64,000 bases of DNA from positions 2,356,001-2,420,000 of the forward strand of contig NZ_JAFQ01000004.1 of NCBI RefSeq assembly GCF_000526215.1, given 5' to 3'. Source of the DNA: Nocardia sp. BMG51109. Lineage in GTDB: Bacteria > Actinomycetota > Actinomycetes > Mycobacteriales > Mycobacteriaceae. The position numbers and the translations under genes were made by a program. Shown piece after piece: positions 1-64,000 of the stretch. The number at the start of each line of letters is the position of its first letter. Position 1 is the stretch's first letter. Under the pieces are notes generated by a model. The model saw only the letters and a program-made list of their open reading frames with translations. It was not told the DNA's origin and did not search any database.

Positions 1-2
1 TT

Positions 3-596
3 CCGCGACGGCGGGTCTGCTGCGGACTCACCTGGATCAGCACCGGACAGCTCGGCGGCGCCCGGAAGCGGTTGCGCGCCACGCTCGATGCGCTCGACGA
101 GCACGTGCGGGCCGGTGGGCCGGTCGTCGGGCTGGAGCCGTCCTGCGCGGCGGCACTGCGCTCGGATCTGCCGGACCTGCTACCCGGGGACCCGCGCTCG
201 GCCGCGACCGCGCAGGCGGTACTCACACTCGCCGAATTCCTGGAAAGGCATCCGGACTGGCAACCGCCGGACCGCTCCGACACGTCGGCGGTGGTCCAGC
301 CACACTGCCATCAACACGCGGTTCTCGGCTTCGACGCCGACCGGCGCGTGCTGCGGAAGGCCGGTGTCGAGGTCACCGAAAGCAGCGGTTGCTGCGGGCT
401 TGCCGGAAATTTCGGGATGCAGTCGGGGCATTACGACATCTCGGTCGCGGTGGCCGAGCACGGGTTACTTCCCGCGCTGCGGGACGCCGGTTCCGCGACA
501 GCCTTCCTGGCCGACGGCTTCTCCTGTCGCACCCAGGCGGAGCAGCTGGCCGGCCGTACCGGTCGGCACCTCGCCCAATTCCTGCTGGAACCCTGA
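3..596 (+). CDS. C-terminal part of an iron-sulfur oxidoreductase with two cysteine-rich CCG domains (partial)
   Basis: The reading frame is open from the left edge, so the 5' part of the gene lies outside the window. The visible end (about 197 residues) carries two cysteine-rich repeats: VCCGLTW at the start and SSGCCGLAGNFG near residue 130, with PHCHQH between them. These are CCG domains, as in the iron-sulfur part of GlcF/LutA-type proteins and of FAD-binding D-2-hydroxyacid dehydrogenases fused to such a part. In those families the domain passes electrons from a flavin to a quinone or heterodisulfide. Actinobacteria often carry the FAD and Fe-S parts as one polypeptide of about 950 residues, and I infer that form here, but the flavin part is not visible. 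A hairpin 45 bases downstream probably ends transcription. Confidence 0.75.
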   Translation, partial: PRRRVCCGLTWISTGQLGGARKRLRATLDALDEHVRAGGPVVGLEPSCAAALRSDLPDLLPGDPRSAATAQAVLTLAEFLERHPDWQPPDRSDTSAVVQPHCHQHAVLGFDADRRVLRKAGVEVTESSGCCGLAGNFGMQSGHYDISVAVAEHGLLPALRDAGSATAFLADGFSCRTQAEQLAGRTGRHLAQFLLEP

Positions 597-640
597 GAAT
601 TCGCTGCGAACCTCCTGCTGGAACGCGGCGACTTCCCGCG

Positions 641-676
641 CCGGAGCACCCGTTGCCGGTGCCGCGGGTGCTCCGG
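641..676. terminator. Bidirectional terminator hairpin
   Basis: A perfect 12-bp inverted repeat (CCGGAGCACCCG at 641-652, its complement at 665-676) with a 12-base loop lies between the converging oxidoreductase gene (ends 596) and the small gene ending at 687. There is no clear T-run, which is common for terminators in high-GC actinobacteria. Confidence 0.75.
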
Positions 677-686
677 TGGCGGTGAC

Positions 687-791
687 TCAGCTGCCGAACG
701 GCAGGGTGCCCGGCGGGATCGAGTAGCCGGAGCTACCGGCGAAGACACTGCCCCAGGTGCTCAGTAGCCAATTCAGAACATTGGTAACCAT
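687..791 (-). CDS. 34-residue small protein of unknown function
   Basis: This is a short ORF preceded by a near-ideal ribosome binding site (GGAGG, five bases before the ATG at 791). The product begins MVTNVLNWLLSTWGS and ends PPGTLPFGS. It has one hydrophobic or amphipathic stretch (residues 2-18, with two Trp) followed by a Gly/Ser/Pro-rich tail. It has no cysteine and no cleavable signal peptide. The strong start site, the terminator placed just after its stop and a 200-base slot with no other gene argue that it is translated. It could be a small membrane-associated or secreted peptide. I do not recognise a family. Confidence 0.6.
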   Translation of the reverse strand: MVTNVLNWLLSTWGSVFAGSSGYSIPPGTLPFGS

Positions 792-1003
792 GGAAACCTC
801 CGTCGTGGCGTATGCCGTCCGATTGCCGATGTGATCAATCGGTATCAGGATCGCCGTATGTGATTGTTCCGTTACAAGCTACTGGTCATCTGACCGTGCC
901 GCCTTTGCCGGTGGTGGGGCTCGCGAAACCGAATGTGCCCCGGATCACTTCATCGATGCGGGTCGGTGTCCGGCCCGAGCGCCGTCCGGAGCACAATGTC
1001 CGG

Positions 1004-1930
1004 GTGGTTACGAAGATCGACGGCGCGGCGCGCACGGTGACCGCCGAGGGCCCGATCGATCTCGCGCACACCGTGACACCGCTGCGGCGCGGCGCCGGCG
1101 ACCCGTGTCACCGGCGGACGCCGGACGGAGCGCACTGGCAGGCGTCGCGGATGCCGACGGGTGCGGTGACCTATCGGCTCACCCAGTCCGGGCCGTGCGC
1201 GGTGGCGGCGCGGGCGTGGGGGCCGGGCGCCGCGGAATTCCTCGACCGCCTGCCGCGGATGCTGTGCCTCGACGAGGACGTCACCGGCTTCGCCCCGGCG
1301 CATCCGAAGATCGCCGAGGCGCACCGCCGCTTCCCGGGGTTGCGGATGCTGCGCACCGGACTGGTGTTCGAGGCGCTGGTGCCCTCGATCCTGGAGCAGC
1401 GGGTGCACACCGTCTCGGCCCGCGCGTCGTGGCGGAAGCTGGTGTGGCGGTTCGGCGAATCCGCGCCGGGCCCGACCCCGGCGCCGATGCGGGTGCCGCC
1501 GGACGCCGAGACGTGGCGCTACATTCCGTCCTGGACGTACCACCGCGCCAACGTCGATCCGCAGCGCTCCCGGACCATCGTGCTGGCCGCTCGGATGGCC
1601 GACAAGCTCGAGCAGGCCGCCGGAATGGACCCCCAGGCGGCGGCGCGGCGGTTGCGCACGGTGCCCGGCATCGGCGAGTGGACGGCGGCCGAGGTCGCGC
1701 AGCGTGCCTTCGGCGACCCGGACGCCCTGTCGGTGGGCGACTTCCACCTGGCCTCGATCGTCGGCTGGACACTGCTGGGCCGCCCGCTGGACGACGACGC
1801 CATGGTCGAATACCTCGAACCGCTGCGCCCGCATCGCTACCGGGCCGTGCGCCTGCTGGAGATCTCCGGCCAGGCCCGCAAGCCGAAGTTCGCCCCACGC
1901 ACGCCGCTGGTCGACATCACCCGCATCTGA
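1004..1930 (+). CDS. AlkA-type DNA-3-methyladenine glycosylase (HhH-GPD superfamily)
   Basis: The product (308 residues from the chosen start) carries a helix-hairpin-helix (LRTVPGIGEWTAAEVAQRA, about residues 208-226) followed by the GPD loop VGDFHL, whose Asp is the catalytic residue in AlkA/OGG/EndoIII enzymes. Such enzymes cleave the N-glycosidic bond of alkylated or otherwise damaged purines in base-excision repair. There is no Cys-rich iron-sulfur motif at the end, so an AlkA-like or 8-oxoG-glycosylase-like role fits better than EndoIII. I chose GTG at 1004 because GGAG lies upstream and the residues before it look non-coding. The frame is open further back (ATG at 956) but without a good ribosome site. 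It appears to be a single-gene unit. Confidence 0.85.
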   Translation: MVTKIDGAARTVTAEGPIDLAHTVTPLRRGAGDPCHRRTPDGAHWQASRMPTGAVTYRLTQSGPCAVAARAWGPGAAEFLDRLPRMLCLDEDVTGFAPAHPKIAEAHRRFPGLRMLRTGLVFEALVPSILEQRVHTVSARASWRKLVWRFGESAPGPTPAPMRVPPDAETWRYIPSWTYHRANVDPQRSRTIVLAARMADKLEQAAGMDPQAAARRLRTVPGIGEWTAAEVAQRAFGDPDALSVGDFHLASIVGWTLLGRPLDDDAMVEYLEPLRPHRYRAVRLLEISGQARKPKFAPRTPLVDITRI

Positions 1931-2116
1931 ACTCGGCATACCGCAGCGGGGGAACGCCTGCCGCGCAGCATGTCTCGGGCCTCGTTTCTCGGACAGGTTC
2001 GGGGCCGAATGCGGAAGCGGACCGGGAGACGGCTCGGGGTGCCAGTAGTCGGCACGGGAGAACATCTGCCGCGCAGGACAATCGCCGTCCGGTTGTCTGC
2101 GGTCCCGATCGCCTCG

Positions 2117-3415
2117 TCACTGTCCTGCGGCGTCCTCTGCGGCGGCGACGGCACGAGAGAGGGCCTCGGGCACGGGAATCCGGCCGAGGAACATCTCGCC
2201 GAGTACCCGCTGCGCGGCCTGCAGGGCCGCGGTGAATCCGGGCCCGCCGCCGGACGCGATATGCGGCCCGTCCAGCACGTCGAAGAACGGCGCGACGTCG
2301 ATTCCCTTGGCGGCCCAATAGTTTCGATAGATCTGCTGATCGGCGACGACGGCCGGAACGGTGGCACCGTCGTCGGCGAGCGGGCGGTTGCCCGCGGCGC
2401 TGCCCAGCCAGGCCAGCACCCGGCGCACGGCGTCGGGGTGCGGGCTGTCGGCATTTCCCGCGACGCCGATCGCATTGTCGGTGCTCACTCGCCCGGCCGG
2501 TCCCTGCGGCAGCATCGCGATGCCCCACGGGAAAGGGGCCTGCTGGGCGATCTGCGCCAGGTTGAAGGTCCCGGACTGGAACAAGGCCAGCTTCCCTTGC
2601 AGGAAGGCATTTTTCGCGAAGTCGGCATTGGTGGAGTCACCGGTGGCATTGGTGTCCGCGGCCGACGGGGACAGCCGATCCGCGATCAGGCGTACCAGAT
2701 AGCCGAACGCGGTGACGCCCTCCGGGCTGTCGAACACGAAGCGGCCGTCGCGCTGGAAGGCCCCGCCCGCCGAGCCGAGATACGGCAGCTCGAGGGACTG
2801 GAAGTCGCTGCCCGCGTTGTACGCCCACGGTGCCACCGCGGCGAGCCGCCGCAGCAGCGGCCGGAACGTGTCGTCGCCGCCGGGGCTCCACCGCACCGCG
2901 TTCAGCTCCGCGGGATCCACGTGCGCCGCCGCGAGCAGGTCGCGGTTGTAGAACACCGCCGTGCCGCCGTCGACCGATTGCGGTACGGCCCAGAGCGTTC
3001 CGTCGCGGGTGTACTGGTCGACCGCGGCGGGATCCAGGTTGCCCACGGCCCGCGGGCCGAGCGCGGCACCGGCGTCGACCAACCGCCCGGCATCGGCGTA
3101 GTCCTCGTACAGGTTGGTCCAGAACAGATCGTCCGCCGTGCCACCCGCGACGTCGAGGCGCAGCTTTTGCTGATAGGAAGCCCACGGCAGCACCGTGATC
3201 CGCACCTCGACATCGGGGTTGGCGCGCTCGAACGCGTCCAGCGACGCCCGGTACGCGGGGACCAGGCGCTCCTCCCAGACTCGCAGCCGCAGCACCGTGC
3301 GCCCCGACCCGTCGCCGGTGCGCCCCAGCCACAGCGCCGCGGCGACCAGCAGCAGCGCGCTCAATGCCAGGGCGAGGACCACCTGCGTCGAGATCTTCGG
3401 GGCCGTGATCCTCAT
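2117..3415 (-). CDS. Sugar ABC transporter substrate-binding protein
   Basis: This 432-residue protein is of the solute-binding protein family 1. It has one N-terminal hydrophobic segment (about residues 10-28), then the typical alternating fold with ANPDVEVRITVLPW near residue 70 and GGTADDLFW near residue 95. In the known family it captures a sugar outside the membrane and delivers it to MalF/MalG-type permeases. The hydrophobic segment has no lipobox cysteine, so it is probably anchored by an uncleaved helix. Its ATG overlaps the stop of the upstream permease gene (ATGA at 3415-3412), which fixes the start and implies translational coupling. It is last of three genes. The substrate cannot be read from sequence. 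Confidence 0.88.
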   Translation of the reverse strand: MRITAPKISTQVVLALALSALLLVAAALWLGRTGDGSGRTVLRLRVWEERLVPAYRASLDAFERANPDVEVRITVLPWASYQQKLRLDVAGGTADDLFWTNLYEDYADAGRLVDAGAALGPRAVGNLDPAAVDQYTRDGTLWAVPQSVDGGTAVFYNRDLLAAAHVDPAELNAVRWSPGGDDTFRPLLRRLAAVAPWAYNAGSDFQSLELPYLGSAGGAFQRDGRFVFDSPEGVTAFGYLVRLIADRLSPSAADTNATGDSTNADFAKNAFLQGKLALFQSGTFNLAQIAQQAPFPWGIAMLPQGPAGRVSTDNAIGVAGNADSPHPDAVRRVLAWLGSAAGNRPLADDGATVPAVVADQQIYRNYWAAKGIDVAPFFDVLDGPHIASGGGPGFTAALQAAQRVLGEMFLGRIPVPEALSRAVAAAEDAAGQ

Positions 3416-4398
3416 CGCGGCGCCGTCCATCCGATCGACCGCAGCACCTGGCGCCGGAATGCCAGGAACAGCACCACCAGCGGCACGATCGCCAGTGTCG
3501 TCGCCGCCGTGACCAGCGTCCACTGTGCGTTGTACCGGGTCTGCAGGTTGGCCGTGGCCACTGTCAGCACCTGCCAGGTGCTGCCGCTGGCGGCGACCAG
3601 CGGCCACATGAAGTTGTTCCACTGCGAGACGATGGTGATCAGCGTCAGGGTGGCGAGGATCGGCCGGCTCATCGGCACCATCACGTGCACCAGGATGTCG
3701 GCGGTGCTCGCGCCGTCGAGCCGCGCGGCGCCGAGCAGTTCCTCCGGAATCATCCGGAAGTATTGGCGCAGTAAGAATATCGCGTAGGGCGAGCCGAACG
3801 CGAACGGAATCACCAACGCCCAGAAGGTGTTCAACCAGCCCAGCTCGGCGAACATCAGATACAGCGGAATCAGGGTCACCACGGGCGGCACCATCATGGT
3901 GCCCAGGTACACCCAGAACAGCGCGTCCCGTCCCGGGAATTCGGTGCGCGCGAACGCATATGCGGCCAGGATCGATGTGACGAGCTGCCCGCCGGTGACG
4001 AAGACCGTCATCAGCGCCGTCACCACCATGGCCCGCCCGAGCCCGCCCTGATCCAGTACGGTGCGAAAGTTGTCACCCGTCACCGGATTCGGCAGCGTCA
4101 ACGGCGATCCCGCGGCGAACTGCCCGGGCGTCTTCGCCGCCGTGAGGGCACTGAGCACCAGCGGCGCGATCGTCAGAAGAGCCCCGGCGAGTAGCAGAAG
4201 GTACACGACGCCGGTCCGGATGAGGTCCACGCGTCCGCCACGCGGTGCCCGAGTCGATCGCACGGGCCCGCGGCCGGCCGAGCCGGCCGTCGGTGCGGCG
4301 CTCTCGATCACCGTCCCGGCCTCCTCGCTGTCCGCAGGGAACCCGGCAGCCGAGTGCCGGGGCGTGGCCGCCATCCGTCCGGAGGGTTCAGTACTCAT
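3412..4398 (-). CDS. Carbohydrate ABC transporter permease, MalG type
   Basis: This 328-residue membrane protein has a disordered N-terminus of about 55 residues and then six predicted transmembrane helices (the first at about residues 61-83). The EAA loop that contacts the ATPase is visible as GAARLDGASTADILVHVM with the following PMSRP. It forms a heterodimeric channel with the permease encoded upstream. The start overlaps the upstream gene by 11 bases and the stop overlaps the binding-protein start, so all three genes are coupled. No ATP-binding subunit is present nearby; carbohydrate importers in actinobacteria commonly share an MsiK-type ATPase encoded elsewhere. Confidence 0.9.
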   Translation of the reverse strand: MSTEPSGRMAATPRHSAAGFPADSEEAGTVIESAAPTAGSAGRGPVRSTRAPRGGRVDLIRTGVVYLLLLAGALLTIAPLVLSALTAAKTPGQFAAGSPLTLPNPVTGDNFRTVLDQGGLGRAMVVTALMTVFVTGGQLVTSILAAYAFARTEFPGRDALFWVYLGTMMVPPVVTLIPLYLMFAELGWLNTFWALVIPFAFGSPYAIFLLRQYFRMIPEELLGAARLDGASTADILVHVMVPMSRPILATLTLITIVSQWNNFMWPLVAASGSTWQVLTVATANLQTRYNAQWTLVTAATTLAIVPLVVLFLAFRRQVLRSIGWTAPR

Positions 4399-5254
4399 AG
4401 GTGGTCCTGCCCCGGAAGTACCTGTGCTGCACCAGCGTGATCGCGAAGATGACGGCGAACACCACGATCGCCATCACCGCCGCCCGCCCGGGCCGCGCCG
4501 CGTCGAATGCCTCGGTGAAGATCCGCATCGACACCACCTCCGTGCGGTCCCCCGGCCCGCCGCGGGTGAGGGCATAGACGGTGTCGAAGGTCTGGAATGC
4601 GGTCAGCACGCCGGTGACCAGGACGAAGAACATGGTGGGCCGCAGCAGCGGCAGCATCAGCCACCGGATCCGCCGCCAGCCCGTGGCGCCGTCGAGCGCC
4701 CCGGCATCGAGGATCTCGCCCGGAATCGCCCGGATCCCGGCGACGAAGAACAGCGCCACGTAGCCGAAATTCGACCAGATGCTCACCGCCGCAACCGAAG
4801 GCAGGGCCAGGGCGGGCTCCGACAGCCATTCGATCCGCCGCCCGAATACCGCGTTCAGCGCGCCTCCGGTCGGCGCGAACATCCACTGCCACACCACGCC
4901 CACCGCCACCGGCGCGCACATCCACGGCAATGCGTACATCACCCGCAGCACGGACCCGCCCCGCCGCCGCGCCAGCGGCGCCGCGACGGCGAAGCCCAGC
5001 ACGGTCTGCACCGGCACCACGATCGCCGTCAGCGCCAGCGTCACCAGCAGCGCATGCCCGAACTCCCGGTCGGCGAGCACCGAACGCCAGTTCCCGAGCC
5101 CCACGAACCGCATGGGCCCCAACAGGTTCCAGCTGTGCAGGCTCAGCCACGCCACCACGACGATCGGCAGCACCAGAAAGCAGCCGACCCCCAGCAGGCT
5201 CGGCCCCAGCAGCGCACAACTCGTCACGGCACGACGAACCGCCCGTCGGTTCAT
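4388..5254 (-). CDS. Carbohydrate ABC transporter permease, MalF type
   Basis: This 288-residue protein has six predicted membrane helices, the first at about residues 12-37 (LLGPSLLGVGCFLVLPIVVV). The EAA motif reads GEILDAGALDGATGWRRI. It pairs with the MalG-type permease encoded just downstream. It opens the three-gene importer unit; no convincing ribosome site precedes the ATG at 5254, so the start could lie a few codons inside. The gene upstream on the same strand ends only 36 bases away, so read-through from it is possible. Confidence 0.88.
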   Translation of the reverse strand: MNRRAVRRAVTSCALLGPSLLGVGCFLVLPIVVVAWLSLHSWNLLGPMRFVGLGNWRSVLADREFGHALLVTLALTAIVVPVQTVLGFAVAAPLARRRGGSVLRVMYALPWMCAPVAVGVVWQWMFAPTGGALNAVFGRRIEWLSEPALALPSVAAVSIWSNFGYVALFFVAGIRAIPGEILDAGALDGATGWRRIRWLMLPLLRPTMFFVLVTGVLTAFQTFDTVYALTRGGPGDRTEVVSMRIFTEAFDAARPGRAAVMAIVVFAVIFAITLVQHRYFRGRTTYEY

Positions 5255-5290
5255 GCTTGGCGACGCTACCCGTGGCGGCTCATCGGGGCG

Positions 5291-6061
5291 TCACTCGACC
5301 CAGAGCGTCCAGGTGCCGCGCCCCTGACCCTCGCAGACGAGTGCGCGCCCCTCGGTGGTGCGCGCCGTGCTGTCGGTTCCCGGAATGCATTTCGTGCCGT
5401 CCTCGTGCACGGCCGTCGATACCGGGTTGGGCCCGGCCCACCGGTAGGCTCCGCCGCTGCGCAGGCACAGCAGGGTGCTGTCGTCCGGCCCGGCGCCGAT
5501 CAGCCCGAGCTGCTCCTGCGTGCACGCCGTGCCCTTGGCGACCTCGGGCGGGACGGCCGGAGTCGAGGTGGCCGCCGCGGTGGTGGTCGCGGCCGTCGGC
5601 GCGGGCGCGGCGGTGACGACGGTCGTGGCGGCGGCCGGTGCCGGATCGCTGCGAAATACCGTGCGCGGCAACGTCGCCCCGGACAGCACGACCGCGCCGG
5701 CGATCGCCACCACCTCGAGGATCCCGAGCAGCAGCGCGAACATCGCCATCGCCCGCCCGCGGGGATGGCTGAACGAGATGAGCCCGAACACGATCGCCAC
5801 CGGGAACAGCCCCAGCAGCGCGCCGATCAGCGCGATGATCGAATACGGATTGACGATGGGCGGAACCTCCACCCGCAGTCGCCCGGTCCGCCGCCGGCTC
5901 TGGGTGGCGTCCCAGCGTTCCTCGTCGGCCTCGGTGATCGGCTCGCGCCGCCGGCTCTGCGCCGCCGCCCACCGGTCGTCCTCCGGATCGGCCACCGGCC
6001 AGCGCTCGTCCTCGGCCTGCTCCTGCCAGTCCTCGGGTTCCGCGTAACGCCTGCGGCCCAT
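5291..6061 (-). CDS. Membrane protein with DUF4190-like double helix and a secreted C-terminal domain
   Basis: The product (256 residues) starts at MGRRRYAEP, chosen because AGAGGAACC precedes this ATG. It has a charged, Trp-containing N-terminus of about 75 residues, two membrane helices (about residues 76-103 and 112-136) separated by a short loop containing SHPRGRAMA, then an Ala/Thr-rich linker and a C-terminal domain of about 85 residues with four cysteines. The helix pair resembles DUF4190 proteins. The cysteine pattern suggests that the C-terminal domain is outside the membrane and disulfide-bonded. The function is unknown. The neighbour upstream on the same strand is another cysteine-rich exported protein. 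Confidence 0.75.
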   Translation of the reverse strand: MGRRRYAEPEDWQEQAEDERWPVADPEDDRWAAAQSRRREPITEADEERWDATQSRRRTGRLRVEVPPIVNPYSIIALIGALLGLFPVAIVFGLISFSHPRGRAMAMFALLLGILEVVAIAGAVVLSGATLPRTVFRSDPAPAAATTVVTAAPAPTAATTTAAATSTPAVPPEVAKGTACTQEQLGLIGAGPDDSTLLCLRSGGAYRWAGPNPVSTAVHEDGTKCIPGTDSTARTTEGRALVCEGQGRGTWTLWVE

Positions 6062-6191
6062 GCCGGTTCCTCTCACCTCACTCGCGCAGGAACCTCGAAC
6101 GCCGCGCACCTGGTGGTCGCCGCGGTCGCCGTACCCGCCCTGTTACCGAGAAGGATAGGGGTCCCGGCAGCGCCCGCAACCGGTGCGGCTC

Positions 6192-6872
6192 TCAGGTGGA
6201 GGCCACGCACACCACGAAGCGGCGCTGGTTGTAGACGAAACCTCGGTTACCGGACGAGCATTCGTTGACGTTGGCGGTGCCCTGCTTGATCTCCACCACG
6301 CGCACCGGCTGCCGGCCGGTGGCACCGCAGGCGATCGGCTTCGGCGCGTCGGGTGCGACGTCCATGCAGCTCCCGACCACCCAGTTGATGTCGAGACACA
6401 GCGCGGGCGAACCGGGTGCGGCGTCGGTGTAGGAGCGGTCCACGTCGGTGGGGCAGCGCCGGTCCGGGCCGGCCTTGTCGACGACCTTGTACCCGGCGCC
6501 CGGGCTGCCGCAGGTGGCCTTGCTGACGGGGGTGTCCGGTGCGCCGAATACCACGCAGTCGCCGACGTTCACCTCGATCGCGGCGGGATCCTTGTGCAGC
6601 GCAGCGTCTTTGTTGATCATCGGCGGCGGTTCCGGGCCCTCGGGGGCGGGCGTGTCGGGGGTGCCGGACACCGCGGGGAGCGGCTGGTCCATCGTCGTCG
6701 GCGGAACCGTCGCGACCGGGCTCGCGGTTCCGGCGGCCTGCGCCCGCCCGGGTGCGGGTTCGTCGTCACCCGTCAGCGACAGCACCGCGGCGGCGAGGCA
6801 GGCCGCCGAGAGCGCGGCCGCGATGACGAAGCCCGCCAGGGTGAATCCGGCATGGATACGTCGGCGCGACAC
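6192..6872 (-). CDS. LppU-like exported protein with paired VGDC/VGSC cysteine motifs
   Basis: This 226-residue protein has a membrane segment at about residues 9-32, a Pro/Thr-rich linker and a cysteine-rich domain in two related halves beginning VNVGDCVVFG and WVVGSCMDV. Each half has further cysteines. This arrangement is that of the LppU/SCO3897 family of actinobacterial exported proteins, whose function is not established. A cysteine lies inside the hydrophobic segment (ALSAAC), but the residue three before it is not the usual Leu, so lipidation is uncertain and a simple membrane anchor is equally likely. It may share a transcript with the membrane protein gene downstream, 130 bases away. 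Confidence 0.72.
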   Translation of the reverse strand: MSRRRIHAGFTLAGFVIAAALSAACLAAAVLSLTGDDEPAPGRAQAAGTASPVATVPPTTMDQPLPAVSGTPDTPAPEGPEPPPMINKDAALHKDPAAIEVNVGDCVVFGAPDTPVSKATCGSPGAGYKVVDKAGPDRRCPTDVDRSYTDAAPGSPALCLDINWVVGSCMDVAPDAPKPIACGATGRQPVRVVEIKQGTANVNECSSGNRGFVYNQRRFVVCVAST

Positions 6873-7192
6873 CTACCATCCTCCAGGCTGTCGGTTTCGA
6901 ATCACCTGTGCCGAGATCCGAAGTGTGCGAGTCAATCCGAGTGCGGGCCTGTGAGTACGAGCCGGTGCGGCGAGCACGAGCCACAGACCGAGAACGAGCC
7001 ACAGACACGTAGTGCATACACGATGCGGAGCGCCGCGTCGAGTCGAGCGCGTGCCAAAGTAACGATCCGGCAACGAACCGCTCGCGCACCTCGCCAAAAA
7101 CACCGTTGGCCAACCAGAGTCGGGCGCTGTGTGTCCCTGACCGGGCAGCAAGAGGGCTCGGCGAATTTAGAGTATAAAAAGGATAACAGAGG
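6873..7192. other. Divergent intergenic region with a 13-bp direct repeat and an A/T-rich start region
   Basis: No gene is supported here. A 13-bp direct repeat (ACGAGCCACAGAC at 6976-6988 and 6994-7006) lies between the divergent LppU-like gene and the secreted-protein gene at 7193. Just before 7193 the sequence turns A/T-rich (GAGTATAAAAAGGATAAC). It can supply a -10 element and is followed by AGAGG as ribosome site. Confidence 0.45.
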
Positions 7193-7804
7193 ATGAAGTT
7201 CGGCACGTTCGCCGTCACCCTCATGGCCGCTGCCGCCGTGGGCGTTGCTGCGGGAACCGTGAACGCCAGCCCGTCGACCCCGGCCCGAGAGCTCACCTCG
7301 TCGGGTGTCGATCGGGGAGTCGCTTACCACACCACGGCGTCCGAGGACGATCGCGTGGTCACCACGACCGTCGACGGCGGTCGATTCGAGACCGCCGCCG
7401 ACGGCAGCAGGATCACCCTGCGATCGTCCGCCGGTGAGACGATCGCCGAGGTGCCAACGTCTTTCGAGCTCCGCGGTCACCGCCTGCCGATGGCCCAGCA
7501 GATCAGCGCGGACGGCCGGAGCCTGTCGCTGGCCCCGGCGGCCACCGCGAAGGACATCGGCGAGTTGCAGCCCATCGATCCGATGAGCCGCCTCGTCACC
7601 GAGGTCAACGAGAACGTCGTCGGCATGGTCGCCGGCGGTGTGGTCGGCGGCCTCATCGGCGCGGTCCTCGGACTGTTCTGGCTGAGCTGGCTCACCGGAC
7701 CGATCGGCGCACTCATCGGTGCACTGGCCGGCGGGGCCATCATGGGCGGTCAGCCGTTCATCGACGCGATGGCCGGCGTGGTCACCGGGGTACCGGCACC
7801 CTGA
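7193..7804 (+). CDS. Secreted/envelope protein with glycine-zipper C-terminus (DUF8020-like)
   Basis: The product (203 residues) begins with a clear signal peptide (MKFGTFAVTLMAAAAVGVAA, cleavage near NAS). It continues with a beta-rich region of short phrases such as VVTTTVDGGRFETAADG and a hydrophobic Gly-rich C-terminal third with repeated GGxxGA patterns that could span or line the membrane. The order fits the DUF8020 family often seen in Nocardia; function is unknown. AGAGG precedes the ATG. The 3' end of the gene, including its stop codon, takes part in a local sequence duplication (see the repeat at 7790-7858). Confidence 0.72.
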   Translation: MKFGTFAVTLMAAAAVGVAAGTVNASPSTPARELTSSGVDRGVAYHTTASEDDRVVTTTVDGGRFETAADGSRITLRSSAGETIAEVPTSFELRGHRLPMAQQISADGRSLSLAPAATAKDIGELQPIDPMSRLVTEVNENVVGMVAGGVVGGLIGAVLGLFWLSWLTGPIGALIGALAGGAIMGGQPFIDAMAGVVTGVPAP

Positions 7805-7858
7805 TCCACACCGGCACCTGATCCACACCGCCGGGGGTACCGGCACTGATCCACACCG
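7790..7858. repeat. Short repeats duplicating the 3' end of the secreted-protein gene
   Basis: TGATCCACACCG occurs three times (7802-7813, 7819-7830, 7847-7858), and GGGGTACCGGCAC occurs before the first and third copies. The first copy contains the real stop codon (TGA at 7802-7804), so the gene end has been copied downstream. Confidence 0.85.
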
Positions 7859-7867
7859 CCGGGATCG

Positions 7868-8155
7868 CTACGGCTCGTCGATCGGCTTCCGCCCGACCAG
7901 GGAGATCCGGACGCTGAACAGCAGTCCTGCGAACCAGAGCAGGAAACGGTCGTAGCGATCCGGGCCGGCGTGCGCAGGCCGGCGCCGAACTGTGGTGCGC
8001 CGCACGGACGCAGCGTGGCGTCCGGGACCGGGCCGTACGGCGGTCGGGCGGGGAACCTGCCGTCCGGGAGCGACGGTGTGCCGCGCGGGGCCCGCCGAAC
8101 GGCGGGCCGCATGGCGGGCGGTGGTGCGACTGACTGGAGGGAACAGCCGCACCAC
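7868..8155 (-). CDS. Possible Arg-rich small protein with a C-terminal membrane helix
   Basis: A 95-residue ORF starts at GTG (8155) with GAGGA seven bases before it. The first 65 residues are extremely Arg/Pro/Ala-rich. The end reads YDRFLLWFAGLLFSVRI and then a short polar tail, a plausible tail anchor. It lies 44 bases after the 67-residue gene on the same strand and so could be the third member of that unit. The composition is also what a random frame in high-GC DNA can give, so the call is weak. Confidence 0.35.
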   Translation of the reverse strand: MVRLFPPVSRTTARHAARRSAGPARHTVAPGRQVPRPTAVRPGPGRHAASVRRTTVRRRPAHAGPDRYDRFLLWFAGLLFSVRISLVGRKPIDEP

Positions 8156-8199
8156 CGTCCGATCCTCGTCGGGCCGAGTGGGCCGCGCAGACGCTTCTC

Positions 8200-8403
8200 T
8201 CACGGCAGCGCTCTCTCGTCGAGCACGCAGCGTCCCTGCTCCACCAGGACGGTCCGGGCGCGGCGGCGCACCCGGCAGCTGTCCACGGTGCAGTCCAGAT
8301 GCAGTTGCATTGCGGTATGGGCCTGTTCGGCGTTCAGCACGCCCGGATCGACGCCGCAGCGCAGCAATCCGGCGACGGGCATGTGCAGGCTGGTCAGTTG
8401 CAT
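8200..8403 (-). CDS. Small conserved-looking protein, 67 residues
   Basis: The start at 8403 has a strong ribosome site (GGAGGTG) inside the end of the upstream gene and overlaps that gene by 10 bases, so translation is coupled. The product starts MQLTSLHMPVAGLLRCGVDP and is rich in Cys, Arg and Leu (LDCTVDSCRVRRRAR in the middle). There are no membrane helices. It is the second gene of a small unit opposite the XRE regulator. I know no function; partner proteins of this size beside XRE-DUF5753 genes are usually uncharacterised. Confidence 0.6.
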   Translation of the reverse strand: MQLTSLHMPVAGLLRCGVDPGVLNAEQAHTAMQLHLDCTVDSCRVRRRARTVLVEQGRCVLDERALP

Positions 8404-8714
8404 GCCGGCACCTCCGCCGTCGACCGCCGACTTCGGCGACCCGGCGGGGCGGCGTGATCATCCCAGGGCTGCTGGTGAATTGCCATGCCGACGGCTTCCA
8501 GCGGCGTCAACCCGACCTCATCGGCGAGCCCCCCGACGGCGTCGAGCAGTGGTGGCACCACTTCGGCAACCTGTAGCGCGGCTACCGCCTGGACGCCGGT
8601 CAGCGTACGGCCGGGAAGATAGGACACCACCCAGCTCTCGGAACCGACGCTGCGGGCCCGATGGGGGGTTAGATCGCTGGTCATCAACGACGACCCGATG
8701 ACGTGTACAGCCAT
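8394..8714 (-). CDS. Conserved hypothetical protein, 106 residues, divergent from XRE regulator
   Basis: The product runs from MAVHVIGSSLMTSDLTPHRA to STAEVPACN. The core phrase SWVVSYLPGRTLTGVQAVAA resembles small hypothetical proteins I know from mycobacteria and nocardiae. The rest is an alpha-helical stretch of about 50 residues. The ATG at 8714 has AGGA/GGAG before it; an internal ATG (11th codon) is also possible. The frame stays open far upstream but there it runs antisense to the XRE gene, so the start must be near here. It heads a unit with the 67-residue gene (10-base overlap). An inverted repeat 29 bases upstream is a likely operator. Confidence 0.65.
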   Translation of the reverse strand: MAVHVIGSSLMTSDLTPHRARSVGSESWVVSYLPGRTLTGVQAVAALQVAEVVPPLLDAVGGLADEVGLTPLEAVGMAIHQQPWDDHAAPPGRRSRRSTAEVPACN

Positions 8715-8742
8715 GACTCCTCGTTCCTGCGTGCGACTGCTG

Positions 8743-8769
8743 AAGGGTGCCACGACCTCTGGCACACTT
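8743..8769. promoter_or_regulatory. Likely operator: 10-bp inverted repeat between divergent genes
   Basis: AAGGGTGCCA (8743-8752) and TGGCACACTT (8760-8769) form an inverted repeat with one mismatch and a 7-base spacer. It lies between the 106-residue gene (start 8714) and the XRE-DUF5753 gene (start 8991), the usual place for an XRE dimer site. Confidence 0.55.
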
Positions 8770-8990
8770 ACAGCATCCCTTAACTGGACGATCGCCAAGC
8801 CCGAATTGGATATCCAGAAGGAATTCGCGCGAATCTCCAGCAGCGAATCCATCAGGGGGAGCAAGATTCTCCATAGTGGACGAAAGCTCCCTGCCGCAAC
8901 GAAGCGCGGGTCGGGGTGGGGCTCGCGGGCCGACGCCACCCCGACCTGTCGCATACGGACCGACCGGCATTCGACAGAACGGAGTGCGCT

Positions 8991-9884
8991 GTGTCTGAGA
9001 ATTCCGCGAACGCGTCGTCGACCCTCCCCCGTCGCCAGCTCGGAAGATACCTGCGGGACTGGCGAACTCAGGCGGGCCTGACCATCGCCGAGGCCGCCAG
9101 GCTGATGGAGTGGGGCGCCAGCACGCTGCAACGACTGGAGAAGGGGCAGGCGGATCGCATCCGCACGATAGATATTCAGGAACTGTGCCGCATCTACGGC
9201 ATCCCCGACGACATCGCCGAGGGCCTCAAGGGCCTCGCCCAGCAGGCCGCCGTCAAGAGCTGGTGGCACGCCTACGGCGATCTGATCCCCGAAAACTTCG
9301 ATGTCTACGTGGGTTTGGAGGCCTCGGCCCAGTGCCTGACGGCGTACCAGTCGGAGCTGGTGCCGGGCCTGCTGCAGACCGCCGACTACGCCCGCGCGCT
9401 GACGGGCCTGGGTTTCCCGGACGACGGCGAGGCCGAGCTGGAGCGCCGGGTGCAGCTGCGACTCCAGCGGCAGGCGTTGATAACTCGCCGCACCCATCCC
9501 GCGACCGTGGACGTGGTGCTCGGCGAATCGATCTTGCGCCGGGTGGTCGGAAGTGCCAGGGTGATGGCGGCGCAACTGCGACACTTGGCCGATTTGAGCA
9601 CCCGGGACAATGTCACGTTGCGCATCCTCCCCTTCAGCGCGGGTGTCCCGCTGGGCCTTTCGACCGGCCCGTTCGTCATCCTCGAGTTCGGGACCGACGG
9701 TAAGGGGCAACCGGTGGAGCCTCCGGTGGTTTACGTGGAGGGCTTCACGGGGGATCTGTATCTCGAAAGACCGAGCGATGTGCTGCGGTATCGACGGGCG
9801 CACGAGGGCCTGTTGCAGTGCGCGCTGGATGTTCCCACGAGTAGGCACCTGCTGCGGCAGGCCGCGAAGGAGTACACCGTTTGA
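8991..9884 (+). CDS. XRE-family regulator with C-terminal DUF5753 domain (WhiJ-like)
   Basis: The product (297 residues) has an N-terminal helix-turn-helix (about residues 12-70; LTIAEAARLMEWGASTLQRL is the recognition region) followed by a DUF5753 domain of about 180 residues (containing ELVPGLLQTADYARAL and PFSAGVPLG). This is the layout of WhiJ-like regulators in Streptomyces and relatives. They are regularly encoded beside a DUF397 protein, as here. The GTG start is supported by CGGAG eight bases before it. The family binds DNA to repress targets; the DUF5753 part is thought to sense or bind the partner. The DUF397 gene follows after 63 bases. Confidence 0.88.
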   Translation: MSENSANASSTLPRRQLGRYLRDWRTQAGLTIAEAARLMEWGASTLQRLEKGQADRIRTIDIQELCRIYGIPDDIAEGLKGLAQQAAVKSWWHAYGDLIPENFDVYVGLEASAQCLTAYQSELVPGLLQTADYARALTGLGFPDDGEAELERRVQLRLQRQALITRRTHPATVDVVLGESILRRVVGSARVMAAQLRHLADLSTRDNVTLRILPFSAGVPLGLSTGPFVILEFGTDGKGQPVEPPVVYVEGFTGDLYLERPSDVLRYRRAHEGLLQCALDVPTSRHLLRQAAKEYTV

Positions 9885-9947
9885 GCCGGGCCGGTGCCCC
9901 GCGTGTCGACGCGGGCCGCGGCGGCCCGAGCTCGGAAAGGACACAGG

Positions 9948-10154
9948 ATGAGCAGTGAGTTGGTCGGTGTCGAGTGGTTCAAGAGCAGCCGCAGCGGGGC
10001 GGGCAAGGAATGCGTCGAGGTCGCGTTCCTGGCCGACGGCCGCGTCGGCGTCCGCGACAGCAAGCACCCCGGCGGCCCCGCGTTGATCTTCGGGCCGGAC
10101 GAGTGGACCGGTTTCGTGGATGGCGTCCGCTCCGGCGGAATCGGCCGCGCCTGA
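9948..10154 (+). CDS. DUF397 small protein, partner of the XRE-DUF5753 regulator
   Basis: This 68-residue protein begins MSSELVGVEWFKSSRSGAG, with the hallmark WxKSSxSG motif, then KECVEVAF, VGVRDSKHPGGPAL and WTGFVDGVRSG. This is the full DUF397 pattern. In Streptomyces such proteins belong with WhiJ-like regulators in developmental or toxin-antitoxin-like modules. The ATG has GGAAAGGACACAGG before it. It lies directly downstream of its presumed partner on the same strand. Confidence 0.9.
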   Translation: MSSELVGVEWFKSSRSGAGKECVEVAFLADGRVGVRDSKHPGGPALIFGPDEWTGFVDGVRSGGIGRA

Positions 10155-10313
10155 CCATCTTTCGGGCGGGCCGGTCGGCCTCTGCCACCGACGGGCCCGC
10201 TCGGCACTGCTCCGGCACGCCGCCGGGACATTTTCGTCCGCGGCCCCCGCGCCGAAGGAAGATCACGAATCGGCAGCCGTTATACAACGAATGAATGTTT
10301 GCCCACCCGATCA

Positions 10314-10529
10314 ATGGGTATCCAACTATCTGTGGACCGTGGGCTCAGGAACACCTCTCCCCGGTACCGCAAACTACTCCCCGACGACTGGGTCGAACGG
10401 CTGATCGTCGGAATGTTGTTCGTGGTATCCGCGGCGGGTGTGTACATGTTGACCGGGGCCATGCTGTCGGCGTTATTGGTCGGTCTGCTGGTCGCGGTGG
10501 TCGCCATCGGCGTGGTGACCCAACTCTGA
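10314..10529 (+). CDS. Small membrane protein, two predicted helices
   Basis: This ORF of 71 residues has a polar N-terminus and two adjacent hydrophobic helices (about residues 27-44 and 48-69, GMLFVVSAAGVYML and ALLVGLLVAVVAIGVV). No good ribosome site precedes the ATG, and a TTG five codons upstream is an alternative. The hydrophobic pattern and the lack of any other gene in the gap make it plausible. I do not recognise it. Confidence 0.5.
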   Translation: MGIQLSVDRGLRNTSPRYRKLLPDDWVERLIVGMLFVVSAAGVYMLTGAMLSALLVGLLVAVVAIGVVTQL

Positions 10530-10698
10530 AGCGACCCGACTCTGAACGCTCGCGTCGGCCCATGTGTTACCTCGGGTCGCACTATACGACATTCCCCCGC
10601 ATCGCATCGAATCGAACGCGCCCGGACATACGTCCGCCACCCGGCGGCTCCTCCTCGGACCATCGGGTGGCGGACGTGGTTGACAAGCGGTGGGACGC

Positions 10699-11445
10699 CT
10701 AGCGCCGGAAGAGTTTGTTACCCAGCCAGACGACCGGATCGTATTTCCGGTCCACCACGCGCTCCTTCATCGGGATGAGCGCGTTGTCGGTGATCTTGAT
10801 GTGTTCCGGGCACACCTCGGTACAGCACTTGGTGATATTGCAGTAGCCCAGGCCGAACTCGTCCTGCGCCATGTCCCGGCGGTCGGCGGCGTCGAGCGGA
10901 TGCATCTCCAGCTCGGCGATCCGCATCAGGTAGCGCGGTCCGGCGAAGGACTCCTTGTTGTCGTCGTGGTCGCGCACCACGTGACAGGTGTCCTGGCACA
11001 GGAAGCACTCGATGCACTTGCGGAACTCCTGCGAGCGCTCCACGTCGCGCTGCTGCATCCGGTATTCCCCCGGCTTCAGATCGGCCGGTGGGGTGAACGA
11101 CGGAATCTCGCGTGCCTTCTGGTAATTGAACGACACATCGGTCACCAGGTCGCGGATCACCGGGAAGGTGCGCATCGGGGTGACCGTGATGACCTCGTCC
11201 GGATCGAACGTCGACATCCGCGTCATGCACAGCAGCCGCGGGCGGCCGTTGACCTCCGCCGAACACGATCCGCACTTGCCGGCCTTGCAGTTCCAGCGCA
11301 CCGCGAGATCGGGCGCCTGGGTGGCCTGCAGCCGGTGGACGATGTCGAGCACGACCTCGCCCTCGTTCACCTGCACGGTGAAGTCCTGGAGGGCACCACC
11401 CTCGGTGTCGCCGCGCCATACTCGGAATCGGGCGTCGTAACCCAT
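10699..11445 (-). CDS. sdhB: Succinate dehydrogenase iron-sulfur subunit
   Basis: The product is 248 residues. Ligands for all three clusters are visible: 2Fe-2S (Cys53, Cys58, Cys61, Cys73 in CKAGKCGSC and LLC), 4Fe-4S (CIECFLCQDTC, residues 144-154) and 3Fe-4S (CNITKCCTEVCPEH, residues 202-215). It carries electrons from the flavin of SdhA to the quinone site in the membrane. The length and the CKAGKCGSC pattern match the Rv0247c type rather than the E. coli-like Sdh2 type. It starts two bases after the sdhA stop, so the three genes form one operon (sdhC-sdhA-sdhB). Confidence 0.95.
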   Translation of the reverse strand: MGYDARFRVWRGDTEGGALQDFTVQVNEGEVVLDIVHRLQATQAPDLAVRWNCKAGKCGSCSAEVNGRPRLLCMTRMSTFDPDEVITVTPMRTFPVIRDLVTDVSFNYQKAREIPSFTPPADLKPGEYRMQQRDVERSQEFRKCIECFLCQDTCHVVRDHDDNKESFAGPRYLMRIAELEMHPLDAADRRDMAQDEFGLGYCNITKCCTEVCPEHIKITDNALIPMKERVVDRKYDPVVWLGNKLFRR

Positions 11446-11447
11446 TG

Positions 11448-13391
11448 CTACGCATCCCCTTTCGCGGAGGTATCAGCGGCCGCCGGATGGGCGGCGATTT
11501 CCTCCGAGGTGTAATACTTTTCGAGCTCACTCAGGTCGAACAGGGCGAGCAGGTCGTCGCGCATCGGCTTCTGTTCGGCCGGTGTCACGGTCACGGCCGG
11601 CACGGTGCGGTCGGCCGAGCCGGGGTCGACCCGGCACACCAGCAGCGTGTGCCGCCAGGCCGGATCCATCTGCGGGTGATCGTCGCGGGTGTGGCCGCCG
11701 CGGCTCTCGGTGCGCAGCAGCGCCGCCTGGGCCACGCACTCGCTGACCACCAGCATGTTGCGCAGGTCCAGGGCGAGATGCCAGCCGGGGTTGAACTGCC
11801 GGTGGCCCTCCACGGTGACGCTGTCGAAACGCTCGCGCAGCGCGTCGAGCTTCTCGATCGCCTCCCGCAGCTCGTGCTCCTTGCGGATGATGCCGACCAG
11901 GTCGTTCATCGACTGCTGCATGTCGGTGTGCAGGGTGTACGGATTCTCGCCGGACCCGCTGTCCGGCGGATCGAACGGTGCCAGTGCGGTTTTCGCCGCG
12001 GCGGACAGATCCGCGTCGGAGATCTCCGGGCGCTTGTCACCCAGCCCCTCGACGTAGGTGGCGGCGCCCAGGCCCGCCCGGCGGCCGAAGACCAGCAGAT
12101 CCGACAGCGAGTTGCCGCCGAGCCGGTTGGAGCCGTGCATGCCGCCGGAGCATTCACCCGCCGCGAACAGCCCCGTCACGGTGGCGGATCCGGTGTCCGG
12201 GTCGACCTCGATCCCGCCCATCACGTAGTGGCAGGTGGGCCCGACCTCCATCGGCTCCTTCGTGATGTCCACGTCCGCAAGCTCTTTGAACTGGTGATGC
12301 ATGGACGGCAGCCGCTTGAGGATCTCCGCGGTGGGCAGCCGGGAGGCGATGTCCAGGTAGACGCCGCCGTGCGGGGTGCCGCGCCCGGCCTTCACCTCTT
12401 CGTTGATGGCGCGGGCGACCTCGTCACGCGGCAGCAGGTCGGGAGTGCGGCGCGCGGAGTCGTTGTCGCGCAGCCACTGATCGGCCTCCTCCTCGGTCTC
12501 GGCGTACTGCCCCTTGAACACCGTGGGGATGTAGTCGAACATGAAGCGCTTGCCCTCGGAGTTCTTCAGCACCCCGCCGTCGCCGCGGACGCCCTCGGTG
12601 ACGAGGATGCCCTTCACGCTCGGCGGCCAGACCATGCCGGTCGGGTGGAACTGCAGGAACTCCATGTTGATCAGCGTCGCCCCGGCCCGCAGCGCCAGCG
12701 CGTGGCCGTCGCCGGTGTACTCCCAGGAGTTCGAGGTGACCTTGTAGGACTTGCCGATTCCGCCGGTGGCCAGCACCACCGCGGGCGTCTCGAACAGGAT
12801 GAACCGCCCGGACTCCCGCCAGTACCCGAATGCCCCGGCGATCCGGTCGCCGTCCTTGAGCAGATCGGTGACGGTGCATTCGGCGAACACCTTGATGCGC
12901 GCCTCGTAGTCGCCGGTCTCGGCGAAATCCTCCTGTTGCAGCGAGACGATCTTCTGCTGCATGGTGCGGATGAGCTCGAGGCCGGTGCGGTCGCCGACGT
13001 GCGCCAGCCGCGGGTAGGTGTGGCCGCCGAAGTTGCGCTGGCTGATCCGGCCGTCGGCGGTCCGATCGAACAGCGCCCCATAGGTTTCCAGTTCCCACAC
13101 CCGGTCGGGGGCCTCCTGGGCGTGCAGTTCGGCCATCCGCCAGTTGTTGAGGAACTTGCCGCCGCGCATCGTGTCCTTGAAATGCGTCTGCCAGCTGTCC
13201 TTTTCGTTGGCGTTGCCCATCGACGCCGCGCAGCCGCCCTCGGCCATCACGGTGTGCGCCTTGCCGAACAGCGACTTGCACACCACCGCCACCGACAGTC
13301 CGTGCTCGCGGGCCTCGATCACCGCCCGCAATCCGGCGCCACCGGCACCGATCACGACGACGTCGTACTTGTGCCGTTCGACTTCAGGCAT
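11448..13391 (-). CDS. sdhA: Succinate dehydrogenase flavoprotein subunit
   Basis: The product is 647 residues. It has the Rossmann motif GAGGAG at residues 15-20, the His that binds FAD covalently (His46 in FGKAHTVMAEGG), the fumarate-reductase/SDH signature (HPTGMVWP) and the typical NSLSDLLVFGRRAG near residue 440. It oxidises succinate to fumarate. The size matches Rv0248c of M. tuberculosis. It lies 46 bases after sdhC and two bases before sdhB. Confidence 0.96.
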   Translation of the reverse strand: MPEVERHKYDVVVIGAGGAGLRAVIEAREHGLSVAVVCKSLFGKAHTVMAEGGCAASMGNANEKDSWQTHFKDTMRGGKFLNNWRMAELHAQEAPDRVWELETYGALFDRTADGRISQRNFGGHTYPRLAHVGDRTGLELIRTMQQKIVSLQQEDFAETGDYEARIKVFAECTVTDLLKDGDRIAGAFGYWRESGRFILFETPAVVLATGGIGKSYKVTSNSWEYTGDGHALALRAGATLINMEFLQFHPTGMVWPPSVKGILVTEGVRGDGGVLKNSEGKRFMFDYIPTVFKGQYAETEEEADQWLRDNDSARRTPDLLPRDEVARAINEEVKAGRGTPHGGVYLDIASRLPTAEILKRLPSMHHQFKELADVDITKEPMEVGPTCHYVMGGIEVDPDTGSATVTGLFAAGECSGGMHGSNRLGGNSLSDLLVFGRRAGLGAATYVEGLGDKRPEISDADLSAAAKTALAPFDPPDSGSGENPYTLHTDMQQSMNDLVGIIRKEHELREAIEKLDALRERFDSVTVEGHRQFNPGWHLALDLRNMLVVSECVAQAALLRTESRGGHTRDDHPQMDPAWRHTLLVCRVDPGSADRTVPAVTVTPAEQKPMRDDLLALFDLSELEKYYTSEEIAAHPAAADTSAKGDA

Positions 13392-13436
13392 GGAACCGAA
13401 TACTCCTGGGGGACTGAGGATTATGAGACGTCGAAA

Positions 13437-14264
13437 TCAATTCACGAAGCGCAGGTCGGAGATGGTCTCGCTGGCGACGAGCATGACGTAGAAGTCGGTG
13501 AGTACCAGCGTTCCCAGCGTGGTCCAGGCCAGCGCCATGTGCCGGGTGTTCAGCCGCGACACCTGGGTCCAGAACCAGTAGCGGACCGGATGCGCGGAGA
13601 AGTGCTTGAGCCGCCCGCCCGCGATGTGCCGGCAGGAATGGCACGACAGCGTGTAGGCCCACAGCAGCACGACGTTCAGCAGCAGCACCAGGTTGCCCAG
13701 GCCGAATCCGAAACCGCCGGACTTACCGTGGAACGCGACGATCGCGTCGTAGGTGTTGACCACCGAGACGAGGCACGCGACGTAGAAGAAGTAGCGGTGC
13801 ACGTTCTGGATGATCAGCGGAAGCCTGGTCTCCCCTGTGTATTTCGCGTGCGGCTCGGCCACCGCGCAGGCCGGCGGCGAGAACCAGACCGCGCGATAGT
13901 AGGCCTTGCGGTAGTAGTAGCAGGTCAGGCGGAACAGCAGCAGGAAGGGCAGCACCACGAACCCGAGCGGGATCCACACCGGCAGCTCGCCCACCCAGTG
14001 CCCGAAGTGGGCGGCCCCTTCGACGCACGAAGTGCTCACGCACGGTGAGTAGAACGGTGTCAGGTAGTGGTAGTCGGGAACCCAGTACGCCGTGCGGACG
14101 AAGGCACGCACGGTCGCGTAGATGATGAATGCGCCCAGCCCCAGCACCGTGATCAGTGGTGGGATCCACCAGCGGTCGGTGCGCAGGGTCCGCGTCGCAA
14201 TTGCCGCACGGCCGGTTCCGAAAACTCCGGTGCCCGATCCGGATGTGCGTGTCGGTGCACTCAC
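13437..14264 (-). CDS. sdhC: Succinate dehydrogenase membrane-anchor subunit
   Basis: I chose GTG at 14264 (AGG nine bases before), giving 275 residues, close to the 273 of Rv0249c. About five hydrophobic helices are present, with conserved His residues (IIQNVHRYFF, YTLSCHSCRHIAGG) that fit b-haem binding, and a Tyr/Arg-rich loop (CYYYRKAYYRAVWF). It anchors SdhAB and carries the quinone site. It is the first gene of the sdh operon. The frame is open to an ATG at 14339, but the extra 25 residues look non-coding. Confidence 0.88.
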   Translation of the reverse strand: MSAPTRTSGSGTGVFGTGRAAIATRTLRTDRWWIPPLITVLGLGAFIIYATVRAFVRTAYWVPDYHYLTPFYSPCVSTSCVEGAAHFGHWVGELPVWIPLGFVVLPFLLLFRLTCYYYRKAYYRAVWFSPPACAVAEPHAKYTGETRLPLIIQNVHRYFFYVACLVSVVNTYDAIVAFHGKSGGFGFGLGNLVLLLNVVLLWAYTLSCHSCRHIAGGRLKHFSAHPVRYWFWTQVSRLNTRHMALAWTTLGTLVLTDFYVMLVASETISDLRFVN

Positions 14265-14346
14265 TGCAGGATGCCTCGCTGATCTATTCGGTGGAACGTC
14301 ATCGTTACCTCCGGCATCGGATGTGATGGTGAGCACCATACGTCAC

Positions 14347-14362
14347 CCTTGCTATGGCAAGG
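14347..14362. promoter_or_regulatory. Small hairpin/operator upstream of sdhC
   Basis: CCTTGC-TATG-GCAAGG is a 6-bp perfect inverted repeat 83 bases upstream of the sdhC start. A second, weaker one (ATGGT-GAGC-ACCAT) lies next to it. Both lie in an unusually A/T-rich stretch that probably holds the sdh promoter. Confidence 0.35.
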
Positions 14363-14419
14363 ACCCCGTCCCGGGAATATCGACCCGCCTGAACGGCTAT
14401 GATTTGCGCCACATTTTCT

Positions 14420-15272
14420 GATCATGAGGCATCGATGCTCCGACAGTGAACCGTAAGCAAATGTCACGAACTGTGCTGGAACACAGACGCTTTCGGAGCG
14501 CATTCGGAAATTGCTCATTTCAGACCGGATTCGCACCCGTCCGAATGTCACACACCAGCAACAACAGTGGCCTGGGTCACTCTCGCGGTGTCGCCCGGCA
14601 CCCTCCCCGCAGCCGCTCCCGCGGCGCCGAACGAGGTCCGCATGATCGTTCCGCGCACCCGCATCGGACAGTGGTGCCCGCCGTAGGCCAGTTAGCTGGT
14701 AGCACGCGGCGCGGCCGGAGGGGCCGGCGAGGAGGGCGGCGATCGGAGTGTCGGTGCGCACGACGAGTGGCGCGGTGCGCCGCCCCTCGCATGCGCCGGA
14801 CGGCAGGGACGACGGCAGGGAACTTCGGCGCAGAGAAGCTGTCCGGTGCCGGCGATGGCGAAGGTGTTGGTGCGCAACGGACTCGGGCTCGACGACATCG
14901 GCCTGTCGGAGCCGGACGCTCCGCGGCCGGGCCGCACTTGGTCCGGTATTTCGGCCGATGCGGCGCAGTACCACCGAACGTCGACGGCGGTGCGATTGCG
15001 CCGAGTGCGATGGCCGGAGCGCGGAGGGCGGCGACGCTGGTGCACGAATCGGCGCGGCGCAAGAGAGGTACGGGCCGGCCGCCGTCGATCCGGGCCCCGA
15101 TTGCGGGGTGGCGGTGCTGTCGAAGTCGGCAGCCGCCGCGCCGTCGGTGAGCGCACCCGCTTGCCCGGCGTGCGCGGGCGTCGCCGCGGCTGATCTGCCC
15201 CCGCTCCCGGCCTGCGTCGGACGATGGGCACGGGGCGATCGGAGCCCCGATGCCGGGTACTACCTCGCCGGA
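14420..15272. other. About 850 bases without a supportable gene
   Basis: Open frames exist on both strands but none has the codon-position pattern, ribosome site or recognisable motifs of a gene. The most protein-like phrase is MAKVLVRNGLGLDDIGLSE (plus strand, from 14855), which then runs into Arg-rich low-complexity sequence. It may be the remnant of a lost gene. The part nearest sdhC is A/T-richer and probably regulatory. Confidence 0.5.
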
Positions 15273-15308
15273 CTACTTGGTGCGCGGGCGCTACTTGGTG
15301 CGCGGGCG
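15273..15308. repeat. 18-bp perfect tandem duplication across a stop codon
   Basis: CTACTTGGTGCGCGGGCG occurs twice head to tail (15273-15290, 15291-15308). On the minus strand each copy encodes RPRTK followed by TAG, so the last codons and the stop of the small gene ending at 15291 are present twice. Confidence 0.95.
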
Positions 15309-15581
15309 GGAGTGGAAGCCCAGGCCCTCGTCCTGCGCGCCCATCCAGGCGGCCTCGTCGGACTTGCTGTCCGGGACGTAGATGACGTCCTGCTCGCGGC
15401 GCTGGGCGATCTCCGGCGGGGGTGACTTCTCGAACTCCTCGGCGTCGATGTTCAGTCGCTCGAGGTCGTTCTCCAGACGCCGCACGGAGTTGGAATCCCC
15501 GTAGTGGGATCGCAGTGCGCCGATGCACTGCCGGAGCTGGCCGACCGCGAAGCGCAACTCCGCAATCTCGCTGCGTGTCAT
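15291..15581 (-). CDS. Small conserved hypothetical protein upstream of sdh
   Basis: This 96-residue acidic, mostly helical protein begins MTRSEIAELRFAVGQLRQ and contains VRRLENDLERLNIDAEEF, a likely coiled-coil or helical-hairpin region, then VIYVPDSKSDEAAWMGA. GAGGAGG precedes the ATG. It lies in the same direction as and upstream of the sdh operon, a place where mycobacteria also encode a small conserved protein (Rv0250c); I cannot confirm homology from memory. Function unknown. The final residues and stop are duplicated just downstream. Confidence 0.72.
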   Translation of the reverse strand: MTRSEIAELRFAVGQLRQCIGALRSHYGDSNSVRRLENDLERLNIDAEEFEKSPPPEIAQRREQDVIYVPDSKSDEAAWMGAQDEGLGFHSRPRTK

Positions 15582-15628
15582 CGAATCCTCCTCGAACCCG
15601 TAAGCCAGAACGCCTGCGATATGCCACA

Positions 15629-15664
15629 GCACGTGCGAAAACAGCATGTGACAGACCGCACATG
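15629..15664. promoter_or_regulatory. Palindromic cluster upstream of the 96-residue gene
   Basis: GCACGTGC (15629-15636) is a perfect palindrome. CATGTG (15645-15650) and CACATG (15659-15664) form an inverted repeat with an 8-base spacer. All lie 50-85 bases upstream of the ATG at 15581, in locally A/T-rich DNA. A regulator binding site is likely; which regulator is unknown. Confidence 0.45.
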
Positions 15665-15742
15665 GTGATATACAACACAATACGTGATCTTTGTCGAGAG
15701 CGCTCGTCAAGGTCCGAAAAACGCTCGTTTACCTCGGGGCGT

Positions 15743-16921
15743 TCAGCCTGCCACCGCGTATGCCTCCGGGCGGCTGCCCGGTTCGTCGACGACTCGCTCG
15801 ACCAGTGCCGCGATCGCGGCCGCCACCTCCTCGGCGCGTTCCAGGATCACGCTGTGCCCGGCGCCGTCGACGCGGACGAGTTCGGCGCCGCCGAGCTGCG
15901 AGGCCAGCACCACCGAGTGGGCGAAGGGCACCATGACGTCGGCCGACCCGGCCAGCACCAGCGCCGGCAGGTCGGCCAGCAGGCGCAGGCTCGCGGTTTC
16001 GTCGAAGCGGATCAGCGAGTCCAGGAAGCCGGCCATGGTCGCCAGTGGGGTCTCGTTGAGCATCGCGGTCGCGACCGCCGCCATGCGCGGGCTCACCCGC
16101 CGGGTGCCGAAGCTCGCCTCCCGCACGATCGGCTCGAAGATCCGGTGGCTCAGCCGTTTCGACGCCTGCATCACCCGCGGCGCGCGGTGCACCGCCACCC
16201 GCAGCGAGGTCACCGCGCGCCGGCGCAGGAATCGGGCGACGCCGACGCTCGTCAGCCCGCCGGCCGCGCCGGCGATCAGGCCGATGCCCGCGATGCGGGT
16301 GCCGATCGCCGCCGGAAACAGTCGGGCGTAGCCGAGCACCACCATCGCCCCCATCGAATGTCCCACCAGCACAACGGGTCCCGTCGGTGCGGTGGTCCGC
16401 AGTACCGCATCGAGGTCGTACCCGAGCTGTTCGATGGTGTAGGTGGCCGGATCGGCCGAACCCGATTCGCCGTGGCCGCGGTGGTCGTAACAGACCATCC
16501 GGATGCGCCCGTTCCACCGCTGCCGCAGCTGTGCGAGCAGGTAGAACCAGGATTCGGCGCGCAGGCAGTGCCCGTGCACGAACACCACGGTCAGCGGCGC
16601 GGTCGGCGGGCCGAACACGCGCACGGCCAGCGGCGTGCCGTCGTCGGCGCCGGCGGTGACACGGTGGCTGTCGGCGCCGGCGGTGACACGGTGGCTGTCG
16701 GCGCCGGCGGTGACACGGTGGCTGTCGGCGCCGGCGGTGACACGGTGGTTGTCGGTGCCCACGGTGACACGGTGGCTGTCGGCGCCGGCGGTGACACGGT
16801 GGCTGTCGGCGCCGGCGGTGACACGGTGGTTGTCGGTGCCCACGGTGACACGGTGGCCGTCGGCGCCGGCGGTGACATGGTGGCCGTCGTGGTCGGCGGC
16901 GGGCACCGCGATCGTGGACAT
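15743..16921 (-). CDS. Alpha/beta-hydrolase with a nine-copy nonapeptide repeat near its N-terminus
   Basis: The start at 16921 has AGGAG before it, giving 392 residues. Residues from about 13 to 94 are nine copies of a nonapeptide of the type HRVTAGADS. The rest is a complete alpha/beta-hydrolase: oxyanion region VVFVHGHCLRAESW, YDHRGHGESG, nucleophile elbow GHSMGA, the acid strand ALVLAGSADVMVP and the catalytic His in GAGHSV. The substrate is unknown; the fold serves esterases, epoxide hydrolases and haloperoxidase-like enzymes. The repeats sit at the position of the first beta strand, before PLAVRVFGPPTAPL, and may alter folding or surface exposure. The neighbours run divergently. Confidence 0.85.
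   Translation of the reverse strand: MSTIAVPAADHDGHHVTAGADGHRVTVGTDNHRVTAGADSHRVTAGADSHRVTVGTDNHRVTAGADSHRVTAGADSHRVTAGADSHRVTAGADDGTPLAVRVFGPPTAPLTVVFVHGHCLRAESWFYLLAQLRQRWNGRIRMVCYDHRGHGESGSADPATYTIEQLGYDLDAVLRTTAPTGPVVLVGHSMGAMVVLGYARLFPAAIGTRIAGIGLIAGAAGGLTSVGVARFLRRRAVTSLRVAVHRAPRVMQASKRLSHRIFEPIVREASFGTRRVSPRMAAVATAMLNETPLATMAGFLDSLIRFDETASLRLLADLPALVLAGSADVMVPFAHSVVLASQLGGAELVRVDGAGHSVILERAEEVAAAIAALVERVVDEPGSRPEAYAVAG
16643..16885. repeat. In-frame 27-bp tandem repeat, nine copies
   Basis: GTGACACGG recurs exactly every 27 bases from 16656 to 16872 (nine copies; the last reads GTGACATGG). Units come in two main variants (encoding VTAGADSHR and VTVGTDNHR), and the order N-S-S is itself repeated, which points to recent unequal duplication. 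The whole array stays in frame with the hydrolase gene. Confidence 0.95.
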
Positions 16922-17203
16922 GACTCGCTCCTGGAAGTCCGCTCTCGCCGGGTTTATCGCTTGGAATTTCCAGCGCGTCAGCGGTCCGAACCGGGTGTTA
17001 TCGACGCGATGCCGAACCGGTGTCGTCCCTCTGTGATTCCGGACGAACCGGTCGGACGCCGGCGGGCCCCGAATGTCCCGGATCCGCCGGTCTCCCAAGA
17101 TCATCGGATACATTTCCGATTCTCCCGACCGGCACCCCTACCGGCGAGTAACAAACCCTCCTACACTCGAATGTGATTCTGATCACGTCCGATGGAGGAC
17201 AGT

Positions 17204-19159
17204 ATGGCGACCACCGTGAAAGTCGACGCCACCGAAGAGCAGGCCCGCGCACTAGTCGAGGAATCCCGCGAAACCACCTGGGCCAAACCGTCGTTCGCGA
17301 AGGAGATGTTTCTCGGTCGCTTCCGGCTCGATCTGATCCACCCGTATCCGCAGCCCACGACCGAGGACACCGCCAAGACCGAGACATACCTGAAGCGCCT
17401 GCGCGCGTACGCGGAGACCATCGACGGCACCGTGATCGAGGAGACCTCGAAGATTCCCGCCGAGTACGTGCGTGGCCTGGCCGAACTCGGCTGCTTCGGG
17501 CTGAAGATCCCCGAAGAGTACGGCGGGCAGGGGCTTTCGCAGGTGGGCTACAACAAGGCGCTGATGGTGGTCGGTTCCGCCCATCCCAGCCTGGGCGTGC
17601 TGCTGTCGGCGCACCAGTCGATCGGCGTGCCGGAGCCGTTGAAGCTGGCCGGCACCGACGAGCAGAAGCGCGAGTTCCTGCCCCGCTGCGCGCGGGGCGC
17701 GGTCAGCGCCTTCCTGCTCACCGAGCCCGATGTGGGATCCGACCCGGCCCGGATGGCCTCCACCGCGACGCCGACCGACGACGGCGAGGCCTACGAACTC
17801 GACGGCGTGAAGCTGTGGACGACCAACGGCGTGGTGGCCGAACTGCTCGTCGTGATGGCCCGGGTGCCCAAGAGCGAGGGCCACCGCGGCGGGATCTCCG
17901 CGTTCGTGGTGGAGGCCGATTCTCCCGGCATCACCGTGGAGCGCCGCAACGCCTTCATGGGGTTGCGCGGCATCGAGAACGGCGTCACGCGCATGCATCG
18001 AGTGCGGGTGCCCAAGCGCAATCTGGTCGGCCGCGAGGGCGACGGTCTCAAGATCGCGCTCACCACCCTGAACGCCGGCCGCCTGGCGATTCCCGCCCTG
18101 TGCACCGGCGCGGCGAAGTGGTCGCTGAAGATCGGGCGGGAATGGTCTGCCGCCCGGGTGCAGTGGGGGCGCCCGGTCGGCGAGCACGGCGCGGTCGGAT
18201 CGAAGTTGTCCTTCATCGCCGCAACGGCTTTCGCGCTGGAGGCGGCGCTCGACCTGTCGGCCACCATGTGCGACGAGGCGCGCAACGACATCCGCATCGA
18301 GGCCGCGCTGGCGAAGCTGTGGGCCTCGGAGATGAGCTGCCAGATCGCCGACGAACTGGTGCAGATCCGGGGCGGGCGCGGGTACGAGACCGCGGCCTCG
18401 CTGGCCGCCCGGGGGGAGCGCGCGGTCCCGGCCGAGCAGATGGTCCGCGATCTGCGCATCAACCGGATCTTCGAGGGGTCCAGCGAGATCATGCGGCTGC
18501 TGGTCGCCCGGGAGATGGCCGACGCGCACATGTCCGCGGCCGGCGCGCTGGTCGACCGCAATGCCGTATTCAAGGACAAGGCCAAGGCGGCGGTGGGCGC
18601 CGGTGGTTTCTACGCCAGGTGGTTCCCGCAGCTGGCGGTCGGCGCGGGCACGTCGCCGGCGACGTTCGCCGAATTCGGGCCGCTGGCAAAGCATGTGCGC
18701 TTCGTCGAGCGGATGTCGCGCAAGCAGGCGCGGTCGCTGATGTACGCGATGGGCCGGTGGCAGGCGAAACTCGAGTACCGGCAGGGGTTCCTGGGCCGGA
18801 TCGTCGACATCGGCGCCGAGCTGTTCGCGATGTCGGCGGCGTGCGTCCGGGCTCGGGCGTTGCGGGTGGCCGGCGATCCGGAGGCCGACGCGGCCGAGCA
18901 GCTGGCCGACGCCTTCTGCCGGCAGTCGCGCCTGCGGGTCCGCCGGTTGTTCGACGCGCTGTGGGACAACACCGACGACGTCGACACCGCGGTGGCCCGC
19001 GCCGTGCTCGACGGGCGCTACCAGTGGCTGGAGGCCGGCGTGCTGGATCCGAGCGAGGGCACCGGCCCATGGATCGCCGACTGGCAGGTCGGCCCGTCCA
19101 CCGAGGAGAACCTGCACGCCCCGTTCCTGCCTTCGACCAGGTCGGAGGCGGCGACGTAG
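17204..19159 (+). CDS. Acyl-CoA dehydrogenase, large (FadE10-like) form
   Basis: The product is 651 residues, longer than ordinary acyl-CoA dehydrogenases (about 390). It resembles VLCAD-like mycobacterial enzymes such as FadE10 (about 650). The flavin-binding signature is seen as FLLTEPDVGSDPA and KLWTTNG. The catalytic Glu is in RIFEGSSEIMR. The C-terminal 190 residues are an extra helical domain. It catalyses the first oxidation step of fatty acyl-CoA degradation using FAD. GGAGG precedes the ATG at 17204. It appears monocistronic; a long hairpin follows 33 bases after the stop. Confidence 0.9.
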   Translation: MATTVKVDATEEQARALVEESRETTWAKPSFAKEMFLGRFRLDLIHPYPQPTTEDTAKTETYLKRLRAYAETIDGTVIEETSKIPAEYVRGLAELGCFGLKIPEEYGGQGLSQVGYNKALMVVGSAHPSLGVLLSAHQSIGVPEPLKLAGTDEQKREFLPRCARGAVSAFLLTEPDVGSDPARMASTATPTDDGEAYELDGVKLWTTNGVVAELLVVMARVPKSEGHRGGISAFVVEADSPGITVERRNAFMGLRGIENGVTRMHRVRVPKRNLVGREGDGLKIALTTLNAGRLAIPALCTGAAKWSLKIGREWSAARVQWGRPVGEHGAVGSKLSFIAATAFALEAALDLSATMCDEARNDIRIEAALAKLWASEMSCQIADELVQIRGGRGYETAASLAARGERAVPAEQMVRDLRINRIFEGSSEIMRLLVAREMADAHMSAAGALVDRNAVFKDKAKAAVGAGGFYARWFPQLAVGAGTSPATFAEFGPLAKHVRFVERMSRKQARSLMYAMGRWQAKLEYRQGFLGRIVDIGAELFAMSAACVRARALRVAGDPEADAAEQLADAFCRQSRLRVRRLFDALWDNTDDVDTAVARAVLDGRYQWLEAGVLDPSEGTGPWIADWQVGPSTEENLHAPFLPSTRSEAAT

Positions 19160-19192
19160 CGCAGGTGACGGTCCCTCGAGGGCCCGCACAGG

Positions 19193-19238
19193 AATATCTA
19201 CAGCTATCTACCATCCTGGGTAGATAGCTGTAGATATT
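19193..19238. terminator. 20-bp perfect inverted repeat downstream of the acyl-CoA dehydrogenase gene
   Basis: Two arms of 20 bases (19193-19212 and 19219-19238) are perfectly complementary around a 6-base loop; the right arm is followed by TTA. The stem is A/T-rich (TATCTACAGCTATCTA), very unlike the 70% GC surroundings. The position fits a terminator. The composition and symmetry would also suit a protein-binding site. Confidence 0.75.
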
Positions 19239-19617
19239 TATGACAAGCCGTCGCCGGGGGCAGTCGGATCCGGTGTGGTGGGGCTACCCGGACCCTTGCG
19301 GCGGCGGCCGGTCAGGGCTTTCGAGCGGTGTCTAGCGAATTCCCTATAGGCATAGAGATTTTCATGCAGGGGGTATTCGAGAGAAATCTAGGAATATCTA
19401 GCGCGCTACCTAGCCGTGCTGATAATTTCCTGCCGAACCCCGCTTGCGGCGGGCCCGGCCTACTCGATGCCTCTCGAACGTATATTCGACACTAGTGCAT
19501 CGATCCTGTGTGGGCAAGTAGCTCGAGTACCGATGTCGCGGTGCGGCCCGATGCCGCACACGACGGCGGGAATCCGGCAGGATGGGCCGGTCCAGCAGTC
19601 GCGTCGGAGAGGGACGA
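19239..19617. other. A/T-rich, CTAG-rich intergenic region
   Basis: No gene is supported. CTAG occurs five times between about 19333 and 19496. The decamer GGAATATCTA of the hairpin recurs at 19391-19400 beside GAAATCTA and CTAGCGCGCTACCTAG. CGAACGTATATTCG (about 19477-19490) is a near-palindrome with a TATATT core that could serve as a -10 element for the gene at 19618. Confidence 0.45.
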
Positions 19618-20433
19618 ATGGCCATTCTGGTGACCGGAGCCACCGCGAACATCGGCCGCAAGGTCGTCGACCACCTGCTCGCCCGGGGCGCCACCGATAT
19701 CCGCGCACTGACCGTCGATCCGCGCAAGGCCGCGCTACCCGCCGGAGTGGAGGTCGTCGAGGGTAGCCTGCGGCGGCCGGACACGCTGGCGCCCGCCTTC
19801 GCGGACGTGAAGCGGATGTACCTGGCGCCGATGCCCGATACCGCCGCCGAGGCGCTCGCGCTCGCCCGCGCGGCCGGGGTGCGCCAGGTTGTCGATCTGT
19901 CCGGCGAACCCGAGAGCTGGTGGGGCAGCGTAGGTATGGCCGTCGAGGCCAGCGGACTGGCGTGGACTCATCTGTGGCCGGCCGATTTCATGGAGAACAC
20001 GCTGATCTGGTCGCACCAGATCAACGCGACCGGCGTGGTCCGGGAGCCTCGCCCCGACGGCGCGACCGCGCCCATCGCCATGGACGACATCGCCTCCGTC
20101 GCCGCTACCGCCCTGCTGACCGAGGCCTACATCGGCCGCTCCTGCGCCCTGGCGGGGCCGGAGATCCTCACTCGCACGGACCTTGTCGGGCAGCTCGCCG
20201 ACGCACTCGGCCGCGACATCGCCTTCCGGCGGTCCTCGCGCGAGGAGACCGTCACCGCTCTCGCCCCGACCATGGGCGACACCGCGCCCTGGTATGTCGA
20301 CAACGTGCTCTACGGCTTCGATCCGCGGCCCGCGGATCTGCCCACCACCAGCGTTCCGGATATCACCGGCCGGCCCGCGACGACCTTCGCCCGGTGGGCC
20401 GCCGACAACGCGGAGCGGTTCGTCGGCGTGTGA
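19618..20433 (+). CDS. NmrA-like NAD(P)-binding protein (atypical SDR)
   Basis: This 271-residue protein begins MAILVTGATANIGRKVVDHL, a Rossmann TGATxxIG motif. It lacks the YxxxK pair of classical SDRs. PADFMENTLIW and ALAGPEILTRTDL are typical of NmrA/QOR2-like atypical SDRs, which act as redox sensors or NAD(P)H-dependent reductases. GGAGAGGGACGA precedes the ATG. It is a monocistronic gene in a divergent-rich area. The substrate is not predictable. Confidence 0.85.
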   Translation: MAILVTGATANIGRKVVDHLLARGATDIRALTVDPRKAALPAGVEVVEGSLRRPDTLAPAFADVKRMYLAPMPDTAAEALALARAAGVRQVVDLSGEPESWWGSVGMAVEASGLAWTHLWPADFMENTLIWSHQINATGVVREPRPDGATAPIAMDDIASVAATALLTEAYIGRSCALAGPEILTRTDLVGQLADALGRDIAFRRSSREETVTALAPTMGDTAPWYVDNVLYGFDPRPADLPTTSVPDITGRPATTFARWAADNAERFVGV

Positions 20434-20613
20434 CCTTGCGCGTCCGGCGCGTTCGCCCGCTGCGGCACGCGGCCGACCGCAGCGGCCCGTGCCGATCGCC
20501 GCGTTTCCCCGGAAACCTCTGTCATAGTGAGGAATTCGAGAGGAGTTCGGCACAGCCGGCCGGTTGAACGCGCGGGCGTGCCGGTGACACTCGAGCGCAT
20601 CGACCGTGGACCG

Positions 20614-20666
20614 TCCACATCCGCACGTTGTCGCCGCCGACTTGACAGTCGTGGTGCGGATGTGGA
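20614..20666. promoter_or_regulatory. 13-bp perfect inverted repeat upstream of the kinase gene
   Basis: TCCACATCCGCAC (20614-20626) is exactly complementary to 20654-20666, with a 27-base spacer that contains TTGACA (20642-20647). It lies 56-108 bases before the kinase ATG and may be a two-site operator or a hairpin in the leader. Confidence 0.5.
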
Positions 20667-20721
20667 GTGCTGATCGGGGAGCTCGAGGCGGCGAAGGTTC
20701 GCAGGTCCAGCGGAGGACGGG

Positions 20722-22104
20722 ATGTTGTTGCAGCCAGGGCAGGTGTTCGCGGGCTACACGATCGTCCGTGTGCTGGGGTCGGGCGGGATGGGGTCGGTGT
20801 ATCTGGCCGACGATCCGGAACTGCCGCGGCAGGTGGCGCTGAAGGTGCTCGACGAGCGACTGGGCGCGAATCCGCGCTACCGCAGCCTGTTTCGGCGCGA
20901 GGCGGATATGGTCTGCCGGCTCGACCACCCGAATGTGGTCTCCGTGTTCACGCGCGGGGCCGAAGGCGACGCGCTGTGGATCGCGATGCAGTACGTGGCG
21001 GGCACCGACGCGGGTGAGCTGGTCCGGGCCGAGCCCGCGGGGCTGTCGCCGGAGCGTGCCGCACATATCGTCCGCGAGGCCGCCCGCGGGTTGCAGCATG
21101 CGCACGAGCAGAACATGCTGCACCGCGACGTGAAGCCGTCGAACCTGCTGGTGGCCGAGGGCGATGAGGACCGCGACCGGGTGATGGTCGTGGATTTCGG
21201 GCTCGCCCGCACCATCGAGGCCGATGCCACCGTGACCGAAACCGGTTGGCTGGACTGCACTCCCGCCTATGCCGCGCCGGAGGTGCTGGCCGGGCGGTCG
21301 GTCGATCGCCGGGCCGATATCTATTCCCTCGGCGCGACCCTGCTGGCCCTGCTCACCGGCTCGAATCCGGGTGGGCGCTCACCGCGGCGCGAGGTCGCGG
21401 ACACCCGTCCGGACGACGCCACGATGGCGCCGACCCGGGGTCAACCGGACCTTCCGCCGAGGCTCGACGCCGTGGTCGCGCGCGCCATGGCCGACGAACC
21501 CGAGCGGCGATACCAGAGCTGCTCGGAATTCGCGCTGGCCGTCTCGGCGGCGGTGCGCGGCGACGAATCAGTCAGGCGCCCTTGGCCGTTGCACGCACTG
21601 CCGCGCGGCCGTCGTGCACGAATCGCCGCACTTGCCGGTGTGATCGGTGCCGTCGCGGTGGCCGGTACGGTGGTGACGATCGCGGTCACCTCGGGCGGTC
21701 GCGGCGTGCAGTCGCCGCCCGGAAAGCCGCCGCCCGGAGCGGCACCGGTCGTCAACAAGCACTGCTACTGGACCGCCCGGATTCCGGTCGGAAACGATGC
21801 CCACGTCGATTTACCCAGCGGTGCAAGCGATCGCAACGAACCGCTGTGTCTGCTCTCCGACGGAGATCGCGGTCCCGCGGTGCGCGAGCTGCAAAGCGCA
21901 CTGAAGACATGTCACGGCATCCCGATCGAGATGGACGGGGCGTACGGCCCCGAGGTGCGAAACGCCGTGCGCACCCGGCAGGCCGAGACCGGCGCCCATC
22001 TCGACGGCGTCTACGGCCCGCAGACGCGGACACGGTCCCTGCAATGGCCGCTGAAGCGCAACTCGGACAACGGATTCGACCACTGCGTCCCGGCGCCACC
22101 CTGA
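20722..22104 (+). CDS. Membrane Ser/Thr protein kinase with extracellular peptidoglycan-binding domain
   Basis: This 460-residue protein has a complete kinase domain at about residues 11-280: Gly loop GSGGMGSVY, Lys41 in ALKVL, catalytic loop HRDVKPSN (134-141), DFG at 158-160 and APEVL near 185. One membrane helix follows at about residues 301-323. After a Pro-rich linker the outside part has a PG_binding_1-type repeat (GDRGPAVRELQSALKTC and DGAYGPEVRNAVRTRQAETG, about residues 375-430). It would phosphorylate cytoplasmic targets in response to wall fragments, in analogy with PknB, which uses PASTA domains instead. GGAGGACGGG precedes the ATG. Confidence 0.93.
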   Translation: MLLQPGQVFAGYTIVRVLGSGGMGSVYLADDPELPRQVALKVLDERLGANPRYRSLFRREADMVCRLDHPNVVSVFTRGAEGDALWIAMQYVAGTDAGELVRAEPAGLSPERAAHIVREAARGLQHAHEQNMLHRDVKPSNLLVAEGDEDRDRVMVVDFGLARTIEADATVTETGWLDCTPAYAAPEVLAGRSVDRRADIYSLGATLLALLTGSNPGGRSPRREVADTRPDDATMAPTRGQPDLPPRLDAVVARAMADEPERRYQSCSEFALAVSAAVRGDESVRRPWPLHALPRGRRARIAALAGVIGAVAVAGTVVTIAVTSGGRGVQSPPGKPPPGAAPVVNKHCYWTARIPVGNDAHVDLPSGASDRNEPLCLLSDGDRGPAVRELQSALKTCHGIPIEMDGAYGPEVRNAVRTRQAETGAHLDGVYGPQTRTRSLQWPLKRNSDNGFDHCVPAPP

Positions 22105-22198
22105 CGTCTCCGGTGAACGGCGGGCTGCCGGCCGGATCCGCTCGACTCGCGCAGATCCCGACCGAGCGGGTGCGGTCGTGGCCCGGGCGGCGCGGCCG

Positions 22199-23386
22199 TC
22201 AGCTCGCGACGCTGCGCAGATACCGGCCGAAATGCGGCACCGTGAACCCGATCGTCCCGCGCTCGGCCGAATAGATGAGGCCCTTCTTGATCAGCCCGTC
22301 CCGCGCCGGGGACAGCGATGCGGGCTTGCGGCCCAGCTCGGTGGCGACCGCCGACGTCGCCACCGGGCCGTCGTCGCCGGACAGATCGGCCATGGCGCGC
22401 ATATATTCCCGCTCGGCCGGAGTGGCGCGCTCGTACCGGGAACCGAAGAAGCCGACCGCCAACTCCTCCTCGGCGGCCGGCGCGCCCAGCTCGACGTCCT
22501 CGGCGGTGATCGGGCTCTGCGCCGCCACGTCCCAGGTGGCCTTGCCGTACGCCTGCACGAAGTACGGATAACCGTCCGCCTTGTGGTACAGCACGTCCAG
22601 CGCGGCCTCGCTGAACTTCACCTGCTCCCGTTCGGCCGGTGCGATCAGGGCAAGATCGGCCGCCTCGCGATCCAGCCGGTCGATCCTGTGATAGCCGAAC
22701 AGCCGCTCGGAGTAGCTCTTCGAGGCCGAGAGCACCGCCGGCAGGTGCGGCAGCCCCGCGCCCACCACGATCAGCGGCGCCGCCTCCTGGCTCAGTTCGT
22801 GGCAGGCGCCGCAGATCGCGGAGACGTCGTCCGGGCCGAGGTCCTGCATCTCGTCGATGAAGATCGCGATGCCGACGCCGATATCGCTCGCCAGCTGCGC
22901 CGCCTCCATCAGCAGTTCGACGAGATCGATCTCGATATCGCCGGAATCCGCCCGGCCGGTGACGGCCGGGACGTCGATGCCCGGCTGCCAGCGGTCGCGC
23001 ATGCCCTTGTCGGCGGTGGCGCGCAGCGCGAAAGCCTTGAGTATGCCCAGAAAGTCGTCGACCATCTCCGGATTGCGATGGGCCACGGCGATCTGCCGCA
23101 CCGCCATGTGCAGGGCCGAGGCCAGCGGCCGGCGCAGCTCCTGATCGGGCCGGGCCTCCAATTTGCCGGTGCCCCAACCGCGGGAGCGGGCCGCCGAGCG
23201 AAGCTGGTTGAGCAGTACGGTCTTTCCGACGCCGCGCAACCCGGTGAGCATGACGCTGCGTTCCGGCCGGCCGGCGGAGACGCGTTCCAGCACGATGTCG
23301 AAAGTGTCCAGCTGCCTGGCGCGTCCGGCCAATTCGGGCGGCCGCTGACCGGCTCCTGGTGCATACGGATTCCGCACGGGGTCCAT
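22199..23386 (-). CDS. AAA-type ATPase with winged-helix-like C-terminus
   Basis: This 395-residue protein has Walker A at residues 49-56 (GLRGVGKT), Walker B near 173-183 (IAIFIDEMQDL), and a C-terminal region (LGRKPASLSPARDGLIKKGL, then RGTIGFTVPHFGRYL) that looks like a winged helix. This resembles ORC/Cdc6- or AAA_16-like stand-alone ATPases common in actinobacteria, whose roles are poorly known. DNA binding is likely. It converges with the kinase gene; nothing shows a shared pathway. The start at 23386 is the first Met of the frame and lacks a strong ribosome site. Confidence 0.8.
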   Translation of the reverse strand: MDPVRNPYAPGAGQRPPELAGRARQLDTFDIVLERVSAGRPERSVMLTGLRGVGKTVLLNQLRSAARSRGWGTGKLEARPDQELRRPLASALHMAVRQIAVAHRNPEMVDDFLGILKAFALRATADKGMRDRWQPGIDVPAVTGRADSGDIEIDLVELLMEAAQLASDIGVGIAIFIDEMQDLGPDDVSAICGACHELSQEAAPLIVVGAGLPHLPAVLSASKSYSERLFGYHRIDRLDREAADLALIAPAEREQVKFSEAALDVLYHKADGYPYFVQAYGKATWDVAAQSPITAEDVELGAPAAEEELAVGFFGSRYERATPAEREYMRAMADLSGDDGPVATSAVATELGRKPASLSPARDGLIKKGLIYSAERGTIGFTVPHFGRYLRSVAS

Positions 23387-23499
23387 GCCCGTACACCGTA
23401 GCGCGTCGCCGGAAGATTCTGGGTGCGTCTACCGATTGCCCTAGAAACGGCTATGGTTCGAAGGTCCACGAACCGGAGGCACCGGCGCAGGGAGGGATC

Positions 23500-23778
23500 A
23501 TGTCGGAGGAGTTCGTCTCGGCGGAAGCCACTCCCGACGTTGCCCAGGTGGTCGAATCCTGGAACGTGCCGGAGGGTGCGCCGGTCGCCACGCAGATCCG
23601 CGCCAAGATCCTGGAAGCGATCGAGAAGGGTTACGACGATCCCCAGCTGGTCGCCGATCTCGCGGTCGGTCCCGTGGTGGTGGCATTGGGCCGGCTCGAG
23701 GTCGAGCTGGCCGACGCCCGTCGCCGGATCGCCGAACTGGAGCAGGCATCGGACGCGCGTGGCGGCGCGGCGAACTGA
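23500..23778 (+). CDS. Small acidic coiled-coil protein, 92 residues
   Basis: The ATG has a strong site (GGGAGGG). The product begins MSEEFVSAEATPDVAQVVES, has a middle segment ATQIRAKILEAIEKGYDDP, and ends in a heptad-like helix (LGRLEVELADARRRIAELEQ) that should form a coiled coil. No catalytic motif is seen. It is divergent from the AAA ATPase gene and could be regulated with it. I do not recognise the family. Its stop codon lies inside a 13-bp tandem duplication. Confidence 0.7.
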   Translation: MSEEFVSAEATPDVAQVVESWNVPEGAPVATQIRAKILEAIEKGYDDPQLVADLAVGPVVVALGRLEVELADARRRIAELEQASDARGGAAN

Positions 23779-23800
23779 ACCGATGTCCTGAACCGATGTC
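23775..23800. repeat. 13-bp perfect tandem duplication across a stop codon
   Basis: CTGAACCGATGTC occurs twice in direct succession (23775-23787, 23788-23800). The TGA stop of the 92-residue gene is at 23776-23778, inside the first copy. Downstream, four ATAAC-type motifs (about 23808-23890) also recur. Confidence 0.93.
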
Positions 23801-24044
23801 CGGGTCGTATAACGGATTCCGGCCGGATAACGCCGCGTCCTCTCGGTCCGATAACACCGGTGACGGAGTCGGTTACGGCCCGTTATCAGTGCCCCGAACA
23901 GGCCCTGAGCACACCCGGATCCGAGGCGTCCGCAGTCTCCGCGGACGCGCCGGACGACAAGTGCTCCGTTGGAGTGGACAACACGGCCGGGGCGTCGTAA
24001 TCTCTTCGTGACCCGGTGGAAGCAGTCGACTCGCCAGCGAGGCG

Positions 24045-24200
24045 GCCCACCGAGTCACCGCCTAATCGGAGGTCGGGTGGGCAGCCCGATCACCGAGCCG
24101 GGGAACCACGTTTGTGGGGTGAATCCCCTTCGGCCGCACGGCCGGCGGGGTAGGGCCGATCTTCCCGACCCGAACCCGTCAGCTAACCCGGTCGGCGGTT
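24045..24200 (+). ncRNA. Cyclic di-AMP riboswitch (ydaO-yuaA class)
   Basis: The leader of the NlpC/P60 gene contains the conserved blocks of this riboswitch in order: GGGGAACCACG (about 24100-24110), GGGGTGAATCC (24116-24126), TAGGGCC (24151-24157) and GACCCGAACCCGTCAGCTAA (from 24167). The closing helix can form between CCGCC (about 24058-24062) and GGCGG (24194-24198). In actinobacteria this element usually lowers expression of cell-wall hydrolase genes when c-di-AMP is high. The GTG start lies 30 bases after the element, so control could act on transcription or translation. Confidence 0.92.
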
Positions 24201-24229
24201 GGGCAGGAAGAAACAGGAGACTCAGCTCG

Positions 24230-24904
24230 GTGGGTAAACACAGCTTGCAACGGGAATCTCGGGTTCCGAATTCCGTGAAGGGTGCGCTGGTTTTCGGCGC
24301 CGTGGCCGCTTCGACCGGTGCGATGCCGGCGATCTCGGCACAGGCAGCGACCATCAACGTTCCCGGTTTCGGCAACTTCGACGTGCCGGTTGGCCCGGAA
24401 TACGACCAGCAGGTCGCGCAGGCCAACCAGGCGCTGGCCGATCACGCCGACGAAATCAAGGGTGTCCAGCAGGCAATGGCCGCACCGGCGCCGCAGGCCA
24501 TGCTGCCGGGTCAGCCCGCACCGGCGCCGAACGCGATGGCGCCCGGCCTGCTCGAGCAGACCAACGGCATGGCCGCCCTCGACGCCGCCCGCACCAAGAT
24601 CGGTGCCCAGTACGTCTGGGGTGGTAACGGCCCGAACGGCTTCGACTGCTCCGGCCTGGTCAAGTGGGCGTACAAGCAGGCCGGTATCGAACTGCCGCGC
24701 ACCAGCTTCGAGCAGTCCCACGTCGGCCAGCCGGTCGCCTTCCAGGATCTGAAGCCCGGCGATCTGGTCATCCAGAACGGCGGCGGTCACGTGGCCATGT
24801 ACGCCGGTGACGGTCAGATCCTGCACGCGCCGCAGGCCGGCGATCCGGTCGAGTACTCGAACCTGAATCCCGACTCGATAGTCACCGCACGCCGGGTCAA
24901 CTGA
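24230..24904 (+). CDS. Secreted NlpC/P60 peptidoglycan hydrolase
   Basis: The product is 224 residues from a GTG at 24230 (AGGAG about 11 bases before). It has an N-terminal signal region ending ISAQAA, a linker of about 80 residues, and an NlpC/P60 domain with catalytic Cys in GFDCSGLVKWAY, His in GGGHVAMYAG and the third polar residue in ILHAPQAG. The family cleaves peptide stems of peptidoglycan, mostly between D-iGlu and the diamino acid. It has no SH3 or coiled-coil domain, so it resembles short mycobacterial RipB/RipD-like proteins. The upstream c-di-AMP riboswitch ties it to cell-wall homeostasis. Confidence 0.95.
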   Translation: MGKHSLQRESRVPNSVKGALVFGAVAASTGAMPAISAQAATINVPGFGNFDVPVGPEYDQQVAQANQALADHADEIKGVQQAMAAPAPQAMLPGQPAPAPNAMAPGLLEQTNGMAALDAARTKIGAQYVWGGNGPNGFDCSGLVKWAYKQAGIELPRTSFEQSHVGQPVAFQDLKPGDLVIQNGGGHVAMYAGDGQILHAPQAGDPVEYSNLNPDSIVTARRVN

Positions 24905-24939
24905 CCCCCGTTCGGTCCGGCGCGTAGTCTGCCGACTGT

Positions 24940-25338
24940 ATGCGCGAGGAAACGGATCGGTCGCAGGCCGGTACCGCCCGGGTCGACTCCTGGGTATGGG
25001 CCGTGCGGCTGTTCAAGACACGATCCGCGGCGGCTACGGCCTGCCGCGGCGGGCACGTCCGCGTCAACGGCGTCGCGGCCAAGCCCGCCCAGCAGATCAA
25101 GCCGGGCGACGAGGTACGGGTGCGGGTCCACGGAATCGAACGCATCGTCGTCGTGCAGCGGATCATCGTGAAGCGCGTGGGTGCGGCCATCGCCGCCCAG
25201 TGCCTGATCGACAAGTCTCCGCCGCCGCCCCCGCCCGAGGTCCGCGCGTCCGTACCGCGCCGTGATCGCGGCTCCGGCCGACCCACCAAACGCGAACGCC
25301 GCGAAACGGATCGACTACTCGGCCGCCCCTCCTCCTGA
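24940..25338 (+). CDS. S4-domain RNA-binding protein (HslR/Hsp15-like)
   Basis: This 132-residue protein has an S4 domain at residues 14-70 (RVDSWVWAVRLFKTRSAA, ACRGGHVRVNG and KPAQQIKPGDEVRVRV), followed by a basic tail with six consecutive prolines. The HslR family binds stalled 50S subunits with a nascent peptidyl-tRNA. This gene lies 35 bases after the hydrolase gene; no functional link is evident. Its 3' end may be overlapped antisense by the decayed gene at 25339-25668. Confidence 0.88.
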   Translation: MREETDRSQAGTARVDSWVWAVRLFKTRSAAATACRGGHVRVNGVAAKPAQQIKPGDEVRVRVHGIERIVVVQRIIVKRVGAAIAAQCLIDKSPPPPPPEVRASVPRRDRGSGRPTKRERRETDRLLGRPSS

Positions 25339-25668
25339 ACCACTGCCCTGGTTCCCCTCCGGCGCGCCGTGCCGCGATCGCCACGCCCGGATGCACACCC
25401 CGACCGTTCCAGCGTGCGCAGCAGATACCACAGCTCGGCGGCCGCCGCGACCGTGCCGAGCGCCGCCCGTGGCGCGGCGGAGGCGTCGATGACCAGGGGC
25501 AACGCGACGATGCAGGCGGTGCTGGCGACCGCCACCTGGGCCGTCAGCTCCAGCACCGATCTGCCGCGCAGGCCCTGAGAATCGATGATCGGTAGGACCA
25601 GGGCCGCCGAGCAGGATCAGGGCGAGGGCGGCGAAGGACAACCGCGGCTACTTCTTCGACTCGGGCAT
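25339..25668 (-). pseudogene. Decayed small membrane-protein gene (amber stop plus frameshift)
   Basis: Reading the minus strand from ATG 25668 gives MPESKK, then TAG, then PRLSFAALALILLGG in the same frame. From there the membrane-protein reading continues only after a shift of frame: ALVLPIIDSQGLRG, LELTAQVAVASTACIVALPL and AAAAELWYLLRTLERSG. The joined text looks like a protein with three hydrophobic helices. One in-frame stop and one frameshift therefore separate the pieces. A sequencing error could explain the shift but not easily both lesions. The true 3' end is unclear. Confidence 0.5.
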
Positions 25669-25744
25669 GCCGGCCATCATGCGCCGGGTTCGCGGGCGGT
25701 CGGGACCGACACGCCACGGGCACCGGTGGCGGGTGGAGTCGCGT

Positions 25745-28462
25745 TCAGAGTGCTTCGTCGCGGGGCGGGGTGGGGCGGATTCCGCGGGTCAGGGCCGCAC
25801 CCAGGGCCGCGGCGGTCGAATGGCCGTGCAGCGGTACGGGTTTGACGCCGAGGGGTTTCGGGGCGGGCTGCGGAGGTCCGGCGCCTTCCGGAAGCAGGCC
25901 GCGCAGGCGGGCGGCGATCGGACCGGCGTCGTCGGTAGGGGCGTAGTCGACGGCAAGTACCGACGGCGACCGGTGGCCCAGGGCCACCGACAGCACCGCG
26001 GTGCCCCGCGCCACATCGAACGGGACCATTCCGGCCCGGCGCAGCCTGGCGTCGCCCGCGGAGACCACCGGTCCGGAAATCCATACGCCCCAGCCGATGC
26101 TGCGGATGCGGTCGTCGATCCGGCTGCGCGCCAGGGTGTCCAGGGCGGCGTGCACGGCGGCGTCGGCGGCCTGCCCCGGCGCTCCGAGCGCACCGGTCGA
26201 CGAGGAGGACAGCAGCACGAAATCGACCGGATCGGGTGCGGTGAGGTCGAGCAGATGACCGGCCGCGCCGACCCGGGGCTCGTACAGATCGGCGAGCACA
26301 CCCGTTGTCACCGAGCCGAATTCGGCATCTCGCCGGACACCCGCCGCGTGCACCACCCCGCGCACGGTCGACCCGCAGGCGCGAATGTCGAACAGCGCGT
26401 TGGCCAGATCGGCGCGATCGGTGACATCGCAGCGGACCACGACGATGCGGTCGTCCAGGCCGTCGAGCAGCCGGGGCAGCGGGCGCGGCGCGCGGGTGAG
26501 CACGACGACGTCGCGCGCACCGGCCTCGAGCAGCCAGCGGACCGCCACCGCGCCGAGGGTGCCGAGCCCGCCGGTCACCACGTAGGTGCCCTCGGCGCGG
26601 ATGCCGATCGGCGCGGATCCGGCGGCGACGGACCGGAACCGGCGGCCGCGGACGGTGTGGTCCGAAATCCTAATCTCTTGGGAGACAGTCGGATTCAGCA
26701 CCTGATCGGCCACGGGCGCCGGGTCGTCGTCCGATGCCCAGATCAATCGGGTCGGGAGGGCCGACTCCAATTGCAGTGTCCGGACCAGGCCGGCGATCGC
26801 GTTCTGAGTGAGCGAGTCGCGATCGGTCAGAACCACCGTCAGGGTGGTCGCCGGGCCGTCCTGGACTCGCTGCAGTAGGTCGAGGGCTCCCGCGATACCC
26901 GTCGTGACCGGGACCGGGCGGTCCGGTGTCGGCCATACCAGGACGATGGCCGTCGGGGCGGTGTGGCCGGTCGTCAGCGACGAGACGATCGGTCCGGCGT
27001 CGGCCGGATCGCAGGTCACGCGCAGCGCCGACAGCCGCCGGTCCAGCTCCCGCTCGAGCGCCACCGCGAGCGTGGACTCGCCCACCACGAGCGCTCGCTC
27101 CAGCGGCGGGCGGTGCGGCGCGGCGTGGTGGTCCGGGAACGGTTCCGGCACCCAGTGCTCTTCGGTCACGATCGACGCCGCCCATCCGGCCGCGGTGGCG
27201 ACGGTGGGTCCGTAAACGGCTGTGCCCCGGGTGTTTTCGGCCATGTCGCCGGTCGGGTCGGTCACGTCGCCGTCCACGGCGCGGCCGGTGCCGTCGGTGG
27301 CATCCGGAATGCCGGGTCTCCTCGGTGCACCGCTGCGCCGCGACGATGCCGGACCGGCGGCGGTCAGCCACTCGTAACCCGTGGCGGCACCGGTTGTCGC
27401 TGCCGGGGACGGGTCCGCGACGGCCGTCGGCCGATGCTCGCCCGCCTCGTTGCCGAAGGGCGGACCCGCCTCCGTAACCGGTGGTGCCGTCCTGCCTTCG
27501 GCGTGCAGCCGGGCGACCGCCTCGAGAAAGGTCTCGGCCTCGTCGTCCCGATCGGCCACCGTATATGTCGACTCGCGAAACTCGTCGTAGCCGCGCACCG
27601 CCGCGGCCAGCACCGGGCTGGGCGCGACCTCCACCACCGTCGAGAGACCGTCGGCCGCGGCGGTTTCCAGTGCCGCGGCCAGTTCCACGGTGCCGCAGAC
27701 GTTCTCGGTCCAGTACTCGGCGGTCAGTGCGGCCGTCTCCAGCACCTGGGCACGCCGGACGGTCGAATAGATCGGCAGCCGCGGCCGGCCGACGGCGAGT
27801 CCGTCGAGTCGGGTGACGAAGTCGGGCACCAGGTCTCGCGCCGAAGGGCGATGCAGCGTCGGATCGACGGCGAGAGTGCGGGCGGGCAGCCCGCGCCGGT
27901 GGGCCCGCCGCAGCAGCGTCTCGACGTAGCGCGGTTCGCCGGACACCACGACCGAGCGCGGCCCGTCGACCGACGCGATCGCGACGGCGGCGCGCATCGG
28001 CTCCACCATGCGCCGCAATTCGTCGGGGTCACCCTCCAGCACCGCGGCCGCGCCGGGACCGTCCTGCGGCACCCGGCCGCGGGCCACCGCGACCCGAGCG
28101 CCGTCGGCCAGCGGGAGCGCCCCGCTCACCACGGCGCCCGCGACCTCGCCGACGCCGTACCCGGCGACCGCGTCGAGGCGAATCCGCCATTCCCGCAACA
28201 GTTCCGCCAGCGCGAACTGGTAGCTGAACAGTGCCGGTTGGATCGCGTCGGCCGCCGCGAGGCTGTTCGCGAACCCGTGCCGGGGCGTCCACACCCGCGG
28301 GCCGCCGGCCCGCACCACGGCCTCCGCCGCGGCGTCGACCGCCCGGGCGAACGCCGGATACCGCGCCGCCAGCGCCCGGCCCATTCCGGCGTATTCGCCG
28401 CCCTGGCCGGAGAACAGGAACAACACCCCGCCCCGCTCCCGAGTGCTCGGCCGACCGTTCAT
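25745..28462 (-). CDS. PKS-like acyltransferase-ketoreductase protein with altered active sites
   Basis: The product (905 residues from ATG 28462, GGAG eight bases before) has an AT domain at about residues 12-300 (FLFSGQGGEYAGMG) and a KR domain at about 625-840 (TGGLGTLGAVAVRWLLEAGA). There is no ketosynthase and no carrier domain. The AT nucleophile motif, normally GHSxGE, reads GYGVGE (101-106), so Ser is Gly. In the KR the motif SSxxGxxGxxGQAxYAAAN reads SSSTGALGAPGQAADAAVH: the Ser is present (about 753) but Tyr is Asp (767) and Asn is His (771). The AT-KR layout recalls MbtD/NbtC of mycobactin/nocobactin synthesis, but no siderophore gene is nearby. It may be structural, regulatory or decaying. 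Two tiny coupled ORFs precede it. Confidence 0.85.
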   Translation of the reverse strand: MNGRPSTRERGGVLFLFSGQGGEYAGMGRALAARYPAFARAVDAAAEAVVRAGGPRVWTPRHGFANSLAAADAIQPALFSYQFALAELLREWRIRLDAVAGYGVGEVAGAVVSGALPLADGARVAVARGRVPQDGPGAAAVLEGDPDELRRMVEPMRAAVAIASVDGPRSVVVSGEPRYVETLLRRAHRRGLPARTLAVDPTLHRPSARDLVPDFVTRLDGLAVGRPRLPIYSTVRRAQVLETAALTAEYWTENVCGTVELAAALETAAADGLSTVVEVAPSPVLAAAVRGYDEFRESTYTVADRDDEAETFLEAVARLHAEGRTAPPVTEAGPPFGNEAGEHRPTAVADPSPAATTGAATGYEWLTAAGPASSRRSGAPRRPGIPDATDGTGRAVDGDVTDPTGDMAENTRGTAVYGPTVATAAGWAASIVTEEHWVPEPFPDHHAAPHRPPLERALVVGESTLAVALERELDRRLSALRVTCDPADAGPIVSSLTTGHTAPTAIVLVWPTPDRPVPVTTGIAGALDLLQRVQDGPATTLTVVLTDRDSLTQNAIAGLVRTLQLESALPTRLIWASDDDPAPVADQVLNPTVSQEIRISDHTVRGRRFRSVAAGSAPIGIRAEGTYVVTGGLGTLGAVAVRWLLEAGARDVVVLTRAPRPLPRLLDGLDDRIVVVRCDVTDRADLANALFDIRACGSTVRGVVHAAGVRRDAEFGSVTTGVLADLYEPRVGAAGHLLDLTAPDPVDFVLLSSSSTGALGAPGQAADAAVHAALDTLARSRIDDRIRSIGWGVWISGPVVSAGDARLRRAGMVPFDVARGTAVLSVALGHRSPSVLAVDYAPTDDAGPIAARLRGLLPEGAGPPQPAPKPLGVKPVPLHGHSTAAALGAALTRGIRPTPPRDEAL

Positions 28463-28596
28463 CGCACCGCTCCGGGTGCGCGCCGCGCGTCCCGATTCGC
28501 CGGGACCGCATGGCAAGTGGACGTCAGGACCGATGCCTCGGCCGCCGAACCCGCGGTCGCGGGCCCGGCGCCGGTACTGGGCGGAGGTTCGGTCAT
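28459..28596 (-). CDS. 45-residue ORF coupled to the AT-KR gene
   Basis: ATG at 28596 overlaps the stop of the 13-residue ORF (ATGA), and its own TGA overlaps the ATG of the AT-KR gene (ATGA at 28462-28459). The product starts MTEPPPSTGAGPATAGSAAE and ends with an Arg-rich tail. It has no recognisable domain. The two overlaps suggest real translational coupling. Alternatively it is a frameshifted N-terminal extension of the AT-KR protein. Confidence 0.45.
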   Translation of the reverse strand: MTEPPPSTGAGPATAGSAAEASVLTSTCHAVPANRDARRAPGAVR

Positions 28597-28634
28597 GGTG
28601 TCGAGTACTGATCGATCGTCGTGCTGTGCCCCAT
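28593..28634 (-). CDS. 13-residue leader ORF
   Basis: A very strong ribosome site (GGGGAGGAG, six bases before the ATG at 28634) precedes an ORF encoding only MGHSTTIDQYSTP. Its TGA overlaps the ATG of the next small ORF. This is the best ribosome site of the whole transcript, so ribosomes would load here and pass on by coupling. It could be a leader peptide, a small signal peptide, or the start of a gene broken by a frameshift. Confidence 0.5.
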   Translation of the reverse strand: MGHSTTIDQYSTP

Positions 28635-28760
28635 GTGGCGCTCCTCCCCGCAGTCGGCGGAGATCCCCGGGCGTCAGGTATCCCCCGGCGATTATGCCGA
28701 CAACTCGCGTCGGGGAGAAGGGGCTACCGGCACGCCGCGACGATCGCATAGCGTGGCGCT

Positions 28761-29726
28761 GTGACAGAACCTATCGATCAGCCGGATGTGACTGCCGGCC
28801 GCCCCGGCGTTCTGGGTGCGCTGGCCGACTGCTGTGCCGCGGTGATCGCGACCCCTCGCCGACTGCTGCGGCCGCGCCGTCCCGATGCCGGCTTCCTCGC
28901 GAACCTGCCGGTGGCGCCGCTCCCGCCGGCCCGCCGGACGGTCGCCATGACCGCGCTCGCGCAGGCACGCACCTCCGCGCCGGCCACCCTCGTCGCCGAG
29001 GGGATGCGCAGCCTGCGGTCGCTGCCGATGGCGATGGGCGCCTTCCTGATCGAGCATCCGCAGGCCCGGTTCCTGGTCGATCCGGCGATCTGCGCGAATC
29101 TGCACAAGCGGGTGATGCCGGGCCTGCCCTTCCCGGTCGGCCTGCTGGTCTCGCCCGACAAGCCGGTTCTCGGCCTCGCCGACGCGCTGTCGACCCGGAA
29201 GCTGTCGGGCGAGGACATCGATTTCGCGCTGGCCACCCATCTGCACTGGGACCACGTGTCGGGCCTGCTGGACATGCCCGAGTCGCTCGAGTTGCGCGTT
29301 CCCGGAATCGAATACGAATGGGCGATGTCCGGAGACCGGGCACCCCACAGCGTGGTTCGCGCGACCCTGCAGGACCGCCGGATCGGCAACGTCGAGCTGT
29401 CGGGACCACCCGTCCTCACCTTCGCCCGCAGCCACGATCTGTTCGGTGACGGCGCGGTGATCCTCGTCGATCTCTCCGGCCACACCCCCGGCAGCATCGG
29501 CGTCCTGCTCGCGGTGGACGACGGCACCCGCGTTCTGCTGGTCGGCGACGCGGTCTGGAACACCCTGCAGATCGAGCTGATTCGAGAGAAGGCGCCGCTG
29601 CCGGGCCAGCTCTTCGACACCGACCGGGACAAGACCTTCGAAACCATCCAGCGCCTGCACGCCCTCCCCGAGGGCATCGAGGTCATCGCCAGCCACGACT
29701 ACAACGCGGTCCTCGCCCGGGCGTGA
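28761..29726 (+). CDS. MBL-fold metallo-hydrolase
   Basis: This 321-residue protein has zinc ligands in HLHWDHVSG, a further His in SGHTPGSIG, Asp in GDAVWN and the last His in SHDYN. The N-terminal 70 residues form a Pro/Arg-rich extension. The layout resembles AttM/lactonase-like and related MBL hydrolases; the substrate is not predictable. It is transcribed divergently from the AT-KR unit with only 126 bases between the outermost starts, so the two units may share regulation. The start is GTG. Confidence 0.87.
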   Translation: MTEPIDQPDVTAGRPGVLGALADCCAAVIATPRRLLRPRRPDAGFLANLPVAPLPPARRTVAMTALAQARTSAPATLVAEGMRSLRSLPMAMGAFLIEHPQARFLVDPAICANLHKRVMPGLPFPVGLLVSPDKPVLGLADALSTRKLSGEDIDFALATHLHWDHVSGLLDMPESLELRVPGIEYEWAMSGDRAPHSVVRATLQDRRIGNVELSGPPVLTFARSHDLFGDGAVILVDLSGHTPGSIGVLLAVDDGTRVLLVGDAVWNTLQIELIREKAPLPGQLFDTDRDKTFETIQRLHALPEGIEVIASHDYNAVLARA

Positions 29727-29745
29727 GCGGGCGGAACCCGGCCGG

Positions 29746-29775
29746 GAGCCGTCGTCCCGGGAGCCGTCGTCCCGG
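29746..29775. repeat. 15-bp perfect tandem duplication after the MBL gene
   Basis: GGAGCCGTCGTCCCG occurs twice head to tail (29746-29760, 29761-29775), and CCCGGGATCCGGG follows as a partial palindrome. It lies between converging genes and may help termination. Confidence 0.9.
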
Positions 29776-29819
29776 GATCCGGGCTATCCGGCCCACCGCG
29801 GTGCGAGGGCCGGGGCCGC

Positions 29820-30908
<1,089 letters not shown>

Positions 30909-31017
30909 TTATCCGGAAACGCGCTCTGGTCGACGTAGTTTGCATCAATCGAAAGATCTGGGATGAGCTGGAAAAAGATCAGATGAGAAACGAGCTGTCG
31001 AACCCTCTCTGTAACCC

Positions 31018-31047
31018 TTGTCACGGTCAAAAGTTAGCTGCTATTCT
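31018..31047 (+). promoter_or_regulatory. Putative promoter of fadD5
   Basis: TTGTCA (31018-31023) and TATTCT (31042-31047) are separated by 18 bases and end 35 bases before the ATG, which has GGAGAGGA. This is one of the few consensus-like promoters visible in the window. Confidence 0.5.
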
Positions 31048-31082
31048 CGCGGTTGTTCAGCCGAAGGCGGAGAGGACCATAC

Positions 31083-32654
31083 ATGACCACCGGTGCCCGA
31101 GCGCTCGCCGAACCGATCCGGTCGCGGCGCAACCACTGGAACAACCAGATCGCGGCGCACGCGCTGATGCGCCCGGACGCCGTCGCGATCCGGTTCCGGG
31201 GTCAGGACACCACCTGGAAGCAGTTGCACGAGCGCTCGCTGAAGTTCGCGGACGCGCTCGCCCGTCGAGGGGTCGGGTTCGGCGATCGGGTGCTCATCCT
31301 CGCGCTCAATTATCCCGAGTACCTCGAGGCGGTGTTCGGAATCAACGCGCTCGGCGCCATCGCGGTGCCGGTGAACTTCCGGCTGACGCCGCCGGAGGTC
31401 GCCTACATCGTCGCCGACTCCGGCGGCAAGGCGATCGTCACCGACAGCCTGCTGCAACCACTGGCGACGGGCGTGCAGGCTCAGTCCCCGGGCCTGGAGA
31501 CCTGCATCGTGATCGGCGGGCAGACCGCCGACGGCGTGGTGGGCTACGACGACGCGCTGGCCGAAGAGGGCGAACCCCATGTGCCGCTGGACATTCCGGA
31601 GGACACGCCCTGCCTGATCATGTACACCTCGGGCACCACCGGGAGCCCCAAGGGCGCGATCCTGTCCCACACCAATATGACGGCGCAGGCGCTGACCTGC
31701 ATCCGCGCCATGGACATCTCCGCGGAATCGGTCGGCTTCTGCACCTCGCCGCTGTTCCACATCGCCGGAATCGGCAGTCTCGCACCGGCTTTCCAGCTCG
31801 GCACCAAGACCGTGCTGCACCCGCTCGGCGCGTTCGACGCCACCGAGTTCCTCGACGCGGTCGAGGCCGAGCAGGCCACCACCGCGTTCTGTGTGCCCGC
31901 GCAGTGGCAGCTGATCTGCGAGGAGCCGACGGTCAAGCAGCGCAAGACCGCGCTGAAGATGCTCAGCTGGGGTGCGGCGCCCGCCTCCGACACGGTGCTG
32001 CGGGCGATGGCCGAATGCTTCCCGGAGGCGCAGAACGTCGCGGTGTTCGGTCAGACCGAGATGTCGCCGATCACCTGCGTGCTGGAGGGCCGCGACCAGC
32101 TGCGCAAGCTCGGTTCGGTGGGCAGGCCCATCCCGACCATCCAGAGCCGCATCGTCGACGACGAGATGAACGATGTCGCTCCCGGTGAGATCGGCGAAAT
32201 CGTCTATCGCGGACCGACTCTCATGCAGGGCTACTGGAACAAGCCGGAGGCCACCGCGGAGGCGTTCGCCGGCGGCTGGTTCCACTCCGGCGATCTGGTC
32301 CGCGCCGACGAGGAGGGCTTCGTCTGGGTGGTGGACCGCAAGAAGGACATGATCATCTCCGGCGGCGAGAACATCTACTGCGCCGAGGTCGAGAACGTCC
32401 TGTTCGCCCACCCGAAGATCCACGAGGCCGCGGTCGTCGGCCGCGCCCACGACAAGTGGGGCGAGGTCCCGGTGGCCGTCGTCGCCCTGACCGACGCGGA
32501 CGACACCCTGACCCTGGAGGAACTCGCCCCGTTCCTGAACGAGAACCTGGCCCGCTACAAGCACCCCAAGGACCTGGTCGTCGTCCCCGAACTCCCCCGC
32601 AACGCCAGCGGCAAGGTCGTCAAAGTCCAACTCCGCAAGGACTATTCGGGCTGA
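31083..32654 (+). CDS. fadD5: Fatty-acid-CoA ligase FadD5-like
   Basis: This 523-residue adenylate-forming enzyme has the AMP-binding motif (YTSGTTGSPKGA), SPLFHIAGIGS, the acyl-pocket/adenine motif VFGQTEMSP, the hinge region WFHSGDLVRADEEGFVWVVD, RKKDMIISGGENIYCAE, and the C-terminal catalytic Lys in PRNASGKVVKV. It agrees closely with FadD5 (Rv0166) of M. tuberculosis as I know it, including the N-terminal region around NHWNNQIAAHALM. It activates fatty acids with ATP and CoA. In M. tuberculosis fadD5 lies beside an mce operon; no mce gene is here. Confidence 0.92.
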   Translation: MTTGARALAEPIRSRRNHWNNQIAAHALMRPDAVAIRFRGQDTTWKQLHERSLKFADALARRGVGFGDRVLILALNYPEYLEAVFGINALGAIAVPVNFRLTPPEVAYIVADSGGKAIVTDSLLQPLATGVQAQSPGLETCIVIGGQTADGVVGYDDALAEEGEPHVPLDIPEDTPCLIMYTSGTTGSPKGAILSHTNMTAQALTCIRAMDISAESVGFCTSPLFHIAGIGSLAPAFQLGTKTVLHPLGAFDATEFLDAVEAEQATTAFCVPAQWQLICEEPTVKQRKTALKMLSWGAAPASDTVLRAMAECFPEAQNVAVFGQTEMSPITCVLEGRDQLRKLGSVGRPIPTIQSRIVDDEMNDVAPGEIGEIVYRGPTLMQGYWNKPEATAEAFAGGWFHSGDLVRADEEGFVWVVDRKKDMIISGGENIYCAEVENVLFAHPKIHEAAVVGRAHDKWGEVPVAVVALTDADDTLTLEELAPFLNENLARYKHPKDLVVVPELPRNASGKVVKVQLRKDYSG

Positions 32655-32708
32655 TCACGGCCGGCCCGCCAGGGACCTTCCCGGCGGGGGCGGTGCGGTT
32701 GGGGCAGT

Positions 32709-33350
32709 ATGGGTTTCATGGCCTTCGATAGTGCTCGGACCGCTGTGCTCGCGCTGCACTGGCAGGTGAACGTCATCGAACCCGACGGGTTCTTCGGGCC
32801 GATGCTGGCCGAGCCCGTCGCCGCGAGCGGGGTTGTCGAGCGGGCGGTGGCGTTTCACGCCGCCGCCCGGAAGGCCGGGGTGCCACTGGTTTTCACCCGG
32901 TTCACGATTCCCGTGGGTGAGGGCGGTCTGGTGCGCAACACCGGGTTCATGCGTTCCGTCGCCGCGGCCCAGACCGAGTTCCGGCCGGAATCGCCCGGCT
33001 CGCAGATCGTTCCGGCCATGGCCGAGCAGGCGGAGCAGGGCGCCACGTTCGACAACCAGAAGCTGTCCGGTCTGGCGGGGACCGCGCTGCCGGACTGGCT
33101 GGCCGCACGCGGTGTGGACACGCTGCTGATCACCGGGGTGGCGACGAACCTGACCGTCGAGCAGACTGCCCGGCACGGTACCGATCTCGGTTTCACCGTG
33201 CATCCGATCGCCGACTGCGTCACCGCGGCGGCACCGGAGGTGCACGAGGCGTCGCTGGGCAATCTCGAGCTGACCACCGCCGGCTGCCTGTCCGCGGAGC
33301 AGGCCCTCGGGGAACTGGGCGCACTGCCCGATGGGCCGCGCCCCCACTGA
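32709..33350 (+). CDS. Isochorismatase-like protein lacking the catalytic Asp and Cys
   Basis: This 213-residue protein has the isochorismatase-like fold (AVLALHWQVNVIEPDG, VPLVFTRFTIPVGEGG, DNQKLSGL and TLLITGVATNLTVEQTARHG). The family triad is Asp-Lys-Cys. Here the Asp position is His17 and the Cys position is Thr149; only Lys118 remains. It is therefore probably not a cysteine hydrolase. It might act by another mechanism, bind a ligand or be inactive. It lies 54 bases after fadD5 on the same strand. The start is either 32709 or 32718. Confidence 0.82.
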   Translation: MGFMAFDSARTAVLALHWQVNVIEPDGFFGPMLAEPVAASGVVERAVAFHAAARKAGVPLVFTRFTIPVGEGGLVRNTGFMRSVAAAQTEFRPESPGSQIVPAMAEQAEQGATFDNQKLSGLAGTALPDWLAARGVDTLLITGVATNLTVEQTARHGTDLGFTVHPIADCVTAAAPEVHEASLGNLELTTAGCLSAEQALGELGALPDGPRPH

Positions 33351-33352
33351 AC

Positions 33353-35938
33353 TCAGATCATGTCGCGGCTGGTGAGCCGGCGCATGATCAGCCAGCCGCC
33401 GAACACCGGCAACCAGCAGGTCAGCACGCGGTACAGCAGCACGGCGGGAACCGCGATGGCCTGCGGCACACCGAATGCGCCGGCGAGCAGACCGATCAGG
33501 GCGGCCTCGACGGCGCCCACGCCGCCCGGCGTGGGCGCGGCCGAGGCCAGCGTCCCGCCGACCATGGTGGCCATGGTGACCGTGACGAACGTGGTGCTGC
33601 CGCCGAACGCCTCGATGCTGGCCCACAATGCACCGGCCGCGCCGAGAGTGATTGCGGCACAACCGCCCACGATCATCGCCAGCCGGACCGGGCTGTGCGC
33701 CAGCTCGCGCAGCTCGCGCACGACCTCCGACAGCTGCGGGCGGACCTCGGTGCGCAGCCACCGCCGCACGGTCGGCACGAACATCGCCACGCCGACCAGT
33801 CCGAGCACCGCGCCGGCCACCAGATACAGCACGGTCGGGCTGGGCACGAAATGCCCCAGATTCGCCGAAACCCCTGCGGCCACACTGAAGACGATCAGCA
33901 GCCCGACGTGCGTGATCACCTGAACCGACTGCTGCAGCGCCACGGCCGCGGTGGCCCGCATCGCGCCCAGCCCGTTCTTCTGCAGGAAGCGCACGTTCAG
34001 CGCGAGTCCGCCGACGCCGGCCGGCGTGGTGGTGGCCGCGAACGTGTTGGCCACCTGGGCGAGAAACAGATTGCGGAAGTTCACCGACTCCGACGTGCAC
34101 CCCCACAGCGCCATGGCGGCCCCGAGATAGGTCGCGACCGAGACGGCCAGCCCGAGCAGCGCCCACCACCAGTTGGCCCGGCCCAGTTCGGTGATGAACG
34201 TCGGCACCTGGCTGATGAACGGGTAGGCGACATAGACCAGGGCGATCAACAGCACCAGCTGGATGAACTGGTTGCGGCTGAACCGGGTGATCTGCGCGGC
34301 CTCGATGCGATCCTCGCCGGTCTGCAGCAGCACCTCCGCGCGCACCCGCTTCATCAGACCCTTGGCGTCGGGCGCCGAATTGCGCACCGGGGCCGGCAGC
34401 GCCGATTTCGTCAGCCGCCGTGAGGCATTGAGCACCGCCTGATCGCCGAGTACCTGAATCGCGGTGCGCACCACCGGTTCCGGGCCGAACATCGCACCGG
34501 TCGACAGCAGCAGCTGAGCCACGTCGGAGGAGAATCGCGCCTCGTAGGAACCGAATTCGGCGACCATGAACCCGCTGAACAACACCCGGCCGTCGACCAG
34601 GCGGATCTCCTCGGCGCGCAGATCGCCGTGCGAGATCTGGGCCCGGTGCATGGTCTGCAGCGCCTGCCACACGGTGCCGAGGGCGGCCTCGTCGCCGGTC
34701 GACAGCGTCCGGCCGCGTGGAACCGTGTGCGCGTAGAGCGTCCAGCCGCGCTCCAGGGCGGCCACCGTGAGCGGCTTGTTACTGGCCAGGCCGAGATCGC
34801 CGATCGCGATGCCCATCAGCGCCCGATGTTCGACCGCGCGCCGCAGCGACGCGAAGGCCGGTGCGCGCTCGCCCGGCCGGAAGGTCAGCCAGCGGCGCAC
34901 CTGGCGCAGGATTCCCCAGCTGCGCTGATTCTGGCCGTAGAGCTCCACCGTCAGCCGGTGATCGGGCCCGGTCTCCGCCGACAGTTGCAGCGGCCCCGGC
35001 CCGGCCGGTCGCAGCACGGTGAAGCTCGTGACCGTGTAGCCGCGCTTGGCCAGGACCCGGACTGCGGCGTCCAGCGGCACCTCCAGCGCGGGCGTGCCGA
35101 CCAGCAGCACGATCACCGCCCCGACCCACCAGCCCAGCGCCAGGCCGAACATCGCCCGCGACGGCACCACCAGGCTGACGAACAGATGCAGTGGCACGAA
35201 CGCCAGCAGCAGCGCCCACCACCAGCGCCGCCACGAGGCCGGCAGCCACGGGCTGGCAACCGTCAGCATCGCGGTGAGCATGGCGATCCAGCGCGGGTCG
35301 TCGAGGAACTGGGACAGGAAGGTGTCCAGCTGCGCGGCCACATGCCATTGCGGCGCCGAGATTCCGGTGCCGGTGATCGACAGCAGGACGACCGCGATCA
35401 GCCCGGCCGTCAGATATCCGAACAGCAGGGTCCACTGCCAGCGGAAGATCAACCGCACCAGGATCGCGAACGGCAGCGCCACGATCGCGGCGCCGTAGAG
35501 CAGATAGACCAGGTTCGACTGCTCGGGCGTCAGGATGCCGAGAATGTCGGACAGCGAGCGCTCCAGCGCCTCCCAGCGCGGCCGCGTGATCAGCGAGCCC
35601 GCGACGACGACCGCCACCAGCACCGCCGACAGCGCGACCCGGATGATGTCGCTGGTGCGCCGGATCCGTGGCTGCAGCAGGCTGCCGGAGACGGGAATCT
35701 CCCGCCCGTCGACTCGCATGTCGTATCGGATCTTTCGGATCGAGGGAGCGGGGTCGGCTGGGGTGAGAGTATGCAGCAGCGTGCCGAGCCATCCGGCGGC
35801 AACACGCCGTCGGGCTCGTCCGGCAGGGCCGTCCGATTCGGCGGAGCCGCGCGACTCGCCGGTGTCTCCGTGGCCGGTTCGGACGGAGTCCGCGTCGTCG
35901 TCCTGTCGTAAGCCGGCGTCCGGCCCGGGCGTTGCCAT
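33353..35938 (-). CDS. Large membrane protein: kinase-like region plus lysyl-PG-synthase/flippase-like TM domain
   Basis: The product is 861 residues from ATG 35938 (GGGAGGG before it). Residues about 90-300 form a first set of membrane helices. About 310-530 is a cytoplasmic region with a kinase/APH-like loop (ISHGDLRAEEIRLVDG) in which the metal-binding Asp of the next motif is missing (FSGF). About 565-861 is an eight-helix flippase-like domain of the lysylphosphatidylglycerol synthase TM/UPF0104 family (TPAGVGGLALNVRFLQKNG and APTPGGVGAVEAALIG). Such proteins in actinobacteria are envelope lipid-handling candidates with no proven function. The fusion suggests ligand-gated lipid transport. 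It converges with the isochorismatase-like gene (2-base gap). Confidence 0.85.
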   Translation of the reverse strand: MATPGPDAGLRQDDDADSVRTGHGDTGESRGSAESDGPAGRARRRVAAGWLGTLLHTLTPADPAPSIRKIRYDMRVDGREIPVSGSLLQPRIRRTSDIIRVALSAVLVAVVVAGSLITRPRWEALERSLSDILGILTPEQSNLVYLLYGAAIVALPFAILVRLIFRWQWTLLFGYLTAGLIAVVLLSITGTGISAPQWHVAAQLDTFLSQFLDDPRWIAMLTAMLTVASPWLPASWRRWWWALLLAFVPLHLFVSLVVPSRAMFGLALGWWVGAVIVLLVGTPALEVPLDAAVRVLAKRGYTVTSFTVLRPAGPGPLQLSAETGPDHRLTVELYGQNQRSWGILRQVRRWLTFRPGERAPAFASLRRAVEHRALMGIAIGDLGLASNKPLTVAALERGWTLYAHTVPRGRTLSTGDEAALGTVWQALQTMHRAQISHGDLRAEEIRLVDGRVLFSGFMVAEFGSYEARFSSDVAQLLLSTGAMFGPEPVVRTAIQVLGDQAVLNASRRLTKSALPAPVRNSAPDAKGLMKRVRAEVLLQTGEDRIEAAQITRFSRNQFIQLVLLIALVYVAYPFISQVPTFITELGRANWWWALLGLAVSVATYLGAAMALWGCTSESVNFRNLFLAQVANTFAATTTPAGVGGLALNVRFLQKNGLGAMRATAAVALQQSVQVITHVGLLIVFSVAAGVSANLGHFVPSPTVLYLVAGAVLGLVGVAMFVPTVRRWLRTEVRPQLSEVVRELRELAHSPVRLAMIVGGCAAITLGAAGALWASIEAFGGSTTFVTVTMATMVGGTLASAAPTPGGVGAVEAALIGLLAGAFGVPQAIAVPAVLLYRVLTCWLPVFGGWLIMRRLTSRDMI

Positions 35939-36056
35939 ACGTACTCCCTCCCGGCTCCCTCCCCGACACGTCACCGCGATCCTATGGCCCGGCGGTTCGC
36001 GCGTGGATTCCGCCCTTTGTCCCATCAATGCGCCGCGGACGTGAAACCATCACACG

Positions 36057-36683
36057 GTGGTTCGAGACGTCCGTATCTGCTTCGTCGGGGACTCGCTGGT
36101 GGCCGGTCTGGGGGACAGGCAGTGTCTCGGCTGGGCGGGCCGGCTGGCCGCCCGCGCGGCCGGCGCCGGATATCCAGTGACCTACTACAACCTGGGCGTG
36201 CGCCGGGCGACGTCGACCGATATCGCGGAGCGGTGGGAGGGCGAGTGCCGGCGCCGGCTACCGGCCGATATCGACGGGCGCGTGGTGCTCTCCTTCGGTA
36301 TCGACGACACCCTGCTGGACGACGGCCGGACATGGGTGCCCACCGAACGCTCGGTGGCCAATCTGACGGCGGTACTGCGCGGGACCCGCGGGCTCGGCTG
36401 GCCGACGCTGATGGTCGCGCCACCGCCGGTGAACGACGACGAACACAACAGCCGGATCGAGAAATTGGATGCCGAGTTCGCCGAAGTCTGCGGCGCCGAG
36501 GGCGTGTCGTACGTGCGCGTGCATCAGCCGCTGCGGCAGAGCACAACCTGGATGCGCGAGGTCGCGTCCGAGGACGACTACCACCCGGGCACGGCCGGTT
36601 ACGAGGAGTTCGCCGCGCTCATCGTGCCGCCCTGGCTGCTGTGGCTGTCCGAACCCGGATCGGGTCTGCCCGTCGTCCGGTGA
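36057..36683 (+). CDS. SGNH/GDSL-type esterase
   Basis: This 208-residue protein has block I CFVGDSLVAGLGD with the nucleophile Ser and the C-terminal DDYHPGTAGYEEF with the catalytic Asp/His. The block III Asn is replaced in LSFGIDDTLLDDG. There is no signal peptide, so it acts in the cytoplasm. Lysophospholipase or carbohydrate-esterase activity is possible. It begins at a GTG, 118 bases from the divergent flippase-like gene. Confidence 0.85.
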   Translation: MVRDVRICFVGDSLVAGLGDRQCLGWAGRLAARAAGAGYPVTYYNLGVRRATSTDIAERWEGECRRRLPADIDGRVVLSFGIDDTLLDDGRTWVPTERSVANLTAVLRGTRGLGWPTLMVAPPPVNDDEHNSRIEKLDAEFAEVCGAEGVSYVRVHQPLRQSTTWMREVASEDDYHPGTAGYEEFAALIVPPWLLWLSEPGSGLPVVR

Positions 36684-36713
36684 CGGGTTCATTCAGGCGG
36701 ATAGCATTGCCGC

Positions 36714-37493
36714 GTGAGCGAGACCGGTGAACCGAATCCGAGCCACCCCGAACTGTGGGCGCGCCGGGCGAATTCGTTCGGTGCGGAGGCCGGGGCCTAT
36801 GCCGCGCATCGGCCGGACTATCCGCTCGCCGGAATCCGGTGGGCACTGGAACCGCTCGGCGCGACCGCCGAGCCCGAGGTGCTCGATCTCGCCGCGGGTA
36901 CCGGAAAGCTCACCGACGGCCTGATCGAGGTCGGCGCGCGGGTGACCGCGGTCGAGCCCGACGACGCCATGCGGGCCGAATTCGCCCGGCGGCATCCGCG
37001 GCCGGCCGCGCTGGCCGGAAGCGCGGAAAGTATTCCGCTACCGGCCGATTCGGTCGATGCCGTACTGGTCGGGCAGGCATTCCACTGGTTCGACCCACCG
37101 CGGGCGTTCCCGGAGATCGCGCGGGTGCTGCGGCCCGGCGGCGTGCTGGCGGCGTTCTGGAATATGCACGACTCCTCGGTCGAATGGGTGGCGGAACTGG
37201 ACCGGCTCTCTCGCACCGAGGTGCTGACGCGGCAGCGCTCACGCGACCCCGACCCGGCGCATCCGCTGTTCGCACCGTTCCGGCGCCAGTACTTTCCGCA
37301 CACCCAGCGGCGCACCGCGGAAAGCCTCGCCGCCACCGTCGGAACCCATTCGCACGCCCTGGTGCTGGATTCGGCCGATCGCGCCGCACTCCTCGCGCGT
37401 ATCGCGGAATATCTGCGCGGCCGGCCCGAAACGCGCTCCGGCGAATTCGATCTCCCGTTGCGCACCCTGGTGGTCCGTACGACTCCGCGCTGA
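36714..37493 (+). CDS. Class I SAM-dependent methyltransferase
   Basis: This 259-residue protein has the SAM-binding motif VLDLAAGTGKLTDGL near residue 57, the acidic VEPDDAMRAEFARR, then GQAFHWFDPPRAFPEIARVL, typical of UbiE/TAM-like methyltransferases of family 11. The substrate is unknown. It follows the esterase gene after 30 bases on the same strand and may be cotranscribed. GTG start. Confidence 0.88.
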   Translation: MSETGEPNPSHPELWARRANSFGAEAGAYAAHRPDYPLAGIRWALEPLGATAEPEVLDLAAGTGKLTDGLIEVGARVTAVEPDDAMRAEFARRHPRPAALAGSAESIPLPADSVDAVLVGQAFHWFDPPRAFPEIARVLRPGGVLAAFWNMHDSSVEWVAELDRLSRTEVLTRQRSRDPDPAHPLFAPFRRQYFPHTQRRTAESLAATVGTHSHALVLDSADRAALLARIAEYLRGRPETRSGEFDLPLRTLVVRTTPR

Positions 37494-37518
37494 TCGGGCG
37501 CACCCGGCCGCTCGGTAC

Positions 37519-39063
37519 TCAGCCCGATTCGAGAACGGCCATGGCGGCATTGTGGCCGCCGATCCCGCTGACCCCGCCGCCGCGGACGGTGCCGGCGCCG
37601 CACAGGAATACGGTGCGGTGGCCGGTGCTCACACCCCACCGCGCGGCCGGGTCGGCCGCATCGTCGGTGCGGAAGGGGAACTCCAGGTCGCCGTGGAAGA
37701 TGTGGCCGCCCGGCAGGCCCAGCTCGCGCTCCAGATCCAGCGGATTCTTCGCCTCGAGGCACGGCCGCCCCTCGGCATCCACGGCCAGACAGTCGCGAAT
37801 CGGCTCGGCCAGCACCGAATCCAACTGGGCCAGCGCCGAATCGACCGCGAGGCGGGTGGCCTCCGCGGGCCGGTCCAGGAACAGATTCGCGGGAGTGTGC
37901 AGGCCGAACAGCGTCAGGGTGTGGGTGCCGCGGGCCGCCAAGCCGGGCGCGAGGATCGAGGGGTCGGTGAGGGTGTGGCAGTAGATCTCCGACGGCAGGG
38001 CCGTCGGGAGCCGCCCCGCCTCGGCCTCCAGGTAGGCCCGGTCCAGTTGGGCGTATCCCTCGGCGATGTGGAACGTGCCCGCGAACGCGTCTCCCGGGTC
38101 GACGGCGTCCCGCAGCCGGGGCAACCGGTGCAGCAGCATGTTCACCTTGAGCTGGCAGCCCTCGGGCCGGTCGGGCGCGGACTCGCCGAGCAGCCGCGAC
38201 AGTTCCCGCGGTGCGGCGTTCACCAGCACGTGCCGCGCGCCGACCGCGCCGGTCTCGAAACGCACCTCCGCCGCCTCGCCGTCGGTGTCGATGGCGGTGA
38301 CCGCGCTCTCGGTGATCAGCTCGGCCCCGGCGGCGCGGGCCGACGCGGCGAGCGCATCGGTCAGCGCGCCCATCCCGCCGATCGGCACGTCCCAGTCGCC
38401 GGTCCCGCCGCCGATCACGTGGTAGAGGAAGCAGCGGTTCTGCCGCAGGGCCGGATCGTGCGCATGGGTGAAGGTTCCGATCAGCGCGTCGGTGAACGCG
38501 ACGCCGCGCACCGTGTCGTCGGCGAACGTGGCCTCGATCGTCTCGCCCAGCGGGCGTTCGAAGATCGCCTCCCAGGCCGCGGAATCATCGATGACACGCC
38601 GCAATTCGGCGCGGGTGGGCAGCGGCCGGGTCAGCGTGGGAAACACCCGCTGCGCGAGCCGGCCGGTCATCTCGTAGAAACGCTGCCACGCCAGGTAGTC
38701 GGACTCCGCCCCGGTGACCCGGAGGAAGCTTGCGCGCGTGCGGTATTCGTCGGCGCTGTCGATCAGCAGCCCGGCGTCGCCGACCGGTGTGTAGGACGAG
38801 ATCCGGCGTCGCCGCGTCGTGAACCGGAGGTCCAGGTCCCGCACGATCTGCCGCGGCAGCAGGCTCACCAGGTAGGAGTACCGGGACAACCGCGCGTCCA
38901 CGCCCGCGAAGACCCGCTCCGAGGTGGCCGCGCCGCCGGTGTGGTCGCGGCGTTCGAGGACCAGCACCGAGCGTCCGGCCCGGGCCAGATATGCCGCGGC
39001 CACCAGCCCGTTGTGGCCGCCGCCGACGACCACCACGTCGTAGCTCGCGCGTGCCGGCTGCAT
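37519..39063 (-). CDS. Phytoene-desaturase-like FAD oxidoreductase (PYROXD2/CrtI family)
   Basis: This 514-residue protein has an N-terminal dinucleotide motif YDVVVVGGGHNGLVAAAYLA, ERRDHTGGAATSE, and a C-terminal FAD signature (FLCGAGTVRGGGVSGIGGHN). The similarity is to NAD(P)/FAD oxidoreductases grouped with PYROXD2 and CrtI. No carotenoid gene is nearby, so a role in carotenoid synthesis is not supported. It converges with the methyltransferase gene upstream. Confidence 0.9.
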   Translation of the reverse strand: MQPARASYDVVVVGGGHNGLVAAAYLARAGRSVLVLERRDHTGGAATSERVFAGVDARLSRYSYLVSLLPRQIVRDLDLRFTTRRRRISSYTPVGDAGLLIDSADEYRTRASFLRVTGAESDYLAWQRFYEMTGRLAQRVFPTLTRPLPTRAELRRVIDDSAAWEAIFERPLGETIEATFADDTVRGVAFTDALIGTFTHAHDPALRQNRCFLYHVIGGGTGDWDVPIGGMGALTDALAASARAAGAELITESAVTAIDTDGEAAEVRFETGAVGARHVLVNAAPRELSRLLGESAPDRPEGCQLKVNMLLHRLPRLRDAVDPGDAFAGTFHIAEGYAQLDRAYLEAEAGRLPTALPSEIYCHTLTDPSILAPGLAARGTHTLTLFGLHTPANLFLDRPAEATRLAVDSALAQLDSVLAEPIRDCLAVDAEGRPCLEAKNPLDLERELGLPGGHIFHGDLEFPFRTDDAADPAARWGVSTGHRTVFLCGAGTVRGGGVSGIGGHNAAMAVLESG

Positions 39064-39101
39064 CTGCCCTGGATATCACGCCGCCCCGGGGGAGCGCGCG
39101 A

Positions 39102-39752
39102 TCAACTCGCCGACGACTTCTCGGCCAGCAGGTACGCCTGCGGATGCCGCTCCCACTCCCGATCCCGTTCCGGCTCCCGCACCATCCGGGCCACGACCCG
39201 GAATCCGCCGTCCCGCAGCAGCCGCTCCAGCCGGTCCGGCGACCACAGGAAGCTCGGGGCCACCCGGTGATCGTGGGGCAGTACGGCGTCCGGTCCGGCG
39301 GCGGCCTGGTATGCCAGCAGCAGGTGCCCGCGGTCGGCGAGCGCCCGATGGAATCCGGCGACGACGCCGGGCAGCCGTTCCGGCGGAATGTGAATGATGC
39401 TGTACCAGGCCACGATCGCGCCCAGTGCGCCGTCGGCCGCGGCCGGCTCCGTCATCGAACCGACCTCGAAGCGCAGGGCGGGATGGGCGGCCCGCGCCAG
39501 CCGGATCATCTCCGGCGACAGGTCGATACCGAATACGTCGAGGCCGAGTTCGGCCAGGTGCCCGGTGATCCGCCCGGGGCCGCAACCGATATCGGCGACG
39601 GTGCCGCCGCCGCGGGCCAGCTCGGCGAACGCTCCCAGCATCGCGCGGTCGAACGGATCGTCGGCCAGTGCGTGTTCGAATGTCGCGGCGTACAGCTCGG
39701 CGACGTCGTCGTAGGCGTCGCGGGTGCGCCGCACATCCTCTGTTCCCGTCAC
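39102..39752 (-). CDS. Class I SAM-dependent methyltransferase
   Basis: From GTG 39752 the product has 216 residues and starts with a helical RRTRDAYDDVAELYAATFEH. It then has SAM motif VADIGCGPGRITGHLAELG, FGIDLSPEMIRLAR and IVAWYSIIHIPPERLPGVV. This is a small-molecule methyltransferase layout. It ends 38 bases before the upstream edge of the oxidoreductase gene on the same strand. The start is approximate because no strong ribosome site is seen. Confidence 0.85.
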   Translation of the reverse strand: MTGTEDVRRTRDAYDDVAELYAATFEHALADDPFDRAMLGAFAELARGGGTVADIGCGPGRITGHLAELGLDVFGIDLSPEMIRLARAAHPALRFEVGSMTEPAAADGALGAIVAWYSIIHIPPERLPGVVAGFHRALADRGHLLLAYQAAAGPDAVLPHDHRVAPSFLWSPDRLERLLRDGGFRVVARMVREPERDREWERHPQAYLLAEKSSAS

Positions 39753-39875
39753 CGCGGCGAGTCTAGCGATCCGGATCACCGCGCGACCGGTGCCCGCGCG
39801 AGGGCTCGATAACAACCGAAAACCGTTCTCCCGACATACAGTTCGTGCCGTACGCGGATGCTGCAAGATGGATCG

Positions 39876-40187
39876 ATGGGATCACGCGCAGACCGTTGGG
39901 ACGGCTTCGTCGAGCATGTGCAATCGGCCCCCGCCACCCTGCCCGCCGATATTCGCCGATCGATCTTCGAGGCGGCGTCCGGCGGCGCCACCGCATTACC
40001 CGACGATCTCGGCCCGTTCGTCGACACCGTGGCCCGGCACGCGCACCGGGTCACTGACGATCAGGTCGCCACGCTGACCGAGAGCCGTTCCGAGGACGAG
40101 GTTTTCGAGGCCACGGTGGTGGCCGCCGTCGGCGCCGCCGATCGGCGGTTGCGGGCCGTGCAGCGCGTCCTGGAGGAGCGGGAATGA
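39876..40187 (+). CDS. Small hypothetical protein coupled to a CMD-family gene
   Basis: The product (103 residues from ATG 39876; ATG 39858 is an alternative) begins MGSRADRWDGFVEHVQSAPA and is a soluble helical protein with ATLTESRSEDEVFEATVVAA near its end. Its stop overlaps the start of the next gene (ATGA at 40184-40187). The pairing of a short helical protein with a carboxymuconolactone-decarboxylase-like protein suggests a two-subunit or two-step function. I do not recognise the family. Confidence 0.75.
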   Translation: MGSRADRWDGFVEHVQSAPATLPADIRRSIFEAASGGATALPDDLGPFVDTVARHAHRVTDDQVATLTESRSEDEVFEATVVAAVGAADRRLRAVQRVLEERE

Positions 40188-40801
40188 GGCTCGCCGCCAT
40201 CGACCGCGGTCACGACCTGCCGGGCCGGTCGACGCTGCGTGCCCTGCGCGTGCTCGGGCGGACCGAGGTGCCGGACGCGGCCAAGGTGCAGATCTACCGG
40301 CATCGCTACTTCGGGACGCCGTTCAGCGACCTGCTGCAGGATCTGATGCGCGGCCCCTCCGCGTGGAGCGTCGGCGAGCGAGAACTGTTCGCGGCGTTCA
40401 CCTCCGCGCGCAACCGGTGCGAATTCTCCCGCACCTGCCATCAGGCGGTCGCCGAGAGCTTCCAGGACCAGGAACTGGTGATCCGCGCGCTGGAGCGGCC
40501 GGCGGAATCGGGACAGCCCATCGAAGTCGTTGTCGTCCTGGACTTTCTCGCCAAGCTCGCCGACGCGCCCGACGAGCTGACGCGGGCCGATGTGGAGCGG
40601 GTCCGGGCGGCCGGCGTGACCGAGGCGGCGCTGACGGAGGCCGTCCGCATCAGCGTCGCGTGCCACGCCGCCAACCGCATCATGGACGCGATGGGCGGCG
40701 TGCCGCCCGCGGGCCGCGACCTCACCCGAATCCGCTGGTTCCTGCGCCGCCGGGGATATGCCACCCCGGCGAGCGTGAAGCACCTGTCCGGGGCGGGCTG
40801 A
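40184..40801 (+). CDS. Carboxymuconolactone decarboxylase/AhpD-like protein with CXXS motif
   Basis: This 205-residue helical protein has the AhpD-type segment FTSARNRCEFSRTCHQAVAES. In AhpD the motif is CxxC followed four residues later by His; here it is Cys79-x-x-Ser82 and His86, so one cysteine of the redox pair is Ser (another Cys is at 85). The domain could still act as a one-cysteine peroxidase-like or non-redox protein. The C-terminal half (VACHAANRIMDAMGG) fits a second family helix. The ATG overlaps the upstream stop. Confidence 0.8.
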   Translation: MRLAAIDRGHDLPGRSTLRALRVLGRTEVPDAAKVQIYRHRYFGTPFSDLLQDLMRGPSAWSVGERELFAAFTSARNRCEFSRTCHQAVAESFQDQELVIRALERPAESGQPIEVVVVLDFLAKLADAPDELTRADVERVRAAGVTEAALTEAVRISVACHAANRIMDAMGGVPPAGRDLTRIRWFLRRRGYATPASVKHLSGAG

Positions 40802-40855
40802 CGGGGCCGGCCGCGACAGCGGCACAATCCGATCAGCCGGGGCACAATCCGGGGC

Positions 40856-41386
40856 ATGGAAACGCTCGGATCGCAGACCGTGTACCGCAATCGCTGGATG
40901 GAAGTGCGCGAGGACACCATTCGGCGGTCCGACGGCACCGTCGACATCTACGGCGTCATCGATCGGCCCGATTTCGTCATGGTCGTGCCGCAGCACGGCG
41001 ACCGGTTCCACCTGGTCGAACAGTTCCGCTACCCGCTGGGCCGGCGGTGCTGGGAGTTCCCGGCGGGCACGCTGCCGGATCTCGCGGTCGGCGACCCGGA
41101 GGATCTGGCACACCGCGAACTGCGCGAGGAGACCGGGCTGCGGGCCGGGCGACTGACCTACCTCGGCCCGATCGACGCCGCACCCGGCACCCTGCGCCAG
41201 CACGGCCGCGTCTACCTGGCGACCGAGCTGACGCCCGGCGAGCCCGAGCGCGAACCGGAGGAACAGGACATGTGCTCGGAGTGGTTCGACCGCACCCGCC
41301 TGGAGGCCATGATCCGCTCCGGCGAGATCACCGACACCGGAACCCTCGCCGCCTACTCTTTGCTGCTGCTCCGAGACCGAGCCTGA
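40856..41386 (+). CDS. Nudix hydrolase (ADP-ribose pyrophosphatase-like)
   Basis: This 176-residue protein has the Nudix box starting at FPAGTLPDL and ending HRELREETGLRAGRL, with the metal-binding REExxE core. The N-terminal VYRNRWMEVREDTIRR and VVPQHGDRFHLVEQFRYP are typical of ADP-ribose/NADH-type Nudix enzymes. The loop inside the box is longer than usual. The upstream GGCACAATCCG occurs twice (about 40823 and 40843). Confidence 0.9.
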   Translation: METLGSQTVYRNRWMEVREDTIRRSDGTVDIYGVIDRPDFVMVVPQHGDRFHLVEQFRYPLGRRCWEFPAGTLPDLAVGDPEDLAHRELREETGLRAGRLTYLGPIDAAPGTLRQHGRVYLATELTPGEPEREPEEQDMCSEWFDRTRLEAMIRSGEITDTGTLAAYSLLLLRDRA

Positions 41387-41504
41387 GTTCGCTTGTGCGG
41401 CAACGGCCGGCGAGCGCGCGGCCGTGGACCCCGGACGGTGCGGGACGGCGACTCCGACTCCGACGCGCGCCTTCGCAGGTGCCGGCGGGACAGCCGGCTC
41501 CGGG

Positions 41505-42611
41505 TCAGGCGAATGCCGGCACTCCGTGCGGCGCGGCGCGGGCGAGCAGCACCGGCGGCGCCGACCCGATGCGCACGGTGAGCGGAAAGCCCTCGCCGGG
41601 CTCGCCGCGCTCCGGTTCGAAGCAGATGTGCGCGAAGCCCGCGTCCGGTCGGCTCGCGGCGGCCAGCCGCTCCAGTTCGCCGGTCACGAGGGCCCATTCA
41701 CCCGCCGGTACGTACTGCCGCATCACCGAATGCCAGACGATGGTGAGGGTTCCGGGCTCCGGTTCGAGATCGGCCAGGAACTCCGCGGCGCCCTTCGTGC
41801 TGATCTCGGCCGGGATTTGCGCGGCCAGCCGGAGCGCGCCGTCCAACCGCGCGGCGCGCTCCGGCTGGTCCGGCCAGACGTAGGACCGCAGCGCGAGGGC
41901 GCCGTCCGGCGACAGCGGATCCAGCGGGTCCGGATCGCAGCCGCGGCGTTCGATCACGGCCGGTCGCGGATGCCGCCGCGCCGCATCGCGCAGCCACGCC
42001 GGTACCGGGCCGCGCCAGGCCGCGCCGATCGCGACCGGCGAATCCGGTGGACCCCACTCGAAACCATCGGCGTACCAACGGAAGTGGTCGGCGCGCAGGT
42101 TCAGTCCCGCGCTGCTGCCCAGCTCCACCAGCCGGATCGGCAGCGGCATCGCGTCGACCGCCGCCAGTAGGCCCGTGATCAGCGGAACGGCCCGGCCCAC
42201 CTCGTTGGTCTGCGGCGGCGTGGCCAATCGGTCGCGTATCTCCTCCGGACGGTCCCGGACGACCTGGCGAAATGCGTGCCACACCATGTTGTCGTCGGTG
42301 TGCCGCACCGTGTTGTCGTCGGTGTGCCACACCGTGTCGTCGGCACCTCGTCGGCCGTTCGTCGACGCGCTCGGGTAATACCCGGCGAGTTCGGGTGCGG
42401 CCCCGGTCAAGACCAGCGCGTGCACGGCACCGAGCAGACGCAGCGGCAGCGCGGCCGCGAACGGCAGGTGCGCATAGCCGTCGAGCACCCGGGCACACGG
42501 TCCGCCGCTGCCGACGTCGCGCGAGATCTCCTCCAGCAGAGCGGAATACAACGGAGAGCCCAATGCCGCACAGGACCGAGCGTGGAATTCGAACTGTCGC
42601 ACAAGGGTCAT
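41505..42611 (-). CDS. DUF2332 family protein with an in-frame octapeptide repeat
   Basis: The product (368 residues from ATG 42611) follows the DUF2332 pattern: FEFHARSCAALGSPLYSALL at the start, RLVELGSSAGLNLRADHFRW, VIERRGCDPDPLDPLSPDG, SYVWPDQPERAARLDGAL and TIVWHSVMRQY. The LVELGSSAGLN strand resembles a SAM-binding loop, so a methyltransferase-like fold is possible, but the function is unknown. Residues about 90-110 are three octapeptide copies around HTDDNTVR. It is divergent from the HTH-citrate synthase gene; the two starts are 56 bases apart and share a palindrome. Confidence 0.85.
   Translation of the reverse strand: MTLVRQFEFHARSCAALGSPLYSALLEEISRDVGSGGPCARVLDGYAHLPFAAALPLRLLGAVHALVLTGAAPELAGYYPSASTNGRRGADDTVWHTDDNTVRHTDDNMVWHAFRQVVRDRPEEIRDRLATPPQTNEVGRAVPLITGLLAAVDAMPLPIRLVELGSSAGLNLRADHFRWYADGFEWGPPDSPVAIGAAWRGPVPAWLRDAARRHPRPAVIERRGCDPDPLDPLSPDGALALRSYVWPDQPERAARLDGALRLAAQIPAEISTKGAAEFLADLEPEPGTLTIVWHSVMRQYVPAGEWALVTGELERLAAASRPDAGFAHICFEPERGEPGEGFPLTVRIGSAPPVLLARAAPHGVPAFA
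42276..42342. repeat. In-frame 24-bp tandem repeat, nearly three copies
   Basis: GTGCCACACCATGTTGTCG-type units begin at 42276, 42300 and 42324; the third is three bases shorter. They encode WHTDDNMV, RHTDDNTV and the like inside the DUF2332 protein. Confidence 0.9.
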
Positions 42612-42642
42612 GACCGAACTGTGCTCCGTCCTGTCGATCCCG

Positions 42643-42654
42643 ATCAATATTGAT
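42643..42654. promoter_or_regulatory. Perfect 12-bp palindrome between DUF2332 and HTH-citrate synthase genes
   Basis: ATCAATATTGAT is a perfect palindrome and strongly A/T-rich against a 70% GC background. It lies directly beside TATCGT (42655-42660), a suitable -10 element for a transcript beginning at the GTG 42667. A protein bound here would block that promoter and also the divergent one. Confidence 0.65.
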
Positions 42655-42666
42655 TATCGTCAACCC

Positions 42667-43857
42667 GTGGCGGACGACCGGATAGATGCGAAGACCGCCG
42701 CCGACCGGCTCGGAGTCAAACCGGCCACGCTCTATTCCTATGTCAGCCGCGGCGTCCTGCGGCGGCACTTCGATCCGGACCGCCGCCGCAGCCTGTTCGA
42801 TCCCGCCGACATCGAACGGCTCGCGCGGCGCGGAAAACCCCGGCGTCGTGCCGCGCCGACCGAGATCGCCATCGAATCGCGGATCACCGTACTCGGCCCG
42901 GACCGGCCGTACTATCGCGGCCGAGATGCCTTGGAGCTGGCCGATACCCACCGATTCGAGGCGGTGGCCGAATGGCTGTGGGGCGGTGAGCTCACCGATT
43001 CCGGTCCCTGGCGGTGCCGGCTGCGGGCGGTCGCGACGGCGCGGGCCGTTCAGTACGGGCTGCCCACCGACCTGGCCCCGCTGGATCGCGTGCAGATCAT
43101 CGTGACCGCGCTGTCGGTCAGCGATCCGCTGCGGTTCCATCTCGATCCCGGCGCCGTGACCGCCACCGCGCGCACGCTGATCGCGGGCATGGCCGAGGCG
43201 CTGCCGCCGCTGTCGGAACCGGCCGGGCCGACCATCGCCGAAATGCTGTGGTCGCGGCTGTGCCCGCACCCGCCGGAATCCGATCGGGTGCTGAAGGCGC
43301 TCGATACCGCGCTGATCCTGCTCGCCGATCACGAGCTGGCCTCCTCCACGTTCGCCGCCCGCGTCGCGGCCTCGGTGCGGGCCGATCCGTACGCGGTGGT
43401 CGGCACCGGGCTCGGGACGGTCGGCGGCCCCATGCACGGTGGCGCCACCCGCGCCGTCGAGCGCCTGCTCGCCGATATTCCGGATCGGGCCGCCGTGCCG
43501 CGCGTCATCGGCGATCTGCTCCGGCGTGGTGAGCGGATCCCGGGTGCCGGCCACGCCGTCTACCGCGACGCCGACGCGCGCGGCGCGCACTTGTTCGAGC
43601 AGATCCGGCGGCTCGCCCCCGATCACCCGAAACTCCTTGCCGCCGAGGCGATCCTGACCGAGCTGCGCATTCGGCGGCAGCCCGAGCACAACATCGACTT
43701 CGCGCTCGCCACCCTCTGCGCGGTCTACGGCCTGGTTCCCGGCTCCGGCGAGGCGATCTTCGCGGTCGCCCGCACGGCCGGCTGGCTGGCCCATGCCATG
43801 GAGGAATACGCGGGCGGGACGCCGCTTCGCCCCCGCGCGCTGCCGGCGCGGTCGTGA
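42667..43857 (+). CDS. Citrate synthase-like enzyme with N-terminal MerR-type helix-turn-helix
   Basis: The product (396 residues) starts with a helix-turn-helix (KTAADRLGVKPATLYSYVSR) and a short charged stretch (DPDRRRSLFDPADIERLARR), then a citrate synthase domain with GGPMHGGATRAVERLL, PGAGHAVYRDADARGAHLFE and PEHNIDFALATLCA. The conserved His residues of the active site are visible in MHGG and GAGHAVY. Such HTH-fused citrate synthase-like proteins occur in actinobacteria; whether they condense acetyl-CoA with oxaloacetate or another acid is not settled. The GTG lies seven bases after the -10 element, so the mRNA is probably leaderless. The HTH and the nearby palindrome suggest autoregulation. 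Confidence 0.9.
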   Translation: MADDRIDAKTAADRLGVKPATLYSYVSRGVLRRHFDPDRRRSLFDPADIERLARRGKPRRRAAPTEIAIESRITVLGPDRPYYRGRDALELADTHRFEAVAEWLWGGELTDSGPWRCRLRAVATARAVQYGLPTDLAPLDRVQIIVTALSVSDPLRFHLDPGAVTATARTLIAGMAEALPPLSEPAGPTIAEMLWSRLCPHPPESDRVLKALDTALILLADHELASSTFAARVAASVRADPYAVVGTGLGTVGGPMHGGATRAVERLLADIPDRAAVPRVIGDLLRRGERIPGAGHAVYRDADARGAHLFEQIRRLAPDHPKLLAAEAILTELRIRRQPEHNIDFALATLCAVYGLVPGSGEAIFAVARTAGWLAHAMEEYAGGTPLRPRALPARS

Positions 43858-43976
43858 TCGCGTGCTCGGGAGGGCTCGCCGGGCGCGGCGGGTGACGGGC
43901 GCGCCGGATTGCGGCCGGCCGATCGGTCCGCGGAGGTAGTCTGCTCGGACCAGGCCGTACCCATGAGGGGAGATCC

Positions 43977-44456
43977 ATGCGCACCACCGCCTCCCGGCTG
44001 TTCGCCGTGGCCGCGCTCGCCGCCGCGCCGGCGCTCGCCACGGCCGCGCCCGCCTCGGCCACGCCCGCCGTCGCCACGCCCGAACAGGGATCGTGGGACA
44101 CCCTCTTCACCCTGAGCCGATCGGGCCTGTGCGCCGGGCGGATCGACCCCAGCATCGGCCACGGCGGCCTGGCGAACGGCGGCGCGCTCTTCAACTTCCA
44201 GGCGACGCTGTGGGGCGTCGGCGACTGCCGCGTCACCGTCACCGCGCACTGGACCAACACCGACAACGGCCGCAGCGGAACGGTCAGCCAGGAGATCACC
44301 GGCCCCGGCTACCACCACTACGGAGCCGAACCGCCGCAGTACCCGGGCCCGGGCCACGTCGCCGTGACATTCACCCTGGACGCCGCCTCGGTCCCGGCCC
44401 CCGCGCACGGCGAGTGGACCATGCCGCACTACCCGGGAGACGGCAGCGACAACTGA
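43977..44456 (+). CDS. Small secreted protein with two conserved cysteines
   Basis: This 159-residue protein has a clean signal peptide (RLFAVAALAAAPALATAAPA, cleavage after ASA near residue 28). The mature part of about 130 residues is beta-rich with two cysteines (SGLCAGRI and GDCRVTV) that could form a disulfide. It resembles the many uncharacterised secreted single-domain proteins of Nocardia. GAGGGGAG precedes the ATG. Function unknown. Confidence 0.8.
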   Translation: MRTTASRLFAVAALAAAPALATAAPASATPAVATPEQGSWDTLFTLSRSGLCAGRIDPSIGHGGLANGGALFNFQATLWGVGDCRVTVTAHWTNTDNGRSGTVSQEITGPGYHHYGAEPPQYPGPGHVAVTFTLDAASVPAPAHGEWTMPHYPGDGSDN

Positions 44457-44727
44457 GTCCTGCCCGGGCATCGTCGCGTGATGCTCGGCGGTCCGCGGGT
44501 TCTCGGCCCGTCGCCAGGTGTCGGCCGAACTCGGCCCGGCCTGGGGCGTCTCCGGGTATCGCGACGGCCCTCAGCCTCTTATCACCGCCCGCGCGGGGTT
44601 CTGCAGTCACCGACCTGGTTGCGGCGGCGGTTCATGTCGCGGCCACTGCGCCGGTGGCAGTGGATACCGGCGTCGGAGGGACGGGAGGTCCCCAGCGTCG
44701 GCAGCCAAGTTCGCACGATGTTCCGGT
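44457..44727. other. Intergenic region, no gene seen
   Basis: This stretch separates the converging secreted-protein gene and methyltransferase gene. I see no ORF with a ribosome site and no strong hairpin. Confidence 0.4.
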
Positions 44728-45324
44728 CTATCGCAGGCGTCGCGCGCGCAGGACGGTGTCGTGGGCGTGGTGTGTACCCGGCGGCGCGGGCGCGGTGCGC
44801 GGACGGGTCTCGTTGATCAGTACGGTCCAGTCGTCGCCGAGGAGAGCGGCGATATCGCCGGGGTGGTAGTAGTCGGCGGGGTCGAAGTCATTGTCCCGAC
44901 CCGGTGGCAGGTCGCTGATGTCGTGACTGCCGACGAGCAGCGTGCCGCCGGAGGCGACGGCGTTCAGCAGCCCGCGTAGCGCGGTGTGATCCGATTCGAG
45001 CCGCAGCGGGAAGTATTGGACCGACACCAGATCGAACGCGCCCGGCGGTGGCGGCGTACCGGCCAGGTTTGCGTGCGTCCACGTCACGCGGCCGGTGGTA
45101 TCCGCGGCCGCGGCGCGGCGCAGGGCGGTCGGAGCGATGTCGATCGCGGTGACCTGCCAGCCGCGCCGGGCCAGCCAGATCGCATCGGCCCCTTCCCCGC
45201 AGCCGACGTCGAGCGCGCGCCCCGGCGCCAGGCCGGCGGCCTCGGCGACGAGCACACCGTTGGGTGCGCCGCTGAAGAGCTGGTCGCGGCCGCGATACCG
45301 GTCTTCCCAGAACTGTTCGTCCAC
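44728..45324 (-). CDS. Class I SAM-dependent methyltransferase, paralogue of 47832-48458
   Basis: The start is GTG 45324 (GCGAGGACA before it), giving 198 residues. The product starts VDEQFWEDRYRGRDQLFSG. The SAM motif reads ALDVGCGEGADAIWLARRG with AIDIAPTALRRAAA, and then FDLVSVQYFPLRL. This is the layout of TehB/thiopurine-type methyltransferases. It is divergent from the XRE-cupin regulator, which probably controls it through the palindrome at 45408. Confidence 0.88.
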   Translation of the reverse strand: MDEQFWEDRYRGRDQLFSGAPNGVLVAEAAGLAPGRALDVGCGEGADAIWLARRGWQVTAIDIAPTALRRAAAADTTGRVTWTHANLAGTPPPPGAFDLVSVQYFPLRLESDHTALRGLLNAVASGGTLLVGSHDISDLPPGRDNDFDPADYYHPGDIAALLGDDWTVLINETRPRTAPAPPGTHHAHDTVLRARRLR

Positions 45325-45407
45325 TGTCCTCGCCTTTCCGGTGGTGCGGAGGCCGGTACATGGCGGCCTCCGGTAGGGACCAACATGCCCGTCCCGTGCG
45401 AAAGCGA

Positions 45408-45419
45408 CAAAGATCTTTG
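45408..45419. promoter_or_regulatory. Likely XRE-cupin operator: perfect 12-bp palindrome
   Basis: CAAAGATCTTTG is perfectly symmetrical and lies 33 bases before the XRE-cupin ATG and 84 bases from the divergent methyltransferase start. Related CGAAAGC and GCAAAGC half-sites flank it. Confidence 0.65.
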
Positions 45420-45451
45420 CCAAAACCGCAAAGCGGGGGAACAGTGCAGGT

Positions 45452-46075
45452 ATGGGCATGCGGAGCGAAGATCCCGAACGTCGCGAAGGCACGGCCGACG
45501 AGTTCGGCGACGTGCTGGCCGCGGTCGGTCCCCGGCTCCGCGAGCTGCGCCGCCGCAGCGGCGACACGCTGACCGCCGTGTCGAAGAGCACCGGCATTCC
45601 GGTCAGCACGCTGTCCCGGCTCGAGTCCGGGCAGCGCCGGCCCGGCCTGGAACTGCTGCTGGCGCTGGCGAAGACCTACCGGGTCCCGCTCGACGAGCTG
45701 GTCGGCGCCCCCGCGAGCGGCGATCCCCGCGTCTACCCGCGGCCGTTCACCCGCGACGGCATGACCGTCATCCCGCTGACCCGCAAACCCGGTGGGCTGC
45801 AAGCGTTCAAGCAGATCCTCCCGGCCGGACCGGACGACCGCGAACCCGATCCCCGTTCGCACGAGGGCTACCACTGGCTGTACGTCCTCAACGGCCGGCT
45901 GCGCGTCATCCTCGGCGACCGGGACCTCGTCCTCGGCACCGGCGAGGTCGCCGAATTCGACACCCACCTCCCGCACTGGTTCGGCAACGCCGACGATCAG
46001 CCCGTGGAGTTCCTGAGCATCCTCGGCCCCCAGGGCGAACGCTTCCACATCCGCGCCCGCTACCGCCCCGGCTAG
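45452..46075 (+). CDS. XRE-family regulator with C-terminal cupin domain
   Basis: This 207-residue protein has an N-terminal helix-turn-helix (about residues 27-85; LTAVSKSTGIPVSTLSRLES). The cupin_2 barrel has metal-binding-type motifs SHEGYHWLYVLNGRLRVIL and HLPHWFGN (about residues 130-200). Regulators of this class sense a small ligand in the cupin. It probably represses or activates itself and the divergent methyltransferase gene. The first ATG is at 45452 and a second follows two codons later. Confidence 0.92.
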   Translation: MGMRSEDPERREGTADEFGDVLAAVGPRLRELRRRSGDTLTAVSKSTGIPVSTLSRLESGQRRPGLELLLALAKTYRVPLDELVGAPASGDPRVYPRPFTRDGMTVIPLTRKPGGLQAFKQILPAGPDDREPDPRSHEGYHWLYVLNGRLRVILGDRDLVLGTGEVAEFDTHLPHWFGNADDQPVEFLSILGPQGERFHIRARYRPG

Positions 46076-46185
46076 CGAAACGAGCGCCCTGCCGGACCCG
46101 CCGGCTTCGGGAGCGTGTAACGGCCGGGGCGAATCCGGCCTCTACTCCTCGTCACCCCGAGCGCCCAGAATCGGAGTCCCGCACC

Positions 46186-47355
46186 ATGCGAATGCTGTTC
46201 AGCGCCGTACCCGCCTACGGCCACATCCTCCCGTTGGCCCCGCTGATGGCGGCCGCGATCGATGCCGGCCACACCGTCGCCTTACTGGCCAGTGCGGACG
46301 TACGGTCGTTGGCCGATCGGGAGTTGGCGCCGGGAGCCGAATTCCTTGCCGCCGGGGCCGGACCCGAGGTTCTCGTGGCCGAAGCGGCCCGTCGGACGGG
46401 CGCGGACCCGCTGCGCCCCGGTCCCGGGATGATCGGCGAGACCTTCGGGAACACCCGGCTGGAGCTCGACGCCGAGGAGACGTTCGACCGGGCTCGGGAG
46501 TGGGCGCCGGATCTCGTCGTGGCCGAGACCTTCGACACCGTCGGTCCGCTGATCGCCGCACGGCTGAACGTTCCCTGGCACCAGGCCGCGGTCGGCCCGG
46601 GAGTGGCTTCGGTGCTGACCGAGATCGCGCGGTCCGTGGCGCCGCACTACGAACGCGCAGGGGTACGGCCGGTCACGCCGTCGAGCTACATCGACCCGTG
46701 GCCCTCGGCTCTGCAGGATCCCGAGTGGGTCGCTCCGGCGCCGGTCCTGCCTGTTCGTGCGCGGGCTCACCGCCGTCCCGCGGGTGTGATCGGCTGTTCC
46801 GGGGGCGCGACCGACGACCTGCCCCGCTTCACCGACCCGGGCAAGCCGACCGTGTTGCTCACGCTGGGGACGGTGTTCTCCGACGAGTCGACGCTGGCCG
46901 AGATCGGGCCGGCCGTCGCCGATGCGGATGTCAACGTTCTGGTCACGCTCGGTCTCGTCGTTCAGCAGCCGCCCGCGGCCGGTGCTCGCGGCGAACTGCG
47001 GCACGTGTCGTTCGCGCCGCTGGACACGCTGCTGGACGATGTGGAACTCGTTGTCGCGGCGGGTGGTTCGGGGACGATCCTCGGTGCGCTGAGCCGTGGC
47101 ATCCCTCTGGTTCTCTGGCCGCAGGGGGCCGATCAGCCGATCAACGCCGCCCGTGCCGCGGCCGCCGGGGTGGCACTCGTGGTGGATTCCGCCGCCGCAG
47201 TGACGGCCGCGGTGGAACGAGCACTGCACGATGAAATCCTGCGCAGCCGGGTTGCGGAGGTGGCGGCGGAAAACGCGGGCAAACCCACCCCGGCGGAGGT
47301 CATGGCCATACTGGCCGACGATGCGCGCCGGATCGACACGCTGCGGAGGGTGTAG
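46186..47355 (+). CDS. Glycosyltransferase, MGT/UGT (GT1) type
   Basis: The product (389 residues) starts MRMLFSAVPAYGHILPLAPL, typical of the acceptor half of macrolide-type glycosyltransferases. The C-terminal half has VLLTLGTVFSDES and the donor-binding HVSFAPLDTLLDDVELVVAA with GGSGTILGALSRGIPLVLWP, followed by QGADQPINA. The conserved Asp-Gln pair fits nucleotide-sugar binding. The acceptor is unknown: antibiotic inactivation, a glycolipid or a natural product are all possible. No biosynthetic cluster is nearby. GGAG precedes the ATG at 46186. Confidence 0.9.
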   Translation: MRMLFSAVPAYGHILPLAPLMAAAIDAGHTVALLASADVRSLADRELAPGAEFLAAGAGPEVLVAEAARRTGADPLRPGPGMIGETFGNTRLELDAEETFDRAREWAPDLVVAETFDTVGPLIAARLNVPWHQAAVGPGVASVLTEIARSVAPHYERAGVRPVTPSSYIDPWPSALQDPEWVAPAPVLPVRARAHRRPAGVIGCSGGATDDLPRFTDPGKPTVLLTLGTVFSDESTLAEIGPAVADADVNVLVTLGLVVQQPPAAGARGELRHVSFAPLDTLLDDVELVVAAGGSGTILGALSRGIPLVLWPQGADQPINAARAAAAGVALVVDSAAAVTAAVERALHDEILRSRVAEVAAENAGKPTPAEVMAILADDARRIDTLRRV

Positions 47356-47457
47356 CCGCCGGGGCCCGGCAAGTCCGGATACGCGCGAACGCCTTCCGTA
47401 CCTGCGGCGGTAGTCGCGCCGCACACGGGCACTCGTACTCCGCGGCGGTCTGCCGAT

Positions 47458-47679
47458 TCAGGTCGGATACGGAGCGGTGAGCCGCTCTACGGCGTCCCAG
47501 AGTTCCTGTTCCCGGGCGGGATCGTAGGACTCGTCGGAGGAGCGGTCGACCGTCGCGCGGTCGACGTACGCTCCGGTCGGGGCAGCGATGCGGCCCGAGA
47601 CGATGTCGGCGAGACGGCGGCCCGCCATCCGCCGATCGGTGGCGAACGGGGTGAGCGTCATCGCGATGGTGTGGGACAA
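47458..47679 (-). pseudogene. Fragment corresponding to the C-terminus of a short-chain dehydrogenase
   Basis: The encoded text from TTG 47679 (GAGGAG seven bases before) is about 73 residues: MTLTPFATDRRMAGRRLADI then GAYVDRATVDRSSDESYDP and ELWDAVERLTAPY. The end GAYxDRxxVxRSSxESYDPxRE is what one sees at the C-termini of SDR-family oxidoreductases. The N-terminal Rossmann fold and active site are absent. Most likely it is a truncated remnant; the good ribosome site leaves open that the fragment is translated. Confidence 0.5.
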
Positions 47680-47760
47680 GGCTGCTCTCCTCGTAGGGCC
47701 GCACCGTCTCGGATGCGCGGGGCCATTTTGCCGTATCGGCAAGGTTGCGTGCCAGACGCG

Positions 47761-47812
47761 CCGAGCCCGGCGAGACTGGGTCCGTACCGAGCCCGGCGAG
47801 ACTGGGTCCGTA
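47761..47812. repeat. 26-bp perfect tandem duplication upstream of a methyltransferase gene
   Basis: A 26-base unit beginning CCGAGCCCGGCGAGACTG is present at 47761-47786 and 47787-47812, with CCGACA beginning a partial third copy. It ends 20 bases before the ATG at 47832, so it lies in the promoter or leader. Confidence 0.93.
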
Positions 47813-47831
47813 CCGACAGAAGGAGCCCCCC

Positions 47832-48458
47832 ATGAGCACCACCGATCCGGTCGGATTCTGGAACGGCGTGCACGCCGCCCGGCTGGCAGCCATCGACCCG
47901 CAGCCGAATATTATTCTCGCCGAGACGGTTTCGAGCCTGTCGCCCGGCGATGCGCTGGACCTCGGATGCGGGGACGGCGGTGACGCGCTGTGGCTCGCCC
48001 GCCGGGGCTGGCACGTCACGGCCGTCGACATCTCGGCCGTGGCCGCCGGCCGGCTCGCCGACCTGGCGGTGTCGTACGGCCTGGGCGACCGCGTGGCCGC
48101 CGCGCCGCACGATCTCCGAGAGTCCTTCCCGCCCGGCGAATTCGACCTGGTCAATGCCCACTACTTGCACACTCCGTTCGATATGGGCAGGGCCGACGTC
48201 CTGCGCGCGGCCGCGCACGCGCTGCGGCCGGGCGGTCGGCTGCTGGTGGTGGACCACGGTTCGACCGCGCCGTGGTCGTGGAACCCGGACCCCGACGTCC
48301 GGTACCCGACCCCGCAGGAGGTCGCCGCGGGTATCGATCCGGACCCGGCGATATGGACGATCGAGCGGGCCGACGCACCCCGCCGGATCGCGTCCGGGCC
48401 GGACGGCCACACCGCCGAGGTCACAGACCACGTCCTGCTGCTCCGCCGCACCGCCTGA
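47832..48458 (+). CDS. Class I SAM-dependent methyltransferase
   Basis: This 208-residue protein starts MSTTDPVGFWNGVHAARLAA, with AGAAGGAG before the ATG. The SAM site reads ALDLGCGDGGDALWLARRG then VTAVDISAVAAGRLADLAVS and FDLVNAHYLHTPFD. It is clearly related to the methyltransferase at 44728-45324. It is probably cotranscribed with the DinB-like gene that starts 28 bases later. Substrate unknown. Confidence 0.9.
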   Translation: MSTTDPVGFWNGVHAARLAAIDPQPNIILAETVSSLSPGDALDLGCGDGGDALWLARRGWHVTAVDISAVAAGRLADLAVSYGLGDRVAAAPHDLRESFPPGEFDLVNAHYLHTPFDMGRADVLRAAAHALRPGGRLLVVDHGSTAPWSWNPDPDVRYPTPQEVAAGIDPDPAIWTIERADAPRRIASGPDGHTAEVTDHVLLLRRTA

Positions 48459-48486
48459 TAAGTCAGAGCCAAGGAGGAAACCGATC

Positions 48487-48981
48487 ATGCCCGGCACCAA
48501 GCCCCGCAACCGCCGCCGCGACGCCCCACCACCCCGGACCGGCAGCAGCGAGTCCGAGACCCTGCGCGGCTTCCTCGACTACCTCCGAACCTCGATCGCC
48601 GCGAAGGTCGACGGCGCACCCGAACCCCAGGTGCGCACCGCCGCGGTCCCGTCGGGCACGAACCTGCTCGGCCTGCTGGAACACCTGACCCACGTCGAAC
48701 GCTCGATGTTCCTCGGGGACAACGTCACCGACTGGCAGGCGACGTTCGAGGCATCTCCGGCGGATACGGTGGCCGACGTCGTTGCGCGCTACCGCGAGAC
48801 GGTCCGGCGCGCGAACGAAATCCTGGACAACTGCACCGATCTCGCCGTGTCCATCCCCCGAGCGGGCCGCCCCGCCCCGAGCGTGCGCTGGGCACTCACC
48901 CACATGATCGAGGAAACCGGCCGCCACGCGGGCCACGCGGACATCCTTCGCGAACTGATCGACGGCACCACCGGTCGCTGA
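48487..48981 (+). CDS. DinB/DUF664-family protein
   Basis: This 164-residue four-helix protein has the metal-binding histidines of the family in LGLLEHLTHVERSMF and in THMIEETGRHAGHADILREL. DUF664/DinB proteins bind a divalent metal and include thiol-dependent S-transferases (mycothiol in actinobacteria). GGAGGAAACC precedes the ATG. The ribosome site lies just after the methyltransferase stop, suggesting one operon. Confidence 0.88.
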   Translation: MPGTKPRNRRRDAPPPRTGSSESETLRGFLDYLRTSIAAKVDGAPEPQVRTAAVPSGTNLLGLLEHLTHVERSMFLGDNVTDWQATFEASPADTVADVVARYRETVRRANEILDNCTDLAVSIPRAGRPAPSVRWALTHMIEETGRHAGHADILRELIDGTTGR

Positions 48982-49207
48982 CGCAATCCCCTCTCCGGGA
49001 AAGGAATACGCGACTCCACCGGTTGCGATCCCTTGCGGCGAGGCCGTGATCCGGATCTATCGCGGTGTCTCGCAAGGGTTTCACTGACGGGCGGCCGCAC
49101 GGCGGGTGTCCTCCCGGATCCGCAGGGACGTCGACAGCGAGTCCCTGCCCAGCGCGGGCGGAGTCTTCCAGATCCGGCGGATTCGCTCGGTGCCGTCGAA
49201 CGGCCGT

Positions 49208-52200
49208 TTACCCCCGCGCCATATCCACGAACCGGCTCAAGTGCAGCTGGTGGGCCACGGTAATGGTGGCGGTGGGACCATTTCGGTGCTTACCCAGAAT
49301 CAGGTCGGCCTCGCCGCCACGAGGGTCGTCACGCTCGAATGCGTCGGGGCGGTGCAGCAGAATGACCATGTCGGCATCCTGTTCCAAAGAGTTGTGCGCT
49401 GAAATGCCTTGTGCGACAAAGTTGTGCGTTCCCGGGACCGTTCCGTCGTAGACGTCCTGTTCGCCCAGGCTGGTGATCTCGACGATCCGGTCCCAGAAGA
49501 CATCGTTGGTCGCCAGCATCTCGATGTCGGCATCCTCCAGCACCGTGGCGACGCGGGCCAAGCGGGCGCGGTTGGGGCCGTGCTTCCACATGGTCGATCC
49601 GCAGAAGCGGGAGTTCATCGCGGCCGCGAATTCCCGATGGGTCATGTGCTCGGTGGCCAAGAGATCCCGGACCTTGTTCCACACCTCCTCGGGCACCGTG
49701 TCGTCATTCGTATGGCGGGCCACCGCCTCGAGTTCCGGAAGGACCGCCGCCCCGGCCACACCGCGGGCGCCGTGGACTCCGATGTCTCGCAGGAAGATCG
49801 TCTGGTTGTCCGCTCCGTCGACCGTGAGGTGCCAGCAGTCGCGATAGCCGGACTCCGTGACGTACTCGATCCGTCCGTGCACCCCGAGCCGTAGCAGCAG
49901 TTGCGCGATTCCGTCGATGAGTTTCCGGCTGGTCGACGCGTAGTAGATGCGGGCCTGTCGGCACGTCCGATCCCAGCGGACCGAGCCGTCGGTGGCCCAC
50001 AGATGCCGGAGAAACAGCGCGACCTGATCATTCGGCAGGGCGAAAATGCGGTCGGGAACGAACTTTTCGTAGCTGCGGAGCCCGAAGATTCCGAGTTCGT
50101 CGAGCCATGCGGCGATCGGGTTGCGTTTATCGCGTGCGAGCCGGTACGGCGCGGGCAATCGGAGGGTGGTAACCCGCGCGGCCGCGTATTCGTCACGGAT
50201 TGCCGTGACGCCGAAGTGTGTAGCGGCGGAGGTAACGGCGGTCAGGTTCTCCTCGTCGATGCTGGTGTATCGAATCGGCTGCCGTTCGACGCACGATCCG
50301 TCGCCGATCATATGAGCGAGCAGTATCACCTCGGCATCGGCCATGCGCTCGGTGTGTACCGGCTCGGGAACCCGGCGCGGGGTGGCCAGCCGGTCGCCGA
50401 TCCGCAACTTGTCCAGGGAAATCCAGCCGTCGACCGTCAGGAACGGGTGGTTGCCCGTTGCCTCCACCTCGCGGCCGGAAGCGAGCCGAAGCCGGAATAC
50501 CTCTTTGCGTCCGCTGGGGAACACCTTCACCATGGGGCGGGCAACCATCCGCATCCGCTCGTCGAGCGACCACACGAGTGGCTGCTCGCCGCCGGTGAGC
50601 AGCTCACCCAGGGTGGTCTCGCCGCCGGTGTCCGCCCGCAGAATTCGCGTCGATGCGGGCATGCAGCCCGACTCGCGCAGGTCGGATACCATGGGGCGCT
50701 TATCTGTTCGCTGTTCCGGTCCGCGGTTCAGCTGGGAGATCGCGACGACCGGAACCTCTAATTCCTTCGCCAGAAGTTTGAGGCTTCGGGAGAATTCCGA
50801 GACTTCCTGCTGGCGGGATTCGACCTTTTTTCCGGACGTCATCAGCTGCATGTAGTCGACCACGACGAGTCGCAGATCGTGGCGCTGCTTGAGCCGCCGC
50901 GCCTTGGCCCGGATCTCCATCATCGTCATATTCGGCGAATCATCGACGAACAGCGGCGCCTCGCTGATCTCACTCATCCTGCGCGCCAGCCGCGTCCAGT
51001 CGTCATCGCTCATCCGCCCGGACCGCATATCTCCGAGCTTGATCTTCGCCTCCGCCGACAACAGGCGCATGACGATCTCGGTCCGGCTCATCTCCAGCGA
51101 GAAGATCACACTGGCCAGCCCGTGCTTCACCGAAGCACTCCGCATGAAATCCATGCCGAGGGTCGAGTTGTGGGTCGGGACCATGGAGTGCCCCGCGAGG
51201 TAGAGGTGCTCAGGGTTGTCCACCTCGACGCAACGCACCGGAATCGGGTCGATCTTCCGGACGTCGACGATCTGCCGAGACTCGTGTCGAACCGTCGCGG
51301 GCACCCGGTGGACAAGTCGATCGTCCGTGTCGCGCAGGGTGTTAGCGATGTCGCCGGTGGTGTGAACGTGGAACGGAGCCCCACCGAAGGCGGAAATGGT
51401 CGGCCACTGGTGTTGTTCGTCCGCGACGATGACCGTTCCGTCGGAGAATTCGACCTCGTAGCACGGGCGCTCGAACATGACCTCGGTGGCGGCGACGACG
51501 CGAGTGGACCGTCCACGGATATCGAGAAGCTCGCCACCGACGGCGATCTCGCCCATGGTGGTCCAGCCCGACGGCGTCGGCACGGGGGTGTCCAGGGCCA
51601 GCGCTTTACCCACACCCGGGCGGGCCGCGACGATGATCATCTGGCCGGGGTGCAGGCCGTTGGTTACCTCGTCCAGCTCGGTGAAGCCGGTGGGGACGCC
51701 GAGGGACATGCCGCCGCGGCTGGCGATGGAGTCGATCTCGTCCATCGTGGGCTGCAGGAGTTCCTCGAGGGGGAGGTAGTCCTCGCTGGAGCGGCGCTCG
51801 GTGACGTCGTAGATCTCGGCCTGGGCTCGGTCGACGACCTCGGCGACGTCCTGGCCGTCGGCGCCGGCGTAGCCGTACTGCACGATGCGGGTGCCGGCCT
51901 CCACCAGACGGCGCAGAATCGACTTCTCCGCGACGATTTCGGCGTAGTAGGAGGCGTTGGCGGCGGTGGGGACGGTCTGGGTCAGCGTGACCAGATAGGG
52001 AGGGCCGCCGATGCGCTTGAGTTCGCCGCGGCGGTCCAGGGCGGCGGCGACGGTGACCGGGTCGGCGGGTTCGCCGCGGCTGTACAGGTCGAGGACGGCG
52101 TCGTAGACGGCCTGATGGGCGGGGCGGTAGAAATCGGCGGGGCGCACCACCTCGACGACGTCGGCGATCGCGTCCTTGCTCAGCAGCATGCCGCCGAGTA

Positions 52201-52300
52201 CCGACTGCTCGGCCGACATGTCGTGCGGCGGCTGGCGGCCGAAATCCTCCCCCTGCGAGTCGGCGTACTCCGAGTGCCCGCGATCGTCGACGACTGCCAC
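49208..52300 (-). CDS. dnaB: Replicative DNA helicase DnaB with two inteins
   Basis: The precursor has 1030 residues; removing both inteins leaves 459, normal for DnaB. The N-terminal domain (EQSVLGGMLLSKDAIADVVE) is followed by the RecA-like domain. Its Walker A motif ARPGVGKST is split after Lys232 by intein 1 (residues 233-378). The Walker B region VVVDYMQLM and ISQLNRGPEQR follow, and then intein 2 (546-970) splits DLRESG from SLEQDAD. The last extein part has ILGKHRNGPT. DnaB unwinds DNA at the replication fork, so activity depends on both inteins splicing. It lies downstream of the rpsF-ssb-rpsR-rplI unit, as in other actinobacteria, separated by a long gap. Confidence 0.97.
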   Translation of the reverse strand: MAVVDDRGHSEYADSQGEDFGRQPPHDMSAEQSVLGGMLLSKDAIADVVEVVRPADFYRPAHQAVYDAVLDLYSRGEPADPVTVAAALDRRGELKRIGGPPYLVTLTQTVPTAANASYYAEIVAEKSILRRLVEAGTRIVQYGYAGADGQDVAEVVDRAQAEIYDVTERRSSEDYLPLEELLQPTMDEIDSIASRGGMSLGVPTGFTELDEVTNGLHPGQMIIVAARPGVGKALALDTPVPTPSGWTTMGEIAVGGELLDIRGRSTRVVAATEVMFERPCYEVEFSDGTVIVADEQHQWPTISAFGGAPFHVHTTGDIANTLRDTDDRLVHRVPATVRHESRQIVDVRKIDPIPVRCVEVDNPEHLYLAGHSMVPTHNSTLGMDFMRSASVKHGLASVIFSLEMSRTEIVMRLLSAEAKIKLGDMRSGRMSDDDWTRLARRMSEISEAPLFVDDSPNMTMMEIRAKARRLKQRHDLRLVVVDYMQLMTSGKKVESRQQEVSEFSRSLKLLAKELEVPVVAISQLNRGPEQRTDKRPMVSDLRESGCMPASTRILRADTGGETTLGELLTGGEQPLVWSLDERMRMVARPMVKVFPSGRKEVFRLRLASGREVEATGNHPFLTVDGWISLDKLRIGDRLATPRRVPEPVHTERMADAEVILLAHMIGDGSCVERQPIRYTSIDEENLTAVTSAATHFGVTAIRDEYAAARVTTLRLPAPYRLARDKRNPIAAWLDELGIFGLRSYEKFVPDRIFALPNDQVALFLRHLWATDGSVRWDRTCRQARIYYASTSRKLIDGIAQLLLRLGVHGRIEYVTESGYRDCWHLTVDGADNQTIFLRDIGVHGARGVAGAAVLPELEAVARHTNDDTVPEEVWNKVRDLLATEHMTHREFAAAMNSRFCGSTMWKHGPNRARLARVATVLEDADIEMLATNDVFWDRIVEITSLGEQDVYDGTVPGTHNFVAQGISAHNSLEQDADMVILLHRPDAFERDDPRGGEADLILGKHRNGPTATITVAHQLHLSRFVDMARG
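49391..50665 (-). mobile_element. DnaB intein 2: 425 residues with LAGLIDADG endonuclease
   Basis: It starts with Cys (CMPASTRIL) directly after DLRESG and ends SAHN directly before SLEQDAD. Block B is GNHPFLTVDGW. A LAGLIDADG endonuclease is in the middle with motifs LLAHMIGDGS and FLRHLWATDGS, both with their acidic residue, so homing activity may persist. The C-terminal splicing blocks read VYDGTVPGTHNFVAQG and ISAHN. This is a canonical class 1 intein. The insertion site is the one used by the Synechocystis DnaB intein (extein continues S[IL]EQ). Confidence 0.93.
51167..51604 (-). mobile_element. DnaB intein 1: 146-residue class-3-type mini-intein in the Walker A motif
   Basis: It begins with Ala (ALALDTPVPTPSGW) instead of Cys or Ser and ends MVPTHN before Ser. 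It has no endonuclease. Trp67, Cys125 (VRCVEVDN) and Thr144 (PTHN) match the Trp-Cys-Thr triad that defines class 3 inteins, where the internal Cys starts splicing. The block B His is at DEQHQW. The insertion lies between Lys and Ser of GVGKS, so unspliced DnaB cannot bind ATP. Confidence 0.88.
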
Positions 52301-52917
52301 CGACTCGACCGTCCTCTCCTGTCACGCCCGACTGCGTCCGCATCGATGACCCGGTTCTACCCCCGGGTACCGACAGGTTCGGTTCGTCCTGCGGCGCCGA
52401 CGGCGGCCTGCGGTGGTTCGCGGACGGCGATCCAGCAAACCGACGCTGCGTTCTGCAAGACTCACGAAATCGTGGTGTTCCGGGCGTCGGGTCACGACAC
52501 CGGAAAGAACCTAAGCGACTGGTCTGGGGACTACCAAACCGAGTTGTGCGCACTTCTGTGGACAGCCTGGGGACTGTTCACCCGCTGTTGTGTAGCCCCT
52601 GTGTATTACCTGGGGAAAATATGCCGGAAAACACAACAATATCCAGGTAGGAATGCTTTTCCATGGTTGTGCACCTGTGGATCGATAGTGCATCGGCGTG
52701 TCGGTAAAGATGAACGGCCGGGCGTGTTGGGTTAACAGCGCTCTCGCTCGCTATGACCCGCATCACAATGCGAATGGTCGGTTTGCCACGTTCTCCCCAA
52801 ACCATCCCGAACTGGGGTTGGACTACCCGCGGATATTTGCCGACGATATCCGCGGCCCGCCCCCTCGGGAACGGCTAATGAATAGCAAATCACGGGAGAT
52901 CCGGAAAACGGGCAGCC
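52301..52917. other. 617-base region upstream of dnaB with DnaA-box-like and CCCCAGG repeats
   Basis: No gene is supported. On the minus strand TCCCCAG or TTCCCCAGG recurs three times within about 90 bases (complements near 52525, 52568, 52610). TGTGGACAG (52557-52565) and TGTGGATCG (52676-52684) differ by one or two bases from the actinobacterial DnaA box. The region is A/T-richer than its surroundings and must contain the dnaB promoter. Confidence 0.45.
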
Positions 52918-52957
52918 GAAGACCACCTCCGCACCGATCGGCGCGGAGGTGGTCTTC
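52918..52957 (-). terminator. Terminator of the rpsF-ssb-rpsR-rplI operon
   Basis: A perfect 15-bp stem (GAAGACCACCTCCGC and its complement) with a 10-base loop lies 57 bases after the rplI stop; on the minus strand TTTTCC follows about nine bases later. Confidence 0.88.
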
Positions 52958-53014
52958 GTCGAAATATTCGCGCGCTGCCGCCCGATAGCCTTCCGGCACC
53001 GGGTGACCGGATGG

Positions 53015-53470
53015 TCACTCGGCGGCGACGACCTCCAGGTCGAACTTGGCGGCCACATCGGGGTGCAGGTGCACGACGACGCCGTGCTTGCCGGTGCTCT
53101 TGATGTGCGCCTTGGGCAGTTCGATGCTGCGCTTGTCCAGCACCGGGCCGCCGGCGGTCTTGACGGCGCCCGCGACGTCGGCCGGGGTGACCGAGCCGAA
53201 CAGCTTCCCGGTGCCCGCGGTCTTGACCGACAGCGAGACGCCCGTCAGGCCCTCGATGGCCTGCTTCAGCTCGTTGGCGTGGTCGAGATCGCGCACGCGG
53301 CGGGCGTCCTGTGCCCGCCGGATGCCCTCGACCTGCTTCTGCGCGCCCCGGGTGGCCGGGATGGCCAGGCCGCGCGGGAGCAGGAAGTTACGGCCGTAGC
53401 CGTCCTTGACCTCCACGGTGTCGCCGGGCGCACCGAGATTGTCCACATCCGCAGTCAGAATCAGCTTCAT
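53015..53470 (-). CDS. rplI: 50S ribosomal protein L9
   Basis: This 151-residue protein begins [20 protein letters not shown], with [17 protein letters not shown], the L9 signature. The long central helix ([20 protein letters not shown]) and the C-terminal domain ([20 protein letters not shown]) are complete. GAGGGAGG precedes the ATG. L9 binds 23S rRNA at the base of the L1 stalk. It is last in the operon, followed by a strong terminator. Confidence 0.98.
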
Positions 53471-53487
53471 CGTCGTGTGCCTCCCTC

Positions 53488-53757
53488 TCAGCGAGCCGTG
53501 GACACGTACGGCAGCAGCGCCATCTCGCGGCTGTTCTTGACCGCGACGGCGACATCGCGCTGGTGCTGCACGCAGTTGCCGGTGACACGGCGGGCACGGA
53601 TCTTGCCGCGATCGCTGACGTACTTCCGCAGCAGCGTCGTGTCCTTGTAGTCGATGTCGGCTGCCTTGTTGCCGTTCTTGGCGGCAGCCTTGCTCTCCTT
53701 GCAGAAGGCACACGCCTTCTTCTTCAGCACCTTTTCGCGCGCCGGTGCTTTGGCCAT
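53488..53757 (-). CDS. rpsR: 30S ribosomal protein S18, cysteine-containing form
   Basis: This 89-residue protein reads [20 protein letters not shown] at the start, with [20 protein letters not shown] and the [11 protein letters not shown] signature. CAFC plus Cys of GNC and a further ligand make it a zinc-binding (C+) form. Many actinobacteria have a second, cysteine-free S18 elsewhere, induced by zinc starvation. It lies 17 bases before rplI. Confidence 0.97.
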
Positions 53758-53811
53758 TGTCTTCTACTCCGTCGTGTTCGGGAGCCGTTGGGCCCCAGTG
53801 TGAAAGCCGTT

Positions 53812-54351
53812 CTAGAACGGCGGTTCGTCGTCCATTGCGCCGCCTCCGAAGGAGCCGGCTGCGGGGGCGTTGCCCCAGGGGTCGTCGCCGGCGGAGTTCT
53901 GCTGTCCGCCGCGAGCGCCGCCACCGGAGCCGCCGAAGCCCCCACCACCGCCGGAACCACCGAAACCGCCGCCGCCACCGCCGCCGCGTGTCGTCTTGTT
54001 GACCTTCGCGGTGGCGTAGCGCAGGGAGGGGCCGATCTCGTCGACCTCGAGCTCCACAACCGTGCGCTTCTCGCCCTCGCGGGTTTCGAAGGAGCGCTGC
54101 CGAAGTCGGCCGCTCACGATCACTCGGGTGCCTCGGGTCAGGCTTTCGGCGACGTTCTCCGCAGCATCACGCCAGATGTTGCAGCGCAGGAAAAGCGCCT
54201 CGCCGTCTTTCCATTCGTTGGTATTACGGTCGAATATGCGGGGCGTCGAGGCCACGGTGAAGTTGGCCACCGCCGCGCCCGCGGGCGTGAATCGAAGTTC
54301 CGGGTCGGCCGTCAAATTTCCGATGACGGTGATGACCGTGTCGCCTGCCAT
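53812..54351 (-). CDS. ssb: Single-stranded DNA-binding protein
   Basis: This 179-residue protein has an N-terminal OB fold (residues 1-110: [38 protein letters not shown]), then a Gly-rich linker with GGSGGGG repeats. It ends MDDEPPF, the acidic tip that recruits partners such as the replisome. It lies between rpsF and rpsR as in most actinobacteria. Confidence 0.98.
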
Positions 54352-54454
54352 GGTTCCTCCTGCTGTCCGGTGAAGTCCGCTGATCCCGTGTCGCGCTAGA
54401 GCCTAGAGACAGGTACCGACGACTACGAGGGCGGTTGGTCCTCCGACAGGGCGC

Positions 54455-54745
54455 TTACTTCTTGACGTTGCGCAGCACCTTGGTGCGCAGCACCGACTCG
54501 TTCAGCCCCAGCTGGCGGTCGAGCTCGCTCACCGTGTCGGGCTTGGCCGTCAGATCGATGACCGCGTAGATGCCCTCGCTCTGCTTGGAGATCTCGTAGG
54601 CCAGCCGGCGGCGGCCCCAGATGTCGACCTTGTCGACCTTGCCACCCTGCTGGGAAATCACGGTGAGCATCTTGTCCAGGTTCGGACCGACGGTGCGCTC
54701 ATCCAGGGTTGGATCGAGAATGACCATCACTTCGTATTGACGCAC
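54455..54745 (-). CDS. rpsF: 30S ribosomal protein S6
   Basis: This 96-residue protein starts [20 protein letters not shown], contains [20 protein letters not shown] and ends [12 protein letters not shown]. It is complete and typical. It heads the rpsF-ssb-rpsR-rplI operon; an AGGAGG-type site lies 8-10 bases before the ATG. The gene upstream is divergent. Confidence 0.98.
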
Positions 54746-54984
54746 GGGAACCCATCACCTCCTGTGGACTAAGGACGGCCCACGGACGGTCCGTGGGCAG
54801 GAGGGTCGTTGCGTCAGCAACCCGCCAAGGCTACATGAGCTGGTGATCCGCCACGAAATCGAGTCCGGCGGAAAGCGACGTCGAGCCCGGGCGGCAGTCG
54901 GTGCCGGGCCCCGCGCGGACGAGAGGCCGGGCCCCGCGCGGACGAGTGCGGACGGCGGCGGGGTGGGAACATATCGTGGTGCCC

Positions 54985-56367
54985 ATGTCGAACCGAGCGG
55001 ATACCGCGCGCCCGGTGGGCCGGGCCGCCGCCGTCGTGGCGACGCTGCTGTGCGGCGTGCTGCTGGTGTTCGCCTATCTCAACAAGGCGCGATGCGCCGG
55101 CGGCCCGTTCGATTCCGACGGCCGCAGCGAGATGTTCGACCACATCAAGGACTCCCGGGTCTGCTACTCCGACATCCAGTTCCTGTGGCTCGGGCGCAGC
55201 ATCAACGAGCACGTGTTCCCGTACATCAGCGGCGGTATCACCCCCGACGGCACACTGACCGGTGGCGCTGTGGAATACCCGGTACTCAGTGGCCTGCTGA
55301 TGTGGCTCGGCGCGCTGGGCGCCCATGACGACGCCGCGTTCCTGCTGCATTCGGCGCTGCTGCTGGCACCGTTCGCGCTGCTGACCGCGTGGCTGCTGGG
55401 CCGGCTGTCGGGCCCGGCCGCACTGCTGTGGTCGGTGAGTCCGCCGCTGCTGCTCTACGCCTTCCACAACTGGGAACTGCCGGTGGTGTGCATGTCGGTG
55501 GCCGCGGTGTACGTCGTCACCGCGCTGCCCCGATACTCGTTGCGGGCCAGAGGGATCGCCGCCGCGGTCCTGCTGGCGATCGGTTTCTGCCTGAAGCTGT
55601 ATCCGGGGATCTTCGTGCTGCCCCTGCTGATATACGTGCTGACCCGCGGTGACGAGCCGCGCGACGGTGACGTTCGGCCGCTGCGCGGTTACGACGTGCG
55701 GGGCGCGCTGGCGGTGGTGGCCGCCGCGGCCGGGACGGTGGTCGCGATCAACCTGCCGTTCGCCGTGGCGGGTTACGAGGGATGGCGGGCCTCGATCACC
55801 TTCCAGCAGTTGCGCGAGGCCGACATCACCACGAACTCGCTGTGGTACTGGGGGTTGCGGCCGCTGTTCGGAGATACGGCGGGCAGCGAGGCGTCGTTCC
55901 AGGACGTGGTGTCGGCGGCGTCGCCGGTGCTGGTGCTGGTGTCGTTCGTGCTGGCGCTGGGTCTGGGCTGGAAGCGCTACAGCTCGGGTGAGGCGTATCC
56001 GTGGGTCGGTGTGAGCGGCGCGATGCTGTGTGGATTCCTGTTGTTCCACAAGGTGCATTCGCCGCAGTACACCCTGTGGCTGATTCCGTTCCTGGTGCTG
56101 CTCGCGGTGCCGTGGTCGGCCGTCGCCGGGTATCTGCTGGCGGATGCCGCGATCGGGATCGGGGTGTTCCGCTACTTCTATGCCCTCGCCTCGGGGGAAT
56201 CGGCCGACCTCGAACAGCATGTCGTGCAGTTCGGCGTCTGGGGGCGCGCGCTGCTGCTGGCGGTGTTCTTCTTCGCCTTCCTGCGGGCGCATCCCCGGGC
56301 GCGGGTGGTCGACCCCGCGCCGGTGCCCAAGTACAACAGCGGCGATCTGGTGTCGATCTACCGCTGA
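54985..56367 (+). CDS. GT87-family integral membrane glycosyltransferase-like protein (DUF2029)
   Basis: The product (460 residues from ATG 54985; the frame is open to 54901) has about ten to twelve hydrophobic helices. The loop after the first helix contains DIQFLWLGRSI and [12 protein letters not shown], and LKLYPGIFVLPLLIYVLTRG follows later, as in polyprenol-phosphate-mannose-dependent GT87 enzymes. Such proteins add sugars to envelope polymers outside the membrane. It is a relative of the product of 58826-60547 but runs the other way. Acceptor unknown. Confidence 0.85.
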   Translation: MSNRADTARPVGRAAAVVATLLCGVLLVFAYLNKARCAGGPFDSDGRSEMFDHIKDSRVCYSDIQFLWLGRSINEHVFPYISGGITPDGTLTGGAVEYPVLSGLLMWLGALGAHDDAAFLLHSALLLAPFALLTAWLLGRLSGPAALLWSVSPPLLLYAFHNWELPVVCMSVAAVYVVTALPRYSLRARGIAAAVLLAIGFCLKLYPGIFVLPLLIYVLTRGDEPRDGDVRPLRGYDVRGALAVVAAAAGTVVAINLPFAVAGYEGWRASITFQQLREADITTNSLWYWGLRPLFGDTAGSEASFQDVVSAASPVLVLVSFVLALGLGWKRYSSGEAYPWVGVSGAMLCGFLLFHKVHSPQYTLWLIPFLVLLAVPWSAVAGYLLADAAIGIGVFRYFYALASGESADLEQHVVQFGVWGRALLLAVFFFAFLRAHPRARVVDPAPVPKYNSGDLVSIYR

Positions 56368-56409
56368 GAGAATCCCGCCCTGCCGCAGTCGTTGTCGCGC
56401 GCGGCGGCG

Positions 56410-56958
56410 TCACGACCCGGTGTGCCGGGCCCGGAACGCGGCGCTCTTCGCGCGATTGCCGCATCGGGCCATCTCGCACCAGCGCCGGGTGCCGCCGCGC
56501 GAGGTGTCGATATAGAGCCGGGTGCAGCCGTCCCGGCCGCATTGTTTGATGCGCTGCCGGTCGGGGCCGCCCAGCAGGTCGATCGTAGAGCGTGCGATGG
56601 CCGCGAGGGCGGCCTCCACGGTGCCGGTGCGGCGCACCAGGGTATCGGGGGTGTCGGGGAGCAGTGTGACGACGGGCAGGTCGCCCCGGGCGGCCTCGTT
56701 GACGAGCGTGCGATCGGCCTCGTCGAACGGCTCGTGCCGCATGGTGGCCAGCGCCAGCCGGTAGGTGGCCTCGCGCACGTCGACGGCGCGGCGCAGGTCG
56801 GCGTCGTCGCAGTGCGGAACCGTATCGAGCAGGTCGGCCTCGACCAGCCAGCGCGCCAGGTCTGCCGGTGTGACCAGTCTGTCCCGGTAGTCGCTGGTGC
56901 GGGCGGCGACCGTCCCGGCGAAATCCAGCGCGAGATTGCCGCCGACGAACGTGAACAT
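56410..56958 (-). CDS. CGNR zinc-finger regulator (ABATE domain)
   Basis: The product (182 residues from ATG 56958) starts MFTFVGGNLALDFAGTVAAR, the ABATE motif. It ends with a zinc-finger CGRDGCTRLYIDTSRGGTRR followed by WCEMARCGNRAKSAAFRARH, the CGNR signature. Proteins of this kind are stress- or ligand-responsive transcription factors. It is divergent from a DMT transporter gene, the likely target. Confidence 0.92.
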   Translation of the reverse strand: MFTFVGGNLALDFAGTVAARTSDYRDRLVTPADLARWLVEADLLDTVPHCDDADLRRAVDVREATYRLALATMRHEPFDEADRTLVNEAARGDLPVVTLLPDTPDTLVRRTGTVEAALAAIARSTIDLLGGPDRQRIKQCGRDGCTRLYIDTSRGGTRRWCEMARCGNRAKSAAFRARHTGS

Positions 56959-56968
56959 GCCCCCATCG

Positions 56969-57027
56969 TAACCACCTTGACAGGTTACTTGGGTCGGTGA
57001 CACGGTAATAACCGGTTCAGATGGTTA
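56969..57027. promoter_or_regulatory. Operator region between CGNR regulator and EamA transporter genes
   Basis: GTAACC (from 56968) and GGTTAC (56983-56988) form an inverted repeat around ACCTTGACA, which contains a TTGACA -35 element (56977-56982). GGTAATAACCGG and a second GGTTACT follow to about 57027. Repeated symmetric elements in the 83-base gap suit control of both genes by the CGNR protein. Confidence 0.55.
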
Positions 57028-57041
57028 CTGCGGGAGGCCTC

Positions 57042-57977
57042 GTGAAGACTCGGCTGAGGGATACGGTCGCGCCCGCGGCCTTCATCGTGATGTGGAGCAG
57101 CGCGTTCATCGCGGGAATCGTCGGGGTGGGCGCCGCGCCGCCTTTCCTGGTGTTGTTCGTCCGATTCGGGCTGGCCGGGGTGGCCCTCACGCTGTACGCC
57201 GTTGTGGTGCGCGCACGGTGGCCGCGCGGGGCTCAGTTGGTGCACGCCACCGTCGCCGGTCTGCTGATGCAGGCGGTGCAGTTCGGCGCGTTCTACACGG
57301 CGATGGCCGAGCACGTCTCGGCGGCGGTGATCTCCCTGGTGCAGGGCCTGAATCCGGTGGTGATCGCCCTGTTCGCGGGGCGCGTACTGGGCGAGAACGT
57401 CACGGTCCGTCAGTGGCTGGGCTTCGGGCTCGGCGGGATCGGTGTCGGGCTGGCCGTCGTCGATCAGTCGGCGTTCTCGCTCGCGGGGCTGGTGCTGTGC
57501 CTCGTCGGCCTGCTGGGCCTCAGCCTCGGCACCGTGTATCAGAAGCGCTTCACGCCGACCATCGATACGCGCAGCTCGACCGCGGTGCATGCGCTGGCCA
57601 GCGCGCCGGTGGCGGGTCTGCTCGCACTGGTGGGCAACGACTTTCACATCGCCGATCCGGCGCGCTTCGCCGGCGCCATGGTGTGGATCGTGGTGGTCAA
57701 TTCGATGGGCGCGTTCCTGTTGCTCAACGCCATGCTGCGGCGCTGGGACACCACCCGGGTGGGCAGGCTGTTCTTCGCCACGCCCGCCGTCACCGCTCTG
57801 ATGGCCTGGCTGCTGATCGATCAGCCGTTGCGGCCGTTGACGATTGCCGGGCTCGGCATCGGTGTCGTCGGCATGGTGCTGGCCGCACGGCGGGCGCCGG
57901 ATCGTTCGAGCGTGGACGCGGAGACGGACGAACTCTCGGCGGATGCCCGTGCGGCGCAGTCGATCACAACTCGCTGA
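57042..57977 (+). CDS. DMT-superfamily (EamA) transporter
   Basis: The GTG at 57042 (GGGAGG before it) gives 311 residues with ten predicted helices in two EamA halves: first FIVMWSSAFIAGIVGVG, MAEHVSAAVISLVQGLNPVV and GENVTVRQWLGFGLGGIGVG; second VVNSMGAFLLLNAMLRRWD and ATPAVTALMAWLLIDQPLRP. This family exports metabolites or drugs. The divergent CGNR regulator is probably its sensor. Confidence 0.9.
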   Translation: MKTRLRDTVAPAAFIVMWSSAFIAGIVGVGAAPPFLVLFVRFGLAGVALTLYAVVVRARWPRGAQLVHATVAGLLMQAVQFGAFYTAMAEHVSAAVISLVQGLNPVVIALFAGRVLGENVTVRQWLGFGLGGIGVGLAVVDQSAFSLAGLVLCLVGLLGLSLGTVYQKRFTPTIDTRSSTAVHALASAPVAGLLALVGNDFHIADPARFAGAMVWIVVVNSMGAFLLLNAMLRRWDTTRVGRLFFATPAVTALMAWLLIDQPLRPLTIAGLGIGVVGMVLAARRAPDRSSVDAETDELSADARAAQSITTR

Positions 57978-57995
57978 TCGGTGTCGCAGGATCTT

Positions 57996-58748
57996 TCAGC
58001 GCCACCGCTCGAGGAGCCGGTTCACCTCGGTGTTCAGGGCTCGTTGCAGGAACGGGCCGAAACTGACTCGGGCGACGCCGAGTTCGGCGAAGTAGCCCGG
58101 CCCGCCCTGGTCGGGTATGCCGATGGCGTTGACGGGCAACGGCAGTTCGGCGCAGAGCCGGCGTTGTACGTCGGGCGCGTGGACGCCCACCGGGTACAGC
58201 ACGTCGGCTCCCGCCTCGGCGGCCAGCCGCAACCGGGCGATGGCCCGGTCGACCCGGTCCGACTCGTCCCCGATCTGCCGCAGCAGCAGGTCGGTGCGGG
58301 CATTGATGACCACGTGCACGCCGGTCGCGTCCGCGGCCCGGCGCAGCGCCGCCACGAGATCGGCATGTTCCTGCGGCTCGCGCAGCCGGCCTCCCTCGGC
58401 ATGCACGGTGTCCTCCAGATTGAATCCGATCGCGCCGGCCGCCAGCAGACCCTCGATCAGCCGCTCGGGTTGCTGACCGTAGCCCGATTCCAGATCGACC
58501 GAGACGGGAATGCCCACGGCCGAGGTGATCTCGCGCACCCGCGCGAGCACCTCCGGGAATGCCATGCCTTCCTGGTCGGACTTGCCGACGGAGTCGGCCA
58601 GCGGATGGCTGCCGACCGTGAGCCCCGCGAATCCGGCCTCCTGCACCAGATTCGCCGACCAGGCGTCCCAGACCGTCGGCAGGATCGCGGGATCGCCGGG
58701 GCGGTGCAGGGCGAGAAATGTTGTGGCGCTGTCGCCGAGAGTGCTCAT
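57996..58748 (-). CDS. Isocitrate lyase/PEP mutase family protein
   Basis: This 250-residue TIM-barrel protein has WDAWSANLVQEAGFAGLTVG, SVDLESGYG (metal-binding acid), EDTVHAEGGRL and VVINARTDLLLR. In isocitrate lyase the loop carries KKCGH; here it reads GKSDQEGM, as in many oxaloacetate-decarboxylase/PEP-mutase-like members. The reaction is therefore C-C or C-P bond chemistry of an unknown 2-oxoacid. It converges with the transporter gene (18-base gap). Confidence 0.9.
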   Translation of the reverse strand: MSTLGDSATTFLALHRPGDPAILPTVWDAWSANLVQEAGFAGLTVGSHPLADSVGKSDQEGMAFPEVLARVREITSAVGIPVSVDLESGYGQQPERLIEGLLAAGAIGFNLEDTVHAEGGRLREPQEHADLVAALRRAADATGVHVVINARTDLLLRQIGDESDRVDRAIARLRLAAEAGADVLYPVGVHAPDVQRRLCAELPLPVNAIGIPDQGGPGYFAELGVARVSFGPFLQRALNTEVNRLLERWR

Positions 58749-58825
58749 ACAGCGATCTTTCCATCGAAGTGGCACGGTGCCAGGTCCACAACACGGCGCG
58801 AACCGTGGACCACTCCGCCGGGCGG

Positions 58826-60547
58826 CTATCGGTGTGCCGGGACCGGCGCCACGGCCGAGGCGAGCGGTGTCGGGTGCGGCCGCAGCGCCGACGGCAGCCA
58901 CGGCAGCAGCGGATCGGCCGCCCGGTCCAGCACGCCGCCGACCGGATCGTCGGTGCCGTCGCGCCGGACCACGTCCTCCGACGGCCGGTAGATCTGCCGA
59001 ACTATCAACGCGCACAGCCCGATCACCGCCAGGTCGCGCAGAATCACGGTGCCGGTGAACCACTGCTCGGGCACGCCCTTCTGGTCGACGCCCAGGTAGT
59101 AGTACATGCGCGGGAACCACACCAGCGCGTCGATCGTCATCCACGCCAACAGGATTCGCCGATGCGGCAGCGCCAGCACCGCGAGCGGCACCAGCCACAG
59201 CGAGTACTGCGGGCTCCACACCTTGTTGGTCAGCAGGAACGCGGCCACCACCAGAAACATCAACTGCGCCACCCGCGGCCGCCGCGCCGCGGTCAGCCCG
59301 ATGTAGGCGATGACCGCGCAGGCGGCCGCGAACAGCGCCAGCGACACCAGATTCAGCACGGTCGGGGGTTGCGACGGGGTGAGCGTGCCGTCGAAGCCCG
59401 GCCAGCCGGTGAACGACGTGATCACGTTGTAGATCGAATCCGGGTCGGCGTGGCGTTCGGTGTTCAGCCGGAAGAATTCCCGCCAGCCGGACGAGAACGG
59501 CAGGGCGATCGGCAGATTCACCAGCAGCCAGGATCCGGCCGCCGCGGTGATCGTGAGGCCGGCCGACCGCAGCGGGCTCAGCTGCGCGTCAGCGAGGTAC
59601 TCGCGGAGGCCGTGGCCGATCCCGCCGCGGTCGCGCAGCCGCTCACGCAGTCCGGTCAGCCGCTGGCGGTTCTCGGTGCGCAGGCACAGCACCAGAATCG
59701 GGCCCAGGAGCAGCAGCGGATACAGCTTCGCCGCACCGCCCAGGCCGAGCAGCACGCCCGCCAGCACCGGGCGCCGACGCGCCCAGGCCAGCAGGCCGGT
59801 CGCCGCGAAAGCCGTTGCCAGCGCGTCGAAATTGGTGAACGCGTGGACCAGCACCAGCGGCGACAGCGCCACCAGCGCGGCATCCCACACCCGGCGGCCG
59901 GACAGCCGCGCGGAGGCCCACACCGTCACCAGCCAGGCCAGCGCCAGCCCCACGACGGCGATGTTGAAATACACCACGACGGTCAGCGCATCGGGCAGGG
60001 GCAGCTGTTTCCAGGCGAAGGCCAGCTGGCTCGCGACGTACTGGTAGAGACCCGACAGCACCGGATACTCCATGTACCGCGCGTCCGGCCGGCCGTCGGC
60101 ACCGATTTCGGTCCACTGCTTCTTGTACGGGAACGCGCCCTCGTCCAGATGCTCGGCGCCGAACAGCGGCACCGTGTCCGAGTAACACATGGCCACGTAC
60201 TGGCGGCCGTTGTTCCAGTCCAGGGTCAGCCCGCCGGCGCCGTCGGAGGTCTGCTGGATGCAACCGGCCTTACCCGCCCAGCTCAGCGCCAGGAATACCA
60301 CCGCGAATGCCAGCATCACCCGCAGCGGCGTCCAGAACCGGGTGCGTCCGATCAGCGCGTGGTCGCCGACCGGTCCGCCCACGATGGTGGACAGCTGCGC
60401 GGTCAGCGAATCGGTGCGGCTGGGTTTGTCACGGCGGTCGGCGGAGCGCAGGTCCGGTGCCGGCACCGCCGGGGACGTGTGGCCGCGGTTCTCGTCGGCC
60501 TCCGCGTCCCCGGCGGCTGGCGGGTTCACCAGTTGCTGCTCGATCAC
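58826..60547 (-). CDS. GT87/DUF2029 membrane protein, Rv0051-like
   Basis: This 573-residue protein has an N-terminal cytoplasmic stretch of about 70 residues, then 10-12 membrane helices. The first large loop reads [19 protein letters not shown] and [16 protein letters not shown], then [20 protein letters not shown] and [20 protein letters not shown]. Position next to ponA and size match Rv0051 of M. tuberculosis. A polyprenyl-phosphate-sugar-dependent transferase acting on the envelope is likely. It lies 11 bases after ponA on the same strand; the start is GTG. Confidence 0.9.
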
Positions 60548-60558
60548 GGCACTCGAGG

Positions 60559-63303
60559 CTACCGTTGCCCCGGCGCCGAATCGTTGCCCGTGCCTTGTGA
60601 TTCACCCTCGGTCCCACCGGGTGCGCCGGAGGGAGCGACCGGCTGACCGGGCAGCGGGCCCTGACCGGACTCCTGCTGCTGGCCCTGCTGCCGCTGCTGC
60701 GGCGACTGCTGGTTGGGCTGCACGCCCGGCACCGGAATCGTTATGCCCGGCAGGATCTCCACCTGTGACGGGGCCACCACCACCGGCGGCGTGTACTCCT
60801 GCGTCGTGGACGGTGGCGTGTAGGCCGCGGTCCACGACGGCACGCCCGCCTGGCCCGCGATGGGTGCCGGCTTCGGGAAGGGCTCGTTGGGCGTGCCCTT
60901 CAGGGCGCCGTCCATGGTGTCCTTCCAGATATCCGACGGGAGGCCGGAACCGTATATCATCCCGCTGCTCCCGCGCAGCTTCTCGCCGTCCTCGGTGCCT
61001 ATCCACACCGCCGTGGACAGCGACGGCGTGTAGCCGACCATCCAGGCGTCGCGGTTCTCGCCGGTCTCGCCGAGCTGGGCGGTGCCGGTCTTGGCCGCCG
61101 AGGCCCGGCCGCCGGCCAGATCGTGATGCCGCGACCAGCCCGCGATCGGCTGCATCGCCGAGGTCACGTTGTCGGCGATCGGTCCCGGGACGCGGCGTTC
61201 ACCGGCGACATCGCCGCGGTCGAGGAGGACCTGCCCGTCGGAGGTCACCACCTTCGATACGAAATGCGGCTGGTGATACGTGCCGGAGGCGGCCAGGGTC
61301 GCGTACGCCGAGGCCATATCCAGCGGCCGGGCCTGGTACTGGCCGAGCACGATGCCGTTGTTCGGCGGGCCGCCGTCGGGGTCGGACAGGCTCTTGCCCA
61401 CGCCCGGAATGGTTTCCGGGATGCCGAGCTTGTGCGCCATGGCGGCGATCTTCTGCGGGCCCGAGTTCTGGCCCATGTCCAGCTCCATGCGGTAGAAGCT
61501 GGTGTTCAGCGACCGCTTCAGCGCCTCGGCGATGGTGCAGGTGCCGCAGGACTCGCCCTCCACGTTGGTGATCTTTATGCCGTTCACGGTGAGCGGCGCG
61601 CTGTCGTACATCGTCGACAGCGGCTTGCCCAGCTCCAGGTTCGCCGCCAGGCCGAACGGCTTGAACGACGAACCCGGCATCAGGCCGGCGTTGGCGAAGT
61701 CGTAGCCCTGGCCGTCGGAGCCGCCGTAGTAGGCCCGCACCGCGCCCGTCTTCGGATCCACCGACACCACGGCCGTGCGGAGATTGTCGGGCTCGCCCTG
61801 CATGTTCTTCTGGGCGGCGTCGACGGCGGCCTGCTGCGCCTTCTGGTCGATCGTGGTGGTGATCTGCAGGCCCTCGGTATTTATCTGGGTGTCGCTGATG
61901 CCGGCGTCGGACAGCTCCTTCATCACCTGGCGCTTTATCAAGCCCTCGGGCCCGGAACCGGTGGGGTCCTCGCTGGCCTTGCTCGACGGCTGCACCGGCG
62001 GGTAGGTCATCCCCTGCCGCTGGGCGGCCGGCAGGAAGCCGGCGCCGACCATGCCGTCGAGCACGTAGTTCCAGCGCGCCTCGGCGCCCTTCGGATTGTT
62101 CTCCGGATCCAGGCCGTAGGGCTGCTGAATGGTCGCGGCGAGCATCGCGCCCTCCTCGACCGTCAGGTCCTGCACCTTCTTGTCGAAGTAGGCGTGCGCC
62201 GCCGCGTCGATGCCGAAGGTGCCGCGGCCGAACGGGATGGTGTTCAGGTAGGCGGCCAGGATGTCGTCCTTGGCCCACTGCCGCGCCATCTTGGCCGATA
62301 TCACCAGCTCGCGCATCTTGCGGGTGACCGAGCGCTGGCTGCCGACCATCGAGTTCTTGACGTACTGCTGGGTGATCGTCGAGCCACCGCCGGCGCTGTC
62401 GCGGCCCAGCAGGTTGTCGCGGGCGGCGCGGGTGAAACCGGAGATCGAGAAGCCCGGGTTGGTGTAGAAGTCCCGGTCCTCGGCCGCGAGCACGGCATTG
62501 CGGACGTGCGGCGGTATCTGGTCGATGGTGACGTCGGTGCGGTTGCCCTCCGGCGGAACGATCTTGCTGATCTCCGAGGTGCCGTCGGAGGCGAGGATGG
62601 TGGCGACCTGATTGGTTTTGAGATCACCCGGCTGGGGTACCGATGCGGTGGTGTAGGCGACCAGGAAGACCGCACTGGGCACCACGATGGCCAACGCCAG
62701 CAACACGTACAGCACACGACGCACGATGCGCCACGGCGACTTCTTCTTCGCCTGCGGGCGGCGGCCACCGGGGCCGGAGCCGCTGCCGCCGGAACCCCTG
62801 CGCGGGGGCGGCCCGGAGGGCGGCGCGCCGCCGGCCCGATGGCCGCCGGTGCTCGGGCCGGCGGACGCGCGGTTGCCGTCGCGTGCCGAGCGCGGCCGGC
62901 CGGCCGCGCCGGAGCGCTGATTTCGCTGGGCGACCGCCTCGCTCAGCGATCCCGTCGGGGTCTTCCTGGTGGGTTCGTCGGGGTTCGGCACCGGGCCGGA
63001 CCGGGGTGCGGACCCCGGACGCTGCGGCGGCGGTGGTCCGGGCCGGCGCGGCGGCTGACCGCCCGGCCCGCGCGGCGGCTGTGAGCCGCGAGGGTCCCCC
63101 TGCGGCGGTGGTCCGGGCCGGCGCGGCGGCGGGCCGCCGGGACCGCGCGGGCCCGGGCCGGGGCCCTGCCCTGGAGGAACCGGTGGCAGTGGGCGCCCGG
63201 GTGGCGGGCCGGACTGCCGGGGCGGCGGATAGCCGCCGGGCCGCGGTTGTGAGCCGCGCGGGGGGTGCCCGCCGTCGGGTCCATCGTCGTAGGGCGAAGT
63301 CAC
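60559..63303 (-). CDS. ponA: Bifunctional class A penicillin-binding protein, PonA1 type
   Basis: The product is 914 residues from GTG 63303 (GGAG nine bases before; ATG 63318 is possible). Residues 1-190 are a Pro/Gly/Arg-rich cytoplasmic tail, followed by a membrane helix at about 196-219. The GT51 transglycosylase has [14 protein letters not shown] and [12 protein letters not shown]. The transpeptidase has SSFKPFG (nucleophile Ser), SLNTS and AKTGTAQ. A Pro/Gln-rich outer tail follows. It polymerises and cross-links peptidoglycan. Order with the GT87 and DUF5318 genes matches Rv0049-Rv0051. Confidence 0.95.
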
Positions 63304-63595
63304 AGCCTGGATCTCCATAACTCGTAACGGTCCGGGTAGCTCGTTGCGATCGACGCGCTGATCGTTCGGTGATCGGAGCGGGAGCCTACGCGGTTACGCA
63401 CCGCTGCCACCGCGGTGTCCGACAGCGGCGGCCACGGTGCCGGACGGCCGCCGACGCCACGGTGCCCGACGGAGATGCTCGCGGAACGTGCCAGGGTTAC
63501 GCAAGCCTCCTCCTTCGGGCCTCCTCGCTCGAGCCGCTGTGCGCTCGATCGCGGGCGGGCACACCTGTGCTCCGCATATCAGTCGACGGTGCCCA

Positions 63596-64000
63596 TCACT
63601 CGGCGGCGGTCCGCCGGGTGCCGGTGCGACGACGCCTGGGCGCCGGCGTGCGGCCGAGTACATAGGACTGCACCAGATGGTTCCAGCTGCAGGTTCGGCA
63701 CACCTCGACGACGTGCACCGTGAACTCCTCGCGGGTCTCCGCCAGCCGGACCAGCTCCTCGGGCGCGCGGGCCGAACCCGCGGCCGGCCCCAGTCCGTCG
63801 CCGTAGACCCACGACACGAGGGTCAACTGCTCTTTCCGGCAGATCGGACATGTGACCTCGCTCCCCCGCCCGTGGAACTTCGCCGCCCGCAACAGATACG
63901 GGTGCGCATCGCACACCTCGGCGACGTCCACTCGGCCCGCATAGACGTCGGCCAGCAGCGACCTGCGCCGGAGCGCATAGTCGACCACCTGCCGCTGAAT
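63596..64000 (-). CDS. DUF5318 family protein (5' end off the window)
   Basis: The visible text ends with an Arg/Thr-rich tail and contains two cysteine pairs, TCPICRKEQ and VCRTCSWNHLV, that should bind zinc as a small ribbon. LRAAKFHGRGS precedes them. A GTG at 63988 would give 130 residues. However, codons before it read I-Q-R-Q-V in the same frame up to the window edge, and Rv0049 relatives begin with a similar RQVVDYALRRR segment, so the true start lies just outside. It heads the ponA-GT87 unit. Confidence 0.85.
   Translation of the reverse strand: MQRQVVDYALRRRSLLADVYAGRVDVAEVCDAHPYLLRAAKFHGRGSEVTCPICRKEQLTLVSWVYGDGLGPAAGSARAPEELVRLAETREEFTVHVVEVCRTCSWNHLVQSYVLGRTPAPRRRRTGTRRTAAE

Follow-up and report, generated by a model that had tools for sequence, protein, structure and literature searches.

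The dnaB gene of Nocardia sp. BMG51109 lies on the minus strand of the window (the whole stretch of 64,000 nucleotides analyzed here) and encodes a replicative helicase precursor interrupted by two inteins. A script run on the window bore out the predicted open reading frame (ORF) of 1030 codons and its exteins, which sum to 459 residues, and assigned ORF residues 233–378 to intein 1 and 546–970 to intein 2. Four upstream genes, named from their sequences and separated by intergenic gaps, served as flank markers for the tree.

49208–52300, minus strand: dnaB ORF, replicative helicase precursor; GTG start, 1030 residues plus stop
51605–52300, minus strand: N-extein, 232 residues, ending in GVGK of Walker A (ORF script, Pfam DnaB N domain)
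51167–51604, minus strand: intein 1, class 3 mini-intein of 146 residues without endonuclease, site b (P-loop)
51461–51463, minus strand: Cys48 codon of intein 1; in the disulfide published for M. smegmatis this residue pairs with the catalytic Cys
51404–51406, minus strand: Trp67 codon, in block B, giving the W of WCT
51230–51232, minus strand: Cys125 codon, block F nucleophile, C of WCT
51173–51175, minus strand: Thr144 codon, T of WCT in block G, just before His145-Asn146
50666–51166, minus strand: middle extein, 167 residues, from the +1 Ser of Walker A to DLRESG
49391–50665, minus strand: intein 2, class 1 (Cys1), 425 residues, LAGLIDADG endonuclease, site a
50297–50323, minus strand: first LAGLIDADG motif of intein 2, LLAHMIGDG
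49985–50011, minus strand: second LAGLIDADG motif of intein 2, LRHLWATDG
49208–49390, minus strand: C-extein, 60 residues plus stop codon
53015–54745, minus strand: rplI, rpsR, ssb, and rpsF

Pfam recognizes the DnaB N and C domains in the ORF, with Intein_splicing and LAGLIDADG_3 over intein 2 only, and NCBIfam reports a replicative helicase and intein ends. A profile search of the genome for other DnaB proteins found none: the matches were three pieces of the window ORF and one weak match (E 1.2e-4, profile positions 3–66), which passed the DnaB cut-off only together with neighboring matches and proved to be RadA (TIGR00416, 496 bits). The anatomy of the gene and the class signatures and sequence relationship of its inteins are directly established, and no other DnaB was found in the genome.

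Intein 1 sits exactly between Lys and Ser of GVGKS, as the original prediction held and a script confirmed, with GVGK before it and the Ser of STLG after it. This is the DnaB site-b insertion (GVGK/S) of M. smegmatis. The intein begins with Ala1, which leaves position 1 without a nucleophile, carries the WCT triplet (Trp67, Cys125, and Thr144), and ends in His145-Asn146 before the +1 Ser; its assignment as a 146-residue class 3 intein without endonuclease stands. A phmmer query, displaced by one residue at each end, aligned over the length of the intein with crystallized class 3 DnaB inteins (6rix/6riy, E ~9e-44; 6bs8, E 3e-42), and on these sequence matches chance is excluded as the source of the identification. 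Alignment places Trp67 in block B and Cys125 in block F; their counterparts are W67/C118 in M. smegmatis DnaBi1 and W67/C124 in M. chimaera DnaB1. Among 110 site-b inteins, A1, C48, D62, H65, W67, T-3, H-2, and N-1 are invariant; the block F Cys lies at -22 in 108 and one residue closer to the end in the other two.

Intein 2 starts with Cys and ends in His-Asn before a Ser (DLRESG/SLEQDAD), and combines C1, a block B with T70 and H73, H424-N425, and a +1 Ser, a class 1 constitution. Its profile scores are 82 bits for Intein_splicing (cut-off 35.8) and 84.1 bits for LAGLIDADG_3 (cut-off 22.5), and both LAGLIDADG motifs retain their acidic residues, in agreement with the prediction of a 425-residue Cys1 intein with an intact endonuclease. 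Cys1, the block B Thr and His, and the terminal His-Asn recur in 46 of 46 copies of intein 2 (the residue count left out four of 45 Nocardia copies, shorter than 420 residues).

The two sequence classes support the predicted need for two splicing chemistries, class 3 and class 1, and the gene almost certainly encodes, judged by sequence, a DnaB with two inteins like DnaBi1/DnaBi2 of M. smegmatis. Intein 2 would leave the 1030-residue precursor by class 1 splicing through Cys1, the +1 Ser, and Asn425. Intein 1 would leave by class 3 splicing, with attack of Cys125 on the N-junction, transfer to the +1 Ser, and cyclization of Asn146, and a 459-residue helicase with a restored Walker A motif should result. 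We infer that both inteins splice in Nocardia sp. BMG51109, that splicing order and redox sensing are as in M. smegmatis, and that the unspliced precursor is inactive. As the sole carrier of an endonuclease, intein 2 can probably home into an empty site a; intein 1, lacking one, would rely on inheritance or recombination. The arrangement of the window gene was already known, and the novelty lies in its distribution across relatives and in genes derived from intein 2.

We surveyed 149 parsed Nocardia dnaB genes and 248 genomes of a second genus of the same family. The Nocardia alleles display every combination of the two inteins, frequently among close relatives. The double arrangement is common in Nocardia: both inteins are present in 31 of the 149, 22 of them in the form seen in the window (mini-intein 1 plus intein 2), and 63 have no site-b intein. 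The remaining class of intein 1, the HEN-type, occurs in 57 genes, all 57 with a LAGLIDADG_3 match; endonuclease-bearing site-b inteins are thus common in Nocardia, whereas a 2016 paper described the DnaB-b inteins that it studied as lacking an endonuclease (PMC5050341). Intein 2 accompanies mini-intein 1 in 22 of 29 Nocardia genomes versus 23 of 120 others, and in the second genus, by counts that ignore kinship, in 45 of 76 versus 13 of 172. For HEN-type intein 1 the relation is reversed, with intein 2 in 9 of 57 Nocardia genomes versus 36 of 92 others (Fisher p 0.003) and in none of 79 in the second genus, where types were classed by match pattern. HEN-less intein 1 accompanies intein 2, a dependence that holds on the tree, and HEN-type intein 1 avoids it; both observations are new, and the association is relevant to a question that was still open in 2023.

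The original interpretation held in part: the intein classes, the exact insertion in Walker A, and the two splicing chemistries stood, but its statement that unspliced protein cannot bind ATP is conjectural, and its proposal of a replication checkpoint is less likely than not. By analogy with M. smegmatis, oxidation would link Cys48 and Cys125 in a disulfide that halts splicing and hence replication, and intein 1 would be retained for that role. Besides the M. smegmatis data (PMC6195587), the proposal draws on two cysteines, Cys48 and that of block F, which the window intein shares with all 110 site-b inteins; Cys48 also recurs in each of the 118 proteins parsed out of 120 and, in another, overlapping set, in 44 of 44 inteins. 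That Cys48 is invariant in all site-b inteins examined is new against its published label of 'non-conserved' and suggests that redox inhibition, in cases where it happens, may be a general trait of DnaB site-b inteins. Yet Cys48 is reported to be required for splicing itself in M. smegmatis (PMC6195587), so its invariance need not mean sensing, and any checkpoint function is dispensable since 63 of the 149 Nocardia genes carry no intein at site b. The two cysteines permit a redox switch in intein 1 and do not demonstrate one. Intein 1 also evolves fast: its median dN/dS is 0.167 (69 pairs), whereas those same pairs give 0.043 in the N-extein and 0.012 in the middle extein; the values for intein 2 and rplI are 0.087 (165 pairs) and 0.152 (66 pairs). 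Both inteins are under purifying selection, and the far weaker constraint on intein 1 than on the exteins is as expected of a tolerated passenger and gives no hint of a regulator under fine tuning. Intein 1 could also be an old immobile passenger, retained solely because its exact removal is hard, whose company with intein 2 would reflect shared loss when dnaB alleles are replaced. The intermediate dN/dS, mini-intein distances that follow the flank genes (r 0.71), and close relatives that switch between mini-intein plus intein 2 and empty or HEN states are all consistent with such a relic. We nevertheless doubt it, as the mini-intein state changes 26 times on the flank tree and mini- and HEN-type inteins part with three changes on the intein tree, itself weakly resolved (116 columns); vertical inheritance would demand very many losses. 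Moreover, the N-extein upstream of intein 1 has little extra divergence in close pairs with a switched mini-intein state.

Alternatively, intein 2 lies 501 bp away, and its endonuclease may drive gene conversion that carries HEN-less intein 1 along and so lets it spread or persist. The counts in both genera point this way, as do independent pairs on the tree (median p 0.001) and a dependent-evolution model (2dlnL 33.65, 1 df) in which the rate of mini-intein gain is zero without intein 2; joint gain or loss added to the independent model accounts for most of this (2dlnL 29.28, 2 df). Such hitchhiking is still less likely than not, on several counts. Models with joint steps far outperform independence but gain nothing over dependent single steps (their AICc is 4.1–4.4 worse in a run covering three of four comparisons and 6.5 worse in another). 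Extra divergence in pairs differing at both sites (p 0.0004) turned out to be local on splitting: a mini-intein difference raises it over the 249 bp that follow intein 1 (p 0.034), a difference in intein 2 raises it over the first 90 bp that follow intein 2 (p 0.019), and the latter half of the middle extein (250–501) has no excess; in this test, 5 of 24 coefficients fell below 0.05, uncorrected. Co-conversion of both inteins as one block was rejected, its initial support being lost once the middle extein was halved and the intein effects were separated. The tracking of the flank genes by mini-intein distances counts against hitchhiking as well; with the flanks removed, these distances do not track intein 2 (r 0.13, p 0.15). 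No donor for the mini-intein was found: the genome nearest by middle extein carries one in 10 of 29 cases and the genome nearest by flank genes in 12 of 29, so the middle extein does no better. Flank GC3 was rejected as specific evidence of recent import because GC3 declines toward the dnaB 3' end in every intein state. Recurrent loss of the endonuclease from intein 1 was likewise rejected as the cause of the association because of the three changes on the intein tree. Perhaps a little likelier, though tentative, is a limit of one active endonuclease per dnaB, in which close HEN inteins interfere in homing, HEN-type intein 1 and intein 2 tend toward exclusion, and most of the double alleles that survive have an intein 1 stripped of its HEN. 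The reversed counts in both genera argue for it, as do negative dependence on the tree (p ~0.001, with a zero rate of intein 2 gain given HEN-type intein 1), independent pairs (p 0.057), and the LAGLIDADG_3 matches that identify the HEN-type inserts as endonucleases by sequence; interference of this kind is reported from experiments in Haloferax (PMC10643990). However, double-HEN alleles exist, nine in Nocardia and 24 among 66 parsed named records selected for resemblance to a double-intein query (18 outside Nocardia, in genera including Geodermatophilus, Blastococcus, and Kibdelosporangium); exclusion, if real, is therefore not general. Very high model rates leave the order of events unfixed, and HEN loss in intein 1, with only three changes, is too rare to be a repeated response to intein 2.

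In relatives of both genera whose dnaB lacks intein 2, a gene derived from intein 2 lies directly after dnaB. The splicing residues of these free-standing genes have decayed and the nuclease motifs are kept; their sequences suggest that they probably arose more than once. One of them, the G353 gene, is an apparent intermediate between intein 2 and a stand-alone gene, with Cys1, the His of block B, and the terminal Asn still in place. The hosts of free-standing genes alone stand out in GC3 of the C-extein (0.49–0.53 versus 0.69–0.82). Free-standing homing endonucleases exist, and yeast HO is an intein-derived free endonuclease. The genes after dnaB resemble these in being intein-derived, with nuclease motifs kept and splicing residues lost; they differ in being bacterial, predicted nucleases and in lying immediately 3' of the gene that hosts the intein. 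They have the appearance of a bacterial intein becoming a stand-alone homing gene, for which the open-license literature yielded no describing title or abstract, although this does not prove absence in print. Taken jointly, and as a reading to which we give somewhat less than even weight, dnaB in Nocardia and the second genus may host interacting homing elements, with the intein 2 lineage freed from the reading frame more than once. The window would then represent a HEN-less class 3 intein dependent on a neighboring HEN intein, double-HEN alleles would be disfavored in the two genera, and freed intein 2, having lost splicing, would have become a predicted endonuclease gene beside its target, probably capable of acting on site a of dnaB alleles without intein 2.

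The double-intein DnaB arrangement is not new in kind, having been published in 2018 for M. smegmatis DnaBi1/DnaBi2 with structure and an oxidative 'pause replication' model (Kelley 2018; PMC6195587). As far as that report describes it, the gene is the same, as are site b in the P-loop and site a in motif H4, a class 3 intein lacking a HEN precedes a class 1 HEN intein, a +1 Ser follows at both sites, and Cys48 and the block F Cys are present (PMC6195587). Intein 1 differs in length, 146 residues here versus 139 there (PMC6195587), and the present case is a Nocardia gene known from sequence alone. The match to M. chimaera DnaB1 (6rix, 6riy; PMC7664689) is full-length, with H65, W67, C124, and T143 corresponding to H65, W67, C125, and T144; that intein, from another genus, is one residue shorter as far as the catalytic Cys. 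Like dnaB, the Haloferax gene with MCM-a and MCM-d combines two nearby inteins in a replicative helicase and raises the question of homing interference or co-homing, the former demonstrated experimentally between its nearby HEN inteins (PMC10643990). Unlike dnaB, it encodes an archaeal helicase whose inteins are both described as mostly HEN-bearing (PMC10643990), whereas one of the dnaB inteins often lacks a HEN and keeps company with the other.

The dnaB reading frame is interrupted twice, and re-deriving its coordinates from the ORF by script confirmed both the two inteins of the original prediction and the residue numbers claimed for them:

dnaB ORF, 49208-52300, minus strand: 1030 residues encoded, downstream of rpsF-ssb-rpsR-rplI
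Intein 1, ORF residues 233-378 (146 aa), minus strand: class 3 intein at P-loop site b, lacking a homing endonuclease (HEN)
Intein 2, ORF residues 546-970 (425 aa), minus strand: class 1 HEN intein at site a

The exteins sum to 459 aa. Pfam finds the helicase domains, with splicing and LAGLIDADG domains over intein 2, and NCBIfam classifies the product as a replicative helicase. Intein 1 aligns along its length with the class 3 DnaB inteins of crystal structures 6rix/6riy and 6bs8. The nearest proteins include N. vaccinii and N. transvalensis entries, and the same double-intein arrangement occurs in named records including N. macrotermitis, N. anaemiae, and N. transvalensis. A genome search for a second DnaB found none, returning three matches within the dnaB ORF and one weak match elsewhere, which is RadA. 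Among relatives, G400 (L186) and G438 (L201) have a second DnaB-like gene outside the main dnaB, its P-loop interrupted at the same position by a class 3 intein of 162 and 130 aa, respectively; for G316 (L185) this rests on a search match only. L221, a record titled Acidobacteria MAG, encodes a DnaB with a HEN-less intein 1 and intein 2, sharing 76% identity with the window's DnaB over its best segment; it is perhaps an actinobacterial sequence within a mixed bin.

We surveyed dnaB in 150 Nocardia genomes, one of which (G385, at a contig end) was unparsed, and assigned intein 1 by length to a mini form (144–147 aa) or a HEN type (298–417 aa).

Intein states of dnaB in Nocardia (n = 149)
Neither intein: 49
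Intein 2 alone: 14
Mini-intein 1 alone: 7
Mini-intein 1 with intein 2: 22
HEN-type intein 1 alone: 48
HEN-type intein 1 with intein 2: 9

The two inteins thus coexist in 31/149 genomes. Family-wide, intein 1 was matched in 178/301 genomes (E ≤ 0.001, weak matches counted). Endonuclease-bearing class 3 inteins occupy the P-loop site in 57/149 Nocardia (e.g. L039:5250-6500); LAGLIDADG_3 was found in all 57 inserts; 55 have an acidic residue in motif one and 55 in motif two, and a double zinc ribbon model matches 10.

Residues A1, C48, D62, H65, W67, T-3, H-2, and N-1 are present in 110/110 site-b inteins, 86 of them from Nocardia and 24 from elsewhere in the family. The 24 were drawn from the 30 best-matching loci, which favours close relatives. 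All 110 also have the block F Cys, shifted one residue towards the C-terminus in two. In sets overlapping this one, A1 and C48 occur in 118 parsed proteins (out of 120), and C48 in all 44 site-b inteins that were read among 80 named loci (14 loci were wholly unparsed and nine more had site b unread). Cys48 is therefore conserved among the DnaB site-b inteins read, contrary to its non-conserved label in Kelley et al. 2018 (PMC6195587). Because every Cys48 change abolished splicing of the M. smegmatis intein in that account, this invariance may be due to splicing rather than sensing.

The distributions of the two inteins in Nocardia are linked. On a quick tree of the genes flanking dnaB (147 genomes, 1371 columns), mini-intein 1 requires at least 26 changes, HEN-type intein 1 at least 45, and intein 2 at least 34; therefore, all three are patchy. 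On average, intein 2 was concordant in 11.5 and opposite in 0.3 of 20 independent pairs differing in mini-intein 1 (median p = 0.001), whereas in 34 pairs differing in HEN-type intein 1 it was concordant in 2.7 versus opposite in 10.6 (p = 0.057). A dependent-evolution model on the same tree was preferred for mini-intein 1 and intein 2 (2ΔlnL = 33.65, 1 df), with a modelled gain rate of mini-intein 1 of zero without intein 2, and gave a negative dependence for the HEN type (p ~0.001). Adding part of the N-extein left these results unchanged; the fitted rates are very high, so the models do not fix which event came first or in which direction it ran. In a second genus (248 genomes), which we infer is probably Mycobacterium, intein 2 accompanies 45/76 mini-intein 1 carriers versus 13/172 others and 0/79 HEN-type carriers, in counts that ignore kinship and take types from match pattern and frame length rather than locus-by-locus reading. 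These counts include G464 and G608 as intein 2 carriers across contig edges; G538 was corrected by reading the locus, and G438 is represented by its main dnaB.

In co-homing, the HEN-less intein 1 would be carried along by intein 2; Turgeman-Grott et al. 2023 (PMC10643990) state that the M. smegmatis dnaB mini-intein, if homing at all, must depend on co-homing, and call for research. The association of mini-intein 1 with intein 2 described above favors it, and adding joint gain and loss greatly improved the independent model (2ΔlnL = 29.28, 2 df); however, dependent single steps fit no worse, and joint-step models were not preferred. Genome pairs differing at both sites showed excess divergence (permutation p = 0.0004; 13 versus 14 disjoint pairs, p = 0.012), but on splitting the exteins this became local to each site: divergence rose in middle extein 1–249 when the mini-intein differed (p = 0.034) and in C-extein 1–90 when intein 2 differed (p = 0.019), with middle extein 250–501 unaffected by intein differences (5/24 coefficients < 0.05, p values uncorrected). 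Moreover, mini-intein distances track the flanks (r = 0.71) and show no relation to intein 2 once the flanks are factored out (r = 0.13, p = 0.15). These results are mixed, and we regard co-homing as somewhat less likely than not. That two HEN inteins in one dnaB tend to exclude each other is a tentative proposition on which we are somewhat doubtful; it agrees with the same source, which found interference between two HEN inteins, in archaeal MCM, and saw nothing in favor of co-homing. Against a general rule, double-HEN genes occur in 24/66 parsed named records, 18 outside Nocardia, in a set picked by resemblance to a double-intein query. For now, the two genera are best accounted for by local conversion at each site with partial two-HEN exclusion.

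An intein 2 search of relatives also turned up intein-2-like ORFs lying beyond the dnaB frame. In 8/150 Nocardia dnaB loci the match starts 41–127 bp past the dnaB stop (truncated in G065, cut by a contig end in G379), and site a is empty in all eight. G335 and G421 instead carry such a gene elsewhere in the genome (L188, L189) with intact nuclease motifs, and their in-gene intein 2 is shortened to 344 aa (L125) and 345 aa (L116), respectively; G194 and G363 gave partial matches. In the second genus, such ORFs occur in 10/248 genomes, with a fragment in G580; eight of the ten loci lie behind a dnaB whose site a is empty, with matches starting 13–266 bp past the stop and, in one of the eight (G477), split into two pieces. 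Of the other two, the G468 ORF also follows dnaB but contains a stop, with site a unparsed, and dnaB was not recognised beside the ORF in G187.

Free-standing genes just after dnaB, Nocardia: L069, L070, L073, L122, L126, L175
Free-standing genes just after dnaB, second genus: L190-L196, L199

Whatever inteins are present, and in empty alleles as well, dnaB GC3 in the 150 Nocardia genomes falls from ~0.85–0.91 in the N-extein to ~0.7–0.76 in the 99 bp that precede site a; in hosts of free-standing genes it is lower still over this stretch (0.52–0.60).

We compared 15 intact free-standing copies with 46 intein 2 sequences from within dnaB (41 Nocardia, five second genus). Cys1, the block B His, and the terminal Asn are each present in 46/46 in-gene sequences versus 1/15, 2/15, and 1/15 free-standing copies, and motif strings place LAHMIGDGS and TDG in 15/15 of the latter. 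Three free-standing proteins scored 61.7, 39.1, and 20.3 bits for Pfam Intein_splicing (window intein 2, 82.0; cut-off, 35.8) and 75–86 bits for LAGLIDADG_3. Constraint is reversed between the two forms: in-gene intein 2 is tighter in its splicing parts (dN/dS 0.054–0.056) than in the HEN (0.104), and free-standing pairs, many near saturation, are tighter in the nuclease part (0.05–0.17; 8/9 pairs finite) than in the N-terminal part (0.13–0.59; 7/9 finite). These features indicate genes derived from DnaB intein 2, with splicing residues lost and LAGLIDADG motifs kept. A single origin appears unlikely because, in a quick tree with weak deep branches and several long-branched copies, Nocardia copies nest within the Nocardia intein 2 group (starred) and the others sit among second-genus sequences. 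The G353 copy after dnaB (L175) retains Cys1, the block B His, and the terminal Asn, is preceded by a DLRKSG extein remnant, and is an apparent intermediate. At several synonymous positions by the empty site a, seven or eight of the eight Nocardia hosts carry a base rare in 97 other empty sites (e.g. T at -15 in 7/8 versus 8/97), a pattern to be anticipated if the host site has to withstand cleavage; however, a shared imported C-extein (GC3 ~0.5) would explain these bases equally well.

The interest lies outside the window, in the comparative intein pattern and the free-standing genes; the window's double-intein arrangement and the replication checkpoint idea were both described earlier for M. 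smegmatis. The M. chimaera DnaB intein has a C124-H65-T143 active site (PMC7664689). In M. smegmatis (PMC6195587), the class 3 intein has a W67, C118, T137 triad, its +1 Ser is shared with the P-loop, and oxidation forms a Cys48-Cys118 disulfide; the model of Kelley et al. has replication paused via splicing, so the checkpoint is a hypothesis already in print. There, too, a HEN-less class 3 intein comes first and a class 1 HEN intein second, with insertion sites and intein order identical to those of the window dnaB.
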